Assembly: GCA_001953215.1 (NCBI GenBank)
Contig: CP019169.1
Span: 4,402,001-4,466,000 of the forward strand
Length of the DNA stretch: 64,000 nucleotides
DNA from: Betaproteobacteria bacterium GR16-43
GTDB taxonomy: Bacteria > Pseudomonadota > Gammaproteobacteria > Burkholderiales > Usitatibacteraceae
Direction of reading: 5' to 3'
Part shown: piece by piece, positions 1 to 64,000 of the stretch
Position numbering within the stretch: the stretch's first letter is position 1
How the letters are laid out: every line of letters starts with the position of its first letter
Translations under genes and position numbers: made by a program
Notes under the pieces: generated by a model
Databases searched by the model: none
What the model was told of the DNA's origin: nothing
What the model saw: the letters and a program-made list of their open reading frames with translations, nothing else

Positions 1-1021
1 CGACTCGATCGTGGACTGGGTGCTGCAGCAAGTGCCCACGATGGGCGCGGACTGGTGCCCGCCCGGCATGCTCTCGATCGGCATCGGCGGCTCGCCCGAG
101 AAGGCGATGCTGATGGCCAAGTGGGCCATGATGGAACCGCTGAACATCCACGAGCTGAAGGCGCGCGGCCCGAAGACGCGCAGCGAGGACCTTCGCCTCG
201 AGCTCTATGAAAAGGTGAATGCGCTGGGCATCGGCGCGCAGGGCCTGGGCGGCCTTACCACGGTGCTCGACGTGAAAGTCACGGACTACCCGACGCACGC
301 CGCGTCGAAGCCCGTAGCGCTCCTGCCCAATTGTGCCGCCACGCGCCACGTGCACTTCGTGCTCGACGGGTCCGGGCCGGCGAAGCTCGACCCGCCCTCG
401 CTCGACGACTGGCCGAAGCTCACCTTCGACACCTCCAAGAGCCGGCGCGTGAACCTCGACACGCTGAACAAGGCGGAGATCGCCACGTGGAAGGCGGGCG
501 ACCGCCTGCTGCTGAACGGCAAGCTCCTCACCGGCCGCGATGCCGCGCACAAGCGCCTGGTCGAGATGCTCGCCAAGGGCGAGAAGATGCCGGTCGACTT
601 CACCAATCGCTTCATCTACTACGTCGGCCCGGTCGACGCGGTGCGCGAGGAAGTGGTCGGCCCCGCGGGCCCCACGACGAGCTCGCGCATGGACAAGTTC
701 GTGGAACCCCTGCTCGCCAAGACCGGCCTCATCGGCATGGTGGGCAAGAGCGAACGCAAGGACCCCGCGATCGAATCGATCAAGAAGCACGGCGCCGTGT
801 ATTGCATCGCCGTGGGCGGCGCCGCCTACCTCGTGTCGAAGGCCATCAAGTCCTCGAAGGTACTCGCGTTCGAAGACCTCGGCATGGAAGCGATCCGCGA
901 GTTCGAGGTGAAGGACATGCCCGTCACCGTCGCCGTGGATTCCACCGGCAACGCGGTGCACAAGAGCGGACCGGCGGAATGGAGAGCCAAGATCGGCAAG
1001 ATCCCCGTCGCGGTGGTTTGA
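1..1021 (+). CDS. fumA: Class I fumarate hydratase, C-terminal part
   Basis: This is the last ~339 residues of an iron-sulfur (class I) fumarase; the reading frame is open to the window edge, so the start lies upstream. The enzyme interconverts fumarate and malate in the TCA cycle. Two cysteines fit the 4Fe-4S ligand pattern of the family: one in DWCPPG near the left edge and one in LPNCAATRH about 93 residues later, which matches the spacing I recall for the second and third cluster cysteines. The third ligand would be outside the window. The C-terminal half has the alpha/beta domain of the family with a GPAGPTTSSRMDKF segment. Class I enzymes are oxygen sensitive, which fits an organism with a full Isc system. 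The TGA stop overlaps the proposed TTG start of mfd. A related L(+)-tartrate dehydratase cannot be excluded from the C-terminus alone. Confidence 0.85.
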   Translation, partial: DSIVDWVLQQVPTMGADWCPPGMLSIGIGGSPEKAMLMAKWAMMEPLNIHELKARGPKTRSEDLRLELYEKVNALGIGAQGLGGLTTVLDVKVTDYPTHAASKPVALLPNCAATRHVHFVLDGSGPAKLDPPSLDDWPKLTFDTSKSRRVNLDTLNKAEIATWKAGDRLLLNGKLLTGRDAAHKRLVEMLAKGEKMPVDFTNRFIYYVGPVDAVREEVVGPAGPTTSSRMDKFVEPLLAKTGLIGMVGKSERKDPAIESIKKHGAVYCIAVGGAAYLVSKAIKSSKVLAFEDLGMEAIREFEVKDMPVTVAVDSTGNAVHKSGPAEWRAKIGKIPVAVV

Positions 1022-4000
1022 CCGCCGCGCACGGCCCCCTCGCCGTCTCAGGCAGCTTCGACGCGCTGCACCTGGCGCGCCTTGCCCGCGCGCGCCGCCC
1101 GATCCTCGTCCTCGCCGCCTCGGCCCTCGATGCCGAGCGCCTGCGCGCCGAGATCGCGTGGTTCGATCCGGCGCTGCGGGTGCATCGCCTGCCCGACTGG
1201 GAAATCCTTCCCTACGACCAGTTCTCGCCCCACCCGGATCTCGTCTCGGAGCGCCTCGCCACGCTCTGGCAATTCGCGACCGGCGCCTTCGACGTCGGCA
1301 TCGTCCCGGTCACGACCGCACTGCAGCGCCTGGCCCCGCGCGCCTACCTCGCCGGCCGAACGTTCGACCTGAAGCAGAAGGAACGCCTCGACCTCGAAGC
1401 GCTGCGCGGGCAGCTGGTCTCGGCCGGCTATGCGCACGTGCAGCAGGTGATGTCGCCCGGTGAGTTCTGCGTGCGCGGCGGCCTGGTCGATCTCTTTCCC
1501 ACCGGCAGCGCCGTGCCCTATCGCCTCGACCTGCTGGGCGACGAGATCGAGACCATCCGCACGTTCGACGTCGACACGCAGCGCTCGATCTATCCCGTCC
1601 CGGCGATCCGCATGCTCCCGGCGCGCGAGTTCCCGCTCGACGAATCCGGGCGCGCGATGTTCCGCGACCACTTCCGCGAGCGTTTCGAGCGCGATCCTTC
1701 GCGTTCGCGCATTTACAAGGACGTCTCCAACGGCTTGGCACCCGCCGGCGTGGAGGCGTACCTGCCGCTCTTCTTCGACGAGACCGCCACGCTCTTCGAC
1801 TACCTCCCGGCGGCGACGACCTTCGCGGTGCACGGGACCGTATCCGAGGCGGCGGAAGCGTTCTGGAAGGACTTGAAGTCGCGCTACGAGCTGCTGCGCG
1901 GCGACGCGGACCGGCCCTTGCTGGAGCCGCGCGAGCTCTACGTGCCGGTCGAGGAGATGTTCGTCGGGCTGGCGAAGTTCGAGCGGACCGACGTGCGTCC
2001 GGCCCTCGTCGCCGAGCAGGCCCTGCCCGCGCTCGAGGTCGATCGCCGTTCGGTGGAGCCGCTCGCCCTCGTGAAGCGATTCGTGGACGGCTTCGACGGC
2101 CGCGTGCTCATCGTGGCGGAGAGCGCGGGCCGGCGCGAGACGCTCTCGCAGTTCTTCGGCGAGCACGATTTCCATCCGGTGCTCGTCGACGACTGGGAAC
2201 GCTTCCGCGATTCCGAGCATCCGCTGGCGCTCGTTCCCGGTCCCGTGTCGTCCGGCTTCCGCATTCCGGACGAGCGCATCGCCATCCTCACCGAAGCGGA
2301 GCTCTATCCGGGCCAGGTGCGCCAGGCCCGCCGCCGCGACGCGCGCTCGCGCTCGAGCGCCGAAGGGATGGTGCGCGACCTCGCCGAAGTGAAGGCGGGC
2401 GACCCGGTCGTCCACAGCCAGCACGGCATCGGCCGCTACCACGGGCTCGTGACGATGGACCTGGGCGAAGGCCCGACCGAATTCCTGCACCTCGAGTACG
2501 ACGGCGGCGACAAGCTCTACGTGCCCGTCTCCCAACTGCACGTGATCAGCCGCTACACCGGCGCCGCGCCCGACCAGGCCCCGCTGCACCGCCTGGGCAG
2601 CGGCCAGTGGGAGAAGGCGAAGCGCAAGGCCGCGAAGCAGGTGCGCGACACCGCGGTGGAATTGCTCGACCTCTACGCGAAGCGCGCGGCACGCCAGGGC
2701 TTCGCGTTCCCGCTCTCCGCGCAGGAGTTCGAGACCTTCTCCGCGGCATTCGAATTCGAGGAGACGCCCGACCAGGCCGCCGCCATCGAGGCCACGGTGA
2801 AGGACATGACCAGCGGCAAGCCGATGGATCGCCTGGTCTGCGGCGACGTGGGCTTCGGCAAGACCGAGGTGGCGATGCGCGCGGCGTTCGTCGCGGTCGC
2901 CGCCGGCAAGCAGGTCGCGATCCTCGTGCCGACCACGCTGCTGGCCGAACAGCACTTCGGCAACTTCAGCGACCGCTTCTCGCAGTTCCCGGTGAAGATC
3001 GCCGAGCTCTCGCGCTTCCGCAGCGCCAAGGAAATCGAAGCCGCGGTGGGCGGGCTCGCCAGCGGCACGATCGACATCGCGATCGGCACGCACAAGCTGA
3101 TCCAGAGCGACGTGGTGTTCAAGAACCTGGGGCTCGTGATCATCGACGAGGAACACCGCTTCGGCGTGCGCCAGAAGGAGCAGCTGAAGAAGCTGCGCGC
3201 CGAAGTGGACGTGCTCACCCTCACCGCCACGCCGATCCCGCGCACGCTCGCGATGTCGCTCGAGGGCCTGCGGGATTTCTCGGTCATCGCCACCGCGCCG
3301 CAGCGCCGGCTCGCGATCAAGACCTTCGTGAACCGCTTCTCGAAGGGCATCGTGCGCGAGGCGGTGCTGCGCGAGCTGAAGCGCGGCGGCCAGGCGTACT
3401 ACCTCTACAACGAAGTCGAGACCATCGAGAACAAGCGCGCCGAGCTGGAAGAGTTGCTTCCGGAGGCGCGCATCGCGGTGGCCCACGGACAACTGCGCGA
3501 GCGCGAGCTGGAAGGCGTGATGCGCGACTTCTACCACCAGCGCGCCAACGTCCTGCTCTGCTCCACGATCATCGAGACGGGCATCGACGTGCCCACGGCC
3601 AACACCATCCTCATCGACCGCGCGGATCGCTTCGGCCTGGCCCAGCTCCACCAGTTGCGCGGCCGCGTGGGCCGCTCCCACCACCAGGCCTACGCCTACC
3701 TGCTCACGCCGCCCGACGACGCGCTCTCCGCCAACGCGAAGAAGCGCCTCGAGGCGATCCAGATGATGGAAGACCTCGGCGCCGGCTTCTACCTCGCGAT
3801 GCACGACCTCGAGATCCGCGGCGCCGGCGAAGTGCTGGGCGACTCGCAGTCCGGCGGCATCCACGACGTGGGCTTCGCGCTCTACACCGAGATGCTGGAT
3901 GCCGCGGTGAAGGGCCTGAAGAACGGCAAGGAAGTCGACCTCACGCAGCCCTTCAACATCGGCACGGAAGTGAACCTGCATACGCCGGCACTGCTGCCGG

Positions 4001-4389
4001 AGACCTATTGCGGCGACGTGCACGAGCGCCTGGTGCTCTACAAGCGCCTGGCCAACTGCTCGGCGCCCGGGGAACTCGAGCGCCTCACCGAAGAGCTCGT
4101 CGATCGCTTCGGACCGCTGCCGGACCCGGCACGCACCCTGCTCGAAGCGCACCGCCTGCGCATCCAGGGCGCCCCGCTCGGCGTGGCGAAGATCGACGCA
4201 TCGCCCACCGCGATCATCGTGCAGTTCGTGCCCCGGCCGCCGATCGACCCGCGCAAGGTGCTCCAGCTCGTGCAATCCAGCCGCATCTACAAGCTCCCCG
4301 GGCCCGACCGCGTGCGCATCGAGATGAAGCACGAGGACTTCAAGGCGCGGGCGAGCGAAGTCCGGCAATTTCTCGGGAAGCTCGCATGA
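1018..4389 (+). CDS. mfd: Transcription-repair coupling factor Mfd
   Basis: Mfd is the ATP-dependent translocase that pushes stalled RNA polymerase off DNA lesions and recruits UvrA. The ~1123-residue product has the expected order: a UvrB-like N-terminal region (LPDWEILPYDQFSPH near residue 57), the RNA-polymerase-interaction domain (GDPVVHSQHGIGRYHG, ~460), Walker A GDVGFGKTE (~609), the DEEH box in IIDEEHRFGV, helicase motif VI (QLRGRVGRS) and the C-terminal TRCF domain. No ATG is in frame at the N-terminus. I chose TTG at 1018, which overlaps the fumarase stop as TTGA. It makes the protein about 10 residues shorter at the N-terminus than many homologues, so a start slightly upstream inside the fumarase gene is possible. 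The stop overlaps the serB ATG (ATGA), indicating translational coupling. Confidence 0.95.
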   Translation: MTAAHGPLAVSGSFDALHLARLARARRPILVLAASALDAERLRAEIAWFDPALRVHRLPDWEILPYDQFSPHPDLVSERLATLWQFATGAFDVGIVPVTTALQRLAPRAYLAGRTFDLKQKERLDLEALRGQLVSAGYAHVQQVMSPGEFCVRGGLVDLFPTGSAVPYRLDLLGDEIETIRTFDVDTQRSIYPVPAIRMLPAREFPLDESGRAMFRDHFRERFERDPSRSRIYKDVSNGLAPAGVEAYLPLFFDETATLFDYLPAATTFAVHGTVSEAAEAFWKDLKSRYELLRGDADRPLLEPRELYVPVEEMFVGLAKFERTDVRPALVAEQALPALEVDRRSVEPLALVKRFVDGFDGRVLIVAESAGRRETLSQFFGEHDFHPVLVDDWERFRDSEHPLALVPGPVSSGFRIPDERIAILTEAELYPGQVRQARRRDARSRSSAEGMVRDLAEVKAGDPVVHSQHGIGRYHGLVTMDLGEGPTEFLHLEYDGGDKLYVPVSQLHVISRYTGAAPDQAPLHRLGSGQWEKAKRKAAKQVRDTAVELLDLYAKRAARQGFAFPLSAQEFETFSAAFEFEETPDQAAAIEATVKDMTSGKPMDRLVCGDVGFGKTEVAMRAAFVAVAAGKQVAILVPTTLLAEQHFGNFSDRFSQFPVKIAELSRFRSAKEIEAAVGGLASGTIDIAIGTHKLIQSDVVFKNLGLVIIDEEHRFGVRQKEQLKKLRAEVDVLTLTATPIPRTLAMSLEGLRDFSVIATAPQRRLAIKTFVNRFSKGIVREAVLRELKRGGQAYYLYNEVETIENKRAELEELLPEARIAVAHGQLRERELEGVMRDFYHQRANVLLCSTIIETGIDVPTANTILIDRADRFGLAQLHQLRGRVGRSHHQAYAYLLTPPDDALSANAKKRLEAIQMMEDLGAGFYLAMHDLEIRGAGEVLGDSQSGGIHDVGFALYTEMLDAAVKGLKNGKEVDLTQPFNIGTEVNLHTPALLPETYCGDVHERLVLYKRLANCSAPGELERLTEELVDRFGPLPDPARTLLEAHRLRIQGAPLGVAKIDASPTAIIVQFVPRPPIDPRKVLQLVQSSRIYKLPGPDRVRIEMKHEDFKARASEVRQFLGKLA

Positions 4390-5228
4390 ACCTCGTGATC
4401 CAGGGCCCGGAGGTCTCCACGCCCGACCTGAAGCGGCTGCACGCACTTTCCCGCGGCATCGCGATCGAGCGCGTGGACGAGCAGGCTTTCCGCATCACCC
4501 GCGCCGATCCCGCCACGCGCGAAGCGGTCGCGGCGCACTGCGCGCAGGCGAGGCTCGACTGGGCCTTCGTCCCCGCGGGCCGCAAGCTGGGTGACTTCGG
4601 GCTCCTCGCGATGGACATGGACTCGACCCTGATCTCCATCGAATGCATCGACGAGATCGCCGACTTCGCGGGGCGCAAGGCCGAGGTGGCCGCCGTGACG
4701 GCCTCCGCGATGCGCGGGGAGATCGACTGGCCCGAGAGCCTCCGGCAGCGTGTGGCCGCCCTCGCCGGCCTCGAGGCCTCTGCCCTGGAACGCGTCTACG
4801 CGGAACGGCTGCGCTTCAACCCGGGCGCCGAGAAACTCGTCGCCGCGGCTCGCCGCGCGGGGCTGAAGACGTTGCTCGTCTCCGGCGGCTTCACGTATTT
4901 CACCGACCGCGTCCGGGACCGCCTGTCGCTCGACCACGCATACTCGAACGAACTGGTCGTCGAGGACGGCAAGCTGGCCGGGCGCACCACGGGTGCACTG
5001 GTCGACGCTCGCGGCAAGGCGGCACACGTTGCGCGCATCGCGGCGGAGTTGAACCTCCCGCGCGATCGCATCCTCGCCATCGGCGATGGCGCCAACGATC
5101 TCCCGATGATGGCCGAGGCCGGCACGAGCATCGCCTACCACGCCAAGCCGGTCGTGAAGGCGCAGGCCACCCACGCCCTCGATTTCACGGGGCTGGAAGG
5201 CGTGCTCGGGTTGTTCCCGCCCGGTTAG
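4386..5228 (+). CDS. serB: Phosphoserine phosphatase SerB
   Basis: SerB performs the last step of serine biosynthesis, hydrolysing L-phosphoserine. The 280-residue protein carries the HAD motif I DMDSTL with the nucleophile and acid aspartates (D77, D79), motif II in LVSGGFTYF, and motif III/IV in ILAIGDGANDLPMM. A short N-terminal ACT-like segment precedes the catalytic domain, as in proteobacterial SerB. The ATG overlaps the mfd stop by four bases. Three bases separate its stop from the convergent DUF3460 gene, so the two genes share almost no terminator space. Confidence 0.95.
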   Translation: MNLVIQGPEVSTPDLKRLHALSRGIAIERVDEQAFRITRADPATREAVAAHCAQARLDWAFVPAGRKLGDFGLLAMDMDSTLISIECIDEIADFAGRKAEVAAVTASAMRGEIDWPESLRQRVAALAGLEASALERVYAERLRFNPGAEKLVAAARRAGLKTLLVSGGFTYFTDRVRDRLSLDHAYSNELVVEDGKLAGRTTGALVDARGKAAHVARIAAELNLPRDRILAIGDGANDLPMMAEAGTSIAYHAKPVVKAQATHALDFTGLEGVLGLFPPG

Positions 5229-5426
5229 TTATTTCGACGCCGGTGTCGGCGGCGGGAAGTACACGTACGACGAGGCCGGAGAGGCGGACTCGCGCCGCTC
5301 CTCGAGAGTCTCGAGGTCCTGCGGATGGTCCCACCAGGTCGCGCGCAGCTTGAGCCGCTGCTCTTCCAGCTGCGGGTTCGCGCCCAGCAACTCCTTCAGG
5401 AACAGGGTGGCTTCGGATTCGTACAT
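5229..5426 (-). CDS. DUF3460 family small protein
   Basis: This 65-residue soluble protein begins MYESEATLFLKELL and has the WWDHPQDLE core and YVY near the C-terminus that I associate with DUF3460, a family found mainly in betaproteobacteria. No function is known. There is no signal peptide or membrane segment. It lies tail-to-tail against serB and head-to-head with glrK, with a 65-base gap to the glrK start that must carry both promoters. The C-terminal PPPTPASK tail is longer than I remember for the family. Confidence 0.75.
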   Translation of the reverse strand: MYESEATLFLKELLGANPQLEEQRLKLRATWWDHPQDLETLEERRESASPASSYVYFPPPTPASK

Positions 5427-5491
5427 GGCGGCGGGTTGGGAGCGGAAGTTGATTCGGCGATAATGGTAGCACTCGCCTCCGCGGGAACCGC

Positions 5492-6934
5492 ATGCGCCTC
5501 ACGTATCCCCGCTCCTTCCTCTCGCTGCTGCTGATCGGTTTCACGATCGTGGCCGCACCCCTGCTCTTCGCGCTCTTCTCCAACGCGGTCGCGTTCGAGC
5601 GTCTGGCCGCGCTCTCCGAACAAGCCGTCCTCTCGGCGGTCAAGGTGACGCAGGCGAGCCGCGCGCTCACCACCAACCTCACGGCGCTGGAGCGCTCGGC
5701 ACGCCAGTACGCGGTCGCGGGCGAAGCGACGTTCCTCGAGGCCTATCGCAGCAACCGCGCGACGTTCCAGGCGGCCGTGAAGCAACTGGAAGACATGCCG
5801 CTCACCGAGGAGCAGCGCGTCGAGCTCTCGGCGCTCTCGAAGCAGGAGGAAGCGATCAACCTCGCCATCAGCCGCTCGGCGCCGACGCCGGGCCTTTCGA
5901 TCCAGCTCGCCACCGACTTCGGCCAGCTCTCGACCAAGGCCCAGGCCCTGGTGCGCGAAGGCGACCTCGTCATCGACCAGGGCATCGAGGCGCTGCGGGT
6001 GCAGGCCGTGAAGTCGCGCAACCGCGTCTTCTGGCTGATGGTCGCCATGATCCCCACCGCCGTCCTCCTGATCGCGTCCTTCACCTTCCTGATCGCGCGC
6101 CCCATCTCGCAGGTGAGCGCCAGCATCCGCGGGCTGGGCGAAGGCGCCTTCGCGCGCCCGATCCGCATCGAGGGCCCGGGCGACATGGTGCGCCTGGGCG
6201 AGCAGCTCGACTGGCTGCGGGAACGCCTGGTGACCCTCGAAGCGCAGAAGACCCGTTTCCTGCAGCACCTCTCGCACGAACTGAAGACGCCGCTCACGGC
6301 GCTGCGCGAAGGGTCGGACCTGCTTTTCTCGGGCGTGGTCGGGAACCTGAACGCCGAGCAGCGCGAGATCGCGCGCATCCTGCAGGAGAACTCGATCGAG
6401 CTCCGGCGGTTGATCGAGGGCCTGCTCAACTACAGCGCGGTGCATCACCAGGCCTCCTACATCGACGCGAAGATCGTGCAACTGCGCGACGTGATCCGCC
6501 GCGTGGTGAACGACCGCAAGCTCGCCCTCGTCGCGAAGGGCATCCGCATCGAACTCAACTGCGAGAACGTGACCGCGTTCTGCGACGAGGAGAAGATCCG
6601 CGTGCTGCTGGACAACCTCATGTCGAATGCCGTCCGCTTCTCGCCCGAGCGCGGGATGATCTCGATCAAGCTCTACAAGGACCGCAACGATGCCGTCCTC
6701 GAAGTCCTCGACGAAGGCCCGGGCATCCCGACTCCGGAGCGCGACAAGGTCTTCGAGGCGTTCTATCGCGGCACCGATGCACCGGTGTCGGCCATCAAGG
6801 GCAGCGGCCTGGGCCTTTCGATCGTGAAGGAATACGTGCAGCTGCACCGGGGGCAAGTCGAGATCCTCGACGGGCCCGGCGCGCACTTTCGCATCCGCAT
6901 CCCGCGCAAGCGCGACATGGAGGAAGCGGCATGA
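5492..6934 (+). CDS. glrK: Sensor histidine kinase, GlrK/QseE type
   Basis: This 480-residue membrane histidine kinase opens a three-gene operon with the same order as enterobacterial glrK-qseG-glrR. It has an N-terminal transmembrane helix (about residues 8-30), a helical periplasmic domain, a second helix near residue 175-200, a HAMP linker, a HisKA dimerisation box with the phospho-acceptor H262 in HLSHELKTPLTAL, and a HATPase domain with DNLMSNAVRFSP (N box), DEGPGIP (G1) and GSGLGLSIV (G2). In enterobacteria GlrK phosphorylates GlrR in response to envelope signals. The assignment to GlrK rests mainly on the neighbours, since the kinase core alone is generic. The stop overlaps the start of the lipoprotein gene (ATGA). 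Confidence 0.88.
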   Translation: MRLTYPRSFLSLLLIGFTIVAAPLLFALFSNAVAFERLAALSEQAVLSAVKVTQASRALTTNLTALERSARQYAVAGEATFLEAYRSNRATFQAAVKQLEDMPLTEEQRVELSALSKQEEAINLAISRSAPTPGLSIQLATDFGQLSTKAQALVREGDLVIDQGIEALRVQAVKSRNRVFWLMVAMIPTAVLLIASFTFLIARPISQVSASIRGLGEGAFARPIRIEGPGDMVRLGEQLDWLRERLVTLEAQKTRFLQHLSHELKTPLTALREGSDLLFSGVVGNLNAEQREIARILQENSIELRRLIEGLLNYSAVHHQASYIDAKIVQLRDVIRRVVNDRKLALVAKGIRIELNCENVTAFCDEEKIRVLLDNLMSNAVRFSPERGMISIKLYKDRNDAVLEVLDEGPGIPTPERDKVFEAFYRGTDAPVSAIKGSGLGLSIVKEYVQLHRGQVEILDGPGAHFRIRIPRKRDMEEAA

Positions 6935-7494
6935 AGCGCGGCCTCGCGGCGCTCTCGCTCCTCGCGGGCATCCTGGCCGGCTGCGCGGTGCTCGATCCGG
7001 CGCCGGCCCCCGCCGTGGTCACGGTCCCGGCGGAACGCGCGCCCAGTTCCGCGGAAGAACTGGTCGCCTACCTGGCGCGCCTCCGGACCCTCGATGAACC
7101 GGCCCTGATCCTCGAAATCTCGCGCCAGCGCGAATTCGCCCGCCAGGCCCCGAATGGCCTGAACCGGGTGAAGCTGGGTCTCGCGCTCGCCGCCGCTCCC
7201 CAGGCCGACGATGCGGACCTGCTGGCCGTCGTCGAGCCGGTCGCCCGCGATTCGGCCCCTTCCGATGCGGACGTGCAGGCCATGGCAAGCTTCTTGCAGC
7301 ATCTGGCGATCGAGCGGCGCCGGCTCAAGGAAGGCGCCGCGGCGGCCGGTGCCCGATCGCGGGACGACCGGAAGGCGTACGAGTCGCAGCGGCAGCGCGC
7401 GGACACGCTCCAGGAGCGCAACGCGCAGTTGCAGCAGAAGCTCGACGCCCTGACCAACCTCGAGAAGAGCCTCTCGGGTCGCAGGGGAAACTGA
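6931..7494 (+). CDS. qseG: QseG-like outer-membrane lipoprotein
   Basis: The 187-residue product starts with a lipoprotein signal peptide ending in LAGC (lipidated C18), then a Pro/Ala linker, a helical middle and a coiled-coil-prone Gln/Arg/Glu-rich C-terminus (about 125-180). Its place between the kinase and the sigma54 regulator is exactly that of QseG in enterobacteria, where the lipoprotein binds the periplasmic part of the kinase and tunes its activity. Sequence resemblance to QseG cannot be verified here, so the name is positional. Start and stop both overlap the adjacent genes by four or one base, so the three proteins are probably made in a coupled ratio. Confidence 0.75.
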   Translation: MKRGLAALSLLAGILAGCAVLDPAPAPAVVTVPAERAPSSAEELVAYLARLRTLDEPALILEISRQREFARQAPNGLNRVKLGLALAAAPQADDADLLAVVEPVARDSAPSDADVQAMASFLQHLAIERRRLKEGAAAAGARSRDDRKAYESQRQRADTLQERNAQLQQKLDALTNLEKSLSGRRGN

Positions 7495-8852
7495 TGTTGC
7501 GTGAAGGCAAGGCTTCGCTGCTCCTCGTCGACGACGATCCGGACCTGCTCCGGTTGCTGTCGATCCGCCTCAAGGCCAATGGATACGCGGTCACGGCGGT
7601 GGACAACGGCCAGCGGGCGCTCGCGTCCATCGGCCACACCCGGCCCGACCTCGTGTTGACCGACCTGCGCATGAGCGGCATGGACGGCATGGCGCTGTTC
7701 CACGAGATCCAGGCGTCGTATCCCGGCCTGCCGGTGATCATCCTCACCGCGCACGGCACCATTCCCGAGGCCGTGGCCGCCGTGAAGCGCGGCGTCTTCG
7801 GTTACCTCACGAAGCCTTACGACGCCGACGAACTGCTGCACCACGTCGAGCGTGCCGTGACGCTGCACGGCGGCACGGGCCGCACGGGCGCGGGCCAGGT
7901 GTGGCGCGAGGATCTCGTCACCCGCTCGTCGCTCATGGAGGACCTGCTCGCCAAGGCGCAGCGCGTGGCCGCCGGCGACGCGAGCGTCCTCATCCAGGGC
8001 GACAGCGGCACGGGCAAGGAACTGCTCGCGCGCGCCATCCACCGCGCGAGCCCCCGCGCCAACCATTCCTTCGTCGCGATCAATTGCGGCGCCATTCCCG
8101 AGACCCTGCTGGAGAGCGAACTCTTCGGCCATACCAAGGGTTCGTTCACCGGCGCGATCGCCGACCAGCGCGGGCTCTTCGTCGCGGCCGACAAGGGCAC
8201 GCTCTTCCTCGACGAGATCGGCGACATGCCGCTCGCCCTGCAGGTGAAGCTGCTGCGCGTGATCGAGACGCGGGAAGTGCGCCCCATCGGCGCCTCGCGC
8301 TCCATTCCCTTCGACGTTCGGATCATCTCGGCCACGCATCGCGACCTCGCGCACGAAAAGGAAACCGGGACCTTCCGCGAAGACCTCTACTACCGGCTGA
8401 ACGTGGTGACGCTGCGCCTGCCGTCGCTCGAGGAGCGGCCCGAGGACGTGCCCATCCTCGCGGAACACTTCCTCGATCGCCTGGCGCCGCGCTACAACCG
8501 CGAGAAGGCCTCCTTCTCGCCCGAGGCCCTCGAGCTGCTGGTGAAGGCGAAGTGGCCGGGCAACGTTCGCCAGCTCTACAACGTGGTCGAGCAGTCGATC
8601 GCGCTCTGCCCCACCGAAGTCATTCCGCAGACCTTCGTCGAGCAGGCGATCCAGGTCGAGATGCACGAGATGACCTCGTTCGAGGATGCGAGGAAGCGAT
8701 TCGAGCGCGATTACCTCACGCGAATCCTCAAGCTCACGCGCGGCAGCGTGACCCAGGCCGCCAAGCTGGCGAGGCGAAATCGCACCGAGTTCTACAAGCT
8801 TTTGCAGCGCCACGGCATCGAAGCGGCCCTTTTCAAGGCTGACGTCAAATGA
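7494..8852 (+). CDS. glrR: Sigma54-dependent response regulator GlrR
   Basis: This 452-residue NtrC-family activator has a receiver domain with acidic pocket DDD near residue 12 and phospho-acceptor D57 (TDLRMSG). It also has an AAA+ domain with Walker A GDSGTGKE and the sigma54-contact loop GSFTGA (216-221; Ser replaces the commoner Ala), Walker B GTLFLDEIGDMP, and a C-terminal Fis-type helix-turn-helix (GSVTQAAKLARRNRTEFYKLL). It should remodel closed sigma54-RNA polymerase complexes. Enterobacterial GlrR binds TGTC-N10-GACA sites and drives the small RNA glmY. Two such sites and a -24/-12 promoter lie in the 185 bases directly after this gene, pointing to a local target. Confidence 0.92.
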   Translation: MLREGKASLLLVDDDPDLLRLLSIRLKANGYAVTAVDNGQRALASIGHTRPDLVLTDLRMSGMDGMALFHEIQASYPGLPVIILTAHGTIPEAVAAVKRGVFGYLTKPYDADELLHHVERAVTLHGGTGRTGAGQVWREDLVTRSSLMEDLLAKAQRVAAGDASVLIQGDSGTGKELLARAIHRASPRANHSFVAINCGAIPETLLESELFGHTKGSFTGAIADQRGLFVAADKGTLFLDEIGDMPLALQVKLLRVIETREVRPIGASRSIPFDVRIISATHRDLAHEKETGTFREDLYYRLNVVTLRLPSLEERPEDVPILAEHFLDRLAPRYNREKASFSPEALELLVKAKWPGNVRQLYNVVEQSIALCPTEVIPQTFVEQAIQVEMHEMTSFEDARKRFERDYLTRILKLTRGSVTQAAKLARRNRTEFYKLLQRHGIEAALFKADVK

Positions 8853-8860
8853 CGCCACCT

Positions 8861-8878
8861 TGTCGCTTGCAGGCGACA
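8861..8878. promoter_or_regulatory. GlrR-type activator site 1
   Basis: The 18-mer TGTCGCTTGCAGGCGACA is a perfect TGTC-N10-GACA dyad, the form I recall for GlrR (QseF) binding sites upstream of enterobacterial glmY and glmZ. It begins nine bases after the glrR stop codon and is centred about 178 bases upstream of the predicted sigma54 transcription start, a normal distance for an enhancer-type site. Binding itself is inferred. Confidence 0.65.
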
Positions 8879-8927
8879 GATAAAACAACTAATCAATCAG
8901 TGACTTGCAGGCGGGGCTGATGCAGCC

Positions 8928-8945
8928 TGTCGCTCCGGCCCGACG
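8928..8945. promoter_or_regulatory. GlrR-type activator site 2 (one mismatch)
   Basis: TGTC, ten bases, then GACG: seven of the eight fixed positions of the TGTC-N10-GACA motif match. It is centred about 111 bases upstream of the predicted start at 9048. Between the two sites, AATCAA at 8891-8896 resembles half of an IHF site but the second half is imperfect. A further TGACA-AA-TGTCA palindrome (8980-8991) lies closer to the promoter and could be an additional control site. Confidence 0.5.
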
Positions 8946-9021
8946 AAAAGGGGATTCCGGGCGCGGAACCGCCAAAGTGTGACAAATGTCATATCGTTGG
9001 ATTTCAGGCACTTGGATAATC

Positions 9022-9037
9022 TGGCTTAGAGATTGCT
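9022..9037 (+). promoter_or_regulatory. Sigma54 (-24/-12) promoter
   Basis: TGGCTTAGAGATTGCT has GG at 9023-9024 and GC at 9035-9036 with the obligatory ten-base spacing and the TTGCT -12 element of sigma54 promoters (consensus TGGCACRNNNNTTGCW as I recall it). It predicts a start near 9047-9049. It lies downstream of two GlrR-type sites and has no protein-coding gene immediately after it until 9213, so the first product is RNA. Confidence 0.75.
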
Positions 9038-9047
9038 GAAGTAGCTG

Positions 9048-9181
9048 TGAACACTCCTCGCGGAGTGTCGCTCCCTCACCGGAGCGCTGTCTGAGGCGGC
9101 TCCATCCCTCCGTCCCAGGCAGTCACCCTCCTGTATTCAAGAGTGCGCCTTGTGGGGCAGGTATCCTGCCCCTTTTTTTTT
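9048..9181 (+). ncRNA. Candidate GlrR/sigma54-dependent small RNA
   Basis: A transcript of about 130 nt is defined by the -24/-12 promoter and a Rho-independent terminator. It folds into at least three hairpins: ACACTCC-TCGC-GGAGTGT (9051-9068), CGCTCC-CTCACC-GGAGCG (9069-9086) and the terminator stem (9154-9172). Between them is a C/U-rich segment with CCCTCC at 9106-9111, CCC at 9114-9116 and CCCTCCTG at 9126-9133, which could pair with Shine-Dalgarno sequences. A 15-codon GTG reading frame at 9047 has no ribosome-binding site. Position and promoter type parallel GlmY of enterobacteria, but I see no sequence resemblance to GlmY or GlmZ. An alternative is that it is the leader/attenuator of the GNAT gene at 9213. 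Confidence 0.6.
9154..9181 (+). terminator. Rho-independent terminator of the small RNA
   Basis: GGGGCAGG-TAT-CCTGCCCC forms a perfect 8-bp stem (9154-9172) followed by nine T residues and, after GC, seven more. It is one of the two strongest intrinsic terminators in the window and lies only 31 bases before the ATG of the GNAT gene. Confidence 0.92.
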
Positions 9182-9212
9182 GCTTTTTTTCCGCGCGCGC
9201 TAGAGTCCCATC

Positions 9213-9722
9213 ATGGTGACTCGCCAATGGCAGTCGAAGGACGGCACGTGGCTCTGCGTGCGCCCGCTCGTGCCGGCCGACTTCGGCATCGCCCGCGAAG
9301 CGCTCTCGCGCCTTTCGCCGGGCTCGCGCTACCTGCGCTTCTTCGTCCGGGGCTGGCGCGTGAACGACACTCGCCTGGCCCAGGTCGTCGACCCCGATCC
9401 CGAGGTGATCCATGCGCTCATCGTGACGGCGCAACGGGAGGGGAAGGAGCAAGCCGTGGCCGCGGGCCGCTTCTTCATCGGGCCGCGGGGCGACGAAGCG
9501 GAGTTCGCCTTGCTCGTGGCCGACGAATGGCAGCGCAAGGGCATCGGCAAGATGCTCCTCGGTGAACTGGTGGAGGAAGCCCGGCGGCGCGGACTCAAGC
9601 GCCTCTTCGGCGAGATCCTCGCGAACAACGCGGGCATGCTGGCCGTGGCGGCCGCACTGGGCTTCGCGATCACCACGCACCCCGAGGACCGCAAGCTCCG
9701 GCTCGCGGTCCTCGCACCCTGA
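9213..9722 (+). CDS. GNAT family N-acetyltransferase
   Basis: This 169-residue protein has the acetyl-CoA binding motif A of the GNAT fold in VADEWQRKGIGKMLL (about residues 104-118) and a C-terminal ENNAGMLAVAAALGF-like segment typical of motif B. It begins RPLVPADFG, as in stand-alone GNAT enzymes related to the acetyltransferase part of protein acetylases. The substrate is unknown. The ATG follows a strong terminator by 31 bases with no room for a complete promoter, so expression probably depends on read-through or on a promoter inside the upstream small-RNA region. No good Shine-Dalgarno sequence precedes the ATG. Confidence 0.8.
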   Translation: MVTRQWQSKDGTWLCVRPLVPADFGIAREALSRLSPGSRYLRFFVRGWRVNDTRLAQVVDPDPEVIHALIVTAQREGKEQAVAAGRFFIGPRGDEAEFALLVADEWQRKGIGKMLLGELVEEARRRGLKRLFGEILANNAGMLAVAAALGFAITTHPEDRKLRLAVLAP

Positions 9723-9728
9723 CGCGGG

Positions 9729-10580
9729 TCAGTCCGGCAGCGCGTTGAGCAGGTACATCGTGAGCAGCGGGATCGTGGGCTTGCCGAACGGGGCGAGCCA
9801 GTCGCCGTAGATCGCCTCGATCGCGCCGGTGCGATAGAGCTGCGCGATCACGCGGTCGACGGCGAGGCGGAACTCCGCATCGCCCTTGCGCAGCACGAGC
9901 CCGTAGGGCTCGAACGAGAGATCCTCCGTGGAGACGCCAAGGCCTTCCGCGCCGCCCGCGACCAGGAACGTGCCCACGAGGACCGTGCGGTCTCCCGCCA
10001 GCGCATCCACCTTGCCCGACTTCAGCAGGTCGAAGCCCTCCGCGACCGTCTTCGTGCGCACGATCTCCGCATTGATGAAGCGCTTCTTCAACGCGGCGTC
10101 GAGCGCGCGGATCGTCGTCGTATTCTCGGCCGCGGCGACCTTCTTGCCCTGCAGCTGGGCGAGGCTCGTCGCCGAGGAACTGCGCGTCATGATCGTGGAG
10201 GAATCGGCGAAGACCGGCAGGCTGAAGTCCACCTTCTCGCGGCGCGCAAGCGTGATCGTCGTGGTGCCGCACTCGACGTCGACCTGGCCCGAGGCCACGG
10301 CTTCGATGCGCGTGACCGGCGTGAGCGCGACCCATTCGGTCTTGAGGTCGGCGACGCCGGTCAGCGAGCCGATGCCCGCGGCCACGCGCTTGCAGATCTC
10401 GACCGAATAGCCCACCGGACTGCCGTCGCGCCCCTTGAAGGCGAACGGAGCCGAAGTCTCCGAGTAGCCCAGGCGGATCGAGCCCCGCTTCTTGATCTCG
10501 GCCAGCGTCTGGGCGCCGGCGACGGTGGACAGCAACAAGGTCGCGGCGAGCGACGCCGCGGTCACGAACGATCGATGCAT
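9729..10580 (-). CDS. Amino-acid-type ABC transporter substrate-binding protein (orphan)
   Basis: A 283-residue periplasmic family 3 binding protein. It has a signal peptide cut after AGA, the N-terminal LAEIKKRGSIRLGYSE motif, and the GYSVEICKRVA and QVDVECGTTTIT segments of polar amino acid binders such as GltI. ATG at 10580 has a good GGAGG five to eight bases upstream. No permease or ATPase gene is adjacent, so it either works with a distant transporter or serves a periplasmic enzyme. It is the last gene after the PQQ dehydrogenase/cytochrome/TonB receptor set, and family 3 binding proteins accompany some quinoprotein dehydrogenases, so a link to that system is possible but unproven. Confidence 0.82.
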   Translation of the reverse strand: MHRSFVTAASLAATLLLSTVAGAQTLAEIKKRGSIRLGYSETSAPFAFKGRDGSPVGYSVEICKRVAAGIGSLTGVADLKTEWVALTPVTRIEAVASGQVDVECGTTTITLARREKVDFSLPVFADSSTIMTRSSSATSLAQLQGKKVAAAENTTTIRALDAALKKRFINAEIVRTKTVAEGFDLLKSGKVDALAGDRTVLVGTFLVAGGAEGLGVSTEDLSFEPYGLVLRKGDAEFRLAVDRVIAQLYRTGAIEAIYGDWLAPFGKPTIPLLTMYLLNALPD

Positions 10581-10627
10581 TGATTTCCTCCCGGAAGCGC
10601 CCGCGGATGGGCAGCCGGGATTATCGC

Positions 10628-12676
10628 CTAGAAGCGATAACGGGCCGTGAGTGCGGCGAGCCACCCTCGCGGCGGCGCCGGCTCGAAGAAACGGCGGTTG
10701 CCCTCGTTCACGATCACCGAACCGGAGTAGCGCTTGTCCGTCGCGTTGTCCACGCGAAAGAGCGCCTGCAATTCCCACGCACCCACGCGCTGCAGGAACC
10801 CTGCGCGCAAGTTCACCAGGCTCGCGGACGGCGCGAAGTCGTCGTTCGCATCGTTCACGTAGAGCCGCCCCGTGTACACCGCCTCGACGGCCGCGCTGAA
10901 ACCACCCCACGCATTCGGCGGTGCGTACGCGAGCTCCGCGTACGCGCTGCGCTCGGGCGTGCCCGGGAGGCGCTTGCCGTTGTCGAACCGCGCTTGCAAC
11001 GACGAAGCCGAAGCGAGATACGTGAGGCCCGCGGCGATCGGACCCCACGCGGAAGCTTCGGCGCCGCGCCGGGTGGTGCTGCCCGCATTGCGAAAGGTCG
11101 AGCGCCCGCCGATGTTCGTGTCGACGACGATCTCGTCGCGCGTGCGGATATCGAACGCGGCTGCGTCGATCGACTGGCCGGCCGCGCGCCATTTCGCCCC
11201 GACCTCCGCGTGATTGCTGCGCGAAGCCTTCAGGTCCGTGTTGAGGCCCGACGCATTGTTGCGGTAGGCCAGCTCGGTGAACGTGGGCGTCTCGAAACCG
11301 CGGCCCGCATTCGCGTACACGTTGAGTTGCGGCGTGGCATGCCACGCGAGGCCGACGGCCGGATTGGTGGCGCTGTAGCTCAAGTCCCCGCTGTCGTCCG
11401 GGTTGCCGGGAGCGATGTAGTGGTCATGGGTGGTGAAGGCCACGCGACTCGTGCGTGCCCCGGCGATCACGCTCCAGCGCCCACCCAGCTCGAGGCTCGC
11501 CTGGAGGAAGGCATCGGTACTGGACACCACGTTGTCTTCGTCGCGACGCAACGCGCCACGCTCGCCCGCCATGTTGAGGTAGCCCTGCCGGTCCTCGTTC
11601 ATGCGGTCGTACTCGAGCCCGCCGGTGAAGCGCGCCGTCATGCCCGGGGCCAGGTCCATGCGGCGCGAGAGTTGCAACGCTCCGCCGTAGTACTGGCGCT
11701 CGAACTCCACGATCCCGCCGGCGGACGTCGGCGGCAGCTGGTTGGCGAGCGGCGTGGAGAGCTTGTTGCCGAGCGAGCGTTCGCCCAGGTAGGCGCGCGC
11801 GGTGAGATCCGTCCACGCATCGAGCCGGCGCTCGAGCACCGACCCCACCTGCTGCTGGCGCACGCTCTTGCTCGCGTCCTGCGTGGTCGCGATGGCCGGC
11901 GACTGCCGCGGGTTCTGCTCCCACTGGTCGCGCGTGAGCCCGAGGGGATCGAGCGAGTGCGGCTGGTCGATCGCGTTCACCGTCGTGTCGATGCGCGTAC
12001 CGGCATCCCATTGCCAGCGCCACTTCGCATTCAACTGGTCGCGCTGGGCCTGGCTGTGGTCTCGGTAACCGTCGGTCTCGAAGTGCGAGAGGTCGACCGT
12101 GTACGCATGGGGCCCGTTCGTCGCGGCAAACTGCGCGCCGTACCGGTGCGCGTCGTAGGGTGCCGCAGTGGCCGTCACGCCCGCGGTCGGCTGCGCCGCG
12201 CCCACCGCCGTGAAGACCTGCACGACGCCTCCCGCGCTGTTGCCGTAGAGCTGGGCCAGCGGACCGCGCAGCACTTCGATGCGCTCGGCGGAGGGCAGGC
12301 TCACCGTGGAAGCCTGGCCCTGCCCGTCGGGCATCGTGGCGGGAATGCCGTCGACGATGAGCCGCACGCCACGAATCCCGAACGTGGAACGCGACCCGAA
12401 GCCGCGAATCGAAAGCTGCAGGTCCTGCGCATAGTTCTGGCGGTTCAGCACCGTGAGGCCGGGCACGCGATTGAGCGCCTCGGAGAGATTCACCTGCGGG
12501 CCGGCGGAGCGAAGCGCGTCCCCGCCGACCACGGAGATCGACGCCGGCGCATCGAAGGCGCGTTCCTCCAGGCGGCTCGCGGTGACGACGATCGGCTCGG
12601 CCGCCGGCACCGCCGCCTCCTGCGCCGCGAGCGGCAGCGCGGCGAAGGCCGCGGAAAGCGCAATGCAACGCTTCAA
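10628..12676 (-). CDS. pqqU: TonB-dependent receptor, PqqU/YncD type
   Basis: A 682-residue outer-membrane receptor with a signal peptide (TTG start at 12676, cleavage after LAA), a plug domain and a 22-strand barrel ending in aromatic F. The plug segment, with NRQNYAQDLQLSIRGFGS, GIRGVRLIVDGIPATMPDG and EVLRGPLAQLYGN, is nearly the same as I recall for E. coli YncD, reported to be the PQQ importer PqqU. The barrel also shares DHYIAPGNPDDSGD and GRGFETPTFTELAYR. The gene is coupled by a TTGA overlap to a cytochrome c gene and, through it, to a PQQ-dependent sugar dehydrogenase, so the ligand is most likely PQQ. No TonB, ExbB or ExbD gene is in the window. The non-ATG start is chosen because it yields a clean signal peptide. 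Confidence 0.88.
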   Translation of the reverse strand: MKRCIALSAAFAALPLAAQEAAVPAAEPIVVTASRLEERAFDAPASISVVGGDALRSAGPQVNLSEALNRVPGLTVLNRQNYAQDLQLSIRGFGSRSTFGIRGVRLIVDGIPATMPDGQGQASTVSLPSAERIEVLRGPLAQLYGNSAGGVVQVFTAVGAAQPTAGVTATAAPYDAHRYGAQFAATNGPHAYTVDLSHFETDGYRDHSQAQRDQLNAKWRWQWDAGTRIDTTVNAIDQPHSLDPLGLTRDQWEQNPRQSPAIATTQDASKSVRQQQVGSVLERRLDAWTDLTARAYLGERSLGNKLSTPLANQLPPTSAGGIVEFERQYYGGALQLSRRMDLAPGMTARFTGGLEYDRMNEDRQGYLNMAGERGALRRDEDNVVSSTDAFLQASLELGGRWSVIAGARTSRVAFTTHDHYIAPGNPDDSGDLSYSATNPAVGLAWHATPQLNVYANAGRGFETPTFTELAYRNNASGLNTDLKASRSNHAEVGAKWRAAGQSIDAAAFDIRTRDEIVVDTNIGGRSTFRNAGSTTRRGAEASAWGPIAAGLTYLASASSLQARFDNGKRLPGTPERSAYAELAYAPPNAWGGFSAAVEAVYTGRLYVNDANDDFAPSASLVNLRAGFLQRVGAWELQALFRVDNATDKRYSGSVIVNEGNRRFFEPAPPRGWLAALTARYRF

Positions 12677-13035
12677 GGCTTCTTCTTCAGTTCGATGGCG
12701 ATGGCCGAATAATACGCGGCCAGCTCGGCGATCTCCGCGTCGGTGAGCGGCTTCGCGATCACGCCCATCACCTCGTGGGATCGCTTTCCGCTGCGGTAGG
12801 CGCGCAACTGGTCGCGCAGGTAGAACTCGGGCTGCCCCGCGAGATGGGGAGCGTCGGGCTGCTCGCTCAGGCCGTTCACGCCGTGGCACGGCGCGCACAT
12901 CCTCGCCTTCTCGCTCGCCTTCCCGGGAGCGCTCGCCCCGGCCTGCTGGGCCCGCGCGGGTAGCGCGGCACCCAGGACCAGGAACGCGAAGAGGCCCGCG
13001 CGAAGCGGGCCCCTGCTCCACGACAACCGCTTCAC
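12673..13035 (-). CDS. Class I c-type cytochrome
   Basis: A 120-residue exported monohaem cytochrome c with the haem-binding CAPCHG motif near residue 47 and a distal Met candidate in SHEVMGVIAKPLTDAEI. The family resembles cytochrome c553/c4 half-domains. GTG at 13035 overlaps the stop of the upstream sugar dehydrogenase gene (GTGA), and its own stop overlaps the receptor start (TTGA). In this setting it is the likely electron acceptor for the PQQ enzyme, passing electrons to the respiratory chain. The tail KKKP is basic. Confidence 0.9.
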   Translation of the reverse strand: MKRLSWSRGPLRAGLFAFLVLGAALPARAQQAGASAPGKASEKARMCAPCHGVNGLSEQPDAPHLAGQPEFYLRDQLRAYRSGKRSHEVMGVIAKPLTDAEIAELAAYYSAIAIELKKKP

Positions 13036-14315
13036 TTGGCGGGCGCCTCCCCGACATAGCTGATGCGATAGATCGCACCGGCGAAGTCGTCGGAGACGAG
13101 CATCGACCCGTCCTTCATCATCGCCACGTCCACCGGACGGCCGCGATACAGGCCGGTCTCGGCGTCGAGCCAGCCGTCGGCGAACACCTCGGTCTTGTCG
13201 GCCGTGCCGTCGGCCTTGAGGCTCGTGAACATCACGCGCGCGCCGATCGGCGTGGTGCGATTCCACGATCCATGCTGCGCGGAGAAGAGTCCGCCCTGGT
13301 ACTTCGCCGGGAATTTCTTGCCCGTGTAGAACGCGAGCCCGAGATCCGCGGCGTGCGCATCCATGTAGACCTGCGGGTTCGTCACGTTGTTCGGCAGCGG
13401 ATCCTTGTCGTAGCCGAACTCCGTGATGCGCGTCTTGCCCTGGATCCACGGGTAGCCGAAGAACTGCCCGGCCTGCGTGGCGCGGTTGATCTCGCCGGCC
13501 GGGATGTCGTCACCCATGCCGTCGGTCTGGTTGTCCGTGAACCAGAGCGTGTTGTCCTTCGGGTTGAACTCGAGGCCCACGGAGTTGCGGATGCCGCGTG
13601 CGTACACCTCGCGCTTGCTGCCGTCGAAGGCGTTCATGCGCACGATGCCGCCGATCCCGACCTCGTCGTAGAGCTTGAGCTTGTCCCGCGGCTGCACGTT
13701 GTACGGCTGGCCGAGCGTGATGTAGAGCATGCCGTCCTTGCCGATGCGGCAGGTGCGGGCACCGTGGTTGAACGACTCTTCTTCCACGGGGATCAGCTTG
13801 CCCTGCGGCACCACCTCGATCACCGCGACGTCCGGGCCTTCGTAGAAGAACTCGGCCGCGGGGAAATTCAGCACGCGGTTGTGGTCGACCACGACGAGGA
13901 AACCGTCCCGCGTCCAGCACACGCCGTTCGGAACGCTGAACTTGAGCGAGGGCGCGAACGCCTTCACTTCGTCGGCCACGCCGTCGCTGTTGCGGTCCGT
14001 CACGGCCCAGACCGTGGTCTTGCGGGTGCCCACGAACAACATGTTCGTCGACGGGGCCACCGCCATGTGGCGCGCGTCGGGGACGATGGCATAGAGATCG
14101 ATCCGGAATCCCGGCGGCAGCTTCACCCGCTTCAGGTTCTCGCGGATCGCCGTGGCGTTGGGACCGGTTTGCGGGACGGGCGGAATGTTCAGGTCCGTCC
14201 CCGAGACTTTCATCTGCTTCAACTTCTCGATGTTCGGCGCCTGGGCGGACGCGGGGATCGGGAATCCGATCGCGAGCGAGCCGACCAGTGCGCAGAGCGC
14301 AGCTTGGCGGTTCAT
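13032..14315 (-). CDS. PQQ-dependent soluble sugar (sorbosone/aldose) dehydrogenase
   Basis: A 427-residue periplasmic six-bladed beta-propeller of the soluble glucose/sorbosone dehydrogenase family. It has a signal peptide cut after ASA and the family motifs LPPGFRIDLYA, FNHGARTCRIG, ARGIRNSVGLEFNP, WFTDNQTDGMGDD and PAEINRATQ-like segments, with AQHGSWNRTTPIG near residue 340 carrying conserved PQQ-site positions. It should oxidise aldoses or aldehydes with PQQ and hand electrons to the cytochrome encoded next. The ATG at 14315 has GAGGAGAG upstream. It heads a minus-strand operon with the cytochrome and the PqqU-like receptor. No PQQ synthesis genes are in the window, so the enzyme may rely on imported cofactor. 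Confidence 0.85.
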   Translation of the reverse strand: MNRQAALCALVGSLAIGFPIPASAQAPNIEKLKQMKVSGTDLNIPPVPQTGPNATAIRENLKRVKLPPGFRIDLYAIVPDARHMAVAPSTNMLFVGTRKTTVWAVTDRNSDGVADEVKAFAPSLKFSVPNGVCWTRDGFLVVVDHNRVLNFPAAEFFYEGPDVAVIEVVPQGKLIPVEEESFNHGARTCRIGKDGMLYITLGQPYNVQPRDKLKLYDEVGIGGIVRMNAFDGSKREVYARGIRNSVGLEFNPKDNTLWFTDNQTDGMGDDIPAGEINRATQAGQFFGYPWIQGKTRITEFGYDKDPLPNNVTNPQVYMDAHAADLGLAFYTGKKFPAKYQGGLFSAQHGSWNRTTPIGARVMFTSLKADGTADKTEVFADGWLDAETGLYRGRPVDVAMMKDGSMLVSDDFAGAIYRISYVGEAPAK

Positions 14316-14538
14316 GGCGTTCTCTCCTCAGGATGACCCTATGGTTGGGCCTGCGTCCGATGCTACGCCTGCCCCTCCTCCCGTCAAACCTGCGGCACCA
14401 CCTCCGAGGTACGCGCGCTGGTTACTTTCCGGGAGCCTTCCTTACACCTGTATTACGCCATGTGATACGGCGCACAGGAGATTCCTCTTCGCATCAGTAG
14501 CATGCCGTCCAACGATAAGAAAAGGCTGGGAGGCCAAC

Positions 14539-15702
14539 TTGAAACTGCAACTGCTCGCGCTCGTGACCGCCTTGCTCTCACCCTTGATTGCGGTGAGCGC
14601 CGAGCCCGCGAAGCCCAGCGTCGCGAGCGCTGCCGCCTCCGCTCCCAAGGCGGGCGCCACGCCATTCCGCATCGGCAACAGCGGGCCTTCGAGCGGGCCC
14701 AACTCGGCCTCGATGCTGGAGCTCCTCGAGGGGGCGAATCTCTACTTCGACTGGGTGAACTCGCAAGGCGGCATCAAGGGCCGGCGAATCGAACTGCTTC
14801 AGCGCGACGACAACTTCGAAGTGCCGCGCACCGTGAAGAACGTCGAGAAGCTCGTGGACGAAGACAAGGTCGACGCCCTCCTGCTGGTCCGCGGAACCCC
14901 GCACAACGAGGCGATCCTGCCCGTCATCGACCGCGCCGGCGTTCCCCTGATCGGACCGTCCACGGGCGCGATGATCCTGCACAAGCCGATCAAGAAGAAC
15001 GTGTTCAACGTCCGCACCGCCTACCGCTCCGAGGCGACGAAGCTGGCGCACTTCCTGGCGCTCCTCGGCAAGCAGCGCATCAGCATGATCCACGTCGACG
15101 ATTCCTTCGGCGACGACGTCGCCCAGGGCATCGTGGCGGGCCTGGCCGAACGCCAGGTGACGCCGATCGGCGTCTACAAGTTCGACCGGAAGACCGTCGA
15201 TATCGCGAAGGCCATTCCCGAAGTGAAGAAGGCGAACCCGGATGCGATCGTGCTCATCGGCGCCGGCGCGGCGGTGGCCGCCGGCATCGAGGCCCTGCGC
15301 AAGCAGGGCGTCACGGCGCCGGTCGCGACCGTCTCGAACAACGCCTCGACGGGCTTCATCAAGTCGCTGGGCGGCAACGCGCTCGGCGTGATGGTGAGCC
15401 AGGTGTTCCCCGACGAGCGACTGGGCGACGTGCCCCTCGCGCGCGAAGCCTCGCGCCTCGCGAAGATGAAGAACATGCAGCTCACGCCCGCGATGATGGA
15501 AGGGTTCGCCGCCGCGAAGGTGACGACCGAAGCGCTGCGCCGCTGCGCGGGCACCTGCTCGCGCGCCGACCTGCACCGCGCGCTGGAGTCGCTCGACCTC
15601 GACCTGGGCGGCGTGCGCCTTGCCTATTCCCCGACGGACCACAGCGGCATCGAGTTCACCGACCTGTCGATCATCGACAAGAACGGCCAGTTCCGCCGCT
15701 AG
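14539..15702 (+). CDS. Branched-chain-amino-acid-type ABC substrate-binding protein (orphan)
   Basis: A 387-residue periplasmic binding protein of the Leu/Ile/Val type (type I fold). It has a signal peptide ending in VSA, then an Ala-rich stretch, and the mature core GNSGPSSGPNSASMLELLEGANLYF. Later segments include VSNNASTGFIKSLGGN and PAMMEGFAAAKV. TTG at 14539 is chosen for its GGGAGG Shine-Dalgarno seven bases upstream and the signal peptide that follows. No transport partners are encoded nearby. It is divergent from the sugar dehydrogenase operon across 223 bases in which I see no clear promoter. The stop codon TAG supplies the first base of the MITE-like element that follows. Confidence 0.82.
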   Translation: MKLQLLALVTALLSPLIAVSAEPAKPSVASAAASAPKAGATPFRIGNSGPSSGPNSASMLELLEGANLYFDWVNSQGGIKGRRIELLQRDDNFEVPRTVKNVEKLVDEDKVDALLLVRGTPHNEAILPVIDRAGVPLIGPSTGAMILHKPIKKNVFNVRTAYRSEATKLAHFLALLGKQRISMIHVDDSFGDDVAQGIVAGLAERQVTPIGVYKFDRKTVDIAKAIPEVKKANPDAIVLIGAGAAVAAGIEALRKQGVTAPVATVSNNASTGFIKSLGGNALGVMVSQVFPDERLGDVPLAREASRLAKMKNMQLTPAMMEGFAAAKVTTEALRRCAGTCSRADLHRALESLDLDLGGVRLAYSPTDHSGIEFTDLSIIDKNGQFRR

Positions 15703-15995
15703 GGAAGCTCTGATCAAGTCTCGGGGATGTGCGTTGCGGCAGGTGCGGATGGATGCAAGGCGCGCGGCGCAGCGAATAGCCAACCTATTCGCAAGCCAAG
15801 CAACGTAGCAGACGCCGCACCTGCCGCAACCCTGGCACGTCGACCGCACGCGCTCGCCGTCTGACGGGACGGGCGATTTCGGGCCGCTTCGTCGTTGCTC
15901 GACCTTGCAAGGTACCTACCTTGCCGCGGCCTCGCGCCTAGAATCGACCTCGAAATCGACCCGTCGCACACCCCGGGACTTGATCAGAGCTTCCC
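15702..15995. mobile_element. MITE-like element with nested inverted repeats
   Basis: A 294-bp non-coding element bounded by perfect 19-bp inverted repeats, GGGAAGCTCTGATCAAGTC (15702-15720) and its complement (15977-15995). The match continues inward for about 12 more bases with one mismatch and one indel. Inside are a 16-bp inverted repeat GTTGCGGCAGGTGCGG (15733-15748 and 15815-15830), an 8-bp hairpin GCGAATAG/CTATTCGC at its centre (15772-15792), and GCAAGGTA-CC-TACCTTGC (15907-15924). It contains no gene and fills exactly the space between the convergent binding-protein and iscX genes. No clear target-site duplication is visible. It could also act as a two-way terminator. Confidence 0.75.
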
Positions 15996-16000
15996 TGGGC

Positions 16001-16195
16001 CTACTCGGCCTCCTCGATCCAGGCCATCTGGATCGCCTCGAGGATCTTCTCTCCGGAGCGGTTCGGGTCGTCGTCGAAGCCGTCGAGACCCATCACCCAG
16101 TTGCGCAGGTCCACGAAGTTGATCGCCTTCGGGTCGACCTCGGGAAATTTCTCGTAGAGCGCGATCGCGATGTCCTGCGTGTCGACCCACTTCAT
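16001..16195 (-). CDS. iscX: Fe-S assembly adaptor IscX
   Basis: A 64-residue acidic protein starting [15 protein letters not shown] with the family pattern DPKAINFVDLRNWVMGL and DDPNRSGEKILEAIQMAWIEE. IscX binds IscS and modulates iron or frataxin access during cluster assembly. Its ATG overlaps the ferredoxin stop (ATGA). It is the last gene of the isc operon, and its stop lies five bases from the end of the MITE-like element. Confidence 0.93.
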   Translation of the reverse strand: MKWVDTQDIAIALYEKFPEVDPKAINFVDLRNWVMGLDGFDDDPNRSGEKILEAIQMAWIEEAE

Positions 16196-16533
16196 TTCTT
16201 GCCCTCCGACACCTGGTTCAGCGTGTACTTCGGAATCTCGATGGTGAGCGGTTGGCCGTCCACGCGCGCCTGGCAGGAGAGCCGCGACGTGAGCTCCAGG
16301 CCCCAGGCCTTGTCGAGGAGGTCGTCCTCCTTGTCGGTCGCGGGCTCCAGCGAATCGCCGCCCGCCCGGACGATCACGTGGCACGTCGTGCACGCGCAGG
16401 ACTTTTCGCACGCGTGCTCGATCTCGATGCCGTTCTCCAGCAGCGTGTCGCAGATCGAGCGGCCGGGCACGGCCTCGATCACCTTGCCCCCGGGGCAAAG
16501 CGTCTCGTGCGGAAGCACCGTGAGCTTCGTCAC
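16192..16533 (-). CDS. fdx: Isc-type [2Fe-2S] ferredoxin
   Basis: A 113-residue adrenodoxin-like ferredoxin with cluster ligands C42, C48, C51 and C87, the same numbering as E. coli Fdx, in the segments [12 protein letters not shown] and SRLSCQAR. It donates electrons to cluster assembly on IscU. It has a GTG start overlapping the hscA stop (GTGA) and an ATGA overlap to iscX. The C-terminus [14 protein letters not shown] is typical of the family. Confidence 0.95.
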
Positions 16534-18398
16534 TTGGATGCGACCTCGTCCAGGGTGCGGCCGCTGAAGGCGCCCGAGACCGCGCGATCCATGCGGCGCG
16601 TGGCAAAAGCTTCGCTGCCTTCGTTCAGGGCTTCGATCGCTGCCTTGATCGCGCGGTGATGGATGCCGCCGCGTGCCACGTCGAGGGCCGCCATGAGCGT
16701 GTCGATGGTGCCGCGCTCTTCCCTCGTGAGGAGTTCGCCATCCTTGGCGAGTGCCGCGCCCAACGCCGAAAGCATCGCTTCGGCCTCGACCCTTTGCTCG
16801 GCGAGCGCCCGCGCATCGCGATCGCCCTCGGCATGCTTGAAGCCTTCCTGCAGCATTCGCGCCACTTCGTCGTCGGTCAGGCCGTACGAGGGTTTCACGA
16901 CGATCGAGGTCTCGACGCCCGTCGTCTTCTCGCGCGCGGAAACGGAGAGCAGGCCATCGGCGTCGACCTGGAACGTGACCTGGATGCGCGCGGCCCCGGC
17001 CACCATCGGCGGAATGCCGCGCAGCTCGAAGCGGGCGAGCGAGCGGTTGTCGGCGACGAGCTCGCGCTCGCCCTGCACCACGTGGATCGCCATCGCGGAC
17101 TGGCCGTCCTTGAACGTGGTGAATTCCTGCGCGCGCGCCGCGGGAATGGTGGAGTTGCGCGGGATCACGCGCTCCACCAGCCCGCCCATCGTCTCCAGGC
17201 CGAGCGAAAGCGGAATCACGTCGAGCAGCAGCCAGTCGTCGCCCGTGCGGTTTCCCGCCAGCACGTTGGCCTGGATCGCCGCCCCGAGCGCCACGACCTG
17301 GTCGGGATCGAGATCCTTCAACGCCGGCTTGCCGAAGAGCTTCTCCACGCCGTCCTGCAGGTGCGGCATGCGCGTGGCGCCGCCCACCAACACGACGCCG
17401 TCGACTTCCTCCACGCGCAGGCCCGCGTCGCGCAACGCCTTGCGGGTCGGGGCGAACGTCTTCTGTACGAGGCCCGCCGTCATTTCCTGGAACTCCCGGC
17501 GCGTGAGGTGCAGGTGCAGTTTCTGCCCATAGGACAGCGTCACGTGGGCGTCGGCCTCGGGGGCGGTCGTGAGCGCCTCCTTCACCTGGCGGGCGGTCGC
17601 GAGGAGGCGGCGCGTGTCGCGCCCGGATGCATCCGCGAGCCGGTGGCGCGAGCGCCAGTGCGTCGCGATCGCCATGTCGAAGTCGTCGCCGCCCAGCGCG
17701 GAGTCGCCGTTGGTGGAGAGCACTTCGAACACCCCGCGCGTCAACCGCAGGATGGAGATGTCGAACGTGCCCCCGCCGAGGTCGAAGATCGCGAACGTGC
17801 CCTCGCTGCGATGGTCGAGGCCGTAGGCGATGGCCGCCGCGGTGGGCTCGTTCAGCAGGCGCAGCACATTGAGGCCCGCAAGGCGCGCGCTGTCCTTCGT
17901 GGCCTGGCGCTGCGAATCGTCGAAATACGCGGGCACCGTGACGACGGCCCCGAAGAGTTCGCCGCCCAGCGCGCGTTCGGCCCGTTCGCGCAGCACCTTC
18001 AGGATCTCCGCCGAGACCTGCACCGGCGAGCGCACGCCCGAGGAGGTCTCGATGCCGACCATGCCGGCTCCGCCGCGGAACTTGTACGGCAGCGCTCCGT
18101 ACTTCGCGACGTCGGCGACGCCGCGGCCCATGAAGCGCTTCACCGAGACGATCGTGTTCTCGGGGTCGTCGGCCTGCTCGGCGCGCGCCGCTTCGCCCAC
18201 CACGACCGCTCCGTCCGGAAGGTAGCGCACGATCGAGGGCAGCAAGGCCCGGCCGCCTTCATCGAGGATCATTTCCGCGGAGCCGCTGCGCACCGTGGCC
18301 ACGAGCGAGTGCGTCGTGCCCAGGTCGATGCCGACCGCGCGGCGATGCTGGTGCGGGTCCGGGGACTCGCCCGGCTCGGAGATCTGCAGCAGCGCCAT
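16530..18398 (-). CDS. hscA: Fe-S assembly chaperone HscA (Hsp70)
   Basis: A 622-residue Hsp70-family ATPase that, with HscB, releases clusters from IscU by binding its LPPVK motif. Hallmarks are [12 protein letters not shown] (about 23-34), the phosphate-loop [13 protein letters not shown], the adenosine motif [11 protein letters not shown], and a substrate-binding domain beginning near [13 protein letters not shown]. The length matches HscA rather than DnaK, and it lacks the DnaK-type C-terminal tail. It lies three bases downstream of the questin-oxidase-like gene instead of directly after hscB, which is unusual for isc operons. Confidence 0.95.
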
Positions 18399-18401
18399 CG
18401 G

Positions 18402-19373
18402 TCAGCAGTCCACCGTTTCCCGGAGCGCGTGGCACACGACGCTGCTCGCGACGCGCCGGTAGAGATCGTCGCCGTAGTACTCGCCTTCGTACCAACAGGA
18501 GTACACGAGCTTCACGTCGTGCTCGTCGCGGCACTGGATGGCTCGCGCCCGGATCTCGGGCCAATCGAGGGCATCGCTTCCCGGGAGCGCCACGCCTTCG
18601 ACGGCGGGACTGCCCGCCCCGACGTACGCCGCGACGACCGCCTGCCAGAGGTGCGCGATGGCGCGTCCCGGCTCGCTCGAATGCTCCGCGAGCAGACGGA
18701 AGGCGTGCGTTCCCGTGATGCCGTGCAGCACGGTGAAGTCCGACGACGCGGCATAGGCGCGCACCAGTGCGGCGGCCAGGGATGCCATCGAGAGTTTCGC
18801 GCGGTCGACCTGCGCGACGAGTTCACGAAACGATGCGTCCTTCGCGGCGTTCTGCAGCCGCTCGGCGATGTTCTTCCCCGGGGGACGCTTGGCAAACGGG
18901 GGATCGCGCGAGATGGCGGCGAGGACTTCGAGCGGCGTCTGGTGGCCCGTCAGTTCGGGCGGTTCCGGAAGCGGCTCGAAGGCGCGCGTCCAGTACGCGA
19001 GCGCATGGGCGACCTCGCGATCGCTCCCCGATTGCGTGGCATAGGCGGTGCGGATGGCACCGTGGAAAGCACCGCTGCCGAATCCGGCGGCAAGCCGGTC
19101 GATTTCCTCGCGAAGCACATAGACCGTGCCGGCGCGCGCGATGCGCACTTCGAAGCCTTCGACTGCGGCCTGGAAGGCGGGATCCTTGCCGATCGGCTCG
19201 AGGTGCGACTCGAGGTAGGCGTCCTCGAAACGCCCGAGCGTCGCGTCGGACGCCCCCATGTGGTCCAGCGCAATGAGGGCCATCGGCAAGTGGTTGGCGA
19301 GGTAGCCGCGATAGACAGCCCCGAACCGGTGGGCATCCTCGATGCGTTTCAGCGTGGCCGGGTTGACGCTCAT
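18402..19373 (-). CDS. Questin-oxidase-like protein inside the isc operon
   Basis: A 323-residue soluble protein with YRGYLANHLPMALIALDHMGAS near the N-terminus, a His/Arg-rich middle (LTGHQTPLEVLAAI, VLHGITGTHAFRLL), and C-terminal SCWYEGEYYGDDLYRR. I recognise the pattern as the questin oxidase family (DUF4243-like), which in fungi opens an anthraquinone ring but whose bacterial members have no known role. The ATG overlaps the hscB stop (ATGA) and the stop is three bases from hscA, so it is co-translated with the Fe-S chaperones. Several conserved histidines suggest metal or haem binding. The family call is from memory and a profile search would settle it. Confidence 0.6.
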   Translation of the reverse strand: MSVNPATLKRIEDAHRFGAVYRGYLANHLPMALIALDHMGASDATLGRFEDAYLESHLEPIGKDPAFQAAVEGFEVRIARAGTVYVLREEIDRLAAGFGSGAFHGAIRTAYATQSGSDREVAHALAYWTRAFEPLPEPPELTGHQTPLEVLAAISRDPPFAKRPPGKNIAERLQNAAKDASFRELVAQVDRAKLSMASLAAALVRAYAASSDFTVLHGITGTHAFRLLAEHSSEPGRAIAHLWQAVVAAYVGAGSPAVEGVALPGSDALDWPEIRARAIQCRDEHDVKLVYSCWYEGEYYGDDLYRRVASSVVCHALRETVDC

Positions 19374-19912
19374 CGCGCTTCCTCCTCCTCGTGGAGCAGC
19401 TCCAGCGCGTCGTCGATTTCCTCGTCGAGCTTCTCGAAGAAGCGGAGCTTGCGAACCAGCGAGCAGCCCGCGTCGTAGTTGTGGTCGGCATCGAGCGCGC
19501 GGGCCAGCATGCGCAGCATGTCCTTGCGGCTTTCCTCGAGCGTCGAGCGCAGCCCCTCAAGGCCCGGAGCATCGCGCTCCGAGCGCGCGGTGGCCGCCGC
19601 TTCGCGCAGCTCCATCTGCTCCATCAGGAAATCCGCGGGCATGGACGTATTGGTTTCCTCGCCGGTGTCGAAGCCCTTCAGCAGCAGGAGGTAGCGGGCG
19701 CGGCCCACCGGATCCTTCAGCGTGCGGTACGCCTCGTTGGCGCGCGTGGCCCACTGCATGGCGAGGCGCTTCTCGGTGCCGGAGGCGGAGGCGAACCGGT
19801 CGGGGTGCACGCGGGACTGCAGGTCCCGGTAGGCGCGCTCGAGCTTTTCCGCGTCGATCGCGAAGGCGATCGGCAGGCCCATCAGCTCGAAATGGTTCGC
19901 GCCCTCATTCAA
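19370..19912 (-). CDS. hscB: Fe-S assembly J-domain co-chaperone HscB
   Basis: A 180-residue DnaJ-like protein that delivers IscU to HscA and stimulates its ATPase. The J domain carries the catalytic H36-P37-D38 motif in SRVHPDRFA, followed by the C-terminal three-helix IscU-binding domain ([12 protein letters not shown] onward). Its ATG at 19912 overlaps the iscA stop, and its stop overlaps the start of the next gene. The C-terminus is unusually acidic (LLHEEEEAR). Confidence 0.95.
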
Positions 19913-20232
19913 ACGTTGAACGACTCACCGCAGCCGCAGCGATCCTTCTCGTTCGGGTTGTTGAACTTGAACCCCTCGTTCAGGCCTTCCTTCACGAAGT
20001 CGAGCTCGGTGCCGTCCAGGTAGGCGAGGCTCTTCGGGTCGATCAGCACCTTCACGCCGTTCGACTCGAACTCCTGGTCGCCGTCCTGCGTGGCGTCGGC
20101 AAACTCGAGCTTGTAGGCAAGCCCGGAGCAACCGGTGGTTTTCACGCCCAGACGGAGCCCAATGCCTTTTCCGCGTTTCTCGATATAGCGCTGGACGTGA
20201 TCCGCGGCAGCCGTGGTGAGAGTAACGGCCAT
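19909..20232 (-). CDS. iscA: A-type Fe-S carrier IscA
   Basis: A 107-residue A-type carrier with the three invariant cysteines at the E. coli positions C35, C99 and C101 (TTGCSGLAY and RCGCGESF). It accepts clusters from IscU and passes them to apoproteins, particularly 4Fe-4S enzymes such as the class I fumarase at the left edge. It starts one base after the iscU stop. Confidence 0.96.
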
Positions 20233-20233
20233 G

Positions 20234-20665
20234 TCAGTCCGCCGCCCTCAGACCCGGTTTCTCCGTGGTCTCCGTGGTCTCCGTGGTTCCATGCTTTTTT
20301 CGGTAGTCGGCGATCGCCGCCTTGATGGCGTCCTCGGCGAGGATCGAGCAATGGATCTTCACCGGCGGCAGCGCCAGCTCCTCGGCGATCTGCGTGTTGC
20401 GGATCGAGCCCGCCTCGTCGAGCGTCTTGCCCTTCACCCACTCGGTGACGAGCGACGACGACGCGATGGCCGAGCCGCAGCCATACGTCTTGAATTTCGC
20501 GTCCTGGATGCGTCCGTCCGCCCCGACCTTGATCTGGAGCTTCATCACGTCGCCGCACGCGGGCGCGCCGACCATGCCGGTGGCCACGCCCGCCTCGTCC
20601 TTCTGGAAGGACCCGACGTTGCGGGGGTTCTCGTAGTGGTCGATGACTTTTTCGCTATAGGCCAT
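20234..20665 (-). CDS. iscU: Fe-S scaffold IscU with repeat-derived C-terminal tail
   Basis: A 143-residue scaffold with cluster ligands C37, C63 and C106, D39, and the HscA-recognition motif LPPVK at 99-103. Family members usually end about residue 125-130. Here the chain continues from H125 with [19 protein letters not shown]. That tail is encoded by three tandem copies of a 9-bp unit (coding strand ACCACGGAG), related to a dispersed repeat also seen upstream of phnW. The Thr/Glu tail is thus probably a late addition and should be disordered. The gene sits 10 bases after iscS and one base before iscA. Confidence 0.95.
20258..20300. repeat. Triplicated CTCCGTGGT unit at the iscU 3' end
   Basis: Plus-strand CTCCGTGGT is repeated three times in tandem, preceded by TTT and followed by TCCATGCTTTTTT. 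A diverged copy with CTCTGCGGT/TCTGCGGT units and the same TTCATGCTTTTT tail occurs at 46739-46782. The similarity over about 43 bases at two unlinked loci indicates a dispersed short repeat; here it is read through as the last codons of iscU. Confidence 0.7.
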
Positions 20666-20675
20666 AGGTGACTCC

Positions 20676-21887
20676 TCAGTGTGCTGCCCACTGGACGGAA
20701 TTGAGATCGACGCCGTCCTTGAACATTTCCCAGAGCGGGCTCATCTCGCGCAGCTTGCCGATGCGCTCGCGAAGGAGCTTGACCGCGTAGTCGATGTCCG
20801 CCTCGGTCGTGAAGCGCCCGAGGGTGAAGCGAATGGAGCTGTGCGCCAGTTCGTCGTTGCGGCCCAGGGCACGCAGGACGTACGAAGGCTCGAGCGAAGC
20901 CGACGTGCACGCGGAACCCGAGGACACCGCGAGCTCCTTGATGCCCATGATCAGCGACTCGCCCTCGACGAAGTTGAAGCTCACGTTCAGGTTGTGCGGC
21001 ACGCGCCGGTCGAGGTCGCCGTTCACGTAGATCTCTTCCATGCCCTGCAAGCCCGTGAGCAGCCGGTCCCGCAGCATGCGGATGCGCTCGCCCTCGGTCG
21101 CCATTTCCTCGCGCGCGATGCGGAAGGCCTCGCCCATGCCCACGATCTGGTGCGTGGGCAGCGTGCCCGAGCGGAAACCCTTCTCGTGGCCGCCGCCGTG
21201 CATCTGCGCTTCCAGGCGCACGCGGGGCTTGCGGCGGACATAGAGCGCGCCGATGCCCTTCGGGCCGTACGTCTTGTGCGCGGAGAAACTCATCAGGTCG
21301 ACCTTGAGCTTCTCGAGGTCGATCGGCGCCTTGCCGGTGGACTGCGCGGCATCGACGTGGAAGATGATGCCCTTCGCCCGGCAGATCTCGCCGATCTCGG
21401 CGATGGGCTGGATCACGCCGATCTCGTTGTTCACGTGCATGATCGAGACCACGATCGTGTCGGGCCGCAGCGCGGCCTTGAACACTTCGAGGTCGAGCAG
21501 TCCATCCGGTTTCGGGTCGAGGTACGTGACTTCGAATCCCTGGCGCTCGAGCTCGCGCATCGTGTCGAGCACGGCCTTGTGCTCGGTCTTCATCGTGACG
21601 AGGTGCTTGCCCTTCGCCTTGTAGAAGTACGCGGCGCCCTTGATCGCGAGGTTGTCGCTCTCGGTGGCGCCCGAGGTCCACACGATTTCCTTGGCGTCGG
21701 CGTTCACCAGCTTCGCCACTTCGACGCGCGCGTTCTCGACCGCCTGCTCGGCCTCCCAGCCGAACGCATGGCTGCGCGAGGCGGGGTTGCCGAACTGCTC
21801 GGTGAGCCACGGGATCATCGCCTGCGCCACGCGCGGGTCGACCGGCGTGGTGGCCGAATAGTCGAGGTAGATGGGGCGATCTCTCAT
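20676..21887 (-). CDS. iscS: Cysteine desulfurase IscS
   Basis: A 403-residue PLP enzyme supplying sulfane sulfur for Fe-S clusters and tRNA thiolation. The PLP lysine lies in [12 protein letters not shown] and the persulfide cysteine in [17 protein letters not shown]; the latter is the long loop of group I desulfurases. The N-terminus [16 protein letters not shown] and C-terminus [16 protein letters not shown] match proteobacterial IscS closely. It lies four bases downstream of iscR in the operon. Confidence 0.97.
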
Positions 21888-21891
21888 GGCC

Positions 21892-22350
21892 TTACACCGA
21901 CACGGGCTCGGGCTTGGCGGGGCTGCGCACCATCGCCACCGGGCGCGTGCGCTGCTTTTCCACCAGCTGCGAAAGCTTCACGGTCGACAGGAACCCGTAG
22001 ACCGTGGTGTTCAGCTCTTCCCAGAGGTCGTGCGTCATGCAGCGCTCGTTCTCGCGGCAGTTCTCGCGGCCGGCGCACTGCGTGGAATCGATCGGCTCCT
22101 CGACGGCGCAGATGATGTCGGCCACGGAAAGTTCGGAGGCCGGGCGCGCGAGGTTGTAGCCGCCGCCGGGGCCGCGAACGCTCTCGACCAGCGAGCGGCG
22201 GCGCAGCTTGCCGAACAGCTGCTCGAGGTAGGACAGCGAGATCTTCTGGCGGCCGCTGATGCCCGACAGCGTGACCGGCCCGTGGGTCGAATTCAGCGCG
22301 AGATCCAGCATCGCGGTGACGGCGAATCTACCTTTGGTGGTGAGTCTCAT
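21892..22350 (-). CDS. iscR: Fe-S cluster regulator IscR
   Basis: A 152-residue Rrf2-family repressor/activator. The winged helix occupies the N-terminus ([18 protein letters not shown]). The [2Fe-2S] ligands are C92, C98 and C104 with H107, the same numbering as E. coli IscR. Holo-IscR normally represses its own operon. A near-perfect type 1 IscR box lies 18-42 bases upstream of the start, supporting autoregulation. The ATG is preceded by GAGG with five bases of spacing. Confidence 0.96.
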
Positions 22351-22367
22351 AGTGGCCTCATTCTATC

Positions 22368-22392
22368 AATTCCGACTAATTTAGTCGACTTT
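22368..22392 (-). promoter_or_regulatory. IscR type 1 box of the isc operon
   Basis: The core CCGACTAATTTAGTCGA (22372-22388) fits the type 1 consensus YYGACTRNNNYAGTCRR at every specified base. It overlaps possible promoter elements on the minus strand: TCGACT and TAGAAT with a 17-base spacer. With that pair the leader would be only a few bases, so the true -10 may lie further upstream. Repression of the operon by holo-IscR is inferred from the E. coli system. Confidence 0.8.
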
Positions 22393-22418
22393 AGTTCTCG
22401 CGCCCCGGTAAGCCCTTG

Positions 22419-23138
22419 CTAACGCTGGTTCGATGCGGCGCGCCGCTCGGCGGGCTGCTCGGCTTGAGCCTCAAGCGCTTGAAGTCTAAGGAGAATTTCT
22501 GCGAGCCGGCCCTCGACGTCGTCCGAGCGCGTCCCCAGGGCCTGGATGACCCGGTTCAGCGGATCGTCGAGGTCGGCGCTGACGGCGTAGGCATCGAAGG
22601 CCATCCGGCCGGCCTCCGCCTGGCTGTGCATCTCGACCACGCGGGCCGGAATGCCGACGACCGTGGCGCCCGGAGGGACCGCCTTCACCACCACCGAGTT
22701 GGAGCCGACCTTCGCGCGATCGCCGACCGTGAAGGGCCCGAGGATCTTGGCGCCCGCGCCCACGACCACCCCCTTGCCGAGCGTGGGGTGGCGCTTGCCG
22801 GCGTTCCAGGAGACGCCCCCGAGGGTGACGCCGTGGTAGAGCGTGCACTCGTCCCCGATCTCGGCGGTCTCGCCGATCACCACGCCCATCCCGTGGTCGA
22901 TGAAGACCCGCCGGCCGATGACGGCCCCCGGGTGGATCTCGACGCCGGTGAGGAAGCGGCCCACGTGCGAGGAGAGACGGGCCAGCCACTTGAGCCCGAG
23001 GCCCCAAAGGCCATGCGAGAAGCGGTGGATCGTCAGCGCGTGGAAGCCCGGATAACAGGTGAGCACCTCCCACACCGTACGGGCGGCGGGGTCGCGCTCG
23101 AAAACGCACTGGATGTCCTCGCGAATCCTTCGGAACAT
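22419..23138 (-). CDS. cysE: Serine O-acetyltransferase CysE
   Basis: A 239-residue left-handed beta-helix acetyltransferase forming O-acetylserine for cysteine synthesis, the sulfur source of IscS. Hexapeptide repeats run through [23 protein letters not shown]. The catalytic His/Asp lie in FIDHGMG, and the loop [10 protein letters not shown] is typical. The C-terminus is extended by about 50 helical residues rich in Ala/Glu/Arg. The gene stops 69 bases before the iscR start, with the IscR box between, so the two are separately controlled although functionally linked. Confidence 0.93.
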
Positions 23139-23165
23139 GGCTGGGCTCTATGGGCGTCTGGACCG

Positions 23166-23194
23166 AGTCTAGTATTCCCGAGTAAAGTTATCAA
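23166..23194 (-). promoter_or_regulatory. Sigma70-type promoter of cysE
   Basis: On the minus strand TTGATA (-35) and TAGACT (-10) are separated by 17 bases and end about 28 bases before the cysE ATG. It occupies most of the 65-base gap to the divergent MFS gene. Matches are five of six and four of six to the consensus. Confidence 0.5.
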
Positions 23195-23203
23195 CTATTC
23201 GCC

Positions 23204-24421
23204 ATGCAGCACTTCTTCCGCCGCTACCTCGAGTTCCTCCGGCAGCCCGACGTCGCGACCCTGATGGGCGTGGCGCTCTTCGCACGCATGCCGATCGGCA
23301 TGGTCGGCTTCGCCATGCTGATGTTCCTCCGGGAACATCTGGGGTCGTTCACGCTGGCCGGTAGTGCCAGCGGCATCTTTTTCCTGTCGATGGCCATCGC
23401 CGCGCCGGTCCAGGGGCGGCTCATCGACCGCATCGGGCCGCGCCTGCCGCTCATCGTGACCGGCATCGTGCAGCCGCTCGCCCTCGCGAGCGTGATCGCG
23501 GTCGCGCTCGCGGGATTTTCGTTCGCGTACGTGGCGCTCGCCACGGCGGTCGCCGGCGCCTTCGCGCAACCGATCACGGTGATCACGCGCACGATCTGGC
23601 GCCACCGTTTCGAGCGCGACGACGATCGCCGCACCGCGTTCTCGCTGGACGCGGTCCTGATCGAGCTCAACTTCACCGTCGGTCCCGCGCTCACGGCGGC
23701 GATCCTCGCGGCGTTCGGCAGCACGGCCGCGTTCGGCCTCGCGATCGCGGTGGTGATCGCCTCGTCCCTCATCTTCCAGTTCTCGCCGGCCCTGCGGTAC
23801 TTCCGGCGCGAGCCGCCCGCCGAACGTCACCTGCTGGGCCCGCTCACCGAGCCCAGGCTGTGGCTGCTCTTCGTGACGACGTTCGGACTCACCACGTCGT
23901 TCGGACTGCTGGAGGTGGGCTATCCCGGCTACGGGACGCTGCTCGCGATGCCGGCGCTGGCCGGCGTGCTGCTCGCGGTCAACGCGCTGGGCAGTGCCAC
24001 CGGCGGCGCCATCTTCGGCGGCCTGCACCTCACGTGGCCGATGGAGCGCCAGTACGCGGTGGCCGTGGGCCTGATGGCACTGCCGCTCTTCCTGCACGTC
24101 CTTGTCGCGGACCATCCGGTGCTCTTCGGGGTGGTCGCGTTCATCGCGGGGATGATGATCGCGCCGTCCATCGCGTCGCAATCGGTCCTCGTCTCGCGCC
24201 TGGCGCCGGCGAAGTACGCGACCGAGGCGTTCACCTGGTCCTCGACCTTCATCGTGTGCGGGCTCGGCGCGGGCATGGCGCTGGGCGGCGTGCTCATCGA
24301 GACCTACGGGATCAGGACGGCTTTCGCTTGCGCGGGGGCGATCGTCCTCGCGATGTCGCTGCTGGCTTTCCTGTTGCCGGTGGCCGCTTCGGGCCAGCCC
24401 GCGCCGCGCGGGGCCGACTGA
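23204..24421 (+). CDS. MFS transporter
   Basis: A 405-residue membrane protein with about 12 predicted transmembrane helices. The MFS signature between helices 2 and 3 is GRLIDRIGPRLPLIV, and there is a central cytoplasmic loop around RREPPAERHLLG. The substrate is unknown; the closest feel is drug or sugar-efflux type MFS. It is transcribed away from cysE and interrupts what is otherwise a trmJ-cysE-isc run on the opposite strand. Its last 110 bases overlap the 3' end of trmJ tail to tail. Confidence 0.82.
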   Translation: MQHFFRRYLEFLRQPDVATLMGVALFARMPIGMVGFAMLMFLREHLGSFTLAGSASGIFFLSMAIAAPVQGRLIDRIGPRLPLIVTGIVQPLALASVIAVALAGFSFAYVALATAVAGAFAQPITVITRTIWRHRFERDDDRRTAFSLDAVLIELNFTVGPALTAAILAAFGSTAAFGLAIAVVIASSLIFQFSPALRYFRREPPAERHLLGPLTEPRLWLLFVTTFGLTTSFGLLEVGYPGYGTLLAMPALAGVLLAVNALGSATGGAIFGGLHLTWPMERQYAVAVGLMALPLFLHVLVADHPVLFGVVAFIAGMMIAPSIASQSVLVSRLAPAKYATEAFTWSSTFIVCGLGAGMALGGVLIETYGIRTAFACAGAIVLAMSLLAFLLPVAASGQPAPRGAD

Positions 24422-25145
24422 CCGCCTTCGCGTCGAGCGATCCCAGCAGGCCCCGCAGCAGTTTCACTTCCGGGCGTTCGAGCTTCGCGCGCGCGAAGAG
24501 CCGGCGCATGTGCTCGACGAAGCGGCCCGGCTTCCGCGGATCGAGAAAGCCGCTCGATTGCGCGCTGCGCTCGAGGTGCGCGAAGAGCGCGTCGAGGTCG
24601 CCGATCGTCGCGGCATCGCGGCCGCGCGACTCCGGCACGGCATGCGCGAGCGCCGCGACGGAAACCTCGTAGCCGGCGATCTGCACGGCCGCGGCGAGGT
24701 TCAACGACGAGTATTCCGGATTGGCCGGGATCGACGCCAACGCCTGGCAGCGCGCGAGTTCCTCGTTGCTCAGGCCCGAAGTCTCGTTCCCGAAGACCAG
24801 CGCGACTTTCCCGCTACGCGCGGCCTCGACGATCGGACCCATCGCCTCGCGAACGGGCATCACGGCATGCGACAAGTCGCGCCTTCGGGCGCTGAAGCCC
24901 ACCGCGAGCGTGCAGCCTGCGATCGCAGCCTCGAGCGATTCATGGACCGCCGCTTCCGAGAGCAATTCCGCGGCGCCCGCGGCCATGGCGGTGGCATCGG
25001 GGTGGGGGAAATGACGGGGATTCACGAGCGCCAGGTCGCGCAATCCCATGGTCCACATGGCGCGTGCGGCAGCACCGATATTGCCTGGATGGCTCGTCTT
25101 CACGAGCACCACGCGCACGTTGGAAAGGGGATTCGGGCCCGGCAT
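24312..25145 (-). CDS. trmJ: tRNA (cytidine/uridine-2'-O-)-methyltransferase TrmJ
   Basis: A 277-residue SPOUT-class methyltransferase modifying position 32 of certain tRNAs. It shows the N-terminal VRVVLVKTSHPGNIGAAARAM, the SAM-knot motifs LVFGNETSGLSNEEL and IPANPEYSSLNLAAAVQI, and a C-terminal helical dimerisation region. The final ~35 residues are a basic Arg/Pro/Lys tail encoded inside the overlap with the MFS gene. It lies at the far end of the isc region, where many betaproteobacteria have trmJ next to cysE. It is divergent from suhB with a 14-base gap. Confidence 0.92.
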   Translation of the reverse strand: MPGPNPLSNVRVVLVKTSHPGNIGAAARAMWTMGLRDLALVNPRHFPHPDATAMAAGAAELLSEAAVHESLEAAIAGCTLAVGFSARRRDLSHAVMPVREAMGPIVEAARSGKVALVFGNETSGLSNEELARCQALASIPANPEYSSLNLAAAVQIAGYEVSVAALAHAVPESRGRDAATIGDLDALFAHLERSAQSSGFLDPRKPGRFVEHMRRLFARAKLERPEVKLLRGLLGSLDAKAVSRPRAARAGPKRPPATGKPAATSRGRSPPRKRKPS

Positions 25146-25159
25146 AGTAAAATTCTGCC

Positions 25160-25966
25160 ATGCATCCGATGCTCAATACCGCCGTCACCGCAGCGCGCAA
25201 GGCGGGCGCCATCATCAACCGGGGCGCCAACGACCTCGACCGACTCACAGTCCACCGCAAGCGACAGAACGATTTCGTCTCCGAGGTGGACCGGGCGGCC
25301 GAGGCCGAAATCATCTCGATCCTCAAGAAGGCCTATCCCACGCACGGCTTCCATGCCGAGGAAAGCGGGAAGGACCGCGCGAAGAGCGAATTCGTGTGGT
25401 GCATCGATCCGCTCGACGGCACCACGAATTTCCTCCATGGCTTCCCGCAGTACTGCGTCTCGATCGCGCTGCTGCACAACGGCCTGCCCGAACAGGCTGT
25501 CATCTTCGACCCGAACCGCAACGAACTCTTCACCGCGACCAAGGGCTCCGGCGCGTTCATGAACGAGCGGCGCATTCGCGTCTCGAAGCAGGAGAACTTC
25601 GCCGAGTCGCTGATCGGCACCGGGTTCCCCTTCAAGGAGCTGGACAACCTCGACGCGTACGTGACGATGTTCCGGAAGATCGTCGCGTCGACCGCGGGCG
25701 TGCGGCGCGCGGGCGCCGCCGCGCTCGACCTCGCGTGGGTCGCGTGCGGGCGCATGGACGGATTCTGGGAACTGGGCCTCTCGCCCTGGGACATGGCCGC
25801 GGGCGTGCTGCTGATCCGCGAAGCCGGCGGCCTGGTGGGCGACTTGCAGGGCGAAGACACGTACATGGAGAGCGGCAAGATCGTCGCGGCCAACGGCAAG
25901 ATCTTCTCGCCGTTGCTGAAGGCCATCGCCGAAAGCGGCCGCATCCTCCCCGATGGCGGGGCCTGA
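25160..25966 (+). CDS. suhB: Inositol monophosphatase family protein SuhB
   Basis: A 268-residue Mg-dependent phosphatase with the metal-binding DPLDGTTNF motif (about 83-91), the EES segment upstream of it, and the C-terminal WDMAAGVLLIREAGG. E. coli SuhB also takes part in ribosomal RNA antitermination with NusA. It is divergent from trmJ with only 14 bases between starts, and it overlaps the next gene by 14 bases. Confidence 0.93.
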   Translation: MHPMLNTAVTAARKAGAIINRGANDLDRLTVHRKRQNDFVSEVDRAAEAEIISILKKAYPTHGFHAEESGKDRAKSEFVWCIDPLDGTTNFLHGFPQYCVSIALLHNGLPEQAVIFDPNRNELFTATKGSGAFMNERRIRVSKQENFAESLIGTGFPFKELDNLDAYVTMFRKIVASTAGVRRAGAAALDLAWVACGRMDGFWELGLSPWDMAAGVLLIREAGGLVGDLQGEDTYMESGKIVAANGKIFSPLLKAIAESGRILPDGGA

Positions 25967-27254
25967 CCCGCATCGCGTCGTCATTGTCGGCGGCGGCGCC
26001 GCCGGCCTGGAGCTCGCCACCAAGCTGGGCGACAAGCTGGCGCGCCGGGACAAGGCGCACGTGACGCTGGTCGACCGCGACCAGACCCACCTGTGGAAAC
26101 CGTTGCTGCATGAAGTGGCCGCGGGCAGCATGGACATCCACCAGCACCAGCTCGACTACCTCGCGCAGGCTCGCTGGCACCGCTTCACGTTTGCGCTGGG
26201 TGCGATGGCCGGCGTCGACCGAGCGGCGCGCGAAGTGATCGTGGCGGCGGTGCGCGACGACGAAGGCGCCGAGATCCTGCCCGAACGCCGCCTTCCGTAC
26301 GACACGCTCGTGATCGCCCTCGGCAGCGAGTCCAACGATTTCGGGACGCCCGGCGTCCGCGAGCACGCGTTCACCATCGACCGCGCGCGCGACGCGAACA
26401 TCTTCCACCGGCGCCTCGTGAATGCCTGCTTCCGCGCCAACTTCAGCGCCGACGGGCGCATCCTGCACATCGCGATCGTCGGTGCCGGCGCCACGGGCGT
26501 GGAGCTCGCCGCGGAGCTGCACAACACGACGCGCTCGCTGGCGGCCTACGGCCTGCGAAGCTTCGACCCGGCGAAGCAGATCCGCATCTCGATCGTCGAG
26601 GCCGGGCCGCGCATCCTGCCGGGGCTTCCCGACTACGTGGCCGAGGAGACGCACAAGGTCCTCGAGTCCCTCGGCGTGCAGGTGCTCACGAACGAGAAGG
26701 TCGTCGGCATCACGGCCGACGCCGTGAAGACCGCGTCGGGGCGCGAGGTGCCCGGGCTGTTCACGGTCTGGGCCGCGGGCATTCGCTGCGCCGATGTCCT
26801 CACCACGCTCGGGCTCGAAACCGACCGCATCAACCGCCTCGTGGTGAAGCCCACGCTCGAGACGACGCGCGATGCGAACATCTTCGCGATCGGAGACTGC
26901 GCCGCGGCTCCGTGGGGCGAGAAGCTCGTGCCGCCGCGCGCGCAAGCCGCGCACCAGCAGGCGAGCCACATTGTGAAGACCCTGCGCCGTCGCCTCGAGG
27001 GCCGGGCCCCGAAGCCCTACCACTATCGCGACTTCGGCTCGCTCATCTCGCTCGGGCGCTTCGACACGGTGGGCCAGTTGATGGGCTTCGTCGGCGGTGG
27101 ACGCATGCGCGTCGAGGGCTTCGTCGCGAAACTCTTCTACATCTCGCTCTACCGCCAGCACGTGTGGGCGTTGCACGGGTTCTGGCGCATGGCGCTGGAC
27201 ACGCTGGCTCGCCTCATCAAGCGCCAGACCGAACCGAAGGTGAAGCTGCACTAG
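25953..27254 (+). CDS. ndh: Type II NADH dehydrogenase (NDH-2)
   Basis: A 433-residue FAD enzyme that oxidises NADH and reduces quinone without pumping protons. It has two Rossmann motifs, VVIVGGGAAGLELA near the N-terminus and IAIVGAGATGVELAAELH near residue 171. FAIGDCAA binds FAD, and AAHQQASHIVKTL is typical of the quinone site region. The C-terminal amphipathic helices (YISLYRQHVWALHG) are the expected membrane anchor. It is translationally coupled to suhB by overlap in a different frame. Confidence 0.9.
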   Translation: MAGPDPHRVVIVGGGAAGLELATKLGDKLARRDKAHVTLVDRDQTHLWKPLLHEVAAGSMDIHQHQLDYLAQARWHRFTFALGAMAGVDRAAREVIVAAVRDDEGAEILPERRLPYDTLVIALGSESNDFGTPGVREHAFTIDRARDANIFHRRLVNACFRANFSADGRILHIAIVGAGATGVELAAELHNTTRSLAAYGLRSFDPAKQIRISIVEAGPRILPGLPDYVAEETHKVLESLGVQVLTNEKVVGITADAVKTASGREVPGLFTVWAAGIRCADVLTTLGLETDRINRLVVKPTLETTRDANIFAIGDCAAAPWGEKLVPPRAQAAHQQASHIVKTLRRRLEGRAPKPYHYRDFGSLISLGRFDTVGQLMGFVGGGRMRVEGFVAKLFYISLYRQHVWALHGFWRMALDTLARLIKRQTEPKVKLH

Positions 27255-27331
27255 TAGGCGGACTCCGACAGTGCCGTGCGATCCATGCGCGCATACTTGT
27301 CCGGCGGAAAACCCGTATCCAAGGAGGCTCC

Positions 27332-27553
27332 ATGAGCGACACCCCCGATTTTTCCAACGTGCAGGGCGGCGGCAGCTCCACCGCGACCAAGATCTACGAG
27401 GTGAAGTCCGGCGACTCGCTCTCGAAGATCGCCAAGCACGAATACGGCGACGGCAACGCGTGGAAGATCATCTTCGAGGCCAACAAGGACATCCTCAAGG
27501 ACCCGAACAAGATCTTCCCCGGCCAGAAGCTCAAGATCCCGCCCAAACCCTGA
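27332..27553 (+). CDS. Small stand-alone LysM protein
   Basis: A 73-residue protein made of a short Gly/Ser-rich leader and one LysM domain (YEVKSGDSLSKIAKHEYGD to FPGQKLKIP). No signal peptide is visible, so it appears cytoplasmic, like the LysM half of the potassium-binding protein Kbp, but the BON domain of Kbp is missing. The start is supported by AAGGAGG five bases upstream. It is 16 bases before a lipoprotein gene and may be cotranscribed with it. Its ligand is unknown. Confidence 0.8.
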   Translation: MSDTPDFSNVQGGGSSTATKIYEVKSGDSLSKIAKHEYGDGNAWKIIFEANKDILKDPNKIFPGQKLKIPPKP

Positions 27554-27569
27554 ACCTCCCGGAGATTCC

Positions 27570-28049
27570 ATGAACGCCACCACCCGTATCCTCGCGCTCG
27601 CATTCGTCGCCGTCGGCCTCGCCGCCTGCAAGAAGGAAGCGCCTCCGCCGCCCGCACCGGCTCCTGCGCCCGCCCCGGCACCCGCGCCGGCACCGGCCCC
27701 CGCACCCGCACCGGCCCCCGTGAGCGTTTCCGCGGCCAAGGTCGGCGACGCGATCGGCCTCGACAAGAAGATTTCCTCCGAGAAGCCCGCGTACGGGAAG
27801 AAGGACACGATCTATGTGTCCGTCGCCACCGCCGGCACCGGCACCGCGACGCTCAAGGCCAAGTGGACGTTCGTCTCGGGCGGCAAGTCGGTCCCGGTGA
27901 AGGAAGACTCGCAGACCATCCAGGCCACGGGTCCGTCCGACACCGAGTTCCACATCAGCAAGCCGGACGGCTGGCCGATGGGCGACTACCAGGTCGAAGT
28001 CCTGCTGAACGACAAGGTCGTCCAGACGCTGAAGTACTCGATCAAGTAA
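27570..28049 (+). CDS. Ala/Pro-linker lipoprotein
   Basis: A 159-residue lipoprotein with lipobox LAAC (C20), a ~25-residue Ala-Pro repeat linker, and a C-terminal ~100-residue domain that looks like a small beta sandwich ([44 protein letters not shown]). The linker is encoded by short GCCCCCGCACCG-type repeats. The linker would let the domain reach across the periplasm. Function is unknown. A second lipoprotein with a similar N-terminus but no globular domain is at 36745. Confidence 0.75.
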
Positions 28050-28080
28050 CCGCTCGACGGGGCGCGCGCGCGGCGCGCCC

Positions 28081-30483
28081 CTATTTTCCCGGGCGCGGCG
28101 CCGAGGCGGCGTTCTTTTCCATCTCGCGCGCGACGCGCCTGAGTTGCTCGTTGGTCGGATCCAGCTCGAGCAATGCTTTCATCCGCGAGCGCGAAGCATC
28201 GACGCGGCCCGCGGCGCCCTCGTAGGTCGCCAGCGCGGAGAGGATGTCGCGGTCGTAGGGATTGTGGATGAGCGCGGCGAAGAGCACCTTGATCGCCTCC
28301 TCCGGCTTGCCCGTGTCGTTCAGCGCCACGCCATAGACGTAGGCGAAGCGCGCGTTCTCCGGAACCCGTCTTGCGGCCGCGCCGAGCAGCACCAGCGCTT
28401 CGGCCGTTCGTTTCTCGCGAACCAGGAGCAGGCCCAGTGCGTGCTGGAGCGGCGCGGAGGCGGGGTTCGCCTTGAGCATGTCCCGCAGCACGACCTCGCC
28501 CTCCGAGTCGCGGCCCCGGGCGCGATAGAGGTCGGCGAGGTTCACCGCCGCCTGGAAATAGCTTGGATCGAGCTGGAGCGCCGTGCGATTCGACGCGATG
28601 GCGCCGTCCACGTCGCCGCGCGCGAGCGCCAGCGTTCCCAGGGCCGCGTGCGACTCGGGGCGGTCGGCGTTGAAGCGCTGGGCCTCGACGTATTCCTTCA
28701 GCGCGCTCTCGAAAGCCGCGCGCCTTGGCGCTTCGAGCCGGCGCTCCACATCCGCCAGCGCGCTCGCGGCCTCCATGCGCACCGTGCGAGCCGGGTCCGA
28801 CAACATGCGCGCAAGATAGAGCAGCTTCGAGTCCGCATCGCTGCGCGCGAGCGCTTGCGCCGCGGCCCTGCGCACGTTCGTGTCGGCGTCGTTCAGCGCG
28901 TTCGCGACGGCATCGATGCTGAGCGGATCGAGATAGCGCCCGAGGCGAACGACCGCGCTCGCCCGCGCGATCGGCGATTGCGCCGCATCCTTGGCCACGC
29001 CGCGCAGCGCGACGTCCGCGCCGGGCGCCCCGAGATCGCCGGCGTGCAGGGCCTCCGCGAAATCCTGGAAGCCCGGGTTCGGCTTCGGGAACCAGCCGCG
29101 GATCGCATCGGCGGCCCACTGGGGCTTCGCATCCTTGTGGCACGCGTTGCAGGCGTTGGGCGTGCTCATCGAGACGGTGCGGTCCGGGCGCGGGATGCGC
29201 ATCGAGTGGTCGTGGCGCGGGTCGACGACCATGTAGGTCCGGGTGGGCATGTGGCAGGCCGCGCATTCGGCGCCCTTGCTGCCCGCGCGATGGTGGTGGT
29301 GCGACTCCGCCTGGTATTTCGCGGGAGCGTGACACTGCGAGCACGCCTCGCTGCCGGGCGCGCGAAGCTTCTGCGTATGCGGCTCGTGGCAATCGGAGCA
29401 CGTCACGCCGTGCGCGTGCATGCGGCTCTGCAGGAACGAGGCGTAGTCGTAGACCTCGTCGAGCTGCTGGCCGTCCGGGTAGTACAAGCCCTGCTCGAGC
29501 AACGCGGGGCGGAAGGCCTGGTGCAGCGGCTGGCCCGCGACGTGGTCGTCGGAGAACTGCCCGCGCCGCGCGTGGCATCGCGCGCAGACCTCGATCTCGC
29601 GATCCGACGTCCGGGGTTTGGAGCGCTTCGCGTTCCCGCTCGCGGCGTCGATCGCCCAGCTCACCCCCTTGCGTTCGTCGAGCATCGCGGTGAGGCCTCC
29701 CTTGCCCTTGCCCTCGACGTGCGTCGAGCCGGGTCCGTGACAGCTCTCGCAGGCGACGGTGATCTCCGACCACGTGGTCTTGAAGGTACCCGTCGCCGCG
29801 TCGTAGTTCTTGCGCACGTTGGTGGAGTGGCAATCGGCGCACTGGTAGTTCCAGTTCTGGTCGATGCCGGTCCAGTGCAGCGGGTCTCCGGCCTTCGGGA
29901 CCCGGGTGTTCACCGGAAACCAGCGCTGCCCGCCCGCGGCCTTGTCGCGCGTATCCCACGCGAGGCCCAGCGCCTGCATGCGGCCCCCGGGCATCGCGAT
30001 GAGGTATTGCTGGAGTGGCTCGACGCCGAACGTGTACTTCACCTCGAAGTCGGCGAGCTTGCCGTCGGGCCCGTCGGTGCGCACGAAGTAGCGGCCTTCG
30101 CGCGTGGTGAACGTGGACGTCACGCCGCCCGCCGTGGCCTTCGCGTTGGCGAAATCGCCACGAACGCTGCTCGCATTGGCTTCCAGCATCGCCCGCGCGT
30201 GCTGCGAGCCACTCCAGTTCTTGTGCTGGTCCGCGTGGCAGGACGCGCACGCGGCCGTTCCCACGTAGGTTGCGGCGGGCAGCGAGGCCGTTGCCTTCGC
30301 CGGAGGCTGCGGTGGCGCCGCGCGCTTGAAGACCTGGGACGCGGCAAGGCCGATCAGGAAAGCCGCGGCCAATCCCGCGAGCCACCACCAGCCGGAACGA
30401 GCCTTCAAAGGCTCGCGAGCGGGGGCTGCGGGAGGTTCGCTCTTCGCGGGCGCGTGGCCGGCGCGAGTCTTGCGCTTCGTCAT
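28081..30483 (-). CDS. Membrane-anchored octahaem cytochrome with HEAT and TPR repeats
   Basis: An 800-residue protein with one N-terminal transmembrane helix (about residues 33-50) and eight CXXCH haem sites: CASCH, CADCH, CESCH, CARCH, CSDCH, CSQCH, CAACH and CNACH. These occupy roughly residues 85-450. A HEAT-like region ([17 protein letters not shown]) and about five TPRs ([28 protein letters not shown] onward) follow. The haem part resembles the cytochrome c554 / nitrite-reductase-like multihaem family. It probably moves electrons in the periplasm, with the repeats docking a partner. ATG at 30483 is chosen because it begins the basic cytoplasmic leader MTKRKTR. It is divergent from mutS across 42 bases. 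Confidence 0.82.
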
Positions 30484-30512
30484 GGCTGCGGCGATCTTAG
30501 CATCGGGCGATT

Positions 30513-30518
30513 TACAAT
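30513..30518 (+). promoter_or_regulatory. Possible -10 element of mutS
   Basis: TACAAT lies eight bases before the mutS ATG at 30526. If used, transcription would start at about the A of the ATG. No good -35 sequence and no Shine-Dalgarno sequence is visible, so the element is tentative. Confidence 0.35.
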
Positions 30519-30525
30519 ACGGACG

Positions 30526-33096
30526 ATGAAGCTCGAAGCGCCCGCCCCCGCCCACACCCCGATGATGCAGCAGTACCTGGCCCTCAAGGCCGGGCATCCC
30601 GACATGCTGCTGTTCTACCGCATGGGCGATTTCTACGAGATGTTCCATGGAGACGCCGAACGCGCCTCCAAGCTCCTCGACATCACGCTCACCACGCGCG
30701 GCGCCTCGGCGGGCCAGCCCATCCGGATGGCGGGCGTGCCGTTCCATTCGGTGGAGCAATACCTCGCCAAGCTGGTGAAGCTGGGCGAGTCGGTCGCGAT
30801 CTGCGAGCAGGTCGGCGACCCGGCCACGTCGAAAGGTCCGGTCGAACGCAAGGTCACGCGCATCGTCACGCCGGGCACGCTGACGGATTCGGCGCTGCTC
30901 ACGGCTACGCGCGAAAGCCTTCTCGTCGCGGCTTGCGTCATGGGCGAGACGGCCGGGATCGCGTGGCTGTCGCTGGCGAGCGGGCGGCTGCGCATCACGG
31001 AAATGGCACGCTCCCGCCTCGAGGGAAAGCTGGACAGCCTCCAACCCGCGGAATTGCTGTGGCCCGACGATCGCGAGCCCCCGGCACTGCGCGAGGCGCC
31101 GGCCCTGCGTCGGCTCGAGCCGTGGCGCTTCGATGTCGCCGCGGCGCGACGCGACCTCGCGAAGCAATTCGGCACCGTCGATCTCTCGGGCTACGGGGCC
31201 GAGGGCATGGATGCAGCGGTAGCCGCGGCGGGCGCACTCCTCGCCTACGGCAAGCACACGCAACAGTCGACGCTTCCGCACGTCATGGGCCTCGCCGTCG
31301 AACGCGAGAGCGAGTTCGTGATCATGGATGCGCCCACGCGGCGCAATCTCGAGATCACCGAAACGATCTCCGGCGCCGAATCGCCCACGCTCTTCTCGCT
31401 GCTCGACCGCTGCGCCACCACCATGGGCAGCCGCCGCCTGCGCCACTGGCTGCACCATCCGCTGCGCGACACCGCGGCGCTACGCGCCCGCCACGATGTG
31501 ATCGCCGCGCTGGTCGACGGGCACTCGGCGATTCGCCATCCCCAGGTCGCCGAGCGCCTGCGCGGCTGGTCCGACGTGGAGCGCATCGCCACCCGCGTGG
31601 CCCTGCGCACCGCGAGGCCGCGCGACCTGACCGGCCTTCGCGACACGCTGGCCGCCCTGCCCGAGCTGCACGCCACGCTCGCCGCCAGCGAGCTGCCCGC
31701 GCTGCGGGCCGCCGCGAATGACTTGAAGCCCGAGCCGGGGATCCACGCGCGCCTCGCCGCCGCGCTCCTCGACGAGCCCGCATCCGTGATCCGCGAAGGC
31801 GGCGTGATCCGCGATGGACTCGACGGCGAATTGGACGAGCTGCGCGCGATCCAGGGCGATTGCAGCTCCTTCCTGCTCGAGATGGAGAAGCGTGAACGCG
31901 AGCGCACCGGCATCGCCAACCTGCGCGTGGAGTTCAACAAGGTCCACGGCTTCTTCATCGAAGTGACGCAGGGCCAGCTGGAGAAGGTGCCGGTCGAGTA
32001 CAAGCGCCGCCAGACGATGAAGAACGCCGAGCGCTTCATCACGCCGGAGCTGAAGGCGTTCGAGGACAAGGCCCTCGCGGCGGGCGAACGCTCGATCGCG
32101 CGCGAGAAGGAGCTCTACGAGGCCCTGCTGGACGACCTCGGCGCCAAGGTGCTCCGGCTGCAGGCCATCGCCGATGCCGCCGCCTCCCTCGACGCGCTCG
32201 CGGCACTCGCCACCTCGGCCGAGTTGCTGAGCCTCTCGCGCCCCGAGTTCGTTTCCGGGGACTGCGTCGAGATCGTCGAAGGCCGCCACCTGGTGGTCGA
32301 GAGCCAGGTCGAGTCCTTCATCCCGAACGACACCAGCCTCTCGCGCTCGCGCCAGTTGCTGCTCATCACCGGGCCCAACATGGGCGGCAAATCCACGTAC
32401 ATGCGGCAGGTGGCGCAGATCGCGCTGCTCGCGCACTGCGGCGCCTTCGTGCCCGCGAAGCAGGCGCGGCTGGGGCCGATCGACCGCATCTTCACGCGCA
32501 TCGGGGCTTCCGACGACCTCGCGGGCGGGCGCTCGACCTTCATGGTCGAGATGACCGAGGCGGCCTCGATCCTCAACAACGCGACGCCCACCAGCCTCGT
32601 GCTGGTCGACGAGATCGGCCGCGGGACGTCGACTTTCGACGGCCTTGCCCTCGCCTACGCGATCGCGCGTCACCTAGCTGAAACGACGCGCTGCTACACC
32701 CTCTTCGCCACCCACTACTTCGAGTTGACCGGCCTCGCGAGCGTGCTGCCCAACATCGCCAACGTCCACCTCGATGCCGTGGAGCACAAGGACCGCATCG
32801 TGTTCCTGCACAAGCTGGAGGGCGGTCCGGCGGACAAGTCCTACGGCATCCACGTGGCGCACCTGGCCGGCATTCCGAAGGACGTGGTGCGCGCCGCGCG
32901 CAAGCACCTGGGCGAACTGGAACAGCACCTCAAGCCCGCGACCTCGCAGCCGGACCTCTTCAGCGGCGCGCCCGCGGCCGCGGAGCCGGCCGCCTCCCCC
33001 GTGCTCGACGCGCTCGCCGAGCTCGAGCCCGACCAGCTCTCGCCGCGCGAGGCGCTCGAAGCGCTCTACAAGCTGAAGCGCCTCTCGACGGAATAG
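30526..33096 (+). CDS. mutS: DNA mismatch repair protein MutS
   Basis: An 856-residue mismatch sensor. The N-terminal mismatch-binding motif [11 protein letters not shown] (Phe-X-Glu; about residues 29-39) is intact. The lever/clamp region follows, and the ATPase has Walker [10 protein letters not shown] (about 616), the TFMVEM segment, Walker [18 protein letters not shown], and the ATHYFELT signature. The C-terminal dimerisation region ends [12 protein letters not shown]. Length matches E. coli MutS. No ribosome-binding site precedes the ATG. Confidence 0.97.
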
Positions 33097-33101
33097 CCCG
33101 C

Positions 33102-34019
33102 TTGCGAACGACCTGGCGGGCCCTGCTGGCGGCGCTCACGCTCTCGGGTTGCGCAGCGTACCCACCGCATCCGGAAGCCTTCAGCTTCGGCATCTTCGGC
33201 GACGCCCCCTACAACGAGCGCGAGCTCCATCGCTTCCTCGAATTGATCGAGTACATCAACGTCGAGCCGCTCGCCTTCGTGCTGCACGTGGGCGACATGA
33301 AGGCCGGCACCAACGCGCCGTGCACCGACGCGCTCTACCTCGAGCGCCGGCAACAGTTCGAGCGGCTGAAGGCGCCGTTTCACTTCGTCCCCGGCGACAA
33401 CGACTGGGTCGACTGCCGCCGCCCGACCAACGGCCGCATGGATCCGATCGAGAGCCTCGGGCGGCTGCGCTCCGTGTTCTATGCGGACGGACCCCTTGCG
33501 TCGCCCAAGGCCATTGCCGGAGAGCGCCAGCCCGCCTACCCGGAGAACATCCGCTGGTCGCGCTCGCGCGTCGTCTTCGTCACGCTGAACGTGCAGGGCA
33601 GCAACGACAATGTGGGCTTCAACGCAGCCAACGACGCGGGGCGGGCGGCGCGCCTCCAGGCCAACCTCGCGTGGCTTGCGGCGGCGGTGCGCGAAGCGGG
33701 GCAACCGGGCGCGCGCGGGATGGTCGTGATCTTCCACGCCAATCCGTTCGGCGCCAGCGGCGGCAGCAAGCCGCAGGTCTACCAGCCGGTGCTCGCGGCG
33801 CTGCGCGATGCGGCGCGCGCGCTGGGCAAGCCGGTGGCGCTGATCCACGGCGACACGCACCACCAGCGCGTGGATCGCCCGTTCACGGACGCGGATGGAA
33901 AGCCCATCGCGAACCTCGTCCGGATGGAGACGTTCGGAAGCCCGTGGGTGGGTTGGGTGAAAGTGACGGTGGATCCGGGCGACCCGGAGTTGTTCAGTTT
34001 CGAGCCGCGGTTGCCGTGA
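33102..34019 (+). CDS. Metallophosphoesterase-like lipoprotein
   Basis: A 305-residue protein starting at TTG, five bases after mutS, with lipobox LSGC (C17). The metallophosphatase fold is indicated by FGIFGDAPY, HVGDMKAGT, VPGDNDWVDC, FHANP and LIHGDTHHQRVD, which supply the usual Asp/His/Asn metal ligands. The substrate is unknown. The non-ATG start is chosen because it produces a complete lipoprotein signal. Its 3' end overlaps the convergent slyD gene by 26 bases. Confidence 0.78.
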   Translation: MRTTWRALLAALTLSGCAAYPPHPEAFSFGIFGDAPYNERELHRFLELIEYINVEPLAFVLHVGDMKAGTNAPCTDALYLERRQQFERLKAPFHFVPGDNDWVDCRRPTNGRMDPIESLGRLRSVFYADGPLASPKAIAGERQPAYPENIRWSRSRVVFVTLNVQGSNDNVGFNAANDAGRAARLQANLAWLAAAVREAGQPGARGMVVIFHANPFGASGGSKPQVYQPVLAALRDAARALGKPVALIHGDTHHQRVDRPFTDADGKPIANLVRMETFGSPWVGWVKVTVDPGDPELFSFEPRLP

Positions 34020-34491
34020 TGCCGAGGTCTTCGTCGGCCATGCCGGTCTCGATCTCGTCTTCGGTGGCGCGGCGCACCTCCGTCACGCGCGCGGTGAACA
34101 GCAGGCGCTCGCCCGCGAGCGGGTGGTTGCCGTCCACGACCACCGCATCCGGCGTCACGTCCGTCACGGTGTAGATCAGCGCGTTTTCCTCGTCGTCGCC
34201 GGGCACGCCCTCGAAGCGCATGCCCACCTCGAGGCCTTCGGGAAACTTCTTCGCGGGCTCGACGCGGATCAGGTCGGCGTCGTAGTCGCCGAAGGCATCG
34301 GCCGGGTCGAGGCTCAGCTTCACCTCGTGGCCGACCTCATGGCCCTGCAATGCCTGCTCCACCTTGGGGAAGATGCCGCCGTAGCCGCCGTGGAGGTAGG
34401 AAAGCAGGGTGCCCTCTTCTTCCACCAGCTCCCCGTCGCTGTCTCGCACGTCACACGACAGCGTGACGACGGTATCCCGATCGATGCGCAT
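33994..34491 (-). CDS. slyD: SlyD-type FKBP peptidyl-prolyl isomerase
   Basis: A 165-residue FKBP-type isomerase/chaperone. It shows the N-terminal SCDVRDSDGELVE, LHGGYGGIFPKVEQALQGHEVG, the inserted chaperone (IF) domain from about residue 70 (DPADAFGDYDADL to NHPLAGE), and the closing RVTEVRRAT. The His/Cys-rich nickel-binding tail of E. coli SlyD is absent; the C-terminus is ETGMADEDLGITATAARN. The ATG at 34491 shares one base with the peroxiredoxin stop (TGATG), so an additional TTG codon immediately upstream is less likely to be the start. Confidence 0.9.
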   Translation of the reverse strand: MRIDRDTVVTLSCDVRDSDGELVEEEGTLLSYLHGGYGGIFPKVEQALQGHEVGHEVKLSLDPADAFGDYDADLIRVEPAKKFPEGLEVGMRFEGVPGDDEENALIYTVTDVTPDAVVVDGNHPLAGERLLFTARVTEVRRATEDEIETGMADEDLGITATAARN

Positions 34492-34970
34492 CAATTCGCG
34501 GGGGCGCCCAGCGTCTTCACCACCTTCAGCACTTCGTCGGCGTGGTTGCGCGGGTTCACTTCGGAAAGGATGTGGCGGATCAGGCCCTTCTTGTCGATCA
34601 CGAACGTGGAGCGGCGCACCTGGAACTTGGTGGCACCCTGGTAAGTCTTCTCGCCCAGCACGTCGTACATCTTGCAGACTTCCTCTTCGGTATCGGCCAG
34701 CAGTTGCACGGTGAGGCCGTGTTCGTCGCGAAACGCCGCGTGGGACAGCACGTCGTCCCGGGACACGCCGAAGATCACCGTGTCCAGCCGCTGGAATTCC
34801 TTCTCGCGGTCGGAGAAATCGATGGCCTGGATGGTGCAGCCCGGCGTGCCGTCCTTCGTGTAGAAATAAAGGACAACGTTCTTCTTGCCCCGGTAGCTGG
34901 AAAGACTCATCATTTCCATGCTCGCGTCGGGGAGCGTGAATGCCGGTGCCGGTTGTCCGATCTGGAGCAT
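34491..34970 (-). CDS. Peroxiredoxin, BCP/PrxQ-like
   Basis: A 159-residue thiol peroxidase with LQIGQPAPAFTLPDASM at the N-terminus and the peroxidatic cysteine C45 in GTPGCTIQAIDF. The resolving cysteine five residues later, present in many PrxQ proteins, is missing. Another cysteine near EEVCKMYDVLG could serve, or the enzyme is of 1-Cys type. An in-frame ATG at 35000 would add ten residues (MGSRGKSENA); I prefer 34970 because family members begin at the ML[QK]IG position, though its ribosome-binding site is poor. It is coupled to slyD downstream. Confidence 0.85.
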   Translation of the reverse strand: MLQIGQPAPAFTLPDASMEMMSLSSYRGKKNVVLYFYTKDGTPGCTIQAIDFSDREKEFQRLDTVIFGVSRDDVLSHAAFRDEHGLTVQLLADTEEEVCKMYDVLGEKTYQGATKFQVRRSTFVIDKKGLIRHILSEVNPRNHADEVLKVVKTLGAPAN

Positions 34971-35019
34971 GGCGTTTTCGCTCTTGCCTCTCGATCCCAT
35001 ATTAATCCAAATTCATGGC

Positions 35020-36156
35020 GTGCAAGCCTTGAGCCCCGCGTTCCCCGGCTTCGACATCGCGACGTTTCTCGCGCGCCACTGGCAGAAGAAGCCGCTGCTG
35101 ATACGCGGCGCGTTTCCCGGTTTCCGCGATCCGCTCGACACGAAGGCCGTGCTGCGCCTCGCCGCCGACCCCGATGCGACCGCCCGCTTGGTCCAACGCG
35201 CGCAGGGCCGTTGGTCGCTCGACCACGGGCCCTTCTCCGGTGCACGCGTGCGGGCCCTGCCGAAGCGCGACTGGACCATCCTGGTCCAGGACACGAACCA
35301 CTTCTCCGACCGTGCCGCGCAATTGTTGCAACGATTCGATTTCATCCCGCATGCCCGCGTCGATGACCTCATGGTGAGCTACGCCGTGCCCGGGGGTACC
35401 GTGGGCCCGCACGTCGATTCCTACGACGTCTTCCTGCTGCAGGGGCACGGCCGGCGCCGCTGGCAGGTCTCCGCGCAGAAGGATTCGCGTTTCGTGCCCG
35501 GCCTGCCACTGAAAATCCTGCAGCGATTCCGTGCGGATTCCGAATGGGTGCTGGAACCCGGCGACATGCTCTACCTGCCGCCCGGCGTCGCGCACTACGG
35601 CGTGGCGGAAACGGAATGCCTCACCTGGTCGGTGGGCTTCCGCGCCCCGAGCGACCGGGAACTCGTCGGCGCCTTCCTCGACCACCTGCACGACAACCTC
35701 GATCCCCCGGGCCACTATCGCGATCCGGGCGCGCGCCGGCCCCGCCATGCGGGAGAAGTGCCCCGCGAGTTGACCGCGCACGTGGGGCGCGCGCTGCGTT
35801 CCATCCGCTGGAGCGGCGCGGATGTCGCGCTGTTCGCCGGGCGCTTCCTTTCGGAGCCGAAGTCGCAGGTCGTGTTCGATCCGCCGGAGCGCCCGCTTTC
35901 GCCCGCGCGCTTCACGCTCCAGGCCTCGAAGCGAGGACTCACGCTCGACCGGCGCTCACGGCTGCTGTTTTCCGGCACGATGTTCTTCATGAACGGCGAG
36001 GCCCAGCGCGCGGTGCGCGCCGCACCCACGTTGAGGAAGCTTGCGGATGCGAGGGCGTTGCCGGGCCCCGTCAGGGCCGGAGCGGAATTCTGGCGGATGG
36101 CTTACGCGTGGTACCAGCAAGGCTTCGTCCAATTGGGAAACGGAGGCGAACCATGA
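35020..36156 (+). CDS. roxA: RoxA-type JmjC/cupin ribosomal oxygenase
   Basis: A ~378-residue Fe(II)/2-oxoglutarate oxygenase homologous in layout to E. coli YcfD/RoxA, which hydroxylates Arg81 of ribosomal protein uL16. The iron triad is H131 and D133 in GPHVDSYDVFLLQ and H~191 in PPGVAHYGVAE. The N-terminus FLARHWQKKPLLIRGAFPG and a C-terminal winged-helix-like region (RFTLQASKRGLTLDRRSRLLFSG) fit the family. There is no in-frame ATG near the start; GTG at 35020 or TTG at 35029 are the options. The stop overlaps the next ATG (ATGA). Confidence 0.85.
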   Translation: MQALSPAFPGFDIATFLARHWQKKPLLIRGAFPGFRDPLDTKAVLRLAADPDATARLVQRAQGRWSLDHGPFSGARVRALPKRDWTILVQDTNHFSDRAAQLLQRFDFIPHARVDDLMVSYAVPGGTVGPHVDSYDVFLLQGHGRRRWQVSAQKDSRFVPGLPLKILQRFRADSEWVLEPGDMLYLPPGVAHYGVAETECLTWSVGFRAPSDRELVGAFLDHLHDNLDPPGHYRDPGARRPRHAGEVPRELTAHVGRALRSIRWSGADVALFAGRFLSEPKSQVVFDPPERPLSPARFTLQASKRGLTLDRRSRLLFSGTMFFMNGEAQRAVRAAPTLRKLADARALPGPVRAGAEFWRMAYAWYQQGFVQLGNGGEP

Positions 36157-36656
36157 ACGACGCAGCGAAATCGAAGGAAACCGTCTACCGGCCGCTCGCC
36201 AGCGTCGCGGAATCGCTGGATGCGATCGGACAAGTGATCGCCGCGGCCGAGCGCCACATCCGCATCTTCGACATCACGCTCGCGCAGCGCGGGTTCAACA
36301 GTCCGGCGCGCGCGGACCAGCTGCGCGCCTTCTTCGTGGCGGGCCGTGCGCACACGCTGCAGATCGCGCTGCACGAACCCGAGCACCTGGTGCGCGAATG
36401 CCCGCGCCTCATCACGCTGCTGCGGCAATTCCCGATGTCCATCGAGATCCACCGCACGCTCGAGCAGGCCCGCAACGCCAACGATCCCTTCGTGGTCGCC
36501 GACGACCACAGCGTCTGGCACCAGCTGCACCACACGCAGTCGCGCGCGATCGTCGCGCTGCACTCCCCGGCCGACGCCACGCCCATCCTCCAGCGCTTCG
36601 GGGAGATCTGGGACCTGAGCGAGCCCGCGGTCTCGGCCACGACGCTGGGCCTGTGA
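36153..36656 (+). CDS. RoxA-linked conserved protein (DUF7931-like)
   Basis: A 167-residue soluble protein with IRIFDITLAQRGFNSPARADQLRAFF, RLITLLRQFPMSIEIHRTLEQA and FVVADDHSVWHQLHHTQSRAIVALHSP. The layout recalls an inactive phospholipase-D-like fold and, from memory, the DUF7931 domain often found beside or fused to GNAT proteins in betaproteobacteria. It is coupled to roxA by ATGA overlap, so the two are probably made together. No catalytic HKD motif is present. Function unknown. Confidence 0.6.
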   Translation: MNDAAKSKETVYRPLASVAESLDAIGQVIAAAERHIRIFDITLAQRGFNSPARADQLRAFFVAGRAHTLQIALHEPEHLVRECPRLITLLRQFPMSIEIHRTLEQARNANDPFVVADDHSVWHQLHHTQSRAIVALHSPADATPILQRFGEIWDLSEPAVSATTLGL

Positions 36657-36679
36657 TTTGTGGCGAAAGCAATTATTGG

Positions 36680-36737
36680 TAGAATTGCAGGTTGGTCGTC
36701 GTCAAAAAACGCCAAATTCGAAAACCAACCAAGGAAG
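36680..36737 (+). promoter_or_regulatory. -10 element and leader hairpin of the lipoprotein gene
   Basis: TAGAAT (36680-36685) predicts a start near 36692. GGTTGGT (36690-36696) can pair with ACCAACC (36724-36730), closing a hairpin that ends at the Shine-Dalgarno sequence AAGGAAG (36731-36737). The -35 is weak. The hairpin could influence message stability or ribosome access. Confidence 0.4.
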
Positions 36738-36744
36738 CTAGAAC

Positions 36745-37077
36745 ATGAACTCGAAGGTCCTGATCGCCGCCCTGTTCGCCACGGGCCTCGCCGCCTGCGG
36801 CAAGACCGAAACCCCCGCCCCGGCCCCCGCTCCGAAAGTCGAGGCCCCGAAGGCCGCCGACGCGCCGAAGCCCGCCGAGGCCCCGGCCGCCGCACCCGCC
36901 ACCGGCGCCGCTGATGCGGCCAAGCCCGCCGACGCCGCCGCGCCTGCCGCTGCCGCGCCCGCCCCGGCTGCTGCTGCCCCGGCCCCGGCCGCTTCCACCC
37001 CCCCGGGCGGCGCCCCGGGCACCGCTGGCGCCGACGCCGGCAAGTCGCAAGTCCCCGCGAACGCGCCGAAGAAGTAA
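36745..37077 (+). CDS. Ala/Pro-rich low-complexity lipoprotein
   Basis: A 110-residue lipoprotein with lipobox LAAC (C18). The mature chain is almost wholly Ala, Pro and Lys in PAPAPAP, KAADAPKPAEAP and AAPAPAAA runs, with no hydrophobic core, so it is predicted to be an extended, disordered tether. The start is supported by AAGGAAG seven bases upstream. It is a single-gene unit ended by a strong terminator at 37093. Function unknown; an outer-membrane-to-wall spacer role is only a guess. Confidence 0.7.
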   Translation: MNSKVLIAALFATGLAACGKTETPAPAPAPKVEAPKAADAPKPAEAPAAAPATGAADAAKPADAAAPAAAAPAPAAAAPAPAASTPPGGAPGTAGADAGKSQVPANAPKK

Positions 37078-37092
37078 TCGCGCTTCGCAGGA

Positions 37093-37124
37093 ATGAAAAA
37101 GCCCGCTTCGGCGGGCTTTTTCAT
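37093..37124. terminator. Bidirectional Rho-independent terminator
   Basis: ATGAAAAAGCCCGC-TTCG-GCGGGCTTTTTCAT is a perfect 14-bp stem with a stable C(TTCG)G loop, A-rich on one side and T-rich on the other. It ends the lipoprotein transcript from the left and the dapA-bamC-MBL transcript from the right. Confidence 0.93.
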
Positions 37125-37150
37125 TTTGCGGTCTTCGCGGGTACGTCGGA

Positions 37151-37912
37151 TCAGATTTCCCGCCAGTCGAACCCGCAGTCCTGCGCCGCGATGCCGATCC
37201 AGGAAGCCTCGCACCCCAGCGCGCCCGCCAGCGCGGCCACCGCAAGCGCAGGAGTGTTGTTCTGCTTCGAGAGGTGCGCCGCCAGCACGTGCTTCAGGCG
37301 CGAGCCGTCGAGGTTGGCGAGGAGCGCCGCGGCGTCGCGGTTCGAAAGATGCCCGAAGCGGCCCGACACGCGCTGCTTGAGGCTCACGGGGTACGGCCCC
37401 GTCATCAGCAGGTCGAGGTCGTGGTTGCACTCGAGCACCAGCGCATCGCATCCGTTGAGCTTTTCCTCGACGTGCGCGGTGGTGCAGCCGAGGTCGGTCA
37501 CGACGCCCACGCGGCTCGCACCATCCCCGAAGACGTATTGCACCGGCTCGCGTGCGTCGTGCGGCACCGGGAACGGTTCGACCTGCAGGTCGCCGATGGC
37601 GAAGGTCGTGTGCGAATCGATCAGGTGAACCAGCACGGACGGAAAATCTTCCGGCAGCCACTGCGAGGTTCCGCGCGTGAGGTAGACCGGGATCGCGAAG
37701 CGTTTCGCGAAGCGCGCCACGCCGCCCAGGTGGTCGTCGTGCTCGTGCGTGACGACGATGGCGGTCAGGTCGGAAGGCGCCAGGCCCAGGCGCGCGAGGC
37801 GCTCCTTGGTCTCCCCCAGCGCGAACCCGCAATCCATCATCACGCGCGTGCGATCGCGCTCGATGAGCGTGGCGTTGCCCGAACTCCCGCTGCCGAGGGA
37901 GGCGAAGCGCAT
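37151..37912 (-). CDS. MBL-fold metallo-hydrolase (YycJ/WalJ-like)
   Basis: A 253-residue beta-lactamase-fold hydrolase starting MRFASLGSGSSGNATLIE, the N-terminus of the YycJ/WalJ group. The metal site motif is VVTHEHDDHLGG (HXHXDH); further ligands lie in the D of DLGCTTAHV and H of AAHLSKQNN. Relatives are 5'-to-3' DNA exonucleases or act on small phosphodiesters, but the substrate here is unknown. It begins 11 bases after bamC, as in other betaproteobacterial dapA-bamC-MBL runs. Confidence 0.85.
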   Translation of the reverse strand: MRFASLGSGSSGNATLIERDRTRVMMDCGFALGETKERLARLGLAPSDLTAIVVTHEHDDHLGGVARFAKRFAIPVYLTRGTSQWLPEDFPSVLVHLIDSHTTFAIGDLQVEPFPVPHDAREPVQYVFGDGASRVGVVTDLGCTTAHVEEKLNGCDALVLECNHDLDLLMTGPYPVSLKQRVSGRFGHLSNRDAAALLANLDGSRLKHVLAAHLSKQNNTPALAVAALAGALGCEASWIGIAAQDCGFDWREI

Positions 37913-37923
37913 CGGCGCTTCGC

Positions 37924-39087
37924 TTACTTCAACTGGTCGAAGAGCAGGTTGAGGATCTTCTTGCCGGTGGGGCTCGCCTCCGGAGCTCCGGCCGAGGACT
38001 GCACCTGCACGTTCGACAGGTTGGCGCCGGCATCGGCGACATGGATGCGGTACTGGGGCTGCGCGGCCTTGGGCGTCGGTTTCCAGAACGCGAGCGAGTC
38101 GAGGAAGCCCTTCTTGTCGCCGGCCTTCAGGTCCACGTCGGGATCGATGTAGCGCACGAAGAACACGCCCTTCGAGCGGTCGCGATCCTCGACGGTGAAG
38201 CCGACGCGGTCCAGCGCGAGGCCCACGCGGCGCCACGCACGGTCGAATCCGTCGTTCACCACCAGGGGGCCGGCCCCGTTGTTCTCGAGCACGGCGTTCA
38301 GCACCGGCGCGGCGGCCGGAGCGGCGCCTTGCGCCTTGGTGGCGGGATTCAGGCCCGCGGCGGCGACCACTTTCTTGTCGTCGTAGCCGAACTTCACCAG
38401 GATTTTCTGCAGCATTTCGGCTTCGAGCTCGCGGTCCGCCGGGCGCGGCTGCCACGCGGTACCTTCCTGCAGCTGGCTCGTGTAGACCTCCTGCATGCCG
38501 CGATGGCTCACGTAGACCTCGGTGGTGTTCGGGTCCGTGCCTTTCTCGAGGCGGGTGCGGAACTTGTCGCGCTCCGACGTGGAGTACGCCTGGTCGATCA
38601 CGCGGCCGATCGTGCGCCGAATGATGTCCTGCGGGATCTTCGCGCGGTTCTCGGCCCAGTCGGTTTCCATGATCCCGACATCCGGCGTGTCGCGCAGGAT
38701 CACGAAGCCCTGCTCGACCCAGAAATCGCGCACCACGGGCCACACCTTGTCCGCCGGCGCCTTGAGGACGAGCCAGCGCTGGTCGCCCGAGCGTTCCATG
38801 CGCGCGCCGTCCACCGGAGGCAGCACGCCGGCCGTCGTCGGCGCCGTCGAGGCGCCGGGGACGCGCTCCTTGTTGTAGGCCGAGAACGTGGTCTGCTGCT
38901 TCGGGTCGGGCACCACGAAGCGCTCGTCCACGGTGGGATTCGAGAGTTCGGGCGGGACTTCGAGCGGCTGGCTGCTCGGCTTCACGCTCGAGCTGCGGTA
39001 GTCGGTGCTCTTGTTGCCCGTCGACGAACACGCCGCGAGGAGGATGAGGGCCGGCAGCGTGGCCAGGAGGATGCGCGATTGCTTCAT
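37924..39087 (-). CDS. bamC: Outer membrane assembly lipoprotein BamC
   Basis: A 387-residue lipoprotein of the Bam complex that inserts beta-barrel proteins. The signal peptide ends LAAC (C20), followed by the extended N-terminal segment that contacts BamD (DYRSSSVKPSSQPLEVPPELS) and two helix-grip domains (WLVLKAPADKVWPVVRDFWVEQGF and VVNDGFDRAWRRVGLALDRVGF). AAGGAA lies six bases before the ATG. It follows dapA by 14 bases, the same neighbour as in E. coli. Confidence 0.92.
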   Translation of the reverse strand: MKQSRILLATLPALILLAACSSTGNKSTDYRSSSVKPSSQPLEVPPELSNPTVDERFVVPDPKQQTTFSAYNKERVPGASTAPTTAGVLPPVDGARMERSGDQRWLVLKAPADKVWPVVRDFWVEQGFVILRDTPDVGIMETDWAENRAKIPQDIIRRTIGRVIDQAYSTSERDKFRTRLEKGTDPNTTEVYVSHRGMQEVYTSQLQEGTAWQPRPADRELEAEMLQKILVKFGYDDKKVVAAAGLNPATKAQGAAPAAAPVLNAVLENNGAGPLVVNDGFDRAWRRVGLALDRVGFTVEDRDRSKGVFFVRYIDPDVDLKAGDKKGFLDSLAFWKPTPKAAQPQYRIHVADAGANLSNVQVQSSAGAPEASPTGKKILNLLFDQLK

Positions 39088-39101
39088 GGGATTCCTTGGA
39101 T

Positions 39102-39980
39102 TCAGGCGAGGCAGCCGGCTTCGCGCAGGGACGAAGCCAGCGTCTCGTGGTACTGCGGTGCGAAGGGCGTCAGCGGGAGGCGGATGCCCTCGGCGATGCG
39201 GCCCATGCGGTGCAGGGCCCACTTCACGGGAATGGGGTTGGATTCGAGGAACAGGTTCTTGTGCAACCCGAGCATGCGGTTGTTGATCTCGATGGCCTTG
39301 CGCGCGTCGCCCGCGAGCGCCGCGGCCATCATCTCGTGCATCAGGCGCGGGGCGACGTTGGCGGTGACCGAGATCACGCCGTGGGCGCCCAGCAAGACAT
39401 AGGCCAGCGCGGCATCGTCATTGCCGCTCAGGATCGCGAAGGATTTCGGCACTCGCTTCAGGAGGTCGGTCACGCGTTCCGTGCTCGACGTGGCTTCCTT
39501 GATGCCCACGATGTTCTTCACCGAGGACAGGCGCACGACGGTGTCGTTGTGCATGTCGGCCACGGTACGCGACGGGACGTTGTAGAGGATCACCGGGATG
39601 TCGGTGGACTCGGCGATCGCCTTGAAATGGCGATAGAGGCCTTCCTGCGTGGGCTTGTTGTAGTACGGCACCACGGAGAGGACGGAATGCACGCCGACCT
39701 TGGCGGCGTATTGCGTGAGGGCGATCGCTTCCTTCGTGGAGTTGCCGCCCGTGCCCGCAACCACCGGGATGCGCCCGGCGGCATAGTCCACCGCGGCCTT
39801 GATCAGGGCCTGGTGCTCTTCGACGTCCACCGTCGGGGATTCCCCGGTCGTCCCCACGATCACGATGCCGTCCGTGCCTTCCTGGACGTGCCAGTCGATG
39901 AGGGATTTGAGGCGGGGATAGTCGAGCCCGCCATCGGCGAGCATCGGGGTGACGATGGCGACCAGGCTGCCGGTCAGCAT
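39102..39980 (-). CDS. dapA: 4-hydroxy-tetrahydrodipicolinate synthase DapA
   Basis: A 292-residue TIM-barrel aldolase for lysine and diaminopimelate synthesis. It shows [35 protein letters not shown] with the active-site Tyr, and the Schiff-base Lys in [10 protein letters not shown]. The ATG at 39980 gives the length of E. coli DapA; an in-frame GTG nine bases upstream (adding MSR) is possible. It heads the dapA-bamC-MBL run on the minus strand. Confidence 0.95.
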
Positions 39981-40025
39981 TCGGGACACGTTTCGAGGGC
40001 CTTGAAAAGGCGTGATTTTAGCATT

Positions 40026-40541
40026 TCACCCGCGTCGGGCGGCGAGTCTCTGGACGGCCGCCGGTCTGGGCACCTCAACGCTCAGGTCCTCGTACGCGAT
40101 GACACGCAAACGCCCGCGAACGGCGTCCAAAAGCTCGCCCGGAGCCAGCAGGAAGGCCGGGTTCGACGGTTTCCCGAAGCGTTCGTTGCCCTGGGCGAAG
40201 GTTTCGTAGACCAGCACGCCCCCCGGTTCGAGCGCTTCCACGAGGATGGGCAGCAGGGGCCGGTGCAGGTAGTTCGTCACGACGATCGCGTCGTAGGCCC
40301 GGCCTGCGTAGGGCCACGGCCCGGCCTCGAGATCGGCCCCAAGCAGGGTCACGCCCCGGGGCGGATCGACGAACAGGGCCGGTTCGCGATCGACCGCATC
40401 GACTTCGAATCCGAGCTGGGCCAGCCAGCGGGCATGGCGGCCGGACCCGCACGCCACGTCGAGCACGGTGCCGCCGGGCCGGATCATCGGGGCAAAGCGC
40501 CGGACCCAGGCCGAGGGCTCGGACAACCCGTGGCGGCTCAT
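40026..40541 (-). CDS. Class I SAM-dependent methyltransferase
   Basis: A 171-residue enzyme with the SAM motif I VLDVACGSGRHARWLA (about 27-42), the acidic VDAVDREPAL loop, and YDAIVVTNYLHRPLLP as motif IV. It resembles small tellurite-resistance/ubiE-type methyltransferases of unknown substrate. It is 16 bases downstream of the FAD oxidoreductase and 45 bases upstream of dapA on the same strand, and may share a transcript with the former. Confidence 0.82.
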   Translation of the reverse strand: MSRHGLSEPSAWVRRFAPMIRPGGTVLDVACGSGRHARWLAQLGFEVDAVDREPALFVDPPRGVTLLGADLEAGPWPYAGRAYDAIVVTNYLHRPLLPILVEALEPGGVLVYETFAQGNERFGKPSNPAFLLAPGELLDAVRGRLRVIAYEDLSVEVPRPAAVQRLAARRG

Positions 40542-40557
40542 CCCGGGAGCTCCCCGA

Positions 40558-41694
40558 TCATCCGAACAGTTCCGTGATCGTTTCCTCGCCGATCGCGAAC
40601 GACGTGCTCATCCCGAGGCCATTGGTGATGGCGATCACGCGCGCGCGCGCTGAGGGTGCGGCCTTGAGCAGCGGCTTCATCGTGGCCACCGGGTAGACGC
40701 CGGTCCACCGATCGACCACTTCCGCGCCGGGCAGGTTCACGAGCCGGGCGAGTTCCTCCAGGATCAACGCCTCGTCCTCGCGGCGCTCTTCCTTCTCGCG
40801 TTCGGCGGATTCCGCGGGGCTCCAGCGCCGGTAGCGATGCGAATCGCCGACCACGAGCGTGCCATCCGAGCTCTGCGCGACGATCACGTGCACGCCCGCG
40901 GCGACATGGCGCGGCTGCTCCGATTCGAAACGGGCCTGGAGCGCCGCGGCGGCCTTCGTGGTCGCGAAGCCCGCGTAGCGCAGCAGGCTGGAATCCCCCA
41001 TGACGACGGCGGGCAGACGCACCGACGGCGCCTTCACGCGCAGCATCTGCAAGCGGCAATCGTGGGCGTCGTGCTCAAGCGCGAGCTCGGGCGCGAACGC
41101 CGCGATGTTGGAACCGGGGCACACCACCACGGCATCGGCCGCGACCACGCCCGCGTTCGTCGCGAGCCCGCCCGCCTCGAGGCCCAGCGCTTCGCGCCCG
41201 CGATACACCGTCACGCCCTGCCGTTGTTCGAGCCATTGCAGGATCGCGGGCAGCGCGTCGCGCGCTTCGACCCGCAACTCGTGCGGGCTGAAGAGCGCCC
41301 CGACGATCTGCGGCGATGCGGCCGCGAAACGTTCGCGGATCCACGCGGCCGGCAGCAACTCGCAGCCCGCCCCGCTTTCGGTACCCGCGAATTCCTCGAG
41401 GACAGCCAGCGCCTCGGGGCGCCGCGCCACGATGAGCGCGCCTTGCTGCTCGATGGGAATGCCGGCGTCCGCCGTCACCTCGCGCCACACTTCGCGCGAG
41501 CGCAGGGCGCGCGTGCGCGTGACCCCCTCGGCCTGGCCGGTGATCGTGATGAACCCGAAATTCTGGACGGAGGAGCGTTGCGCGCGCGCGTCACGTTCGA
41601 CGATCGCCACGCGCAAGCCCCGGCGGGTCGCGGCGAGCGCATGGGCGAGGCCCAGGATGCCCGCGCCCGCCACGACGAGGTCGAAGGCAGCCAT
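40558..41694 (-). CDS. FAD-dependent oxidoreductase, phosphonate-associated (TIGR03364) type
   Basis: A 378-residue DAO-family amine oxidase with the FAD-binding GAGILGLAHALAATRRG at the N-terminus, the VQNFGFITITGQAEGVTRTRAL segment characteristic of the TIGR03364 group, and the C-terminal DRWTGVYPVATMKPLLK and ITNGLGMSTSFAIGEE. The group is repeatedly found with 2-aminoethylphosphonate genes and some members oxidise N-methylated 2-aminoethylphosphonate. The 2-aminoethylphosphonate island begins about 4 kb away at 45598, which supports a link though other genes intervene. The family name is from memory. Confidence 0.72.
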   Translation of the reverse strand: MAAFDLVVAGAGILGLAHALAATRRGLRVAIVERDARAQRSSVQNFGFITITGQAEGVTRTRALRSREVWREVTADAGIPIEQQGALIVARRPEALAVLEEFAGTESGAGCELLPAAWIRERFAAASPQIVGALFSPHELRVEARDALPAILQWLEQRQGVTVYRGREALGLEAGGLATNAGVVAADAVVVCPGSNIAAFAPELALEHDAHDCRLQMLRVKAPSVRLPAVVMGDSSLLRYAGFATTKAAAALQARFESEQPRHVAAGVHVIVAQSSDGTLVVGDSHRYRRWSPAESAEREKEERREDEALILEELARLVNLPGAEVVDRWTGVYPVATMKPLLKAAPSARARVIAITNGLGMSTSFAIGEETITELFG

Positions 41695-41739
41695 GCCGCC
41701 ATGATAAGCGGCACGGGCCCTTCGATTACAGGAGCGCGG

Positions 41740-42222
41740 CTACTTGAGCGCGGCGAGCCCCGCGGCGGCGACCATGCCGTCCTGCTCGGACGTGACGCCC
41801 GAGACCCCGATGCCGCCGACGATCTTCCCGTCGACCACGATCGGCAACCCGCCTTCGACCGGCATCGCATGGCGGATCGCGAGGAAGCGCAGGCCCGCGC
41901 CACCGGCGGCCAATCCGTCCTGCAGCACCTTGGTGGGACGGCGCAGCATCGCCGAGGAAACGGCCTTGTCCTGCGAGATCAGCGTGCTCGCGGTCTGCGT
42001 CTGGTCCAGGCGCTCGAAAGCGACCAATTGCCCCGCGGTGTCGACCACGGCGATGGCCACGGGCCAGTTGTTCTTGCGCGCTTCGGCCGCACCGGCGGCG
42101 ACCATCTTGCGCGCCTGTTCGATCGTGACGTTCGGGCCGTACTGGAGAACCTGTGCGAACGCGAAGCCGGTTGCGAGTGCTGCGATGCCGCCGAGAGTGG
42201 CGGCCATGCGGGCGAATCTCAT
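41740..42222 (-). CDS. GlcG/HbpS-like heme-binding family protein
   Basis: A 160-residue exported protein with a signal peptide (cut after FAFA) and a GlcG fold: LTIEQARKMVAAGAAEARKNNWPVAIAVVDTAGQLVAFERLD-like segments, SSAMLRRPTKVL, and the C-terminal GGLPIVVDGKIVGGIGVSG. Members bind haem or cobalamin or act in glycolate or diol metabolism. The specific role here is unknown. It is divergent from the NHL-repeat lipoprotein. Confidence 0.82.
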   Translation of the reverse strand: MRFARMAATLGGIAALATGFAFAQVLQYGPNVTIEQARKMVAAGAAEARKNNWPVAIAVVDTAGQLVAFERLDQTQTASTLISQDKAVSSAMLRRPTKVLQDGLAAGGAGLRFLAIRHAMPVEGGLPIVVDGKIVGGIGVSGVTSEQDGMVAAAGLAALK

Positions 42223-42364
42223 CGGAATCTCCTCCCTGGAGTGTGTTGGTTTGCCCTGCGATAACAGCTGCGAGGTGCAACTTACTCCGCTTACTTCGCC
42301 CCGGCGCGCGGCGCTAATATGCAGCGTTTGTCTCGCGGATCACGAAAACAAGGGAGGAGAGACC

Positions 42365-43489
42365 ATGCGATACGCCATCGCCGCTTCGCTCGCGCTCGCG
42401 GTACTTGCCACCGGTTGCGTCGAGCTGACGCAACAGCAACCTGCACCCGTGCGGGAACGCAACCCCGACGCCACTCCGAAATTCAGCGTCGATGCGACGT
42501 GGCCGAAGCCGCTGCCCGAGAACTGGATCCTGGGGCAAGTCGCCGGCATCGCGGTCGACAGGAACGACCACATCTGGGTGCTGCATCGCCCGAAATCGCT
42601 GGTCGAAGACGAGCAGGGCGCGACGTTGAACCCGCCGACGACGATGTGCTGCAAGGCCGCGCCGCCCGTGCTCGAGTTCGACCGCGCGGGCAATCTCCTG
42701 CGGAGCTGGGGTGGAAAGAGCGAGGGCTTCCCGTGGCCGAAGAACGAGCACGGCATCATGGTCGACGGCGACGGCAACGTGTGGATCGGCGCGCAGGACG
42801 TGGCCGACAACTATCTCCTGAAGTTCACGCCCGACGGGAAGTACCTGATGACCATCGGGACGCCGGGCAAGACCGGCGGCAGCAATGATCCCGCCCTCCT
42901 CGGCCGCCCCGCCCACATGATCGTCGACGAGGCCGCGGGCGAGATGTACATCGCCGACGGCTACCAGAATCGCCGCGTGCTCGTGGTCGACGCGAAGACC
43001 GGCGCCTACAAGCGCCACTGGGGTGCGTACGGCAACAAGCCGAACGACGACAAGCAGGCGCCGTACAACCCGAGCGCCCCGCTGTCGCAGCAGTTCTCCA
43101 ATCCGGTGCACTGCGTGCGCCTGTCGAACGACAACCTGGTCTACGTCTGCGACCGCGCGAACGACCGCATCCAGGTGTTCCAGAAGGACGGCAAGTTCGT
43201 GAAGGAATTCCGCGTCGAGCCGCAGACGCTGCAGAACGGCTCGGCCTGGGACCTCGTGCTCTCCGAGGATCGCGAGCAGCGCTACATCTTCATGGCCGAC
43301 GGCGCCAACGGGCAGGTGGTCACGTACCTGCGCAGCAACGGCGAGAAGCTGGCCACCTTGGGCCGCTCCGGGCGCATGGCCGGGCAATTCAAGTGGGTGC
43401 ACAACATCGCCATCGATTCGGCCGGCAACATCTATACGGCCGAAGTGGGCACGGGCCGGCGCGCCCAGAAGTTCAACCGGGTCGAATGA
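42365..43489 (+). CDS. NHL-repeat beta-propeller lipoprotein
   Basis: A 374-residue protein with a lipoprotein signal (TGC at residues 16-18) and NHL-type repeats such as GQVAGIAVDRNDHIWVLHRP, GIMVDGDGNVWIGA, HMIVDEAAGEMYIADGY and NIAIDSAGNIYTAEVG. These build a six-bladed propeller like that of peptidyl-amidating lyase or SMP-30-like proteins. A Cys-Cys pair in PPTTMCCKAAPP could form a disulfide. GGGAGGAGAG precedes the ATG. Function unknown; a ligand-binding or lactonase role is possible. Confidence 0.78.
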   Translation: MRYAIAASLALAVLATGCVELTQQQPAPVRERNPDATPKFSVDATWPKPLPENWILGQVAGIAVDRNDHIWVLHRPKSLVEDEQGATLNPPTTMCCKAAPPVLEFDRAGNLLRSWGGKSEGFPWPKNEHGIMVDGDGNVWIGAQDVADNYLLKFTPDGKYLMTIGTPGKTGGSNDPALLGRPAHMIVDEAAGEMYIADGYQNRRVLVVDAKTGAYKRHWGAYGNKPNDDKQAPYNPSAPLSQQFSNPVHCVRLSNDNLVYVCDRANDRIQVFQKDGKFVKEFRVEPQTLQNGSAWDLVLSEDREQRYIFMADGANGQVVTYLRSNGEKLATLGRSGRMAGQFKWVHNIAIDSAGNIYTAEVGTGRRAQKFNRVE

Positions 43490-43554
43490 CGCCTTAACCC
43501 GTTCGCCGTTTCGCCCCGTTTCATGGGACTGACCCTTCGAAAAGGAGAAGTCCC

Positions 43555-45450
43555 GTGAAACGGTTCCTGCCCCTCGTCCTCGCCGCCGCCCTGGCGGCGT
43601 TCGCCCTCCCCGCCGCCGCGTACACGCTGGTTCCCGCCGGCAAGACCCTGGTTCCTTTCGCCACGGAATCGGAGCTCCGGGACTGGCTCGCAAGCCAGCG
43701 CAGGAAGGTCGAGCCGGAGCGCGCGAAGGCCCTCGGCATGATGGCGGACGCGGTCACGACGCAGAGCGCCGTCGCGCCGGCGGCCTCTCCCGCCCCCGCC
43801 GCCGTCGCGAAGGGCAAGGACGAATCCGTCACCAACACCCAGACCGCGGGCGTGGACGAAGGCGGCATCGTGAAGGTCCACGGCGAGCACCTCGTGATCC
43901 TGCGCCGCGGCCGGCTCTTCACGGTCGGCCTGCAGGGCGCGCTGCAGCCCGCGTCCTTCGCCGATGCCTTCGGCGAAGGCATCGATCCGCGCGGCACCTG
44001 GTATGACGAGATGCTGCTGCACGGCGACACCGTCGTCGTCATCGGCTACTCGTACCAGCGCGGCGGCACGGAGGTGGGCCTCTTCGACATCGACCGGGCC
44101 GGCCGCCTCGCCTACCGGGCCACGTATCACCTGCGCTCGAACGACTACTACTCGTCGCGCAACTACGCGAGCCGCCTCGTGGGCGACAAGCTCGTGTTCT
44201 ACACGCCGCTGTACCTGAACCTGAACGGCGATCCGCTCGCGGGCTTTCCGGCGATGCGCAAGTGGTCGAAGGACGCGCCGGCCGACTTCAAGCGCATCGC
44301 GCCGGCCACGCGCATCTACCGCACCGACGATCCGGTCGAGGGCAACGGCCTCACGCTGCACACGGTGACGTCGTGCGACCTCGCGAAGCGCGACATGACC
44401 TGCGAAGCCACGGGCGTGCTCGGGCCCGCGGGCCGCGTCTTCTACGTCTCGGAGAAATCGGTCTTCGTGTGGACCACCGATCATCGCCGCGCCGCGCGCG
44501 ACGAGCGCTCGCCTTCCTCGATCTTCCGCATGCCGCTCACCGGGGACGCGCCGTCCGCGCTCAAGGCGAGCGGCAGCCCCATCGACCAGTTCAGCTTCCT
44601 CGAGAGCCCCGACGGCTATTTGAACGTGCTCGTGCGCTCGGAGGGCCGCGGCGAAGCGATGTGGGCCTCGGAGACGAGCGCCGGATCGACCGCGCTGCTG
44701 CGCCTGCAGCTCTCGCGCTTCGGCGACGGCACGCAGGCGGCGCCGGCGAGCGCCTACCGGCGCCTGCCCACGCCCGACGGGCACACGGTGCAGAACCGGT
44801 TCGTCGGCAACTGGCTGCTCTACGGAAGCGGCGCCACGTGGGGCGCGCCCAACGCCGCGCAGCGCCACGCGCTGCACGCCGTGCGCTGGGACTTCCACTT
44901 CGCCTCGCAGACATTGCTGCTGCCGCACGGCGTCGACCGCATCGAGGCACTCGGCCGCAACGCGGTGGTGGTGGGCACCGCGGGCAAGGACCTGCACTTC
45001 ACGAGTGTCCGGCTGGACGAGGTCGCCCAGGCCGTCCACCGCCTCACGCGCCCGGATGCAGCCCAGGGCGAGACGCGCAGCCACGGCTTCTTCTACAAGC
45101 CGGACACTCAGGAGACGGGTTTGGTCGGATTGCCCGTCGTGGGCGGTGGCCGCCCGGGGCACAAGCAATTGCGCGAGGGCTCGGCGGCGGTGATGTTCCT
45201 GCGCAACGACGCACTGATGCTGGGTGAAGTGGGTGACCTCACCGCGAAGGCCGAGACGCCCAACGACAACTGCCGGGCTTCTTGCGTCGACTGGTACGGG
45301 AATGCCCGGCCGCTGTTCCTTCGCGGGCGGATCTTCGCCCTGCTGGGTTACGAGATCGTCGAGGGAAGACTTGCCGGGAACACCATCGGCGAAGTGGGGC
45401 GCGTCACCTTCGCACCTTCGGTGCAGAAGGTCGCTGCGGTGAAAAACTAA
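43555..45450 (+). CDS. Secreted beta-propeller protein (PF09826-like)
   Basis: A 631-residue exported protein with a signal peptide (AAA-YTL), an Ala/Pro linker, and the family signature TNTQTAGVDEGGIVKVHGEHLVIL, a variant of the TN-Q-GVDE-DIVK motif of the beta-propeller domain family PF09826. Several propeller blades follow. It has a GTG start with AAGGAGAAG five bases upstream. The role is unknown; archaeal and bacterial relatives are surface proteins. The cysteine pair in NDNCRASCVDW is probably a disulfide. Its end is separated from the phosphonate island by a large inverted repeat. Confidence 0.72.
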   Translation: MKRFLPLVLAAALAAFALPAAAYTLVPAGKTLVPFATESELRDWLASQRRKVEPERAKALGMMADAVTTQSAVAPAASPAPAAVAKGKDESVTNTQTAGVDEGGIVKVHGEHLVILRRGRLFTVGLQGALQPASFADAFGEGIDPRGTWYDEMLLHGDTVVVIGYSYQRGGTEVGLFDIDRAGRLAYRATYHLRSNDYYSSRNYASRLVGDKLVFYTPLYLNLNGDPLAGFPAMRKWSKDAPADFKRIAPATRIYRTDDPVEGNGLTLHTVTSCDLAKRDMTCEATGVLGPAGRVFYVSEKSVFVWTTDHRRAARDERSPSSIFRMPLTGDAPSALKASGSPIDQFSFLESPDGYLNVLVRSEGRGEAMWASETSAGSTALLRLQLSRFGDGTQAAPASAYRRLPTPDGHTVQNRFVGNWLLYGSGATWGAPNAAQRHALHAVRWDFHFASQTLLLPHGVDRIEALGRNAVVVGTAGKDLHFTSVRLDEVAQAVHRLTRPDAAQGETRSHGFFYKPDTQETGLVGLPVVGGGRPGHKQLREGSAAVMFLRNDALMLGEVGDLTAKAETPNDNCRASCVDWYGNARPLFLRGRIFALLGYEIVEGRLAGNTIGEVGRVTFAPSVQKVAAVKN

Positions 45451-45584
45451 GGCAAAAGGCGTCCTCCGCAGATAAACACAGATAAACGCCGATGAACCCC
45501 AAGGATTTTTCTAAAGTTCCTTGTTGTTGCTTGAGTGGGTCATCTGCGTTTATCTGTGTTTATCTGCGGAGGACGCCTTTCGCC
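45451..45584. repeat. Inverted repeat of CAGATAAACA-type units between convergent genes
   Basis: Arms 45451-45499 and 45537-45584 are inverted copies, about 46 bp long with two or three differences. They contain GGCGTCCTCCGCAGATAAA and repeated AGATAAACRC units, and are separated by a 37-base A/T-richer loop. The stop codons of the convergent genes lie immediately at each edge. The transcript would fold into a very long hairpin, so it can terminate in both directions. It resembles widely dispersed TCTGTGTTTATCTG-type repeats in bacterial genomes. Confidence 0.8.
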
Positions 45585-45597
45585 TTTGACTTGGCCT

Positions 45598-46734
45598 TTA
45601 CGCGGCAGCGAGGAGTTTTGGAGCGATCTTCGTGACCCCCATCTCCTTCAACGTCTCGCCCACCGCGGAAACGACATTGCGCATCTCGTTGTGGTCGATC
45701 GCCCCGATGCACCCGACGCGGAAGGTCTCCACCGTCGTGAGCTTGCCGGGATAGAGGATGTAGCCGCGCGCCTTCACCTTCTCGTAGAAATCCTTGAAGT
45801 TGTACGCGGGATCGCCGGGAGCGTGGAAAGTAACGATGATCGGCGCCTGCACTTCGCGCGACAGGAACGTGCGGAAGCCCAGCGCGCCCATGCCGTCGAT
45901 CAGCGTCTGCACGTTCTTCGCATAACGCGCGCCGCGAACGGGCTGCCCGCCCTCGGCCTTGAACTGGTCCAGCGCCGAGCGGAAAGCGGCGACCACGTGC
46001 GTCGGCGGCGTGAAGCGCCATTGCGTCGTCTTCTGCATGTATGTCCACTGGTCGTAGAGGTCCATCGCCAGCGAGTGCGAGTTGCCCTGGCACTTCTCGA
46101 GCACTGCCTTCCTCGCGATGACGAAGCCCATGCCGGGCGGGCCTTCGATGCACTTGCCCGAGGCCGCGATCACCGCATCCATCGGGTACTTCGACACGTC
46201 GATGTCGATGGCGCCAAACGAGCTCATCGCGTCGACGATGAGGCCCTTGCCGTGGCGCGCGCAGACCTCCGCGATCTCGTTCAGCGGATTGAGGATCCCC
46301 GCGCCGGTCTCGCAATGCACTTGCGCCACGTGCGTGATCTTCGGATCGGCCTTCAACGCCTCCTCGATCATCGCGGCGGTGGGATGCTTGTCCTCGGCGA
46401 TGTCGAGCGCGGTGTGCGCGCGGCCCAGGTATTTCAGGATCTTCAGGATGCGCAGGCAGTAGGCCCCGTTCTGCGGCACCAGCACCTTGCCGTCGCGCGG
46501 CACGAGGTTCGCGAGCGCCGCTTCCACGGAGAACGTGCCGCTGCCCTGCAGGGGCACGGTCACGTGCGTGGCCGCGCCGTGCACGATGTCGACCAGGTCG
46601 GCGCACATCGACGCCGTGATCCTGTTGAACGTCGCGTCCCACGAGCCCCAGTCGCGAAGCATCGCCTGCTTCGTCTCGAGCGAGATGGTCAGTGGCCCCG
46701 GCGTCAGGAGAATCGGATCATTTCCTCGGATCAT
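45598..46734 (-). CDS. phnW: 2-aminoethylphosphonate-pyruvate transaminase PhnW
   Basis: A 378-residue class V PLP aminotransferase converting 2-aminoethylphosphonate and pyruvate to phosphonoacetaldehyde and alanine. It shows [56 protein letters not shown], and the PLP lysine in [14 protein letters not shown]. It is the last gene of the minus-strand arm, after the transporter genes. Its Shine-Dalgarno GAGGAAAAAATC lies within a dispersed short repeat (46739-46782). Confidence 0.95.
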
Positions 46735-46738
46735 GATT

Positions 46739-46782
46739 TTTTCCTCTGCGGTCTCTGCGGTCTCTGCGGTTCATGCTTTTTC
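46739..46782. repeat. Dispersed repeat with tandem TCTGCGGTC units upstream of phnW
   Basis: Plus-strand TTCCTCTGCGG, TCTCTGCGG, TCTCTGCGG then TTCATGCTTTTT: the same architecture as the repeat at the iscU 3' end (20258-20300), with about 80-85% identity by eye. It occupies most of the 67-base gap between the permease gene and phnW and contributes the ribosome-binding site of phnW on the minus strand. Confidence 0.65.
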
Positions 46783-46801
46783 TACGCCCTTCGGGCTTCC
46801 T

Positions 46802-48493
46802 CTACGCCCGCCACGCCTGCGTCCTGCGGTCCAGCCACACCTGCAGGAAATAGTAGACCACGCAGACGGCCGCCGAAGTCACGACCACCAATGACGCCAT
46901 GGCGGCGGCGGGACCGATGTCGCCCGCTTCATCCAGGTTCACGATGGCCACCGAAGCGAGCGTGGTCTTGGGGGAATACAGGAACACGACGGCCGAGACG
47001 GTCGTCATCGCGTTCACGAAGAGATAGCGGCTGATGTCGAGCACCGCCGGCAGGCAAACCGGCACGGTCACCTTGAAGAAGGTGCGCCAGAACGGCACGC
47101 GCAGCGAGGCACTCACCGCCTCGAACTCGTTGTCGATCTGCTTCAACGCGGTCACCGCCGTGAGGTGCGACGACGTGTAGTAGTGCACCGTCGTGCAGAT
47201 CACGAGGATGCCCATGCTGCCGTAGAGGAAGTGCAGCGGGTTGCCTTCCTGCACGAAGAAGAAGATGTAGCCCAGCCCCAGCACCATGCCCGGCACGCCC
47301 ATCGGCAGCACGGCCATCAGCCGCACGAAGGGGCGCATCGGATCGAGGCCGCGCGTCTTTTCCATCAGGTAGGCCGTGACGAAGATGAAGATCGCGCCCA
47401 GCGTCGCGCACCAGAACGCCATCTTCACGCTGTTGAACCACGAGACGATCACGCCCGCGTCGACCAGGCCCAGCCGGTAGTGGTCGAGCACCAGCGAGAA
47501 GTTGTACGGCCAGAGTTTCACGAAGGAGCCGTAGATCGCCATGCCGAGGATGGCGAGCATCAGCACCGCGAGCGTCCAGCAGAACGCGGCCATCGCCCAG
47601 TCGTACGCGCGCGAGGGCTTCGGAACATACGGGACCGAGCGCGCGGAGAGCAGCGCCTGCTGGCGCTTCTGCACGTAGCTGTCCACCACGTACGTCACCG
47701 CCACCGGCAGCAGCAGGATGATCGCCACCACGGCGCCCTTGGGGAAGTCCTGCTGGCCGATCACGAGCTTGAAGATGTCGGTGGCGAGCATGTTGAAGTT
47801 GCCGCCGATCACTTTCGGGATGCCGAAATCGGAGAGCGCGTAAGTGAAGACCACCATCCACGCGCTGATGATCCCGTACTTGGCTCCCGGCAGCGTGATC
47901 GTCCAGAACTTGCGCAGCGTGCTCGTGCCCAGCGCGTCGGCGGCTTCGTAGAGGCGCGCATCGGTCAGCGAAAGCGCGGTGACGAGGATCATCAGCGCGT
48001 GCGGAAAGGTGGCGAACACCATCGAGATCACGATGCCGGGCGCACCGTAGATCTGCGACCCGCCCAGCCACGCCTTCAGCAGGCCCTGGTTGCCGAACCA
48101 GAAGATGAACGAGATCGCCGCGAGCAGCGAGGGCGCGAGGATCGGCACCAGCGCGATGTTGCGCAGCAGCGGCTTGAACGGCATGCAGCTTCGCGTCAAC
48201 GCATAGGCGAACGTGAACGCGAGCGGGATCGTGATCGCCGTCACCAGCGTCGAGACCCACAGGCTGTTCCAGATCGAGTGCAGGAGCGATGGCGTGTGGA
48301 AGTACGCCTCGAAGTTGGCGAGGCCCACGAACGCGCCCGCCTTGTCCTCGACGCTCTTCATGAGGATCATCGCGAGCGGGGCCAGCAGGAAGACCGCGAG
48401 CGCGATCCCCGCCGTCGCCAGCAGCGCGTTGCCGATGCGGTCGGTCCAGTGGACGCGCAACCGCAGGATGCTTCCGGGAAGGACGGCGCTCAT
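46802..48493 (-). CDS. 2-aminoethylphosphonate ABC transporter permease, fused two-domain
   Basis: A 563-residue membrane protein with about 12 helices in two halves, each a binding-protein-dependent permease domain with its own EAA loop: EAADALGTSTLRKFWTITLPG and EAVSASLRVPFWRTFFKVTVP. The fused form matches the PhnU2/AepW type associated with phnW clusters. It is 6 bases downstream of the ATPase gene and 67 bases upstream of phnW. The last residues (WLDRRTQAWRA) are cytoplasmic and basic. Confidence 0.88.
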   Translation of the reverse strand: MSAVLPGSILRLRVHWTDRIGNALLATAGIALAVFLLAPLAMILMKSVEDKAGAFVGLANFEAYFHTPSLLHSIWNSLWVSTLVTAITIPLAFTFAYALTRSCMPFKPLLRNIALVPILAPSLLAAISFIFWFGNQGLLKAWLGGSQIYGAPGIVISMVFATFPHALMILVTALSLTDARLYEAADALGTSTLRKFWTITLPGAKYGIISAWMVVFTYALSDFGIPKVIGGNFNMLATDIFKLVIGQQDFPKGAVVAIILLLPVAVTYVVDSYVQKRQQALLSARSVPYVPKPSRAYDWAMAAFCWTLAVLMLAILGMAIYGSFVKLWPYNFSLVLDHYRLGLVDAGVIVSWFNSVKMAFWCATLGAIFIFVTAYLMEKTRGLDPMRPFVRLMAVLPMGVPGMVLGLGYIFFFVQEGNPLHFLYGSMGILVICTTVHYYTSSHLTAVTALKQIDNEFEAVSASLRVPFWRTFFKVTVPVCLPAVLDISRYLFVNAMTTVSAVVFLYSPKTTLASVAIVNLDEAGDIGPAAAMASLVVVTSAAVCVVYYFLQVWLDRRTQAWRA

Positions 48494-48499
48494 GGCTTC

Positions 48500-49576
48500 T
48501 CAGGCGGCTTCGAACACCCGCATGCGATCGGGCGGCACCGCGACGCGCAGCGTATCGCCCGCCTTCACGTGGAACTCGGCCAGGTCGTTCACCGAGAGGT
48601 CGGCGAACAACGCCTGGTCGATGCCGTTCATGCGGAAGGTGAGGCGCGAGTAGCCCCCGAGGAATTCGACCTTCTCCACGACCGCGACCGCGGAGTTGGG
48701 CGTGGCGCTGCCGACATTGCGGACCATCACGTCCTCGGGACGGAAGAAGAGCTTCAGGTTCTTCGACGAACCCGCCACGCCGTTCACGCCGCAGGCGAAG
48801 CGCTGGTCGCCGACGAGCACGCAGTCGCCGCCCGCGGCCCGCGCGGGCAGCAGGTTGGTCTTGCCGACGAAGTCCGCCACGAAGGGCGAAGCCGGCGAGC
48901 GGTAGACCTCGGAGGGCGTACCGATCTGCTCGATCTCGCCTTCCTTCATCACCACGATGCGGTCGGCCATCGACAGCGCCTCTTCCTGGTCGTGGGTCAC
49001 GAGGATCGTGGTGATGCCGAGGCGCTGCTGGAGGGCCCGGATCTCGCCGCGCAGGCGCACGCGCACGCGCGCATCGAGCGCGGAGAGCGGCTCGTCGAGC
49101 AGCAACAGGCCCGGCGACGTCGCGATGGCCCGCGCGATCGCGATGCGCTGCTGCTGGCCGCCGGAGAGCTGGCTCGGGAACTTGGCGCCGCTATCCGGAA
49201 GCCCCACCAACGCGAGCAATTCCTTCACGCGTGCATCGCGCTCGGCGCGCGGAACCTTGCGATTCACGAGCCCGTAGGCGACGTTCTCGGCGATGCTGAG
49301 ATTGGGGAACAGCGCGTACGACTGGAAGACGATGCCGTAGTCGCGCTTCATCGGCGGCAGGCGCGAGATGTCCTTGCCCGCCTGGATCACGGTGCCCGAC
49401 GACTGCGTCTCGAGCCCGGCCACGATGCGCAGCAGCGTGGTCTTCCCGCACCCGGAGGGCCCGAGGAAGCAGATGAGCTCCCCCGGGTGCACCGCCAGGC
49501 TCACGCCTTTCAGCGCGGCGAAACTCCCGAACTCCTTGCGGATGTCCCTGAGCTCGAGGTACTCCGTCGTCGTCAC
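48500..49576 (-). CDS. 2-aminoethylphosphonate ABC transporter ATPase
   Basis: A 358-residue MalK-type ATPase with Walker A GPSGCGKTT, signature LSGGQQQR, Walker B LLLLDEPLSALDARV, and a C-terminal TOBE domain. It resembles the PhnT2/AepV group. The GTG start at 49576 overlaps the stop of the binding-protein gene (GTGA); a longer ATG start at 49612 would lie wholly within that gene and gives an untypical N-terminus. Confidence 0.9.
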   Translation of the reverse strand: MTTTEYLELRDIRKEFGSFAALKGVSLAVHPGELICFLGPSGCGKTTLLRIVAGLETQSSGTVIQAGKDISRLPPMKRDYGIVFQSYALFPNLSIAENVAYGLVNRKVPRAERDARVKELLALVGLPDSGAKFPSQLSGGQQQRIAIARAIATSPGLLLLDEPLSALDARVRVRLRGEIRALQQRLGITTILVTHDQEEALSMADRIVVMKEGEIEQIGTPSEVYRSPASPFVADFVGKTNLLPARAAGGDCVLVGDQRFACGVNGVAGSSKNLKLFFRPEDVMVRNVGSATPNSAVAVVEKVEFLGGYSRLTFRMNGIDQALFADLSVNDLAEFHVKAGDTLRVAVPPDRMRVFEAA

Positions 49577-50595
49577 TTCGGCTCGGTCTTCACCGCGTAC
49601 CGCTTGTTCCACTCGGTGAGGATCTTGTCGCGGTTCTTCGCGGCGAACGCGAAATCGTTCTTGATCAGCAGCTTCTCGAGATCCGCCGGCACGAACTCCA
49701 GCTTCATGTTCAGGCCCGGATAGGCGACGATCGCGAAGTTCTTGGCATACGCCTCGTTGGCTTCCTTCGAGGCGACCCAGTCCAGCAGCTTCTGGGCGGC
49801 GGCCATCTTCTTCGTGCCCTTCATGATCGCCGAGCCCTCGATGTCGTAGCCCAGGCCTTCCTTCGGGAACACGATGTCCACCGGCGCGCCTTTCTTCTTC
49901 ACGTCGTTGGCGCGGTACTCGAACGAGATTCCGACCACGAACTCACCCGCGCCCGACTGGCGGCAGGGCTTGGAGCCCGAGTGGGTGTACTGCGCGATGT
50001 TCTCGTGCAGTGCGTCCATGTACTTCCAGCCTTCGGCTTCGCCGAAGAGCTGCAGCCACGCGGTGACGTCGAAGTAGCCGGTACCCGAGGAGGCCGGGTT
50101 CGGCATCGTGATCTGGCCCTTGTAGATCGGCTTCGTGAGGTCCTTCCACGTTTCCGGCTTCGGGATGCCCTTCTTCGCGGCTTCGGCGGTGTTGAAGCAC
50201 ACCGCGGCGGCGTAGACGTCCTGGCCGACCCACGTCGGCGGGCGAGCCTTGTCGCTATAGATCGGGTTCAGCTTCTCGAAGCCCTTCGGCGAGTAGGCCG
50301 CGAGCATGCCTTCGGCCTTGAAGATCTCCAGGCCCGAGGCGGCGACGCCCAGGATCACGTCGGCCTGCGGGTTGGCCTTCTCGGCCAGCAGCTTGGCGAT
50401 GATGACGCCGGTCGAGTCGCGGACGAACTTCAGCTCCACGTCCGGCGCCATCTTGGCGAAGGATTCGGAGTAGGCCTTCAACTGGTCGGTTTCGAGCGCG
50501 GTGTAGACGAGCAGTTCGGTCTTCTGGGCCCAGGCGGACTGGGCGGCGAGCGCCACGGTCATCAGGGCGAGGGTCTTGCGGAAGTTGTGCGTCAT
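49573..50595 (-). CDS. 2-aminoethylphosphonate ABC transporter binding protein
   Basis: A 340-residue periplasmic Fe3+/2-aminoethylphosphonate-type binding protein. It has a signal peptide cut after WAQ, the family N-terminus ELLVYTALETDQLKAYSESFA, DVILGVAASGLEIFKAEGML, and TMPNPASSGTGYFDVTAWLQ. It matches the PhnS2/AepX group. ATG at 50595 has GAGAGG upstream. It is the first gene of the minus arm, divergent from the GntR regulator across 161 bases. Confidence 0.9.
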   Translation of the reverse strand: MTHNFRKTLALMTVALAAQSAWAQKTELLVYTALETDQLKAYSESFAKMAPDVELKFVRDSTGVIIAKLLAEKANPQADVILGVAASGLEIFKAEGMLAAYSPKGFEKLNPIYSDKARPPTWVGQDVYAAAVCFNTAEAAKKGIPKPETWKDLTKPIYKGQITMPNPASSGTGYFDVTAWLQLFGEAEGWKYMDALHENIAQYTHSGSKPCRQSGAGEFVVGISFEYRANDVKKKGAPVDIVFPKEGLGYDIEGSAIMKGTKKMAAAQKLLDWVASKEANEAYAKNFAIVAYPGLNMKLEFVPADLEKLLIKNDFAFAAKNRDKILTEWNKRYAVKTEPK

Positions 50596-50684
50596 GGTCC
50601 TCTCCAGGTCTAGGGGATGTTTCTTATTGGAATGGGACATCGAGGCGGCTTGCCGAGATTAGCAGAAGCGATGCGTGGCCATGC

Positions 50685-50700
50685 AGATTGTTGACAATCT
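50685..50700. promoter_or_regulatory. Palindromic operator, probable GntR site
   Basis: AGATTGTTGACAATCT is a perfect 7-bp dyad around TG, containing the GT-N2-AC core common to FadR-subfamily GntR sites. It overlaps the -35 hexamer of the regulator promoter and lies between the two divergent arms of the phosphonate locus. Repression by the adjacent regulator until a phosphonate intermediate binds is inferred. Confidence 0.7.
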
Positions 50701-50719
50701 ACAAACGGCGATTTCTAAT
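50691..50719 (+). promoter_or_regulatory. Sigma70 promoter of the regulator-phnA-phnY arm
   Basis: TTGACA (perfect -35), a 17-base spacer and TCTAAT (five of six for -10) give a strong promoter with a start near 50726. It decides the start of the regulator gene, since the ATG at 50718 would lie upstream of the transcript. Confidence 0.75.
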
Positions 50720-50752
50720 GTCAAGGCGGCCGAGTTTCCCCGGCCGGGATGA

Positions 50753-54090
<3,338 letters not shown>

Positions 54091-54094
54091 AAGG

Positions 54095-55807
54095 TTGCAG
54101 ACACTCCTGAATTTGCTGGCCAGCGTTGCCCTGCTCGTGTGGGGCACGCACATCGTGCGCACGGGCATCCTGCGCGTCTTCGGCGCCGACCTGCGGCGGT
54201 TCCTCTCGCGCAGCACGTCGAACCGCGTCTCCGCGTTCCTCGCCGGCCTCGCGGCCACGGCCATCGTGCAATCGTCCAGCGCCACGGCGCTGATCGCGAG
54301 CTCCTTCGTGTCGCAGGGCCTGATCGCGCTCGGGCCGGCGCTGATGATCATGCTGGGCGCCGACGTCGGCACGGCCCTCATGGCGCTCGTGCTCTCGCTC
54401 GACCTGCGCTGGCTCTCGCCGCTGCTGATCTTCTTCGGCGTGATCTTCTTCCTCTCGCGCAAGAACACGCGCGCCGGGCAACTGGGCCGCGTGGCCATCG
54501 GCCTCGGCTTGATCCTGCTCGCATTGCAGCTCGTGGTGCAGTCCACCGCCCCGATCACGCAGGCGCAGGGCGTGAAGGTGATCTTCGCCTCGCTCTCGGG
54601 CGACATGCTGCTCGATGTGCTCATCGGCGCCGTCCTCACCGTGCTCTCGTGGTCGAGCCTCGCGGTCGTGCTGCTCGCGGCCACGTTCGTGAGCTCGGGC
54701 GTGCTCACCGTGCCCGAGGGCATGGCGCTGGTGCTGGGCGCGAACCTCGGCAGCGGCCTGCTGGCACTCCTCGTGAACTTCAAGACGCCGGGCGACGGGC
54801 GGCGCGTGGCCATCGGCAACCTGATCTTCAAGGCCGTGGGCTGCTTCATCTTCGTGCTCGCGATGCAGCCCGCCATCCGGTTCATCTCGAACCTCGACCT
54901 GGACGTGGGCCGGCAAGTGCTGCACTTCCACGTGATGTTCAACGTGACGATCGCGGTGATCTTCTTCTTCCTCACCGACCCGATCGCCCGGATGATCGCG
55001 CGCCTGGTCCCGAGCGCCGCCGCGCCCGTGTCGCAGGTGGATCCGCGCCACCTGGACGAAGGCGCGCTGGCCACCCCCGCGCTCGCGCTCGCCAACGCGG
55101 CGCGCGAGACGCTGCGCATCGGCGACGTGGTCGAGCAGATGCTGAACAGCATGCTGAAGGTCATCCGGACCAACGACGGGCAACTGGTCGACGAGATGAT
55201 CAAGCAGGACGACGACGTCGATCGCCTCTATACGGCCGTGAAGCTCTACCTCACGCAGATCAGCCGCGAGGCGCTGGACGAGAAGGACGGCCGGCGCTGG
55301 GCCGAGATCATGTCGCTCACCATCAACCTGGAGCACGTGGGCGACATCCTCGAGCGCATCGGACAGGACCTCCGCGATAAGAAGATCGCCCATCGCCTGT
55401 CGTTCTCCGAGGCGGGCATGCAGGAGATCGAGGAGCTGCACGCGAAGCTGATCGGGAACCTTCGCCTCGGCCTCTCGGTGTTCCTGAACGGCGACCTCAA
55501 GAGCGCTCAGATGCTGATCGCCGAGAAGGAGCGCTTCCGCGATCTCGAGCGCAAGTACGCCGGCACGCACCTGGACCGCCTCTCGGGGCAGACGGTGCAA
55601 TCGATCGAGACCAGCTCGCTGCACCTGGACATCATCAGCGACCTGCGGCGCATCAACTCGTTCTTCTGCTCCACGGCGTATCCGATCCTCGAGCAGGCCG
55701 GGCAGCTTCGCAGCAGCCGCCTGCGTTCGGCGGCGGCGATGGCGGCCGGCGAGAAGACGAGCGAGATCACGATGCCGCCGCGCGACCTCGCCAGCCCCAC
55801 CAAGTAG
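54095..55807 (+). CDS. Na/Pi cotransporter family protein with PhoU domain
   Basis: A 570-residue membrane protein with two Na_Pi_cotrans repeats (the QSSSATALIASSF motif and its weaker second copy SWSSLAVVLLAATFVSSG) and about eight helices. A cytoplasmic PhoU-like helical domain runs from about residue 330 (ANAARETLRIGDVVEQML). E. coli YjbB, of this type, exports phosphate. It begins four bases after phnY, so it could discard the phosphate released by PhnA. TTG at 54095 is used because no ATG precedes the first helix. The Shine-Dalgarno AAGG is unusually close to the start. Confidence 0.85.
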   Translation: MQTLLNLLASVALLVWGTHIVRTGILRVFGADLRRFLSRSTSNRVSAFLAGLAATAIVQSSSATALIASSFVSQGLIALGPALMIMLGADVGTALMALVLSLDLRWLSPLLIFFGVIFFLSRKNTRAGQLGRVAIGLGLILLALQLVVQSTAPITQAQGVKVIFASLSGDMLLDVLIGAVLTVLSWSSLAVVLLAATFVSSGVLTVPEGMALVLGANLGSGLLALLVNFKTPGDGRRVAIGNLIFKAVGCFIFVLAMQPAIRFISNLDLDVGRQVLHFHVMFNVTIAVIFFFLTDPIARMIARLVPSAAAPVSQVDPRHLDEGALATPALALANAARETLRIGDVVEQMLNSMLKVIRTNDGQLVDEMIKQDDDVDRLYTAVKLYLTQISREALDEKDGRRWAEIMSLTINLEHVGDILERIGQDLRDKKIAHRLSFSEAGMQEIEELHAKLIGNLRLGLSVFLNGDLKSAQMLIAEKERFRDLERKYAGTHLDRLSGQTVQSIETSSLHLDIISDLRRINSFFCSTAYPILEQAGQLRSSRLRSAAAMAAGEKTSEITMPPRDLASPTK

Positions 55808-55810
55808 CCC

Positions 55811-56359
55811 ATGGCTCTCCAGCTCCCGGACATCGAGAAGCTCTTCCGCGACCACGGCAACCTCGAGTACAGCGGCGAGGGCGTGACGCAACTCGAGCAC
55901 GCACTGCAGTGCGCGCAGCTCGCGGAATCCGAAGGCGCTTCCGATGCGCTCGTGGCCGCGGCGTTCCTGCACGACCTGGGCCACCTGCTGAACCCGCAGG
56001 GCGAGACGCCCACCGCGCGCGGCATCGACGACCAGCACCAGTACTTCGCCATTCCGTTCATCCGGCCGTTGTTTCCGCCGGCCGTGATCGAGCCGATTCG
56101 CCTGCACGTGGATGCCAAGCGGGCGCTGTGCGCGCTCGAGCCGGGCTATTACGACGCGCTGTCGGAAGATTCGAAGCGTAGCCTGGCGCTCCAGGGGGGC
56201 ACCTACGCGCCCGGCGAGGCCGAGGCGTTCGCCGCGAAGCCGTACGCGAGGGACGCGATGAGGCTGCGGCGGTGGGACGATGCGGCGAAGGTGCGGGGCC
56301 GCGAGACGCCGCCGCTCCGGCACTACCTGGACATCGTCCAGCGCTGCGTCAACGCCTGA
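55811..56359 (+). CDS. PhnZ-like HD-domain oxygenase of phosphonate operons
   Basis: A 182-residue HD protein. The metal pattern fits the mixed-valent di-iron oxygenase PhnZ: H30, H54-D55, H58, H76, H99 and D156/157, plus Y20-X-X-E23 near the N-terminus, equivalent to the Tyr/Glu pair that gates iron binding in PhnZ. PhnZ cleaves 2-amino-1-hydroxyethylphosphonate to glycine and phosphate. It starts three bases after the Na/Pi gene. The hydroxylase PhnY* that makes its substrate is not in the window. The 3' end overlaps the convergent LysE gene by 37 bases. Confidence 0.8.
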   Translation: MALQLPDIEKLFRDHGNLEYSGEGVTQLEHALQCAQLAESEGASDALVAAAFLHDLGHLLNPQGETPTARGIDDQHQYFAIPFIRPLFPPAVIEPIRLHVDAKRALCALEPGYYDALSEDSKRSLALQGGTYAPGEAEAFAAKPYARDAMRLRRWDDAAKVRGRETPPLRHYLDIVQRCVNA

Positions 56360-56955
56360 CTCAGCAGGCCCAGGCCCAACGCCCCGAAGGTGATCGAAGC
56401 GACCCGGCTCGTGACCCGGTGCGTGCGCGCATAGGCCGCGCGAATGCGACTGCGCGACAACAGGTAGGCCAGCATCGAGTACCAGGCCAAGGCGCTGGCG
56501 ACCACGACGGTCACGGCCGAGACCTGCAGCGCCATGCTGGGCTGCGCCGGAAACGAGGCCGCGAAGACGCTCCCGAAGAAGAGCGCGGCCTTCGGGTTGG
56601 TGATGTTGGTGAGCAGCCCCAGTCGGAACGCGGCCGCCCTCGATACGATCGCGGCGTCCGCGGTCCACGCCATGCCCCCCGAGCGCCAGAGGCGGCTCGC
56701 GAGATACAGCAGGTACAACCCACCGGCCAGCTGGAGCGCGTTGCGCAAGACCGGGAAGGCCTGGAAGACGGCGTTCACGCCGAAGATCGCGCAGGTCGCC
56801 CAGATGCCGGCGCCGGCGGCAACCCCCACGCCCGCGAAACGCGCGCTTCGAACCTGCCCGCTCGCCGCCAGCTGCGACACCAGCAGGACGTTGGCGCCGG
56901 GGCTGACCATGGCTGCGACGTACAGGAGCCAGACTGTGATGAGAGTGGCGAGCAT
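56323..56955 (-). CDS. LysE/RhtB family exporter
   Basis: A 210-residue membrane protein with six predicted helices and the LysE-family N-terminus VSPGANVLLVSQLAASG and LLTNITNPKAALFFGSVF motif. ATG at 56955 removes twelve unlikely N-terminal residues of a longer frame. Family members export amino acids or related small metabolites. It converges on the PhnZ-like gene with a 37-bp overlap and is divergent from the glutamine-synthetase-like gene. A role for an amino acid by-product of phosphonate breakdown is possible. Confidence 0.8.
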   Translation of the reverse strand: MLATLITVWLLYVAAMVSPGANVLLVSQLAASGQVRSARFAGVGVAAGAGIWATCAIFGVNAVFQAFPVLRNALQLAGGLYLLYLASRLWRSGGMAWTADAAIVSRAAAFRLGLLTNITNPKAALFFGSVFAASFPAQPSMALQVSAVTVVVASALAWYSMLAYLLSRSRIRAAYARTHRVTSRVASITFGALGLGLLSQALTQRWTMSR

Positions 56956-57002
56956 GACGAGCGATTCTACGCGCGGATACGATATCGCCAACTCCGGCTA
57001 AA

Positions 57003-57019
57003 CTGGCTTCTCGAGCCAG
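57003..57019 (+). other. Hairpin directly before the ribosome-binding site
   Basis: CTGGCT-TCTCG-AGCCAG is a perfect 6-bp stem with a five-base loop; it ends in the first G of the GAGGGGG Shine-Dalgarno sequence of the glutamine-synthetase-like gene. It may tune translation or be fortuitous. Confidence 0.35.
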
Positions 57020-57029
57020 AGGGGGTTGC

Positions 57030-58391
57030 ATGAAAAAGGACGCGAGCGGCATCGTCGAAGTCATCCGCAAGTCCGACGTCGGGAAGGTGAAGGTCGCCGT
57101 CTCCGACATCGACGGCGTCCTGCGCGGCAAGTACCTCCACCGCGACAAGTTCTTCTCCGCGGTCGACGGCGGCTTCGGCTTCTGCGACGTCGTGTTCGGC
57201 TGGGACATGCACGACCAGTGCTACGACAACGCCCAGCTCACCGGCTGGCAGCACGGCTTCCCCGATGCATTGGCGCGCCTGGATCTCTCCACGCATCGCA
57301 AGGTGCCGTGGGACAACAACGTCGACTTCTTCCTCGGCGACTTCGTCACCGCCGACGGCAAGCCCCACCCCGCCTGCCCGCGCCAGGTGCTGAAGCGCGT
57401 GCTGAAACGCGCCGACAAAATGGGCTTCGGCGCGATGGTCGGCGCCGAGTACGAGTTCTTCAATTTCGCCGAGACGCCGCAATCGTGGGCGGACAAGAAA
57501 GGCGTGGCTCCGACTACGCTCACACCGGGCATGTTCGGCTACTCGCTGCTGCGCGCGAACCTGAACCGCGACTACTTCAACGCATTGATGGACGAGTGCG
57601 CCGCATTCGGCATTCCGATCGAGGGCCTGCACACCGAAACCGGTCCCGGCGTCTACGAAGTGGCGATCCAGTTCTCCAGCGCGCTCGAGCAGGCCGACCG
57701 CGCCCTGCTCTTCAAGACCGCGGCCAAGGAGATCGGCCACCGCTTCGGGATCATGCCGTCGTTCATGGCGAAGTGGAACGCGCAGTACCCGGGCTGCTCG
57801 GGCCACCTGCACCAGAGCCTCACCGACGGGAAGAAGAACCTCTTCTACGATGCCAAGGGCAAGAACGGCGGCATGTCGAAGCTCTTCGAGAGCTACCTCG
57901 CCGGCCAGTGCTCCGTGCTGATGGAGATGGCGCCGATGTTCTGGCCCACCATCAACTCGTACAAGCGCCTCGTCGACGGCTTCTGGGCGCCGGTGAAACC
58001 GACGTGGGCCGTGGACAACCGCACCGCTTCGTTCCGCGTGATCCCCGGCTCGCCGAAAGCCACGCGCCTCGAGACGCGCTGCCCGGGCGCCGACATGAAT
58101 CCCTACCTCGCGACGGCGGCCGTGATTGCCGCGGGTCTGCACGGCGTCGAGAAGGGATTGAAGCTCACGCAGAAGCCGATCCACGGCAGCAACCAGGGTT
58201 CGGAGAACATTCCTCGCGCTCCGAGGACGCTGATCGAGACCACGCGCAACCTCAAGCAATCGAAGGTCGCGCGCGATTGGTTCGGAGACGAGTTCGTCGA
58301 CCACTTTGCCGCCACCCGCGAGTGGGAGTGGCGGCAGTGGCTGGATGCGGTGACGGATTGGGAGTTGAAGCGCTACTTCGAAATCATCTAG
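57030..58391 (+). CDS. Glutamine-synthetase-family ligase
   Basis: A 453-residue GS-fold enzyme. It shows the beta-grasp N-terminus (VAVSDIDGVLRGKYLHRDKF), the metal and ATP motifs GAEYEFFNF, GLHTETGPGVYEVAI, SGHLHQSLTDG, and the C-terminal FRVIPGSPKATRLETRCPGADMNPYLA. The DIDGVLRGK start and sequence point to the GlnT/PuuA-like gamma-glutamyl-amine ligase branch rather than GlnA; the adenylylation Tyr loop is not evident. The amine substrate is unknown. Its position beside the phosphonate island suggests an amine such as 2-aminoethylphosphonate, but this is speculative. Confidence 0.82.
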   Translation: MKKDASGIVEVIRKSDVGKVKVAVSDIDGVLRGKYLHRDKFFSAVDGGFGFCDVVFGWDMHDQCYDNAQLTGWQHGFPDALARLDLSTHRKVPWDNNVDFFLGDFVTADGKPHPACPRQVLKRVLKRADKMGFGAMVGAEYEFFNFAETPQSWADKKGVAPTTLTPGMFGYSLLRANLNRDYFNALMDECAAFGIPIEGLHTETGPGVYEVAIQFSSALEQADRALLFKTAAKEIGHRFGIMPSFMAKWNAQYPGCSGHLHQSLTDGKKNLFYDAKGKNGGMSKLFESYLAGQCSVLMEMAPMFWPTINSYKRLVDGFWAPVKPTWAVDNRTASFRVIPGSPKATRLETRCPGADMNPYLATAAVIAAGLHGVEKGLKLTQKPIHGSNQGSENIPRAPRTLIETTRNLKQSKVARDWFGDEFVDHFAATREWEWRQWLDAVTDWELKRYFEII

Positions 58392-59104
58392 TGCGCTTCT
58401 CGGTCGTCATCCCCGCGTTCAACGAGGAACGCTACCTCCCCGCGCTCCTGGATTCCCTCGACATTGCGATCGCCACCTATCCCGGCGGACGCGAAGCCAT
58501 CGAAGTCGTCGTGGGGGACAACGCCTCGACCGACGGCACGGCCGAGCTCGCGCGCAGGCGGGGCTGCGTCGTCGCACCCGTGGAGAAGCAATGCATCGCC
58601 GCGGCCCGCAACGGCGGCGCCCGCGCGGCGAGCGGCGAGATCCTCTGCTTCGTCGACGCCGACAGCCGCGTGCACCCCGGCACGTTCGCGGCCATCGACG
58701 CCGCAATCTCGGAACCCGGCGTGGTCGTCGGCGGTACGGGGCTGGTTCCGGAACGCTCCAGTTTCGCGATCGGCCTGACCGTCGCGATCGGCACGCTCCT
58801 CATTCACGCGATGGGCATCGATGGCGGCGTGGTGTTCTGCCGCAAGCCGGACTTCGAGCGCGTCGGAGGGTACGACGAAGCGGTGCTCTACGCCGAGGAC
58901 GTGCGATTCCTCTTCGCACTGAAGCGCCTCGGACGCTTCCGGCGCGCCGAAGGCGTGCCCACCATCATGTCCGTCCGCAAGTGGGACAAGTACGGCGACT
59001 GGCACTTCTTCACGACCGCGCCGCGCCTGGCGTGGCTCTACGTCACCTCGCGCACGCGCGCCGACGAGTACGCGAAGAGCTACTGGTACGACGGGCGGCG
59101 CTGA
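58391..59104 (+). CDS. Family 2 glycosyltransferase
   Basis: A 237-residue GT-A enzyme with VVIPAFNEERYLPALLDSL, the nucleotide-binding VVVGDNASTDGTAELAR, and the metal-binding D-X-D in CFVDADSRVHPG. No membrane anchor is obvious apart from a hydrophobic stretch near residue 130-150. GTG at 58391 shares one base with the preceding stop (TAGTG). Likely sugar transfer to a lipid or glycan; acceptor unknown. Confidence 0.85.
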   Translation: MRFSVVIPAFNEERYLPALLDSLDIAIATYPGGREAIEVVVGDNASTDGTAELARRRGCVVAPVEKQCIAAARNGGARAASGEILCFVDADSRVHPGTFAAIDAAISEPGVVVGGTGLVPERSSFAIGLTVAIGTLLIHAMGIDGGVVFCRKPDFERVGGYDEAVLYAEDVRFLFALKRLGRFRRAEGVPTIMSVRKWDKYGDWHFFTTAPRLAWLYVTSRTRADEYAKSYWYDGRR

Positions 59105-59107
59105 CCC

Positions 59108-62100
59108 TTACTGCACCCGCCAGGCGTACGTGGCCGGTGTCGGATCCAGGGTTCCGTTGCTGTTGCGCGCGCGGACCTGGAACGTGTGCGGCGTGTGTGA
59201 GAGCCCGGTATACGTGATCCCGCCCGGCGAGCAGGTCGCGAACGAGAAGTTGTCGAGCTTGCACTCGAACGATCCGCCAGCCGGAGTCGACGCATAGCGG
59301 AACGTCGCCGTCGTCAACGTCGTCACGGCCGGGGGGGTCTGCGTGATCGTCGTCTCCGGCGGGGCGTCGATGTAGAACGGGCTCTGCGCGGGCGTCGGAT
59401 CCACGTCGTTGCCCCAGCGCGCGCGCACGGCGAGCGTATGGACGCCTGGGGGTCCGGTGAGCGTGTACGGGCTCGCACAGGCCGCGAAGGCAGCGGCGTC
59501 GATGCGGCACTCGAACGTGGCGCCGGGAATCGAAGAGGTGAACGTGAACGTCACGCTCGGTGCCGGCGGCGGCGGCGTGCTGGGGGAGACCGTCGTGTCG
59601 GGCACGCCCGCCTGGCCCCAGCTCGCGGTGGCCGGCGTGGGGTCGGGCACGCCGTTGGCGGGATTGATCGCGCGGACTTCGAACGTATGCAACCCCGGGG
59701 AGGCACCCCCGAGACTGATCGGGTTCGCGCAGGCGAAGTAGGCGCTGCCGTCCACGCGGCACTCGAACACGGCCGCGGAGACATTGGAGGCGAACGCGTA
59801 GACCGCCGAGCCGGTGATCACCCCGCTCGGACCGCTCGTGATCGTCGTCTCCGGCGCGGCGTCGAGGATGGCGAACGGACTCTGCGCAGGCGACGGGTCC
59901 ACGTCGTTGCCCCAGCGCGCGCGCACGGCGAGGTTGTGGACGCCCGAAGGGGCCGTCAGCGTGTACGGCGTGGCGCACGGCACATAGGCACCGGCGTCGA
60001 TGCTGCACTCGAATGTGGAGCCGGCGATCGTCGAGGTGAACGTGAACGTCACGCTCGGCGCCGGCGGCGGCCCGACGGGCGAGATCGTCGTGTCCGGAAC
60101 GCCCGCCTGGCTCCAGCTCGCGGTGGCCGGCGTGAGGTCGGGGCCGTACGCATTGATCGCGCGCACCTCGAAGCTGTGCATTCCCGGCGGCGGAATGCCG
60201 AGATTCATCGGGCTCGCGCACTGGAACCAGAGTGCGAAGCCGTCCACGCGGCATTCGAACGTCGCGGGCAAGACGCTGGAGACGAACGTGTAGACCGCCG
60301 GGCCGCTGACCATGCCGCTCGGCCCACTCGTGATCGTCGTGTCCGGCGGAACCGCGGGCAGGTTCACGGTCCACGGGTAGGATACGGGCGTCCCCACGTT
60401 GCCCGCCGCGTCGATGGCGCGCACCACGAACGCGTGCTGGCCGGGCGGGAGGCCCGTGCGCGTGAGCGGCGACGCGCAGGGGGAGAAGTTCGAGGCGTCG
60501 AAGAGGCATTCGAACACGGCGCCCGCCTCGTTGGCCGAGAACGTGAACGTCGCGACATCGCTCGTCGAAGGATTCGGCGGCATGCCCGTGATCACCACGG
60601 ACGGCGGTTGCGTGTCCATCGTAAAGGCGCGCACCGCCTCCGTCGACAGGTTGCCGCCCGCATCCCGCGCTCGCACGCGCAGCTGGTAGGCACCATCGGC
60701 AACGGCCACGAGGAACGACGCGGGGCACGGGGCATCCAACATCATGCCGGTCGGTCCGTCCAGGCGGCACTGGAACGTCGCCGCCGGATCGTTCGACGCG
60801 AAGGTGAATACGGCGGGCCACGTCCGGGTCAGGCCGGAAGGACCGCTGGTGATCGTGACGTCGGGCGGGAGGTCGATGGTCCAGGTGCGCACGGCGGGCG
60901 TCGGATCCGGCAGGCCGTCCGTATCGATCGCTCGCACGCGGAAGGTGTAGGTCCCCTCGGGCAGCCCCTGCATCGTCACCGGGCTGGTGCAAGGCGAGAA
61001 CGGCGCCGGGCCTACGCTGCATTCGAACGTGGACCCGGGCTTCGTCGAGACGAACGTCATCGTCGCGTCGCGGGATGTCGTGGGCGACTCGAGCGGTGCA
61101 TAGGTCAGCATCGTGTCCGGCGGCACGACGACATCCCGTGCGAAGCGCGCGAGGATCCACGCGGCGTTCTCGGGCGAGCCGTCGCTGCCGGCGACCACCA
61201 CGCGGCCGTCGGCCTGCATCACGGACGCAATGGCGTCGCCGCCGGTGGCCGGGAGGTTGAAGCCCGTGCCCGCGACCGCGGGATCGAGCGTTCCGTCAGC
61301 TCCCACGAGCGCGATCCCAAGGCCACCCAGGTGGTCGATGGCCGCGAACGTCTTGCCTTCGGGCGTGACGTGCGCGGAAACGGCGCGCTCGCCGGAGGGC
61401 GACAGCGAATGCACCACTCGCCCGCCGGTGCCGAACGAGGCGTCGAGCTGGCCATTCGACTCGAGGCGCGCGAAGCAGGCACGAGGGGCCCCGTCGCCAC
61501 AGGCGCCCGCCAGCACGACCTTTCCGTCGGCGCGAATCGCGATGCCACGAGCGGCGCTCGAGACGCCGAAGTCCACGATCGAGAATCCGCCGGCCCACGT
61601 CCAATCCGGCTGCAGCGTGTCGGAGTAGCGGTACGCGACCATGCGCAGCACGCCCGACTGGCGCGTGTAACCCGCGGCGAGCGCATTGCCGTTCGCGTCG
61701 AGGGCGAGCGCGGCGGCGACCTCCGCTTCGGCACCCGTGGAAAGAAGCGTCGCGTTCGACACGATCGAGCCATCGGTGCCGAATTGCGTGAGGACCATGC
61801 GCTCGGCGGGAGCGGCGGTGGTCGAGAGCATGAGCACGCGCCCGTCCGCCTTCACGGCCAGCGCGGCCGGCGTGGCTCCCCCGGCGAAGATGTACCACGA
61901 CGGGTCGCGGCTGCCGTCCGCATTGAGGCGAATCACGTTGGCGAACTTCTCGCCGGCGTTCGAGCCCGCGATGACTTCGCTGCGGAGCGCGACGAGGATC
62001 TTGCCGTCGGGCTGCACGGCCGCGGCATGCGCGCCGAGCGCTCGCAGGTTTCCATCGACGCCGAGGTCGTAGTAGCCGCCGGTTCCGAACGCCGTGTCGA

Positions 62101-63601
62101 GCTGCCCCGAACCATCGAGGCGTCCGACTCGCGCCGCGCCCGAAGTGGACGTCGCGGCGACGATCAGCTTGCCGTCCGCCTGGAGCGCGAGGCCGTTCAA
62201 TGCGACTTGCGTAGGCACCCACGGCGCGTAGGTGGCCGCGCCGGCATTCCCGAACGTTGCGTCGGCGACACCGGCCTCGGAATTGTTGAACCGCGCGACC
62301 GCCACCGCGTTGCCCTTGCTCCCCACGCTCACGAACTTGTAGTCGCTCGCGGTGTAGAGGCCCAGCACGCTGCCGCCGTCAAGTGAAGCCGGGGCGAAGT
62401 AGCGGCCACCGCTGCCGCAAATCGTCGCGAGCCTGTTGTCCGGATAGACGCACGCATACGCCGTGCGCGTGCCGCTTGCGTTCGAGACCGTACCTCCGAT
62501 CATCACGATCCAGTTGTCCTGCGTGATGTGCAGCGCCGTCGCGGATGCGTCGGCGTCGTTCTCCATGGCGATCGGCATGTCGATCACCTGCGCGCCCTCC
62601 GACGTCGTGTAGCCGTTGTCGCCAATGCGCCAGACGTAGAACTTGGAGCTCGATTGTCCGTTCCAGTGCGTGTAGCCCGCCGTGCCCGCCACGACGATCG
62701 TGCCGTCACCCTGGATCGCGACGGCGCGCGCCGTATCGCCTTCTCCCGTGTAGGACACCCACGCGTTGTTCGTCATGCCGAACGGGCCGATCGTGCCGTT
62801 GGCCTGGAAGCGCGTCGCCAGCATGAAGCGCGATCCACCCAGGCTCGCCGTGCCATAGCCGACACCGACGATGCGATCCGTGCCATCCACGGCAAGTGCC
62901 AGCAGCTCGTCGTCCCCCAAGGCCAGGGATTGCGTCGAAAGGCCCGCCATGCCGAACGCGCTGCCGAAGTTCGCATCGCCCACCCCGTTGCCGAGGTAGC
63001 GCTTCATGAACGCGTTCGAGGCCGTCGTGGGGCTCGTGCGGCGGCTGCCGCCGACGATGATCCGCCCCTGCGAGTCCACCGCGATGGCGCGCGCGGTGAG
63101 CTGGGCGCCGTACTCGTCGATGCGCGAGCCGCTGCCGTACCAGGAGCCGAAGTTGACGTTGGGCGTGCCGTCGTAGTTCACCGAGAAGAGCGTGATGCTG
63201 CCCTCGCACGTCGCGAGCGCCGTGATCGTCGCGCTCCCCCGGGCAACGCCGACCGCGCTGCAGGTGACCGGCGTATAGGGCGGGGTCGAGGGCCTCGGCG
63301 CCACCATGATGGTCCACCCCGCGGTGCCGAACGTCGTATCGAGCGTGCCGTCGTTGTTGAGGCGCGAGAAGACGACGTGCTGCAAGCCGTCGTCGGGCGA
63401 GGCGATGTCGCCGACCACCACGATCTTCCCGTCCTGCTGCTTCGCGGAACCCTTCACGTTCACCGCGCGGCCTTCGGCGAAGCCGAGCTTCGCGACGCCG
63501 GACGTGCCGAAGAGGGGATCGAGATCACCGGTGCCGGCGATGGCCGGTGCGGTCAACAGCAGGAAACTGAGCGAGGCCGCGGCAGCCTGTAGGACATTCA
63601 T
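59108..63601 (-). CDS. Secreted delta-60 / Ig-like repeat protein
   Basis: A 1497-residue exported protein with a signal peptide (cut after AIA) and GGGAG nine bases before the ATG. The first ~840 residues are delta-60-type propeller repeats of the G-LD-FG-GG kind (GDLDPLFGTSGVAKL, QLDTAFGTGGYYDLG, QLDASFGTGGRVVHS). The last ~650 residues are eight beta-sandwich repeats with the pattern PDTTITSGPSG, TFEC-DG---F--C-SP, G-H-F-VRA. The paired cysteines within each repeat should form disulfides. No sortase, T9 or autotransporter signal is seen at the C-terminus (ends YAWRVQ). Probably a large surface or secreted adhesion/binding protein. Confidence 0.82.
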   Translation of the reverse strand: MNVLQAAAASLSFLLLTAPAIAGTGDLDPLFGTSGVAKLGFAEGRAVNVKGSAKQQDGKIVVVGDIASPDDGLQHVVFSRLNNDGTLDTTFGTAGWTIMVAPRPSTPPYTPVTCSAVGVARGSATITALATCEGSITLFSVNYDGTPNVNFGSWYGSGSRIDEYGAQLTARAIAVDSQGRIIVGGSRRTSPTTASNAFMKRYLGNGVGDANFGSAFGMAGLSTQSLALGDDELLALAVDGTDRIVGVGYGTASLGGSRFMLATRFQANGTIGPFGMTNNAWVSYTGEGDTARAVAIQGDGTIVVAGTAGYTHWNGQSSSKFYVWRIGDNGYTTSEGAQVIDMPIAMENDADASATALHITQDNWIVMIGGTVSNASGTRTAYACVYPDNRLATICGSGGRYFAPASLDGGSVLGLYTASDYKFVSVGSKGNAVAVARFNNSEAGVADATFGNAGAATYAPWVPTQVALNGLALQADGKLIVAATSTSGAARVGRLDGSGQLDTAFGTGGYYDLGVDGNLRALGAHAAAVQPDGKILVALRSEVIAGSNAGEKFANVIRLNADGSRDPSWYIFAGGATPAALAVKADGRVLMLSTTAAPAERMVLTQFGTDGSIVSNATLLSTGAEAEVAAALALDANGNALAAGYTRQSGVLRMVAYRYSDTLQPDWTWAGGFSIVDFGVSSAARGIAIRADGKVVLAGACGDGAPRACFARLESNGQLDASFGTGGRVVHSLSPSGERAVSAHVTPEGKTFAAIDHLGGLGIALVGADGTLDPAVAGTGFNLPATGGDAIASVMQADGRVVVAGSDGSPENAAWILARFARDVVVPPDTMLTYAPLESPTTSRDATMTFVSTKPGSTFECSVGPAPFSPCTSPVTMQGLPEGTYTFRVRAIDTDGLPDPTPAVRTWTIDLPPDVTITSGPSGLTRTWPAVFTFASNDPAATFQCRLDGPTGMMLDAPCPASFLVAVADGAYQLRVRARDAGGNLSTEAVRAFTMDTQPPSVVITGMPPNPSTSDVATFTFSANEAGAVFECLFDASNFSPCASPLTRTGLPPGQHAFVVRAIDAAGNVGTPVSYPWTVNLPAVPPDTTITSGPSGMVSGPAVYTFVSSVLPATFECRVDGFALWFQCASPMNLGIPPPGMHSFEVRAINAYGPDLTPATASWSQAGVPDTTISPVGPPPAPSVTFTFTSTIAGSTFECSIDAGAYVPCATPYTLTAPSGVHNLAVRARWGNDVDPSPAQSPFAILDAAPETTITSGPSGVITGSAVYAFASNVSAAVFECRVDGSAYFACANPISLGGASPGLHTFEVRAINPANGVPDPTPATASWGQAGVPDTTVSPSTPPPPAPSVTFTFTSSIPGATFECRIDAAAFAACASPYTLTGPPGVHTLAVRARWGNDVDPTPAQSPFYIDAPPETTITQTPPAVTTLTTATFRYASTPAGGSFECKLDNFSFATCSPGGITYTGLSHTPHTFQVRARNSNGTLDPTPATYAWRVQ
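59379..60360. repeat. 498-bp internal tandem duplication in the repeat protein
   Basis: Near-identical blocks such as CGTTGCCCCAGCGCGCGCGC recur with a spacing of exactly 498 bases (59403 versus 59901). Each unit encodes two Ig-like repeats, so repeats 4-5 and 6-7 of the C-terminal array are copies of a pair. The high DNA identity in parts indicates recent duplication. Confidence 0.75.
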
Positions 63602-63690
63602 GGTTGTTATCTCCCTGATGCCCACGGTGTACCACGGCCGGGGCTTCATCTTCAACCGGCTAATATGACGGCTTCAAGGGAGAAAATTCC

Positions 63691-64000
63691 GTGCAACGAA
63701 TCCGATTCGCCGTCGTCCTCGGCCTGGCCGCGTTCTCACCCGCGCTCTGCGGTGCCGCCGACACCTACATCACCGCCGAACGCCTGCTCGACGTGCGCGC
63801 GGGCAAGTACATCGAGAAACCCGCGATCCTCGTCCGGGAGGGCAAGATCGTCGATGTGAAGACGCAAGCGCAGCTGGCAGCGCCCGCCGATGCCAGGCGC
63901 GTCGACCTCGCCGGCCTCACGCTCGTCCCGGGCTTGATCGACATGCACGTGCACCTCGACAGCGACCCGACGTATGGCGGCTACACCTACCTGCAGTTCA
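63691..64000 (+). CDS. Amidohydrolase, N-terminal part
   Basis: The first 103 residues of an exported metal-dependent hydrolase. GTG at 63691 is preceded by AGGGAGA, and a signal peptide ends near CGAA. The amidohydrolase fold begins TYITAERLLDVRAGKYIEKPAILV, and the metal motif DMHVHLD follows VPGLI. The gene runs off the right edge. Exported members of this branch include imidazolonepropionase- and prolidase-like enzymes; the substrate cannot be told from the fragment. Confidence 0.85.
   Translation, partial: MQRIRFAVVLGLAAFSPALCGAADTYITAERLLDVRAGKYIEKPAILVREGKIVDVKTQAQLAAPADARRVDLAGLTLVPGLIDMHVHLDSDPTYGGYTYLQF

Follow-up and report, generated by a model that had tools for sequence, protein, structure and literature searches.

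The client of the Escherichia coli receptor PqqU (YncD) is Gcd, an eight-bladed enzyme, and to our knowledge E. coli pqqU has not been described as co-transcribed with it. PQQ scavenging by non-producers was described by Munder et al. 2025 (PMC12124388), whose main text mentions a single kind of PqqU synteny, with the pqq operon in four Burkholderiales genomes, and names no neighbour of the GSDH family. In the fungal AA12 enzyme CcPDH, PQQ is contacted by His539, His560, Trp563, Asn564, Arg430, Asn431, the catalytic His363, Arg273 and Arg621 (PMC6881789), and the cytochrome partner is a fused b-type domain. The window analysed here (the whole stretch of 64,000 nucleotides) carries on its minus strand three genes, for a dehydrogenase (P0001), a separate c-type cytochrome (P0002) and a TonB-dependent receptor (P0003), which we read as a probable PQQ salvage-and-use operon, at a probability of about 0.8. 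The organism fits the non-producer class of the PqqU survey.

Layout of the operon

Three overlapping genes had been proposed in the initial annotation, and the sequence confirmed both overlaps. The features are as follows.

14360-14387, minus strand: weak match to a sigma-70-like promoter, upstream of the first gene (1 match against 0.5 expected by chance; not evidence by itself)
14315-13032, minus strand: dehydrogenase P0001, 427 aa, ATG start, signal peptide by eye
13032-13035, minus strand: GTGA overlap of the P0001 stop and P0002 start, from the sequence
13035-12673, minus strand: cytochrome P0002, 120 aa, GTG start within the GTGA overlap, signal peptide by eye
12673-12676, minus strand: TTGA overlap of the P0002 stop and P0003 start, from the sequence
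12676-10628, minus strand: receptor P0003, 682 aa, TTG start within the TTGA overlap
12578-12598, minus strand: probable TonB box EPIVVTA, P0003 residues 27-33, read from the translation
9729-10580, minus strand: family-3 solute-binding protein (PF00497), start 47 bp past the P0003 stop

We take EPIVVTA to be the TonB box from its likeness to known TonB boxes. Promoter and terminator scans around the operon performed no better than chance, and no riboswitch or other Rfam element near it reached the gathering score. The solute-binding protein gene is possibly a fourth gene of the operon. In a same-genus genome (G585) its homologue is instead located directly upstream of the dehydrogenase, and the other trio loci had no solute-binding-protein neighbour except for a weak, more distant match at one locus (L122). 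As this linkage is found within the genus only, the protein was dropped as a candidate for a conserved PqqT-like PQQ-binding part.

The AA12-like dehydrogenase and its cytochrome

P0001 scored 52.4 bits against the Pfam GSDH model (PF07995; gathering cut-off 25), which places it in the GSDH superfamily. It also matched DUF7133 and, weakly, SMP-30; profile matches to LRP4, LRP6 and LRP2 were discounted as YWTD-propeller repeats. The structure predicted by AlphaFold2 (pLDDT 85, pTM 0.86) was six-bladed, and its best fold match among known structures was the fungal AA12 PQQ pyranose dehydrogenase (VIA Z 37.2 for CcPDH, 6JT5/6JWF; 36.6 for TrAA12, 6H7T). Acinetobacter sGDH (1QBI/1CQ1) and E. coli Asd/YliI (2G8S), which have the six-bladed fold and the Arg-Asn pair in common with P0001, gave Z values of 28-31 (~30). 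Each of the 16 best structural matches (Z 28-37) was a PQQ sugar dehydrogenase entry of GSDH/AA12 type, after which Z dropped to 25.9. Sequence identity to the solved PQQ enzymes is remote (16-21%; ~18% for fungal AA12).

Nine residues of P0001 (H184, R243, N244, H321, H348, W351, N352, R393 and R82) are predicted to contact PQQ, and all nine were invariant in 25 homologues. H321, H348, W351 and N352 aligned residue by residue with His539, His560, Trp563 and Asn564 of CcPDH, and the AA12 contact motif H-G-S-W-N aligned exactly; the contact loop of P0001 appears to follow this AA12 pattern and not that of the Lys377 loop, a contact to a PQQ carboxylate, described for Acinetobacter sGDH (PMC6881789). 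The Arg-Asn pair (Arg430 and Asn431) was aligned via bacterial relatives, the catalytic His184 (His363) with a one-residue ambiguity, and R82 and R393 (Arg273 and Arg621) were matched by position only.

P0001 had no Pfam TrAA12 match at E 0.01 and is therefore named AA12-like, not AA12; weak TrAA12 matches occurred in 6 of the 25 homologues. Identity as a canonical sGDH was rejected, since Pfam, NCBIfam and PDB searches gave remote matches only and AA12-like is the better description. Judged from its sequence and predicted fold, P0001 is a GSDH-superfamily member of AA12-like type and not a canonical Acinetobacter-type sGDH. The gene had been annotated as a soluble PQQ sugar dehydrogenase, and its predicted fold and contact residues are those of PQQ sugar dehydrogenases.

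P0002 bears out its annotation as a monohaem cytochrome, with a Cytochrom_C (PF00034) score of 34 bits over a cut-off of 21.3 and a single CAPCH motif. In a scan of 27 loci with a P0001 orthologue, 25 had a P0002-like cytochrome next to it, and P0002 is predicted to be the electron acceptor of P0001.

The PqqU-type receptor and the supply of PQQ

P0003 consists of a Plug domain and a TonB barrel. Its best NCBIfam model was PqqU (609.5 bits, E 7e-183), followed by a siderophore model at 149; this score is under the 1200-bit cut-off of the equivalog NF041535, and P0003 is not the NCBI equivalog of E. coli PqqU. The best PDB relatives were the E. coli PqqU/YncD structures (6V81 and 9C4O; 522 bits, E 1e-155), the next receptor reaching 56 bits. 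Both score comparisons place the receptor with PqqU, as the initial annotation had it, rather than with siderophore receptors; the tree was built without a siderophore outgroup. Identity to E. coli PqqU was 45% over 648 aligned residues and 61% in the plug, so that the near identity of the plug claimed earlier applies only to the stretch NRQNYAQDLQLSIRGFGSRST. The published PqqU signature (Munder et al. 2025), an aromatic Y/F/W at 99 with R304 and R365, is present as F99 (Y99 in E. coli), R300 (R304) and R363 (R365). The proposed alignment of PQQ-contact residues also held at K270 (K274), R525 (R536), Q84, Q121 and Y471 (Y481); all charged contacts are conserved, and the minor contacts Q308, Q310 and N477 of E. 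coli PqqU are replaced by N, L and T, respectively. The signature occurred in 162 of 165 PqqU relatives and in none of nine other TonB receptors from the same loci. P0003 is accordingly predicted from its sequence to be an outer-membrane PQQ importer.

The search for PQQ synthesis covered pqqC and pqqE. There was no pqqC match in the closed 4.8-Mb genome and no pqqE match over the cut-off, in agreement with the earlier remark that synthesis genes are lacking nearby; the same pqqC search gave over-cut-off matches in 75 of 399 genomes of the order. The only strong match to the eight-bladed PQQ_2 family in the genome was BamB, beside Der. The other PF13360 matches were weak repeats in open frames of 779-1486 aa, and were not taken as quinoproteins.

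The reading of the locus as PQQ scavenging and use is well supported, because the receptor has the PqqU signature, the genome gave no pqqC match and none to pqqE over the cut-off, and the predicted fold and PQQ contacts of the enzyme are those of a PQQ sugar dehydrogenase. Gene order with overlaps and the recurrent linkage of PqqU to GSDH genes (see below) belong to the same sequence-based evidence, from which we infer PQQ transport, PQQ dependence, electron transfer and the substrate class. The receptor would capture free extracellular PQQ and draw on TonB to move it into the periplasm, where it would fill the secreted apo-dehydrogenase. The holo-enzyme would oxidise a sugar or other aldose or alcohol and hand the electrons to the cytochrome c of the same operon, from which they would enter the respiratory chain. 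PQQ would have to come from producers nearby, the organism itself making none.

It is less probable, though still a serious possibility, that the receptor supplies every PQQ-using protein in the cell and is placed beside P0001 for regulatory convenience rather than as a dedicated pair. The genome has seven GSDH-family matches, i.e., six besides P0001, and the paralogues at three loci (L182, L185 and L186) share its broad type; Nitrosospira-type genomes have PqqU as well as GSDH genes, without the two being neighbours. The translational overlap of the trio and the repeated adjacency of PqqU to P0001 orthologues in different families point instead to matched expression. The description of the system as self-contained was nevertheless overstated, as the six further GSDH-family proteins could also use imported PQQ.

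Linkage of PqqU to GSDH-family genes

The trio, or the importer-enzyme pair, was found again in many other genomes, and the arrangement is therefore not due to chance. Among 80 Burkholderiales genomes with PqqU and without pqqC, at least 28 (at least 35%) had a GSDH-family gene within 6 kb of PqqU. The linked GSDH-type genes belong to at least five enzyme subfamilies, and the arrangement varies (same strand in either order, divergent or convergent). PqqU or pqqC was present in 25 of the 27 Burkholderiales genomes with a P0001 orthologue versus 159 of 399 overall; the remaining two (G726 and G655) have the enzyme without a match to either. Where PqqU adjoined the orthologue, 8 of 10 genomes had no pqqC, while 14 of the other 17 had it. 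Corrected for relatedness, this complementarity was not significant, with only three independent pairs, each pointing the expected way.

Against PQQ salvage and use, P0001 might be a propeller that works without PQQ, either a lactonase-like or a structural protein, and the receptor might import a different ligand, for instance a siderophore or a sugar acid. PQQ binding is absent from many six-bladed propellers, the matches of P0001 include DUF7133 and, weakly, SMP-30, and P0003 is under the equivalog cut-off. This is unlikely, however, given the invariant AA12 contacts, the intact PqqU signature and the wide gap between the PqqU and siderophore models; the enzyme family also tracks a PQQ source, occurring in 68 of 159 genomes with PqqU or pqqC but in 22 of 240 with neither.

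That the three genes are neighbours merely by chance or shared descent is highly improbable: descent of gene order does make genome counts overstate independence, but our own arithmetic for seven GSDH genes in 4.8 Mb gives ~2% expected within 6 kb against the at least 35% observed, adjacency involves five enzyme subfamilies in several orientations, and it must have changed many times along the PqqU tree, where the receptors adjoining P0001-type enzymes fall in separate clades (starred branches force all 8 of the label changes).

Beyond this locus, PqqU seems rather likely to serve commonly six-bladed GSDH/DUF7133-type quinoproteins in linked genes, a class that, being uncounted, would explain PqqU carriers without a PQQ enzyme, foremost the ammonia oxidisers. 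The linkage names six-bladed GSDH-family dehydrogenases as candidate PQQ users for non-producers, and suggests that PQQ-dependent sugar/aldose oxidation is more widespread among them than has been counted. If so, PQQ enzymes would include the DUF7133-type proteins and their relatives fused to a cytochrome, a prediction for a domain so far unnamed. PQQ importers occur in many bacteria that do not make PQQ. According to the survey (PMC12124388), Nitrosomonadaceae produce PqqU but lack any PQQ enzyme; the Pfam searches, as stated, used PF01011, PF13360 and PF13570 along with one HMM from an earlier study, and PF07995 is absent. Among ammonia oxidisers, 40 of 51 PqqU genes were located directly upstream of a canonical GSDH gene, on the same strand and within ~5 kb, and six-bladed GSDH-type partners are likely the missing PqqU clients in Nitrosomonadaceae.

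The P0001-P0002-P0003 operon and its PqqU-type receptor

The three overlapping genes described in the initial annotation were seen in the window sequence, all on the minus strand:

14315-13032, minus strand, P0001, predicted six-bladed dehydrogenase of 427 aa; GSDH (Pfam)
13035-12673, minus strand, P0002, monohaem cytochrome c of 120 aa; GTG start; Cytochrom_C (Pfam)
12676-10628, minus strand, P0003, TonB-dependent receptor of 682 aa; TTG start; Plug and TonB barrel (Pfam)

GTGA is common to the P0001 stop and the P0002 GTG start, and TTGA to the P0002 stop and the P0003 TTG start. The window spans bases 4402001-4466000 of the source genome, a single contig of 4.81 Mb with completeness listed as 100%. 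Beginning 47 bp past the receptor gene, on the same strand, is a gene for a family-3 solute-binding protein (9729-10580), whose homologue in G585, a genome of the same genus, lies immediately upstream of the dehydrogenase gene, not after the receptor gene.

The top NCBIfam model for P0003 was the PQQ importer PqqU (609 bits, under the equivalog cut-off of 1200 bits), with a siderophore model at 149 bits, and in the PDB it matched E. coli PqqU/YncD structures at ~520 bits against 56 for the next-best receptor. PqqU is defined by Y/F/W99, R304 and R365 (Munder et al. 2025, PMC12124388), which align with F99, R300 and R363 of P0003. This signature was intact in 162 of 165 aligned P0003 relatives and in none of nine other TonB receptors taken from the same loci. 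The scores and signature therefore place P0003 with PqqU, not with siderophore receptors. In E. coli numbering, K274, R536, Q84, Q121 and Y481 are also conserved in P0003, and Q308, Q310 and N477 are replaced. Three PqqU-like receptors elsewhere (loci L056, L057 and L068) retain R365 with K or T at 304 and changes at 121 and 274, and may have a different ligand.

The dehydrogenase P0001

P0001 was sequence-distant from enzymes of solved structure in the PDB search. An AlphaFold2 model built with 25 homologues (pLDDT 85, pTM 0.86) had 16 top structural matches, every one of the PQQ sugar dehydrogenase type: AA12 pyranose dehydrogenases scored Z 36-37, soluble glucose dehydrogenase (sGDH) and aldose sugar dehydrogenases Z 28-31, and lactonases came next at Z 25.9. 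As the Pfam TrAA12 model gave no match, P0001 was named AA12-like; it also exceeds the DUF7133 cut-off. In a profile alignment with the PQQ contacts tabulated for the fungal AA12 enzyme CcPDH (Takeda et al., PMC6881789), H321, H348, W351 and N352 of P0001 correspond to His539, His560, Trp563 and Asn564, and these four matches set the chain offset of 239. R243-N244 align with the Arg-Asn pair of bacterial relatives, R82 and R393 correspond to Arg273 and Arg621 on position alone, and H184 is likely the catalytic base, in an alignment ambiguous by one residue. All nine residues are invariant across the 25 homologues. A further match of P0001, which stays under cut-off, is to PVC-type haem-binding CxxCH proteins (N-terminal domain); these proteins may be fused forms of this dehydrogenase and cytochrome pair.

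PQQ source and recurrence of the locus

The initial annotation had reported no PQQ synthesis genes nearby, and this held genome-wide for the two genes searched, pqqC and pqqE: pqqC gave no match in the complete 4.81 Mb, and pqqE only weak radical-SAM matches, the same as in every control genome. Because control genomes gave no pqqC match either, the pqqC search was repeated in 399 genomes of the same order, which the named nearest records suggest is GTDB Burkholderiales, and 75 exceeded the cut-off; none of 14 sampled genomes of the window's own family, the source genome included, did so. The sole strong eight-bladed PQQ_2 match in the source genome was BamB, beside Der; this leaves the GSDH-family proteins, with seven matches in total, as the candidate PQQ users. 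Judging from the protein families, neighbour-derived PQQ would be imported by P0003 and fill the periplasmic dehydrogenase P0001, whose electrons, from a presumed sugar substrate, would exit via P0002. We give this PQQ salvage reading a probability of roughly 80%.

P0001 orthologues (over 440 bits) occurred in 27 of the 399 Burkholderiales genomes, in 28 copies, with a P0002-like cytochrome adjoining at 25 of 27 scanned loci. PqqU adjoined the orthologue in ten genomes (nine downstream on the same strand, one divergent). Methylibium sp. NZG and Piscinibacter defluvii are among the named genomes that carry the trio. PqqU or pqqC was found in 25/27 genomes with an orthologue versus 159/399 overall (Fisher p 4.5e-9), and pqqC was absent from 8/10 genomes with adjacent PqqU but present in 14/17 others (p 0.0034), both tests ignoring relatedness; the enzyme tree gave only three independent pairs for the latter contrast, all in the expected direction, which puts significance out of reach. 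PqqUs adjoining P0001-type enzymes were spread over several clades of a FastTree tree, with eight label changes, each forced by supported branches; such repeated recruitment or loss agrees with a functional link. Two genomes with an orthologue, G726 (80% complete) and G655 (1.5 Mb, listed at 99%), gave no pqqC or PqqU match.

Wider linkage and ammonia oxidisers

PqqU also adjoins further GSDH-family paralogues and canonical GSDH. Among 80 Burkholderiales genomes with PqqU and without pqqC, 77 had a GSDH-family gene, within 6 kb of PqqU in at least 28; by our own arithmetic, the chance of such proximity is ~2% even at seven GSDH genes per 4.8 Mb. At locus L193 (G580), one PqqU gene lies between a P0001-type pair and another GSDH paralogue, which is accompanied by a separate cytochrome. 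PqqU was within 15 kb of pqqC in 20/399 genomes (e.g. G707, G522, G436 and G728), many supplied by few genera; a 2025 survey mentions four genomes with PqqU near pqq genes (PMC12124388).

PQQ scavenging via PqqU is already known; as far as the openly accessible literature shows, its genetic pairing with six-bladed dehydrogenases is new, as is the candidate PQQ client in ammonia oxidisers to which this pairing leads. Munder et al. (PMC12124388) found PqqU but no PQQ enzyme in Nitrosomonadaceae (n = 40) and suggested an unknown enzyme, having stated the Pfam families PF01011, PF13360 and PF13570 plus an HMM from Diamond et al. The family of G749 is Nitrosomonadaceae, since G798 is nearly identical to a named Nitrosospira multiformis locus and ammonia monooxygenase is widespread (in most tested genomes, with three copies in closed ones). 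Among 100 genomes of this family, GSDH exceeded the cut-off in 92 and a PqqU-like receptor was present in 73. In genus g4, all 51 PqqU genomes carried canonical GSDH, within ~5 kb of PqqU in 40/51 and invariably downstream on the same strand, with the caveat that Nitrosomonas-type GSDH has Arg-Ser at the Arg-Asn site of sGDH. The g4 PqqUs at the loci read had an intact signature and glutamate at position 274. Across the ammonia-oxidiser loci L242-L258, all PqqUs carried Glu at the E. coli K274 position, a substitution for which Munder et al. (PMC12124388) propose metal co-binding, and nearly all adjoined canonical GSDH.

Follow-up and report, generated by a model that had tools for sequence, protein, structure and literature searches.

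What fills the gap between two convergent genes in a 64,000-nucleotide stretch of the genome of Betaproteobacteria bacterium GR16-43 (contig CP019169.1, positions 4,402,001 to 4,466,000; hereafter the window)? The first-pass annotation had described a 294-bp MITE-like element here and offered two readings, a non-autonomous transposon or a structured terminator. The element is best explained as an IS5-type MITE carrying paired hairpin modules, a reading to which we assign a probability of about 0.85. There is good support for placing it among the IS5-type MITEs; what is new is the paired structured module. The gene reading into the element is one that we take to encode a solute-binding protein. 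The neighbour on the other side is presumably IscX-like and belongs to what we assume to be an Isc cluster adjoining the element (16001-21887, minus strand: iscX-like, ferredoxin, hscA, hscB, iscA, iscU and iscS). Coordinates are given in Table 1.

Table 1. The element, its parts and its flanking genes, in window coordinates.
Feature	Position	Strand	Basis or remark
Element, IS5-style limits	15703-15994		292 bp, from target copies, genome copies and empty sites
Left 4-bp target copy, CTAG	15699-15702		read in sequence; single CTAG in G002/G004 empty sites
Left terminal inverted repeat	15702-15732	+	repeat search
Module A, sense on plus strand	15733-15830	+	16-bp outer arms around a conserved inner core, with an apical stem of 8 bp
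Inter-module spacer, 37 bp	15831-15867		model match limits
Module B, diverged inverse copy of A	15868-15965	-	covariance-model matches
Right terminal inverted repeat	15965-15995	-	repeat search
Right target copy, CTGG	15995-15998		decayed CTAG, by comparison with empty sites
Upstream gene reading into element	14152-15702	+	start is the mechanical ORF start; TAG stop at 15700-15702
Convergent neighbour, 64 aa	16001-16195	-	ORF list and relatives' orthologues; stop CTA at 16001-16003

Most of the structure first described here was confirmed. The 19-bp terminal repeats are perfect (GGGAAGCTCTGATCAAGTC at 15702-15720 on the plus strand and 15977-15995 on the minus strand) and extend to about 31 bp with two differences, one mismatch and one gap. 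The inner repeat pairs at 16/16 positions (15733-15748/15815-15830) and contains the hairpin reported for it (apical stem 15772-15779/15785-15792). The 8-bp palindrome is also present (15907-15914/15917-15924) but is not a separate feature: it forms the apex of another complete module. There is no credible gene inside, an 85-aa mechanical ORF notwithstanding, and the first G of the repeat is the last base of the upstream TAG stop. The limits, however, required revision. The repeats do lie at 15702-15995, but an IS5-type insertion gives an element of 292 bp rather than 294 bp, and the gap is not filled exactly, as 5 bp (15996-16000) separate position 15995 from the stop of the next gene. The predicted fold is very stable (z -12.5 on the plus strand and -10.4 on the minus strand), with none of 200 shuffles equally stable.

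The host genome (G000) contains two full copies (100% and 97% identity over 294 bp), one 207-bp copy in which module A has collapsed between its arms to an 11-nt stub (GTTGCCGCAAC), and one lone end. Two more matches to the end pattern carry 3 mismatches each. The lone end (L015, G000:C1:4299989-4300007) has 1 mismatch and borders on CTAG; no second end and no modules were observed with it. Five elements of 81-87% identity are found in the same-genus genome G004, the full ones being 300 bp. The iscX-like gene is present in four of five same-genus genomes, with no match in G003. This gene faces the same convergent gene in G002 and G004 as in the window, with one CTAG and no element at the junction, as read by eye. 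G001 and G005 are uninformative on the empty site, because a different sequence follows their iscX-like gene. The element is thus present at unrelated sites in the genome and empty sites exist in two relatives; it is not a single copy fixed at this locus across the genus. It moved into this locus in the past.

These observations bear directly on the proposal of a local structured terminator. A site between convergent genes and a very stable fold would suit such a terminator, but the stem lacks a T run, the orthologous sites are empty and further copies lie elsewhere. No stem with a T run was found in the element, which leaves an intrinsic terminator unsupported. As a purely local feature the terminator is refuted, and we regard the proposal as extremely unlikely. 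A non-autonomous transposon, by contrast, is borne out by the copies, the empty sites, the target copies and the existence of full insertion sequences (ISs) with the same ends.

The target copies point to the type of transposon. CTAG/CTAG flanks were found at L002, L003 and L045, with non-identical copies in the window (CTAG/CTGG), L019 (CTAG/CTAC) and L035 (TTAG/CTAG). The published account of IS5-family ISs gives their target as Py-T-A-Pu, of which CTAG is the commonest (PMC5493358); such ISs are about 1.2 kb and encode a transposase, whereas the window element has none. An end-pattern scan of named genome contigs gave at least 117 stretches, and the 117 listed were all examined for paired ends. 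The 26 end pairs among these 117 listed stretches comprise 1 of 100-149 bp, 16 of 150-199 bp, 2 of 200-249 bp, 2 of 250-299 bp and 5 of 1164-1168 bp. The last five (5/117 listed loci) are full ISs with the window's ends and CTA/TAG flanks. Transposases of the two tested (L116 and L130) match NCBIfam IS5 well over the cut-off, as does that of a similar IS on a viral contig (L055; E 1e-98 to 1e-104 for the three). A transposase with the same ends, which the first-pass annotation had proposed to look for, therefore does exist, in ISs of other genomes, and it is of the IS5 family. No IS5-type transposase was found in the host genome, and a match was obtained in 4 of the 20 genomes searched. Therefore, the host copies look like relics and their present mobility is unsupported.

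Other arrangements of ends and interiors were also seen. At L116 a two-module element (5900-6102) directly adjoins a full IS5-type IS (6135-7298), the module pair having its own ends, different from those of the IS. At L130 (16-834) the IS resembles the MITE in starting at a gene's stop codon (a 272-aa ORF ending at 834). At L150 (7793-7925) the window's IS5-type ends surround a quite different interior containing GCCCTGAGCTTGTCGAAGGG, presumably a common proteobacterial repeat. Genome G064 contains IS5-family ISs (L332, L328) with ends GGCAACGCTGAACAAGC and target copies TGAG/TGAG and TTAG/TTAG, and it carries modules behind ends other than these. The PF05598 transposases of G052 and G098 were rejected as partners, as no matching ends were found around them. 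For the end class GGGCTCGTTAATGAATAA (15 genomes), no IS-sized pair of its own was found among 44 end pairs: 29 are of 264-268 bp, 3 of 166-167 bp, 7 of 45-53 bp and 4 of other lengths below 200 bp, while the last one, of 2093 bp, surrounds an entire element. The 45-53-bp end-to-end forms (G041:C73, G169:C20/C25, G276:C31/C71/C100, G361:C22) are too short to hold a module and look as though they had lost the hairpins by deletion.

TA adjoins most ends, and this is what a TA-target MITE of the IS630/Tc1 kind would show. Such a reading may hold for some other end classes, which flank TA or TTA alone. However, it is very unlikely for the window element, whose ends are common to IS5-type ISs; moreover, the flanks at L002, L003 and L045 are CTAG/CTAG, and no DDE_3 transposase was found in 6 genomes.

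The interior of the element is two inverted copies of one hairpin module of about 100 nt, which had not been noticed in the first-pass annotation. The first covariance model (R1) matches the element twice, at module A (94.2 bits, E 1.3e-20) and, with the strand reversed, in its second half (48.7 bits, E 4e-9). Between the two ends, module A is thus followed by the spacer and by module B in inverse orientation. Module B scores 56.7 bits with the second model (R2). The first alignment (20 modules) contains a 40-pair hairpin in which 90.9% of cells pair and 25/40 pairs change on both sides, with a covariation of 0.456 versus 0.122 when shuffled and at most 0.076 when slid. A search gave 191 matches at E 0.001 across 100 loci. 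In alignment A2, made of the best 150 of these 191, 93.5% of cells pair and covariation reaches 0.798 versus 0.177 shuffled, values that lean to the structure because the alignment was fitted to it. As judged from these alignments, the module appears to be a conserved structure, its compensatory changes exceeding those of the shuffled and slid controls. Both modules are in the A2 list at 46 of the 100 loci, a minimum for paired modules, and are mostly 7 nt apart. The spacer measures 37 bp in the window and 39 in L019, compared with 7-10 nt in almost all of the remaining elements with two modules. The terminal repeats scored well in 79 of the 100 loci, and the model also matches elements of about 160 bp that combine the window's ends with one module (L168, L114). 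No Rfam model reached its gathering score; the only matches, to Giardia U1 and microRNA models, fell short of it. An integron attC site was considered and dropped on account of the outer ends GTTG...CAAC being in reverse reading order.

An ordinary decayed IS5 derivative, in which the ends enclose leftover filler and the interior is unselected, would account for ends and a target that match IS5-type ISs, and MITEPsy1 is a known small IS5-type MITE (PMC3189936). However, the interior is homologous across elements with different ends, and the covariation is very strong. Moreover, the core is more conserved than the ends: in 51 representatives, identity is 79% in two core stretches, 43% in the ends (36% shuffled) and 32% in the outer arms, a contrast that arises partly from hit selection, as the model search favours a conserved core. 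The unpaired A31, A32, A85, A97, A98 and C99 are 92-100% conserved. Simple decay of an IS5-family IS is thus an unlikely origin of this interior.

Matches to the model were found in 143/399 genomes of the order and 99/369 of the class, and to the second model in 107/398 genomes of the phylum, these three samples overlapping. Specificity rests on E-values and on the 291/398 phylum genomes without a match, several listed ones of which are 6-7.8 Mb. Copy numbers are lower bounds, since 10-11 candidates were scored per genome; one complete 2.7-Mb genome contains 41 module matches. Carriers include a Zetaproteobacteria MAG (L131), Pseudomonadales, Chromatiales and Sedimenticola MAGs, and plasmids of Pseudomonas aeruginosa PA83 and Azotobacter chroococcum. 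The P. aeruginosa plasmid (NZ_CP017294.1) has an unannotated two-module element (L326:2483-2690) between acyl-CoA dehydrogenase and CoA-transferase genes, approximately 2 kb from an IS1071 transposase. Searched against plasmids and phages, the window element gave no match; a gamma-type element (L305) matched 4 plasmid records.

Whether the hairpin is maintained as RNA or as DNA can be approached through the wobble pairs of each module. In the model alignment, G-U:A-C counts, omitting the conserved U-G pair of column 23, are 97:28 in module A (57 clusters) and 50:26 in module B (36 clusters). These strand counts use 149 rows, one that repeated another module on the opposite strand having been dropped. 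Counted without the model alignment, though with module limits and strands that are still model-derived, the inner helix gives 29:2 in A (57/62 representatives) and 12:1 in B (25/37), each on its own strand. As A and B are on opposite strands, a one-strand mutation bias cannot explain both excesses. The excess would fit single-strand folding, which may also take place as single-stranded DNA. The outer arms have no significant bias, whether counted over 12 bp (A 17:11, B 9:9) or 15 bp (A 26:13, p 0.053; B 11:6), and the apical stem is at 16:6 in A and in the opposite direction in B (6:13). The lack of significant bias in the outer arms and the reversed apical stem of B count against our best explanation. 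The perfect outer arms could be kept by copying from arm to arm, rather than by selection on RNA.

DNA mechanics alone might maintain the modules, with template switching between arms keeping the palindromes and the core serving as a DNA-binding or recombination site. The outer arms, with no significant bias, agree with this, as do the copy with module A reduced to an 11-nt stub, as expected of hairpin deletion, and the existence of end-to-end forms (7/44 pairs). However, template switching should have removed the conserved mismatched A31, A32, A97, A98 and C99 (92-100%), and the G-U bias of the inner helix tracks the own strand of each module. We consider DNA mechanics a serious possibility, short of even odds. 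An RNA role of the modules, taken alone, is likewise held tentatively; as the role of the modules we favour a 3′ RNA element that acts in either orientation.

A composition-only gene call around 78 elements identified, at 56 flanks, the stop of a gene that points at the element. The stop lies exactly at the junction in 22 of these, before the element in 24, and 10 genes run in. Stop codons are therefore a favoured but non-exclusive site. Junction stops at CTAG are real, because CTAG within a gene cannot place TAG in frame; for end classes that flank TA alone they are less certain. Of the 78 elements, 12 lie between convergent genes, 37 have one gene reading in and one out, 12 are divergent and 17 have a side uncalled. 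At L003 the insertion is on a CTAG in which the stops of two convergent genes overlap, and neither stop has been lost. Insertion into CTAG, often carrying a TAG stop, restores the stop.

The favoured role can be set out as a sequence of steps. An IS5-family transposase, acting in trans, would recognise the terminal repeats and paste the element into CTAG (or YTAR), duplicating 4 bp. CTAG would then stand on both sides, restoring the stop for genes on either flank. Because both modules point inward, each from the end next to it, a transcript entering on either side would first meet a sense hairpin, which may fold in the read-through RNA of the upstream gene. Once folded, it may act as an orientation-independent 3′ RNA element that is stabilising, blocking or RNase-processed, and this would make insertions tolerable or even useful. 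A broader proposal is a phylum-wide family of mobile RNA modules, in which a hairpin of about 100 nt travels as an inverted pair behind exchangeable transposon ends and stop-codon insertion gives any incoming gene the same folded 3′ regulator; this we regard as speculative and rather doubtful.

Known small elements resemble this one in part. MITEPsy1 of Pseudomonas syringae, which is reported to transpose, has IS5-type ends (GGAAGGTCTGAAAAAGCC), a CTAG or YTAA target and a 4-nt duplication, as does the window element, but is described as 100 nt with 18-nt ends, in an account in which paired hairpin modules do not figure (PMC3189936). QMITE1 and QMITE2 of Coxiella are also small and give stable folded transcripts, some yielding small RNAs; they differ in their direct repeats as described, and QMITE1 is reported to have no relatives in other genomes (PMC5896051, PMC10969869). 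NEMIS/Correia, ERIC and YPAL are small mobile MITEs which fold as RNA and are said to influence neighbouring gene expression, but in these accounts each is tied to one bacterial group (PMC3733652, PMC2229807). Pae-1 of P. aeruginosa is an intergenic pair of adjacent stem-loops; however, its description gives 84 nt and does not mention terminal repeats (PMC2267715). No description of the present module family was found in the open-access literature, which is weak evidence of novelty, as subscription papers and preprints lay outside the scope of the search.

In the accounts cited here, bacterial MITEs are described per species or genus, and it is their ends that connect them to a transposase. 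In the present family the interior is conserved and the ends vary, across a class and beyond. This pattern points to selection for some function within a kind of element that is generally regarded as junk, and the covariance model allows the module to be found elsewhere. With stop codons as the target, there is a simple explanation of why the spread of such elements between convergent genes leaves those genes intact. If the hairpin acts in RNA, one mobile part could, across many genomes, have reset the 3′ ends of a large number of genes.
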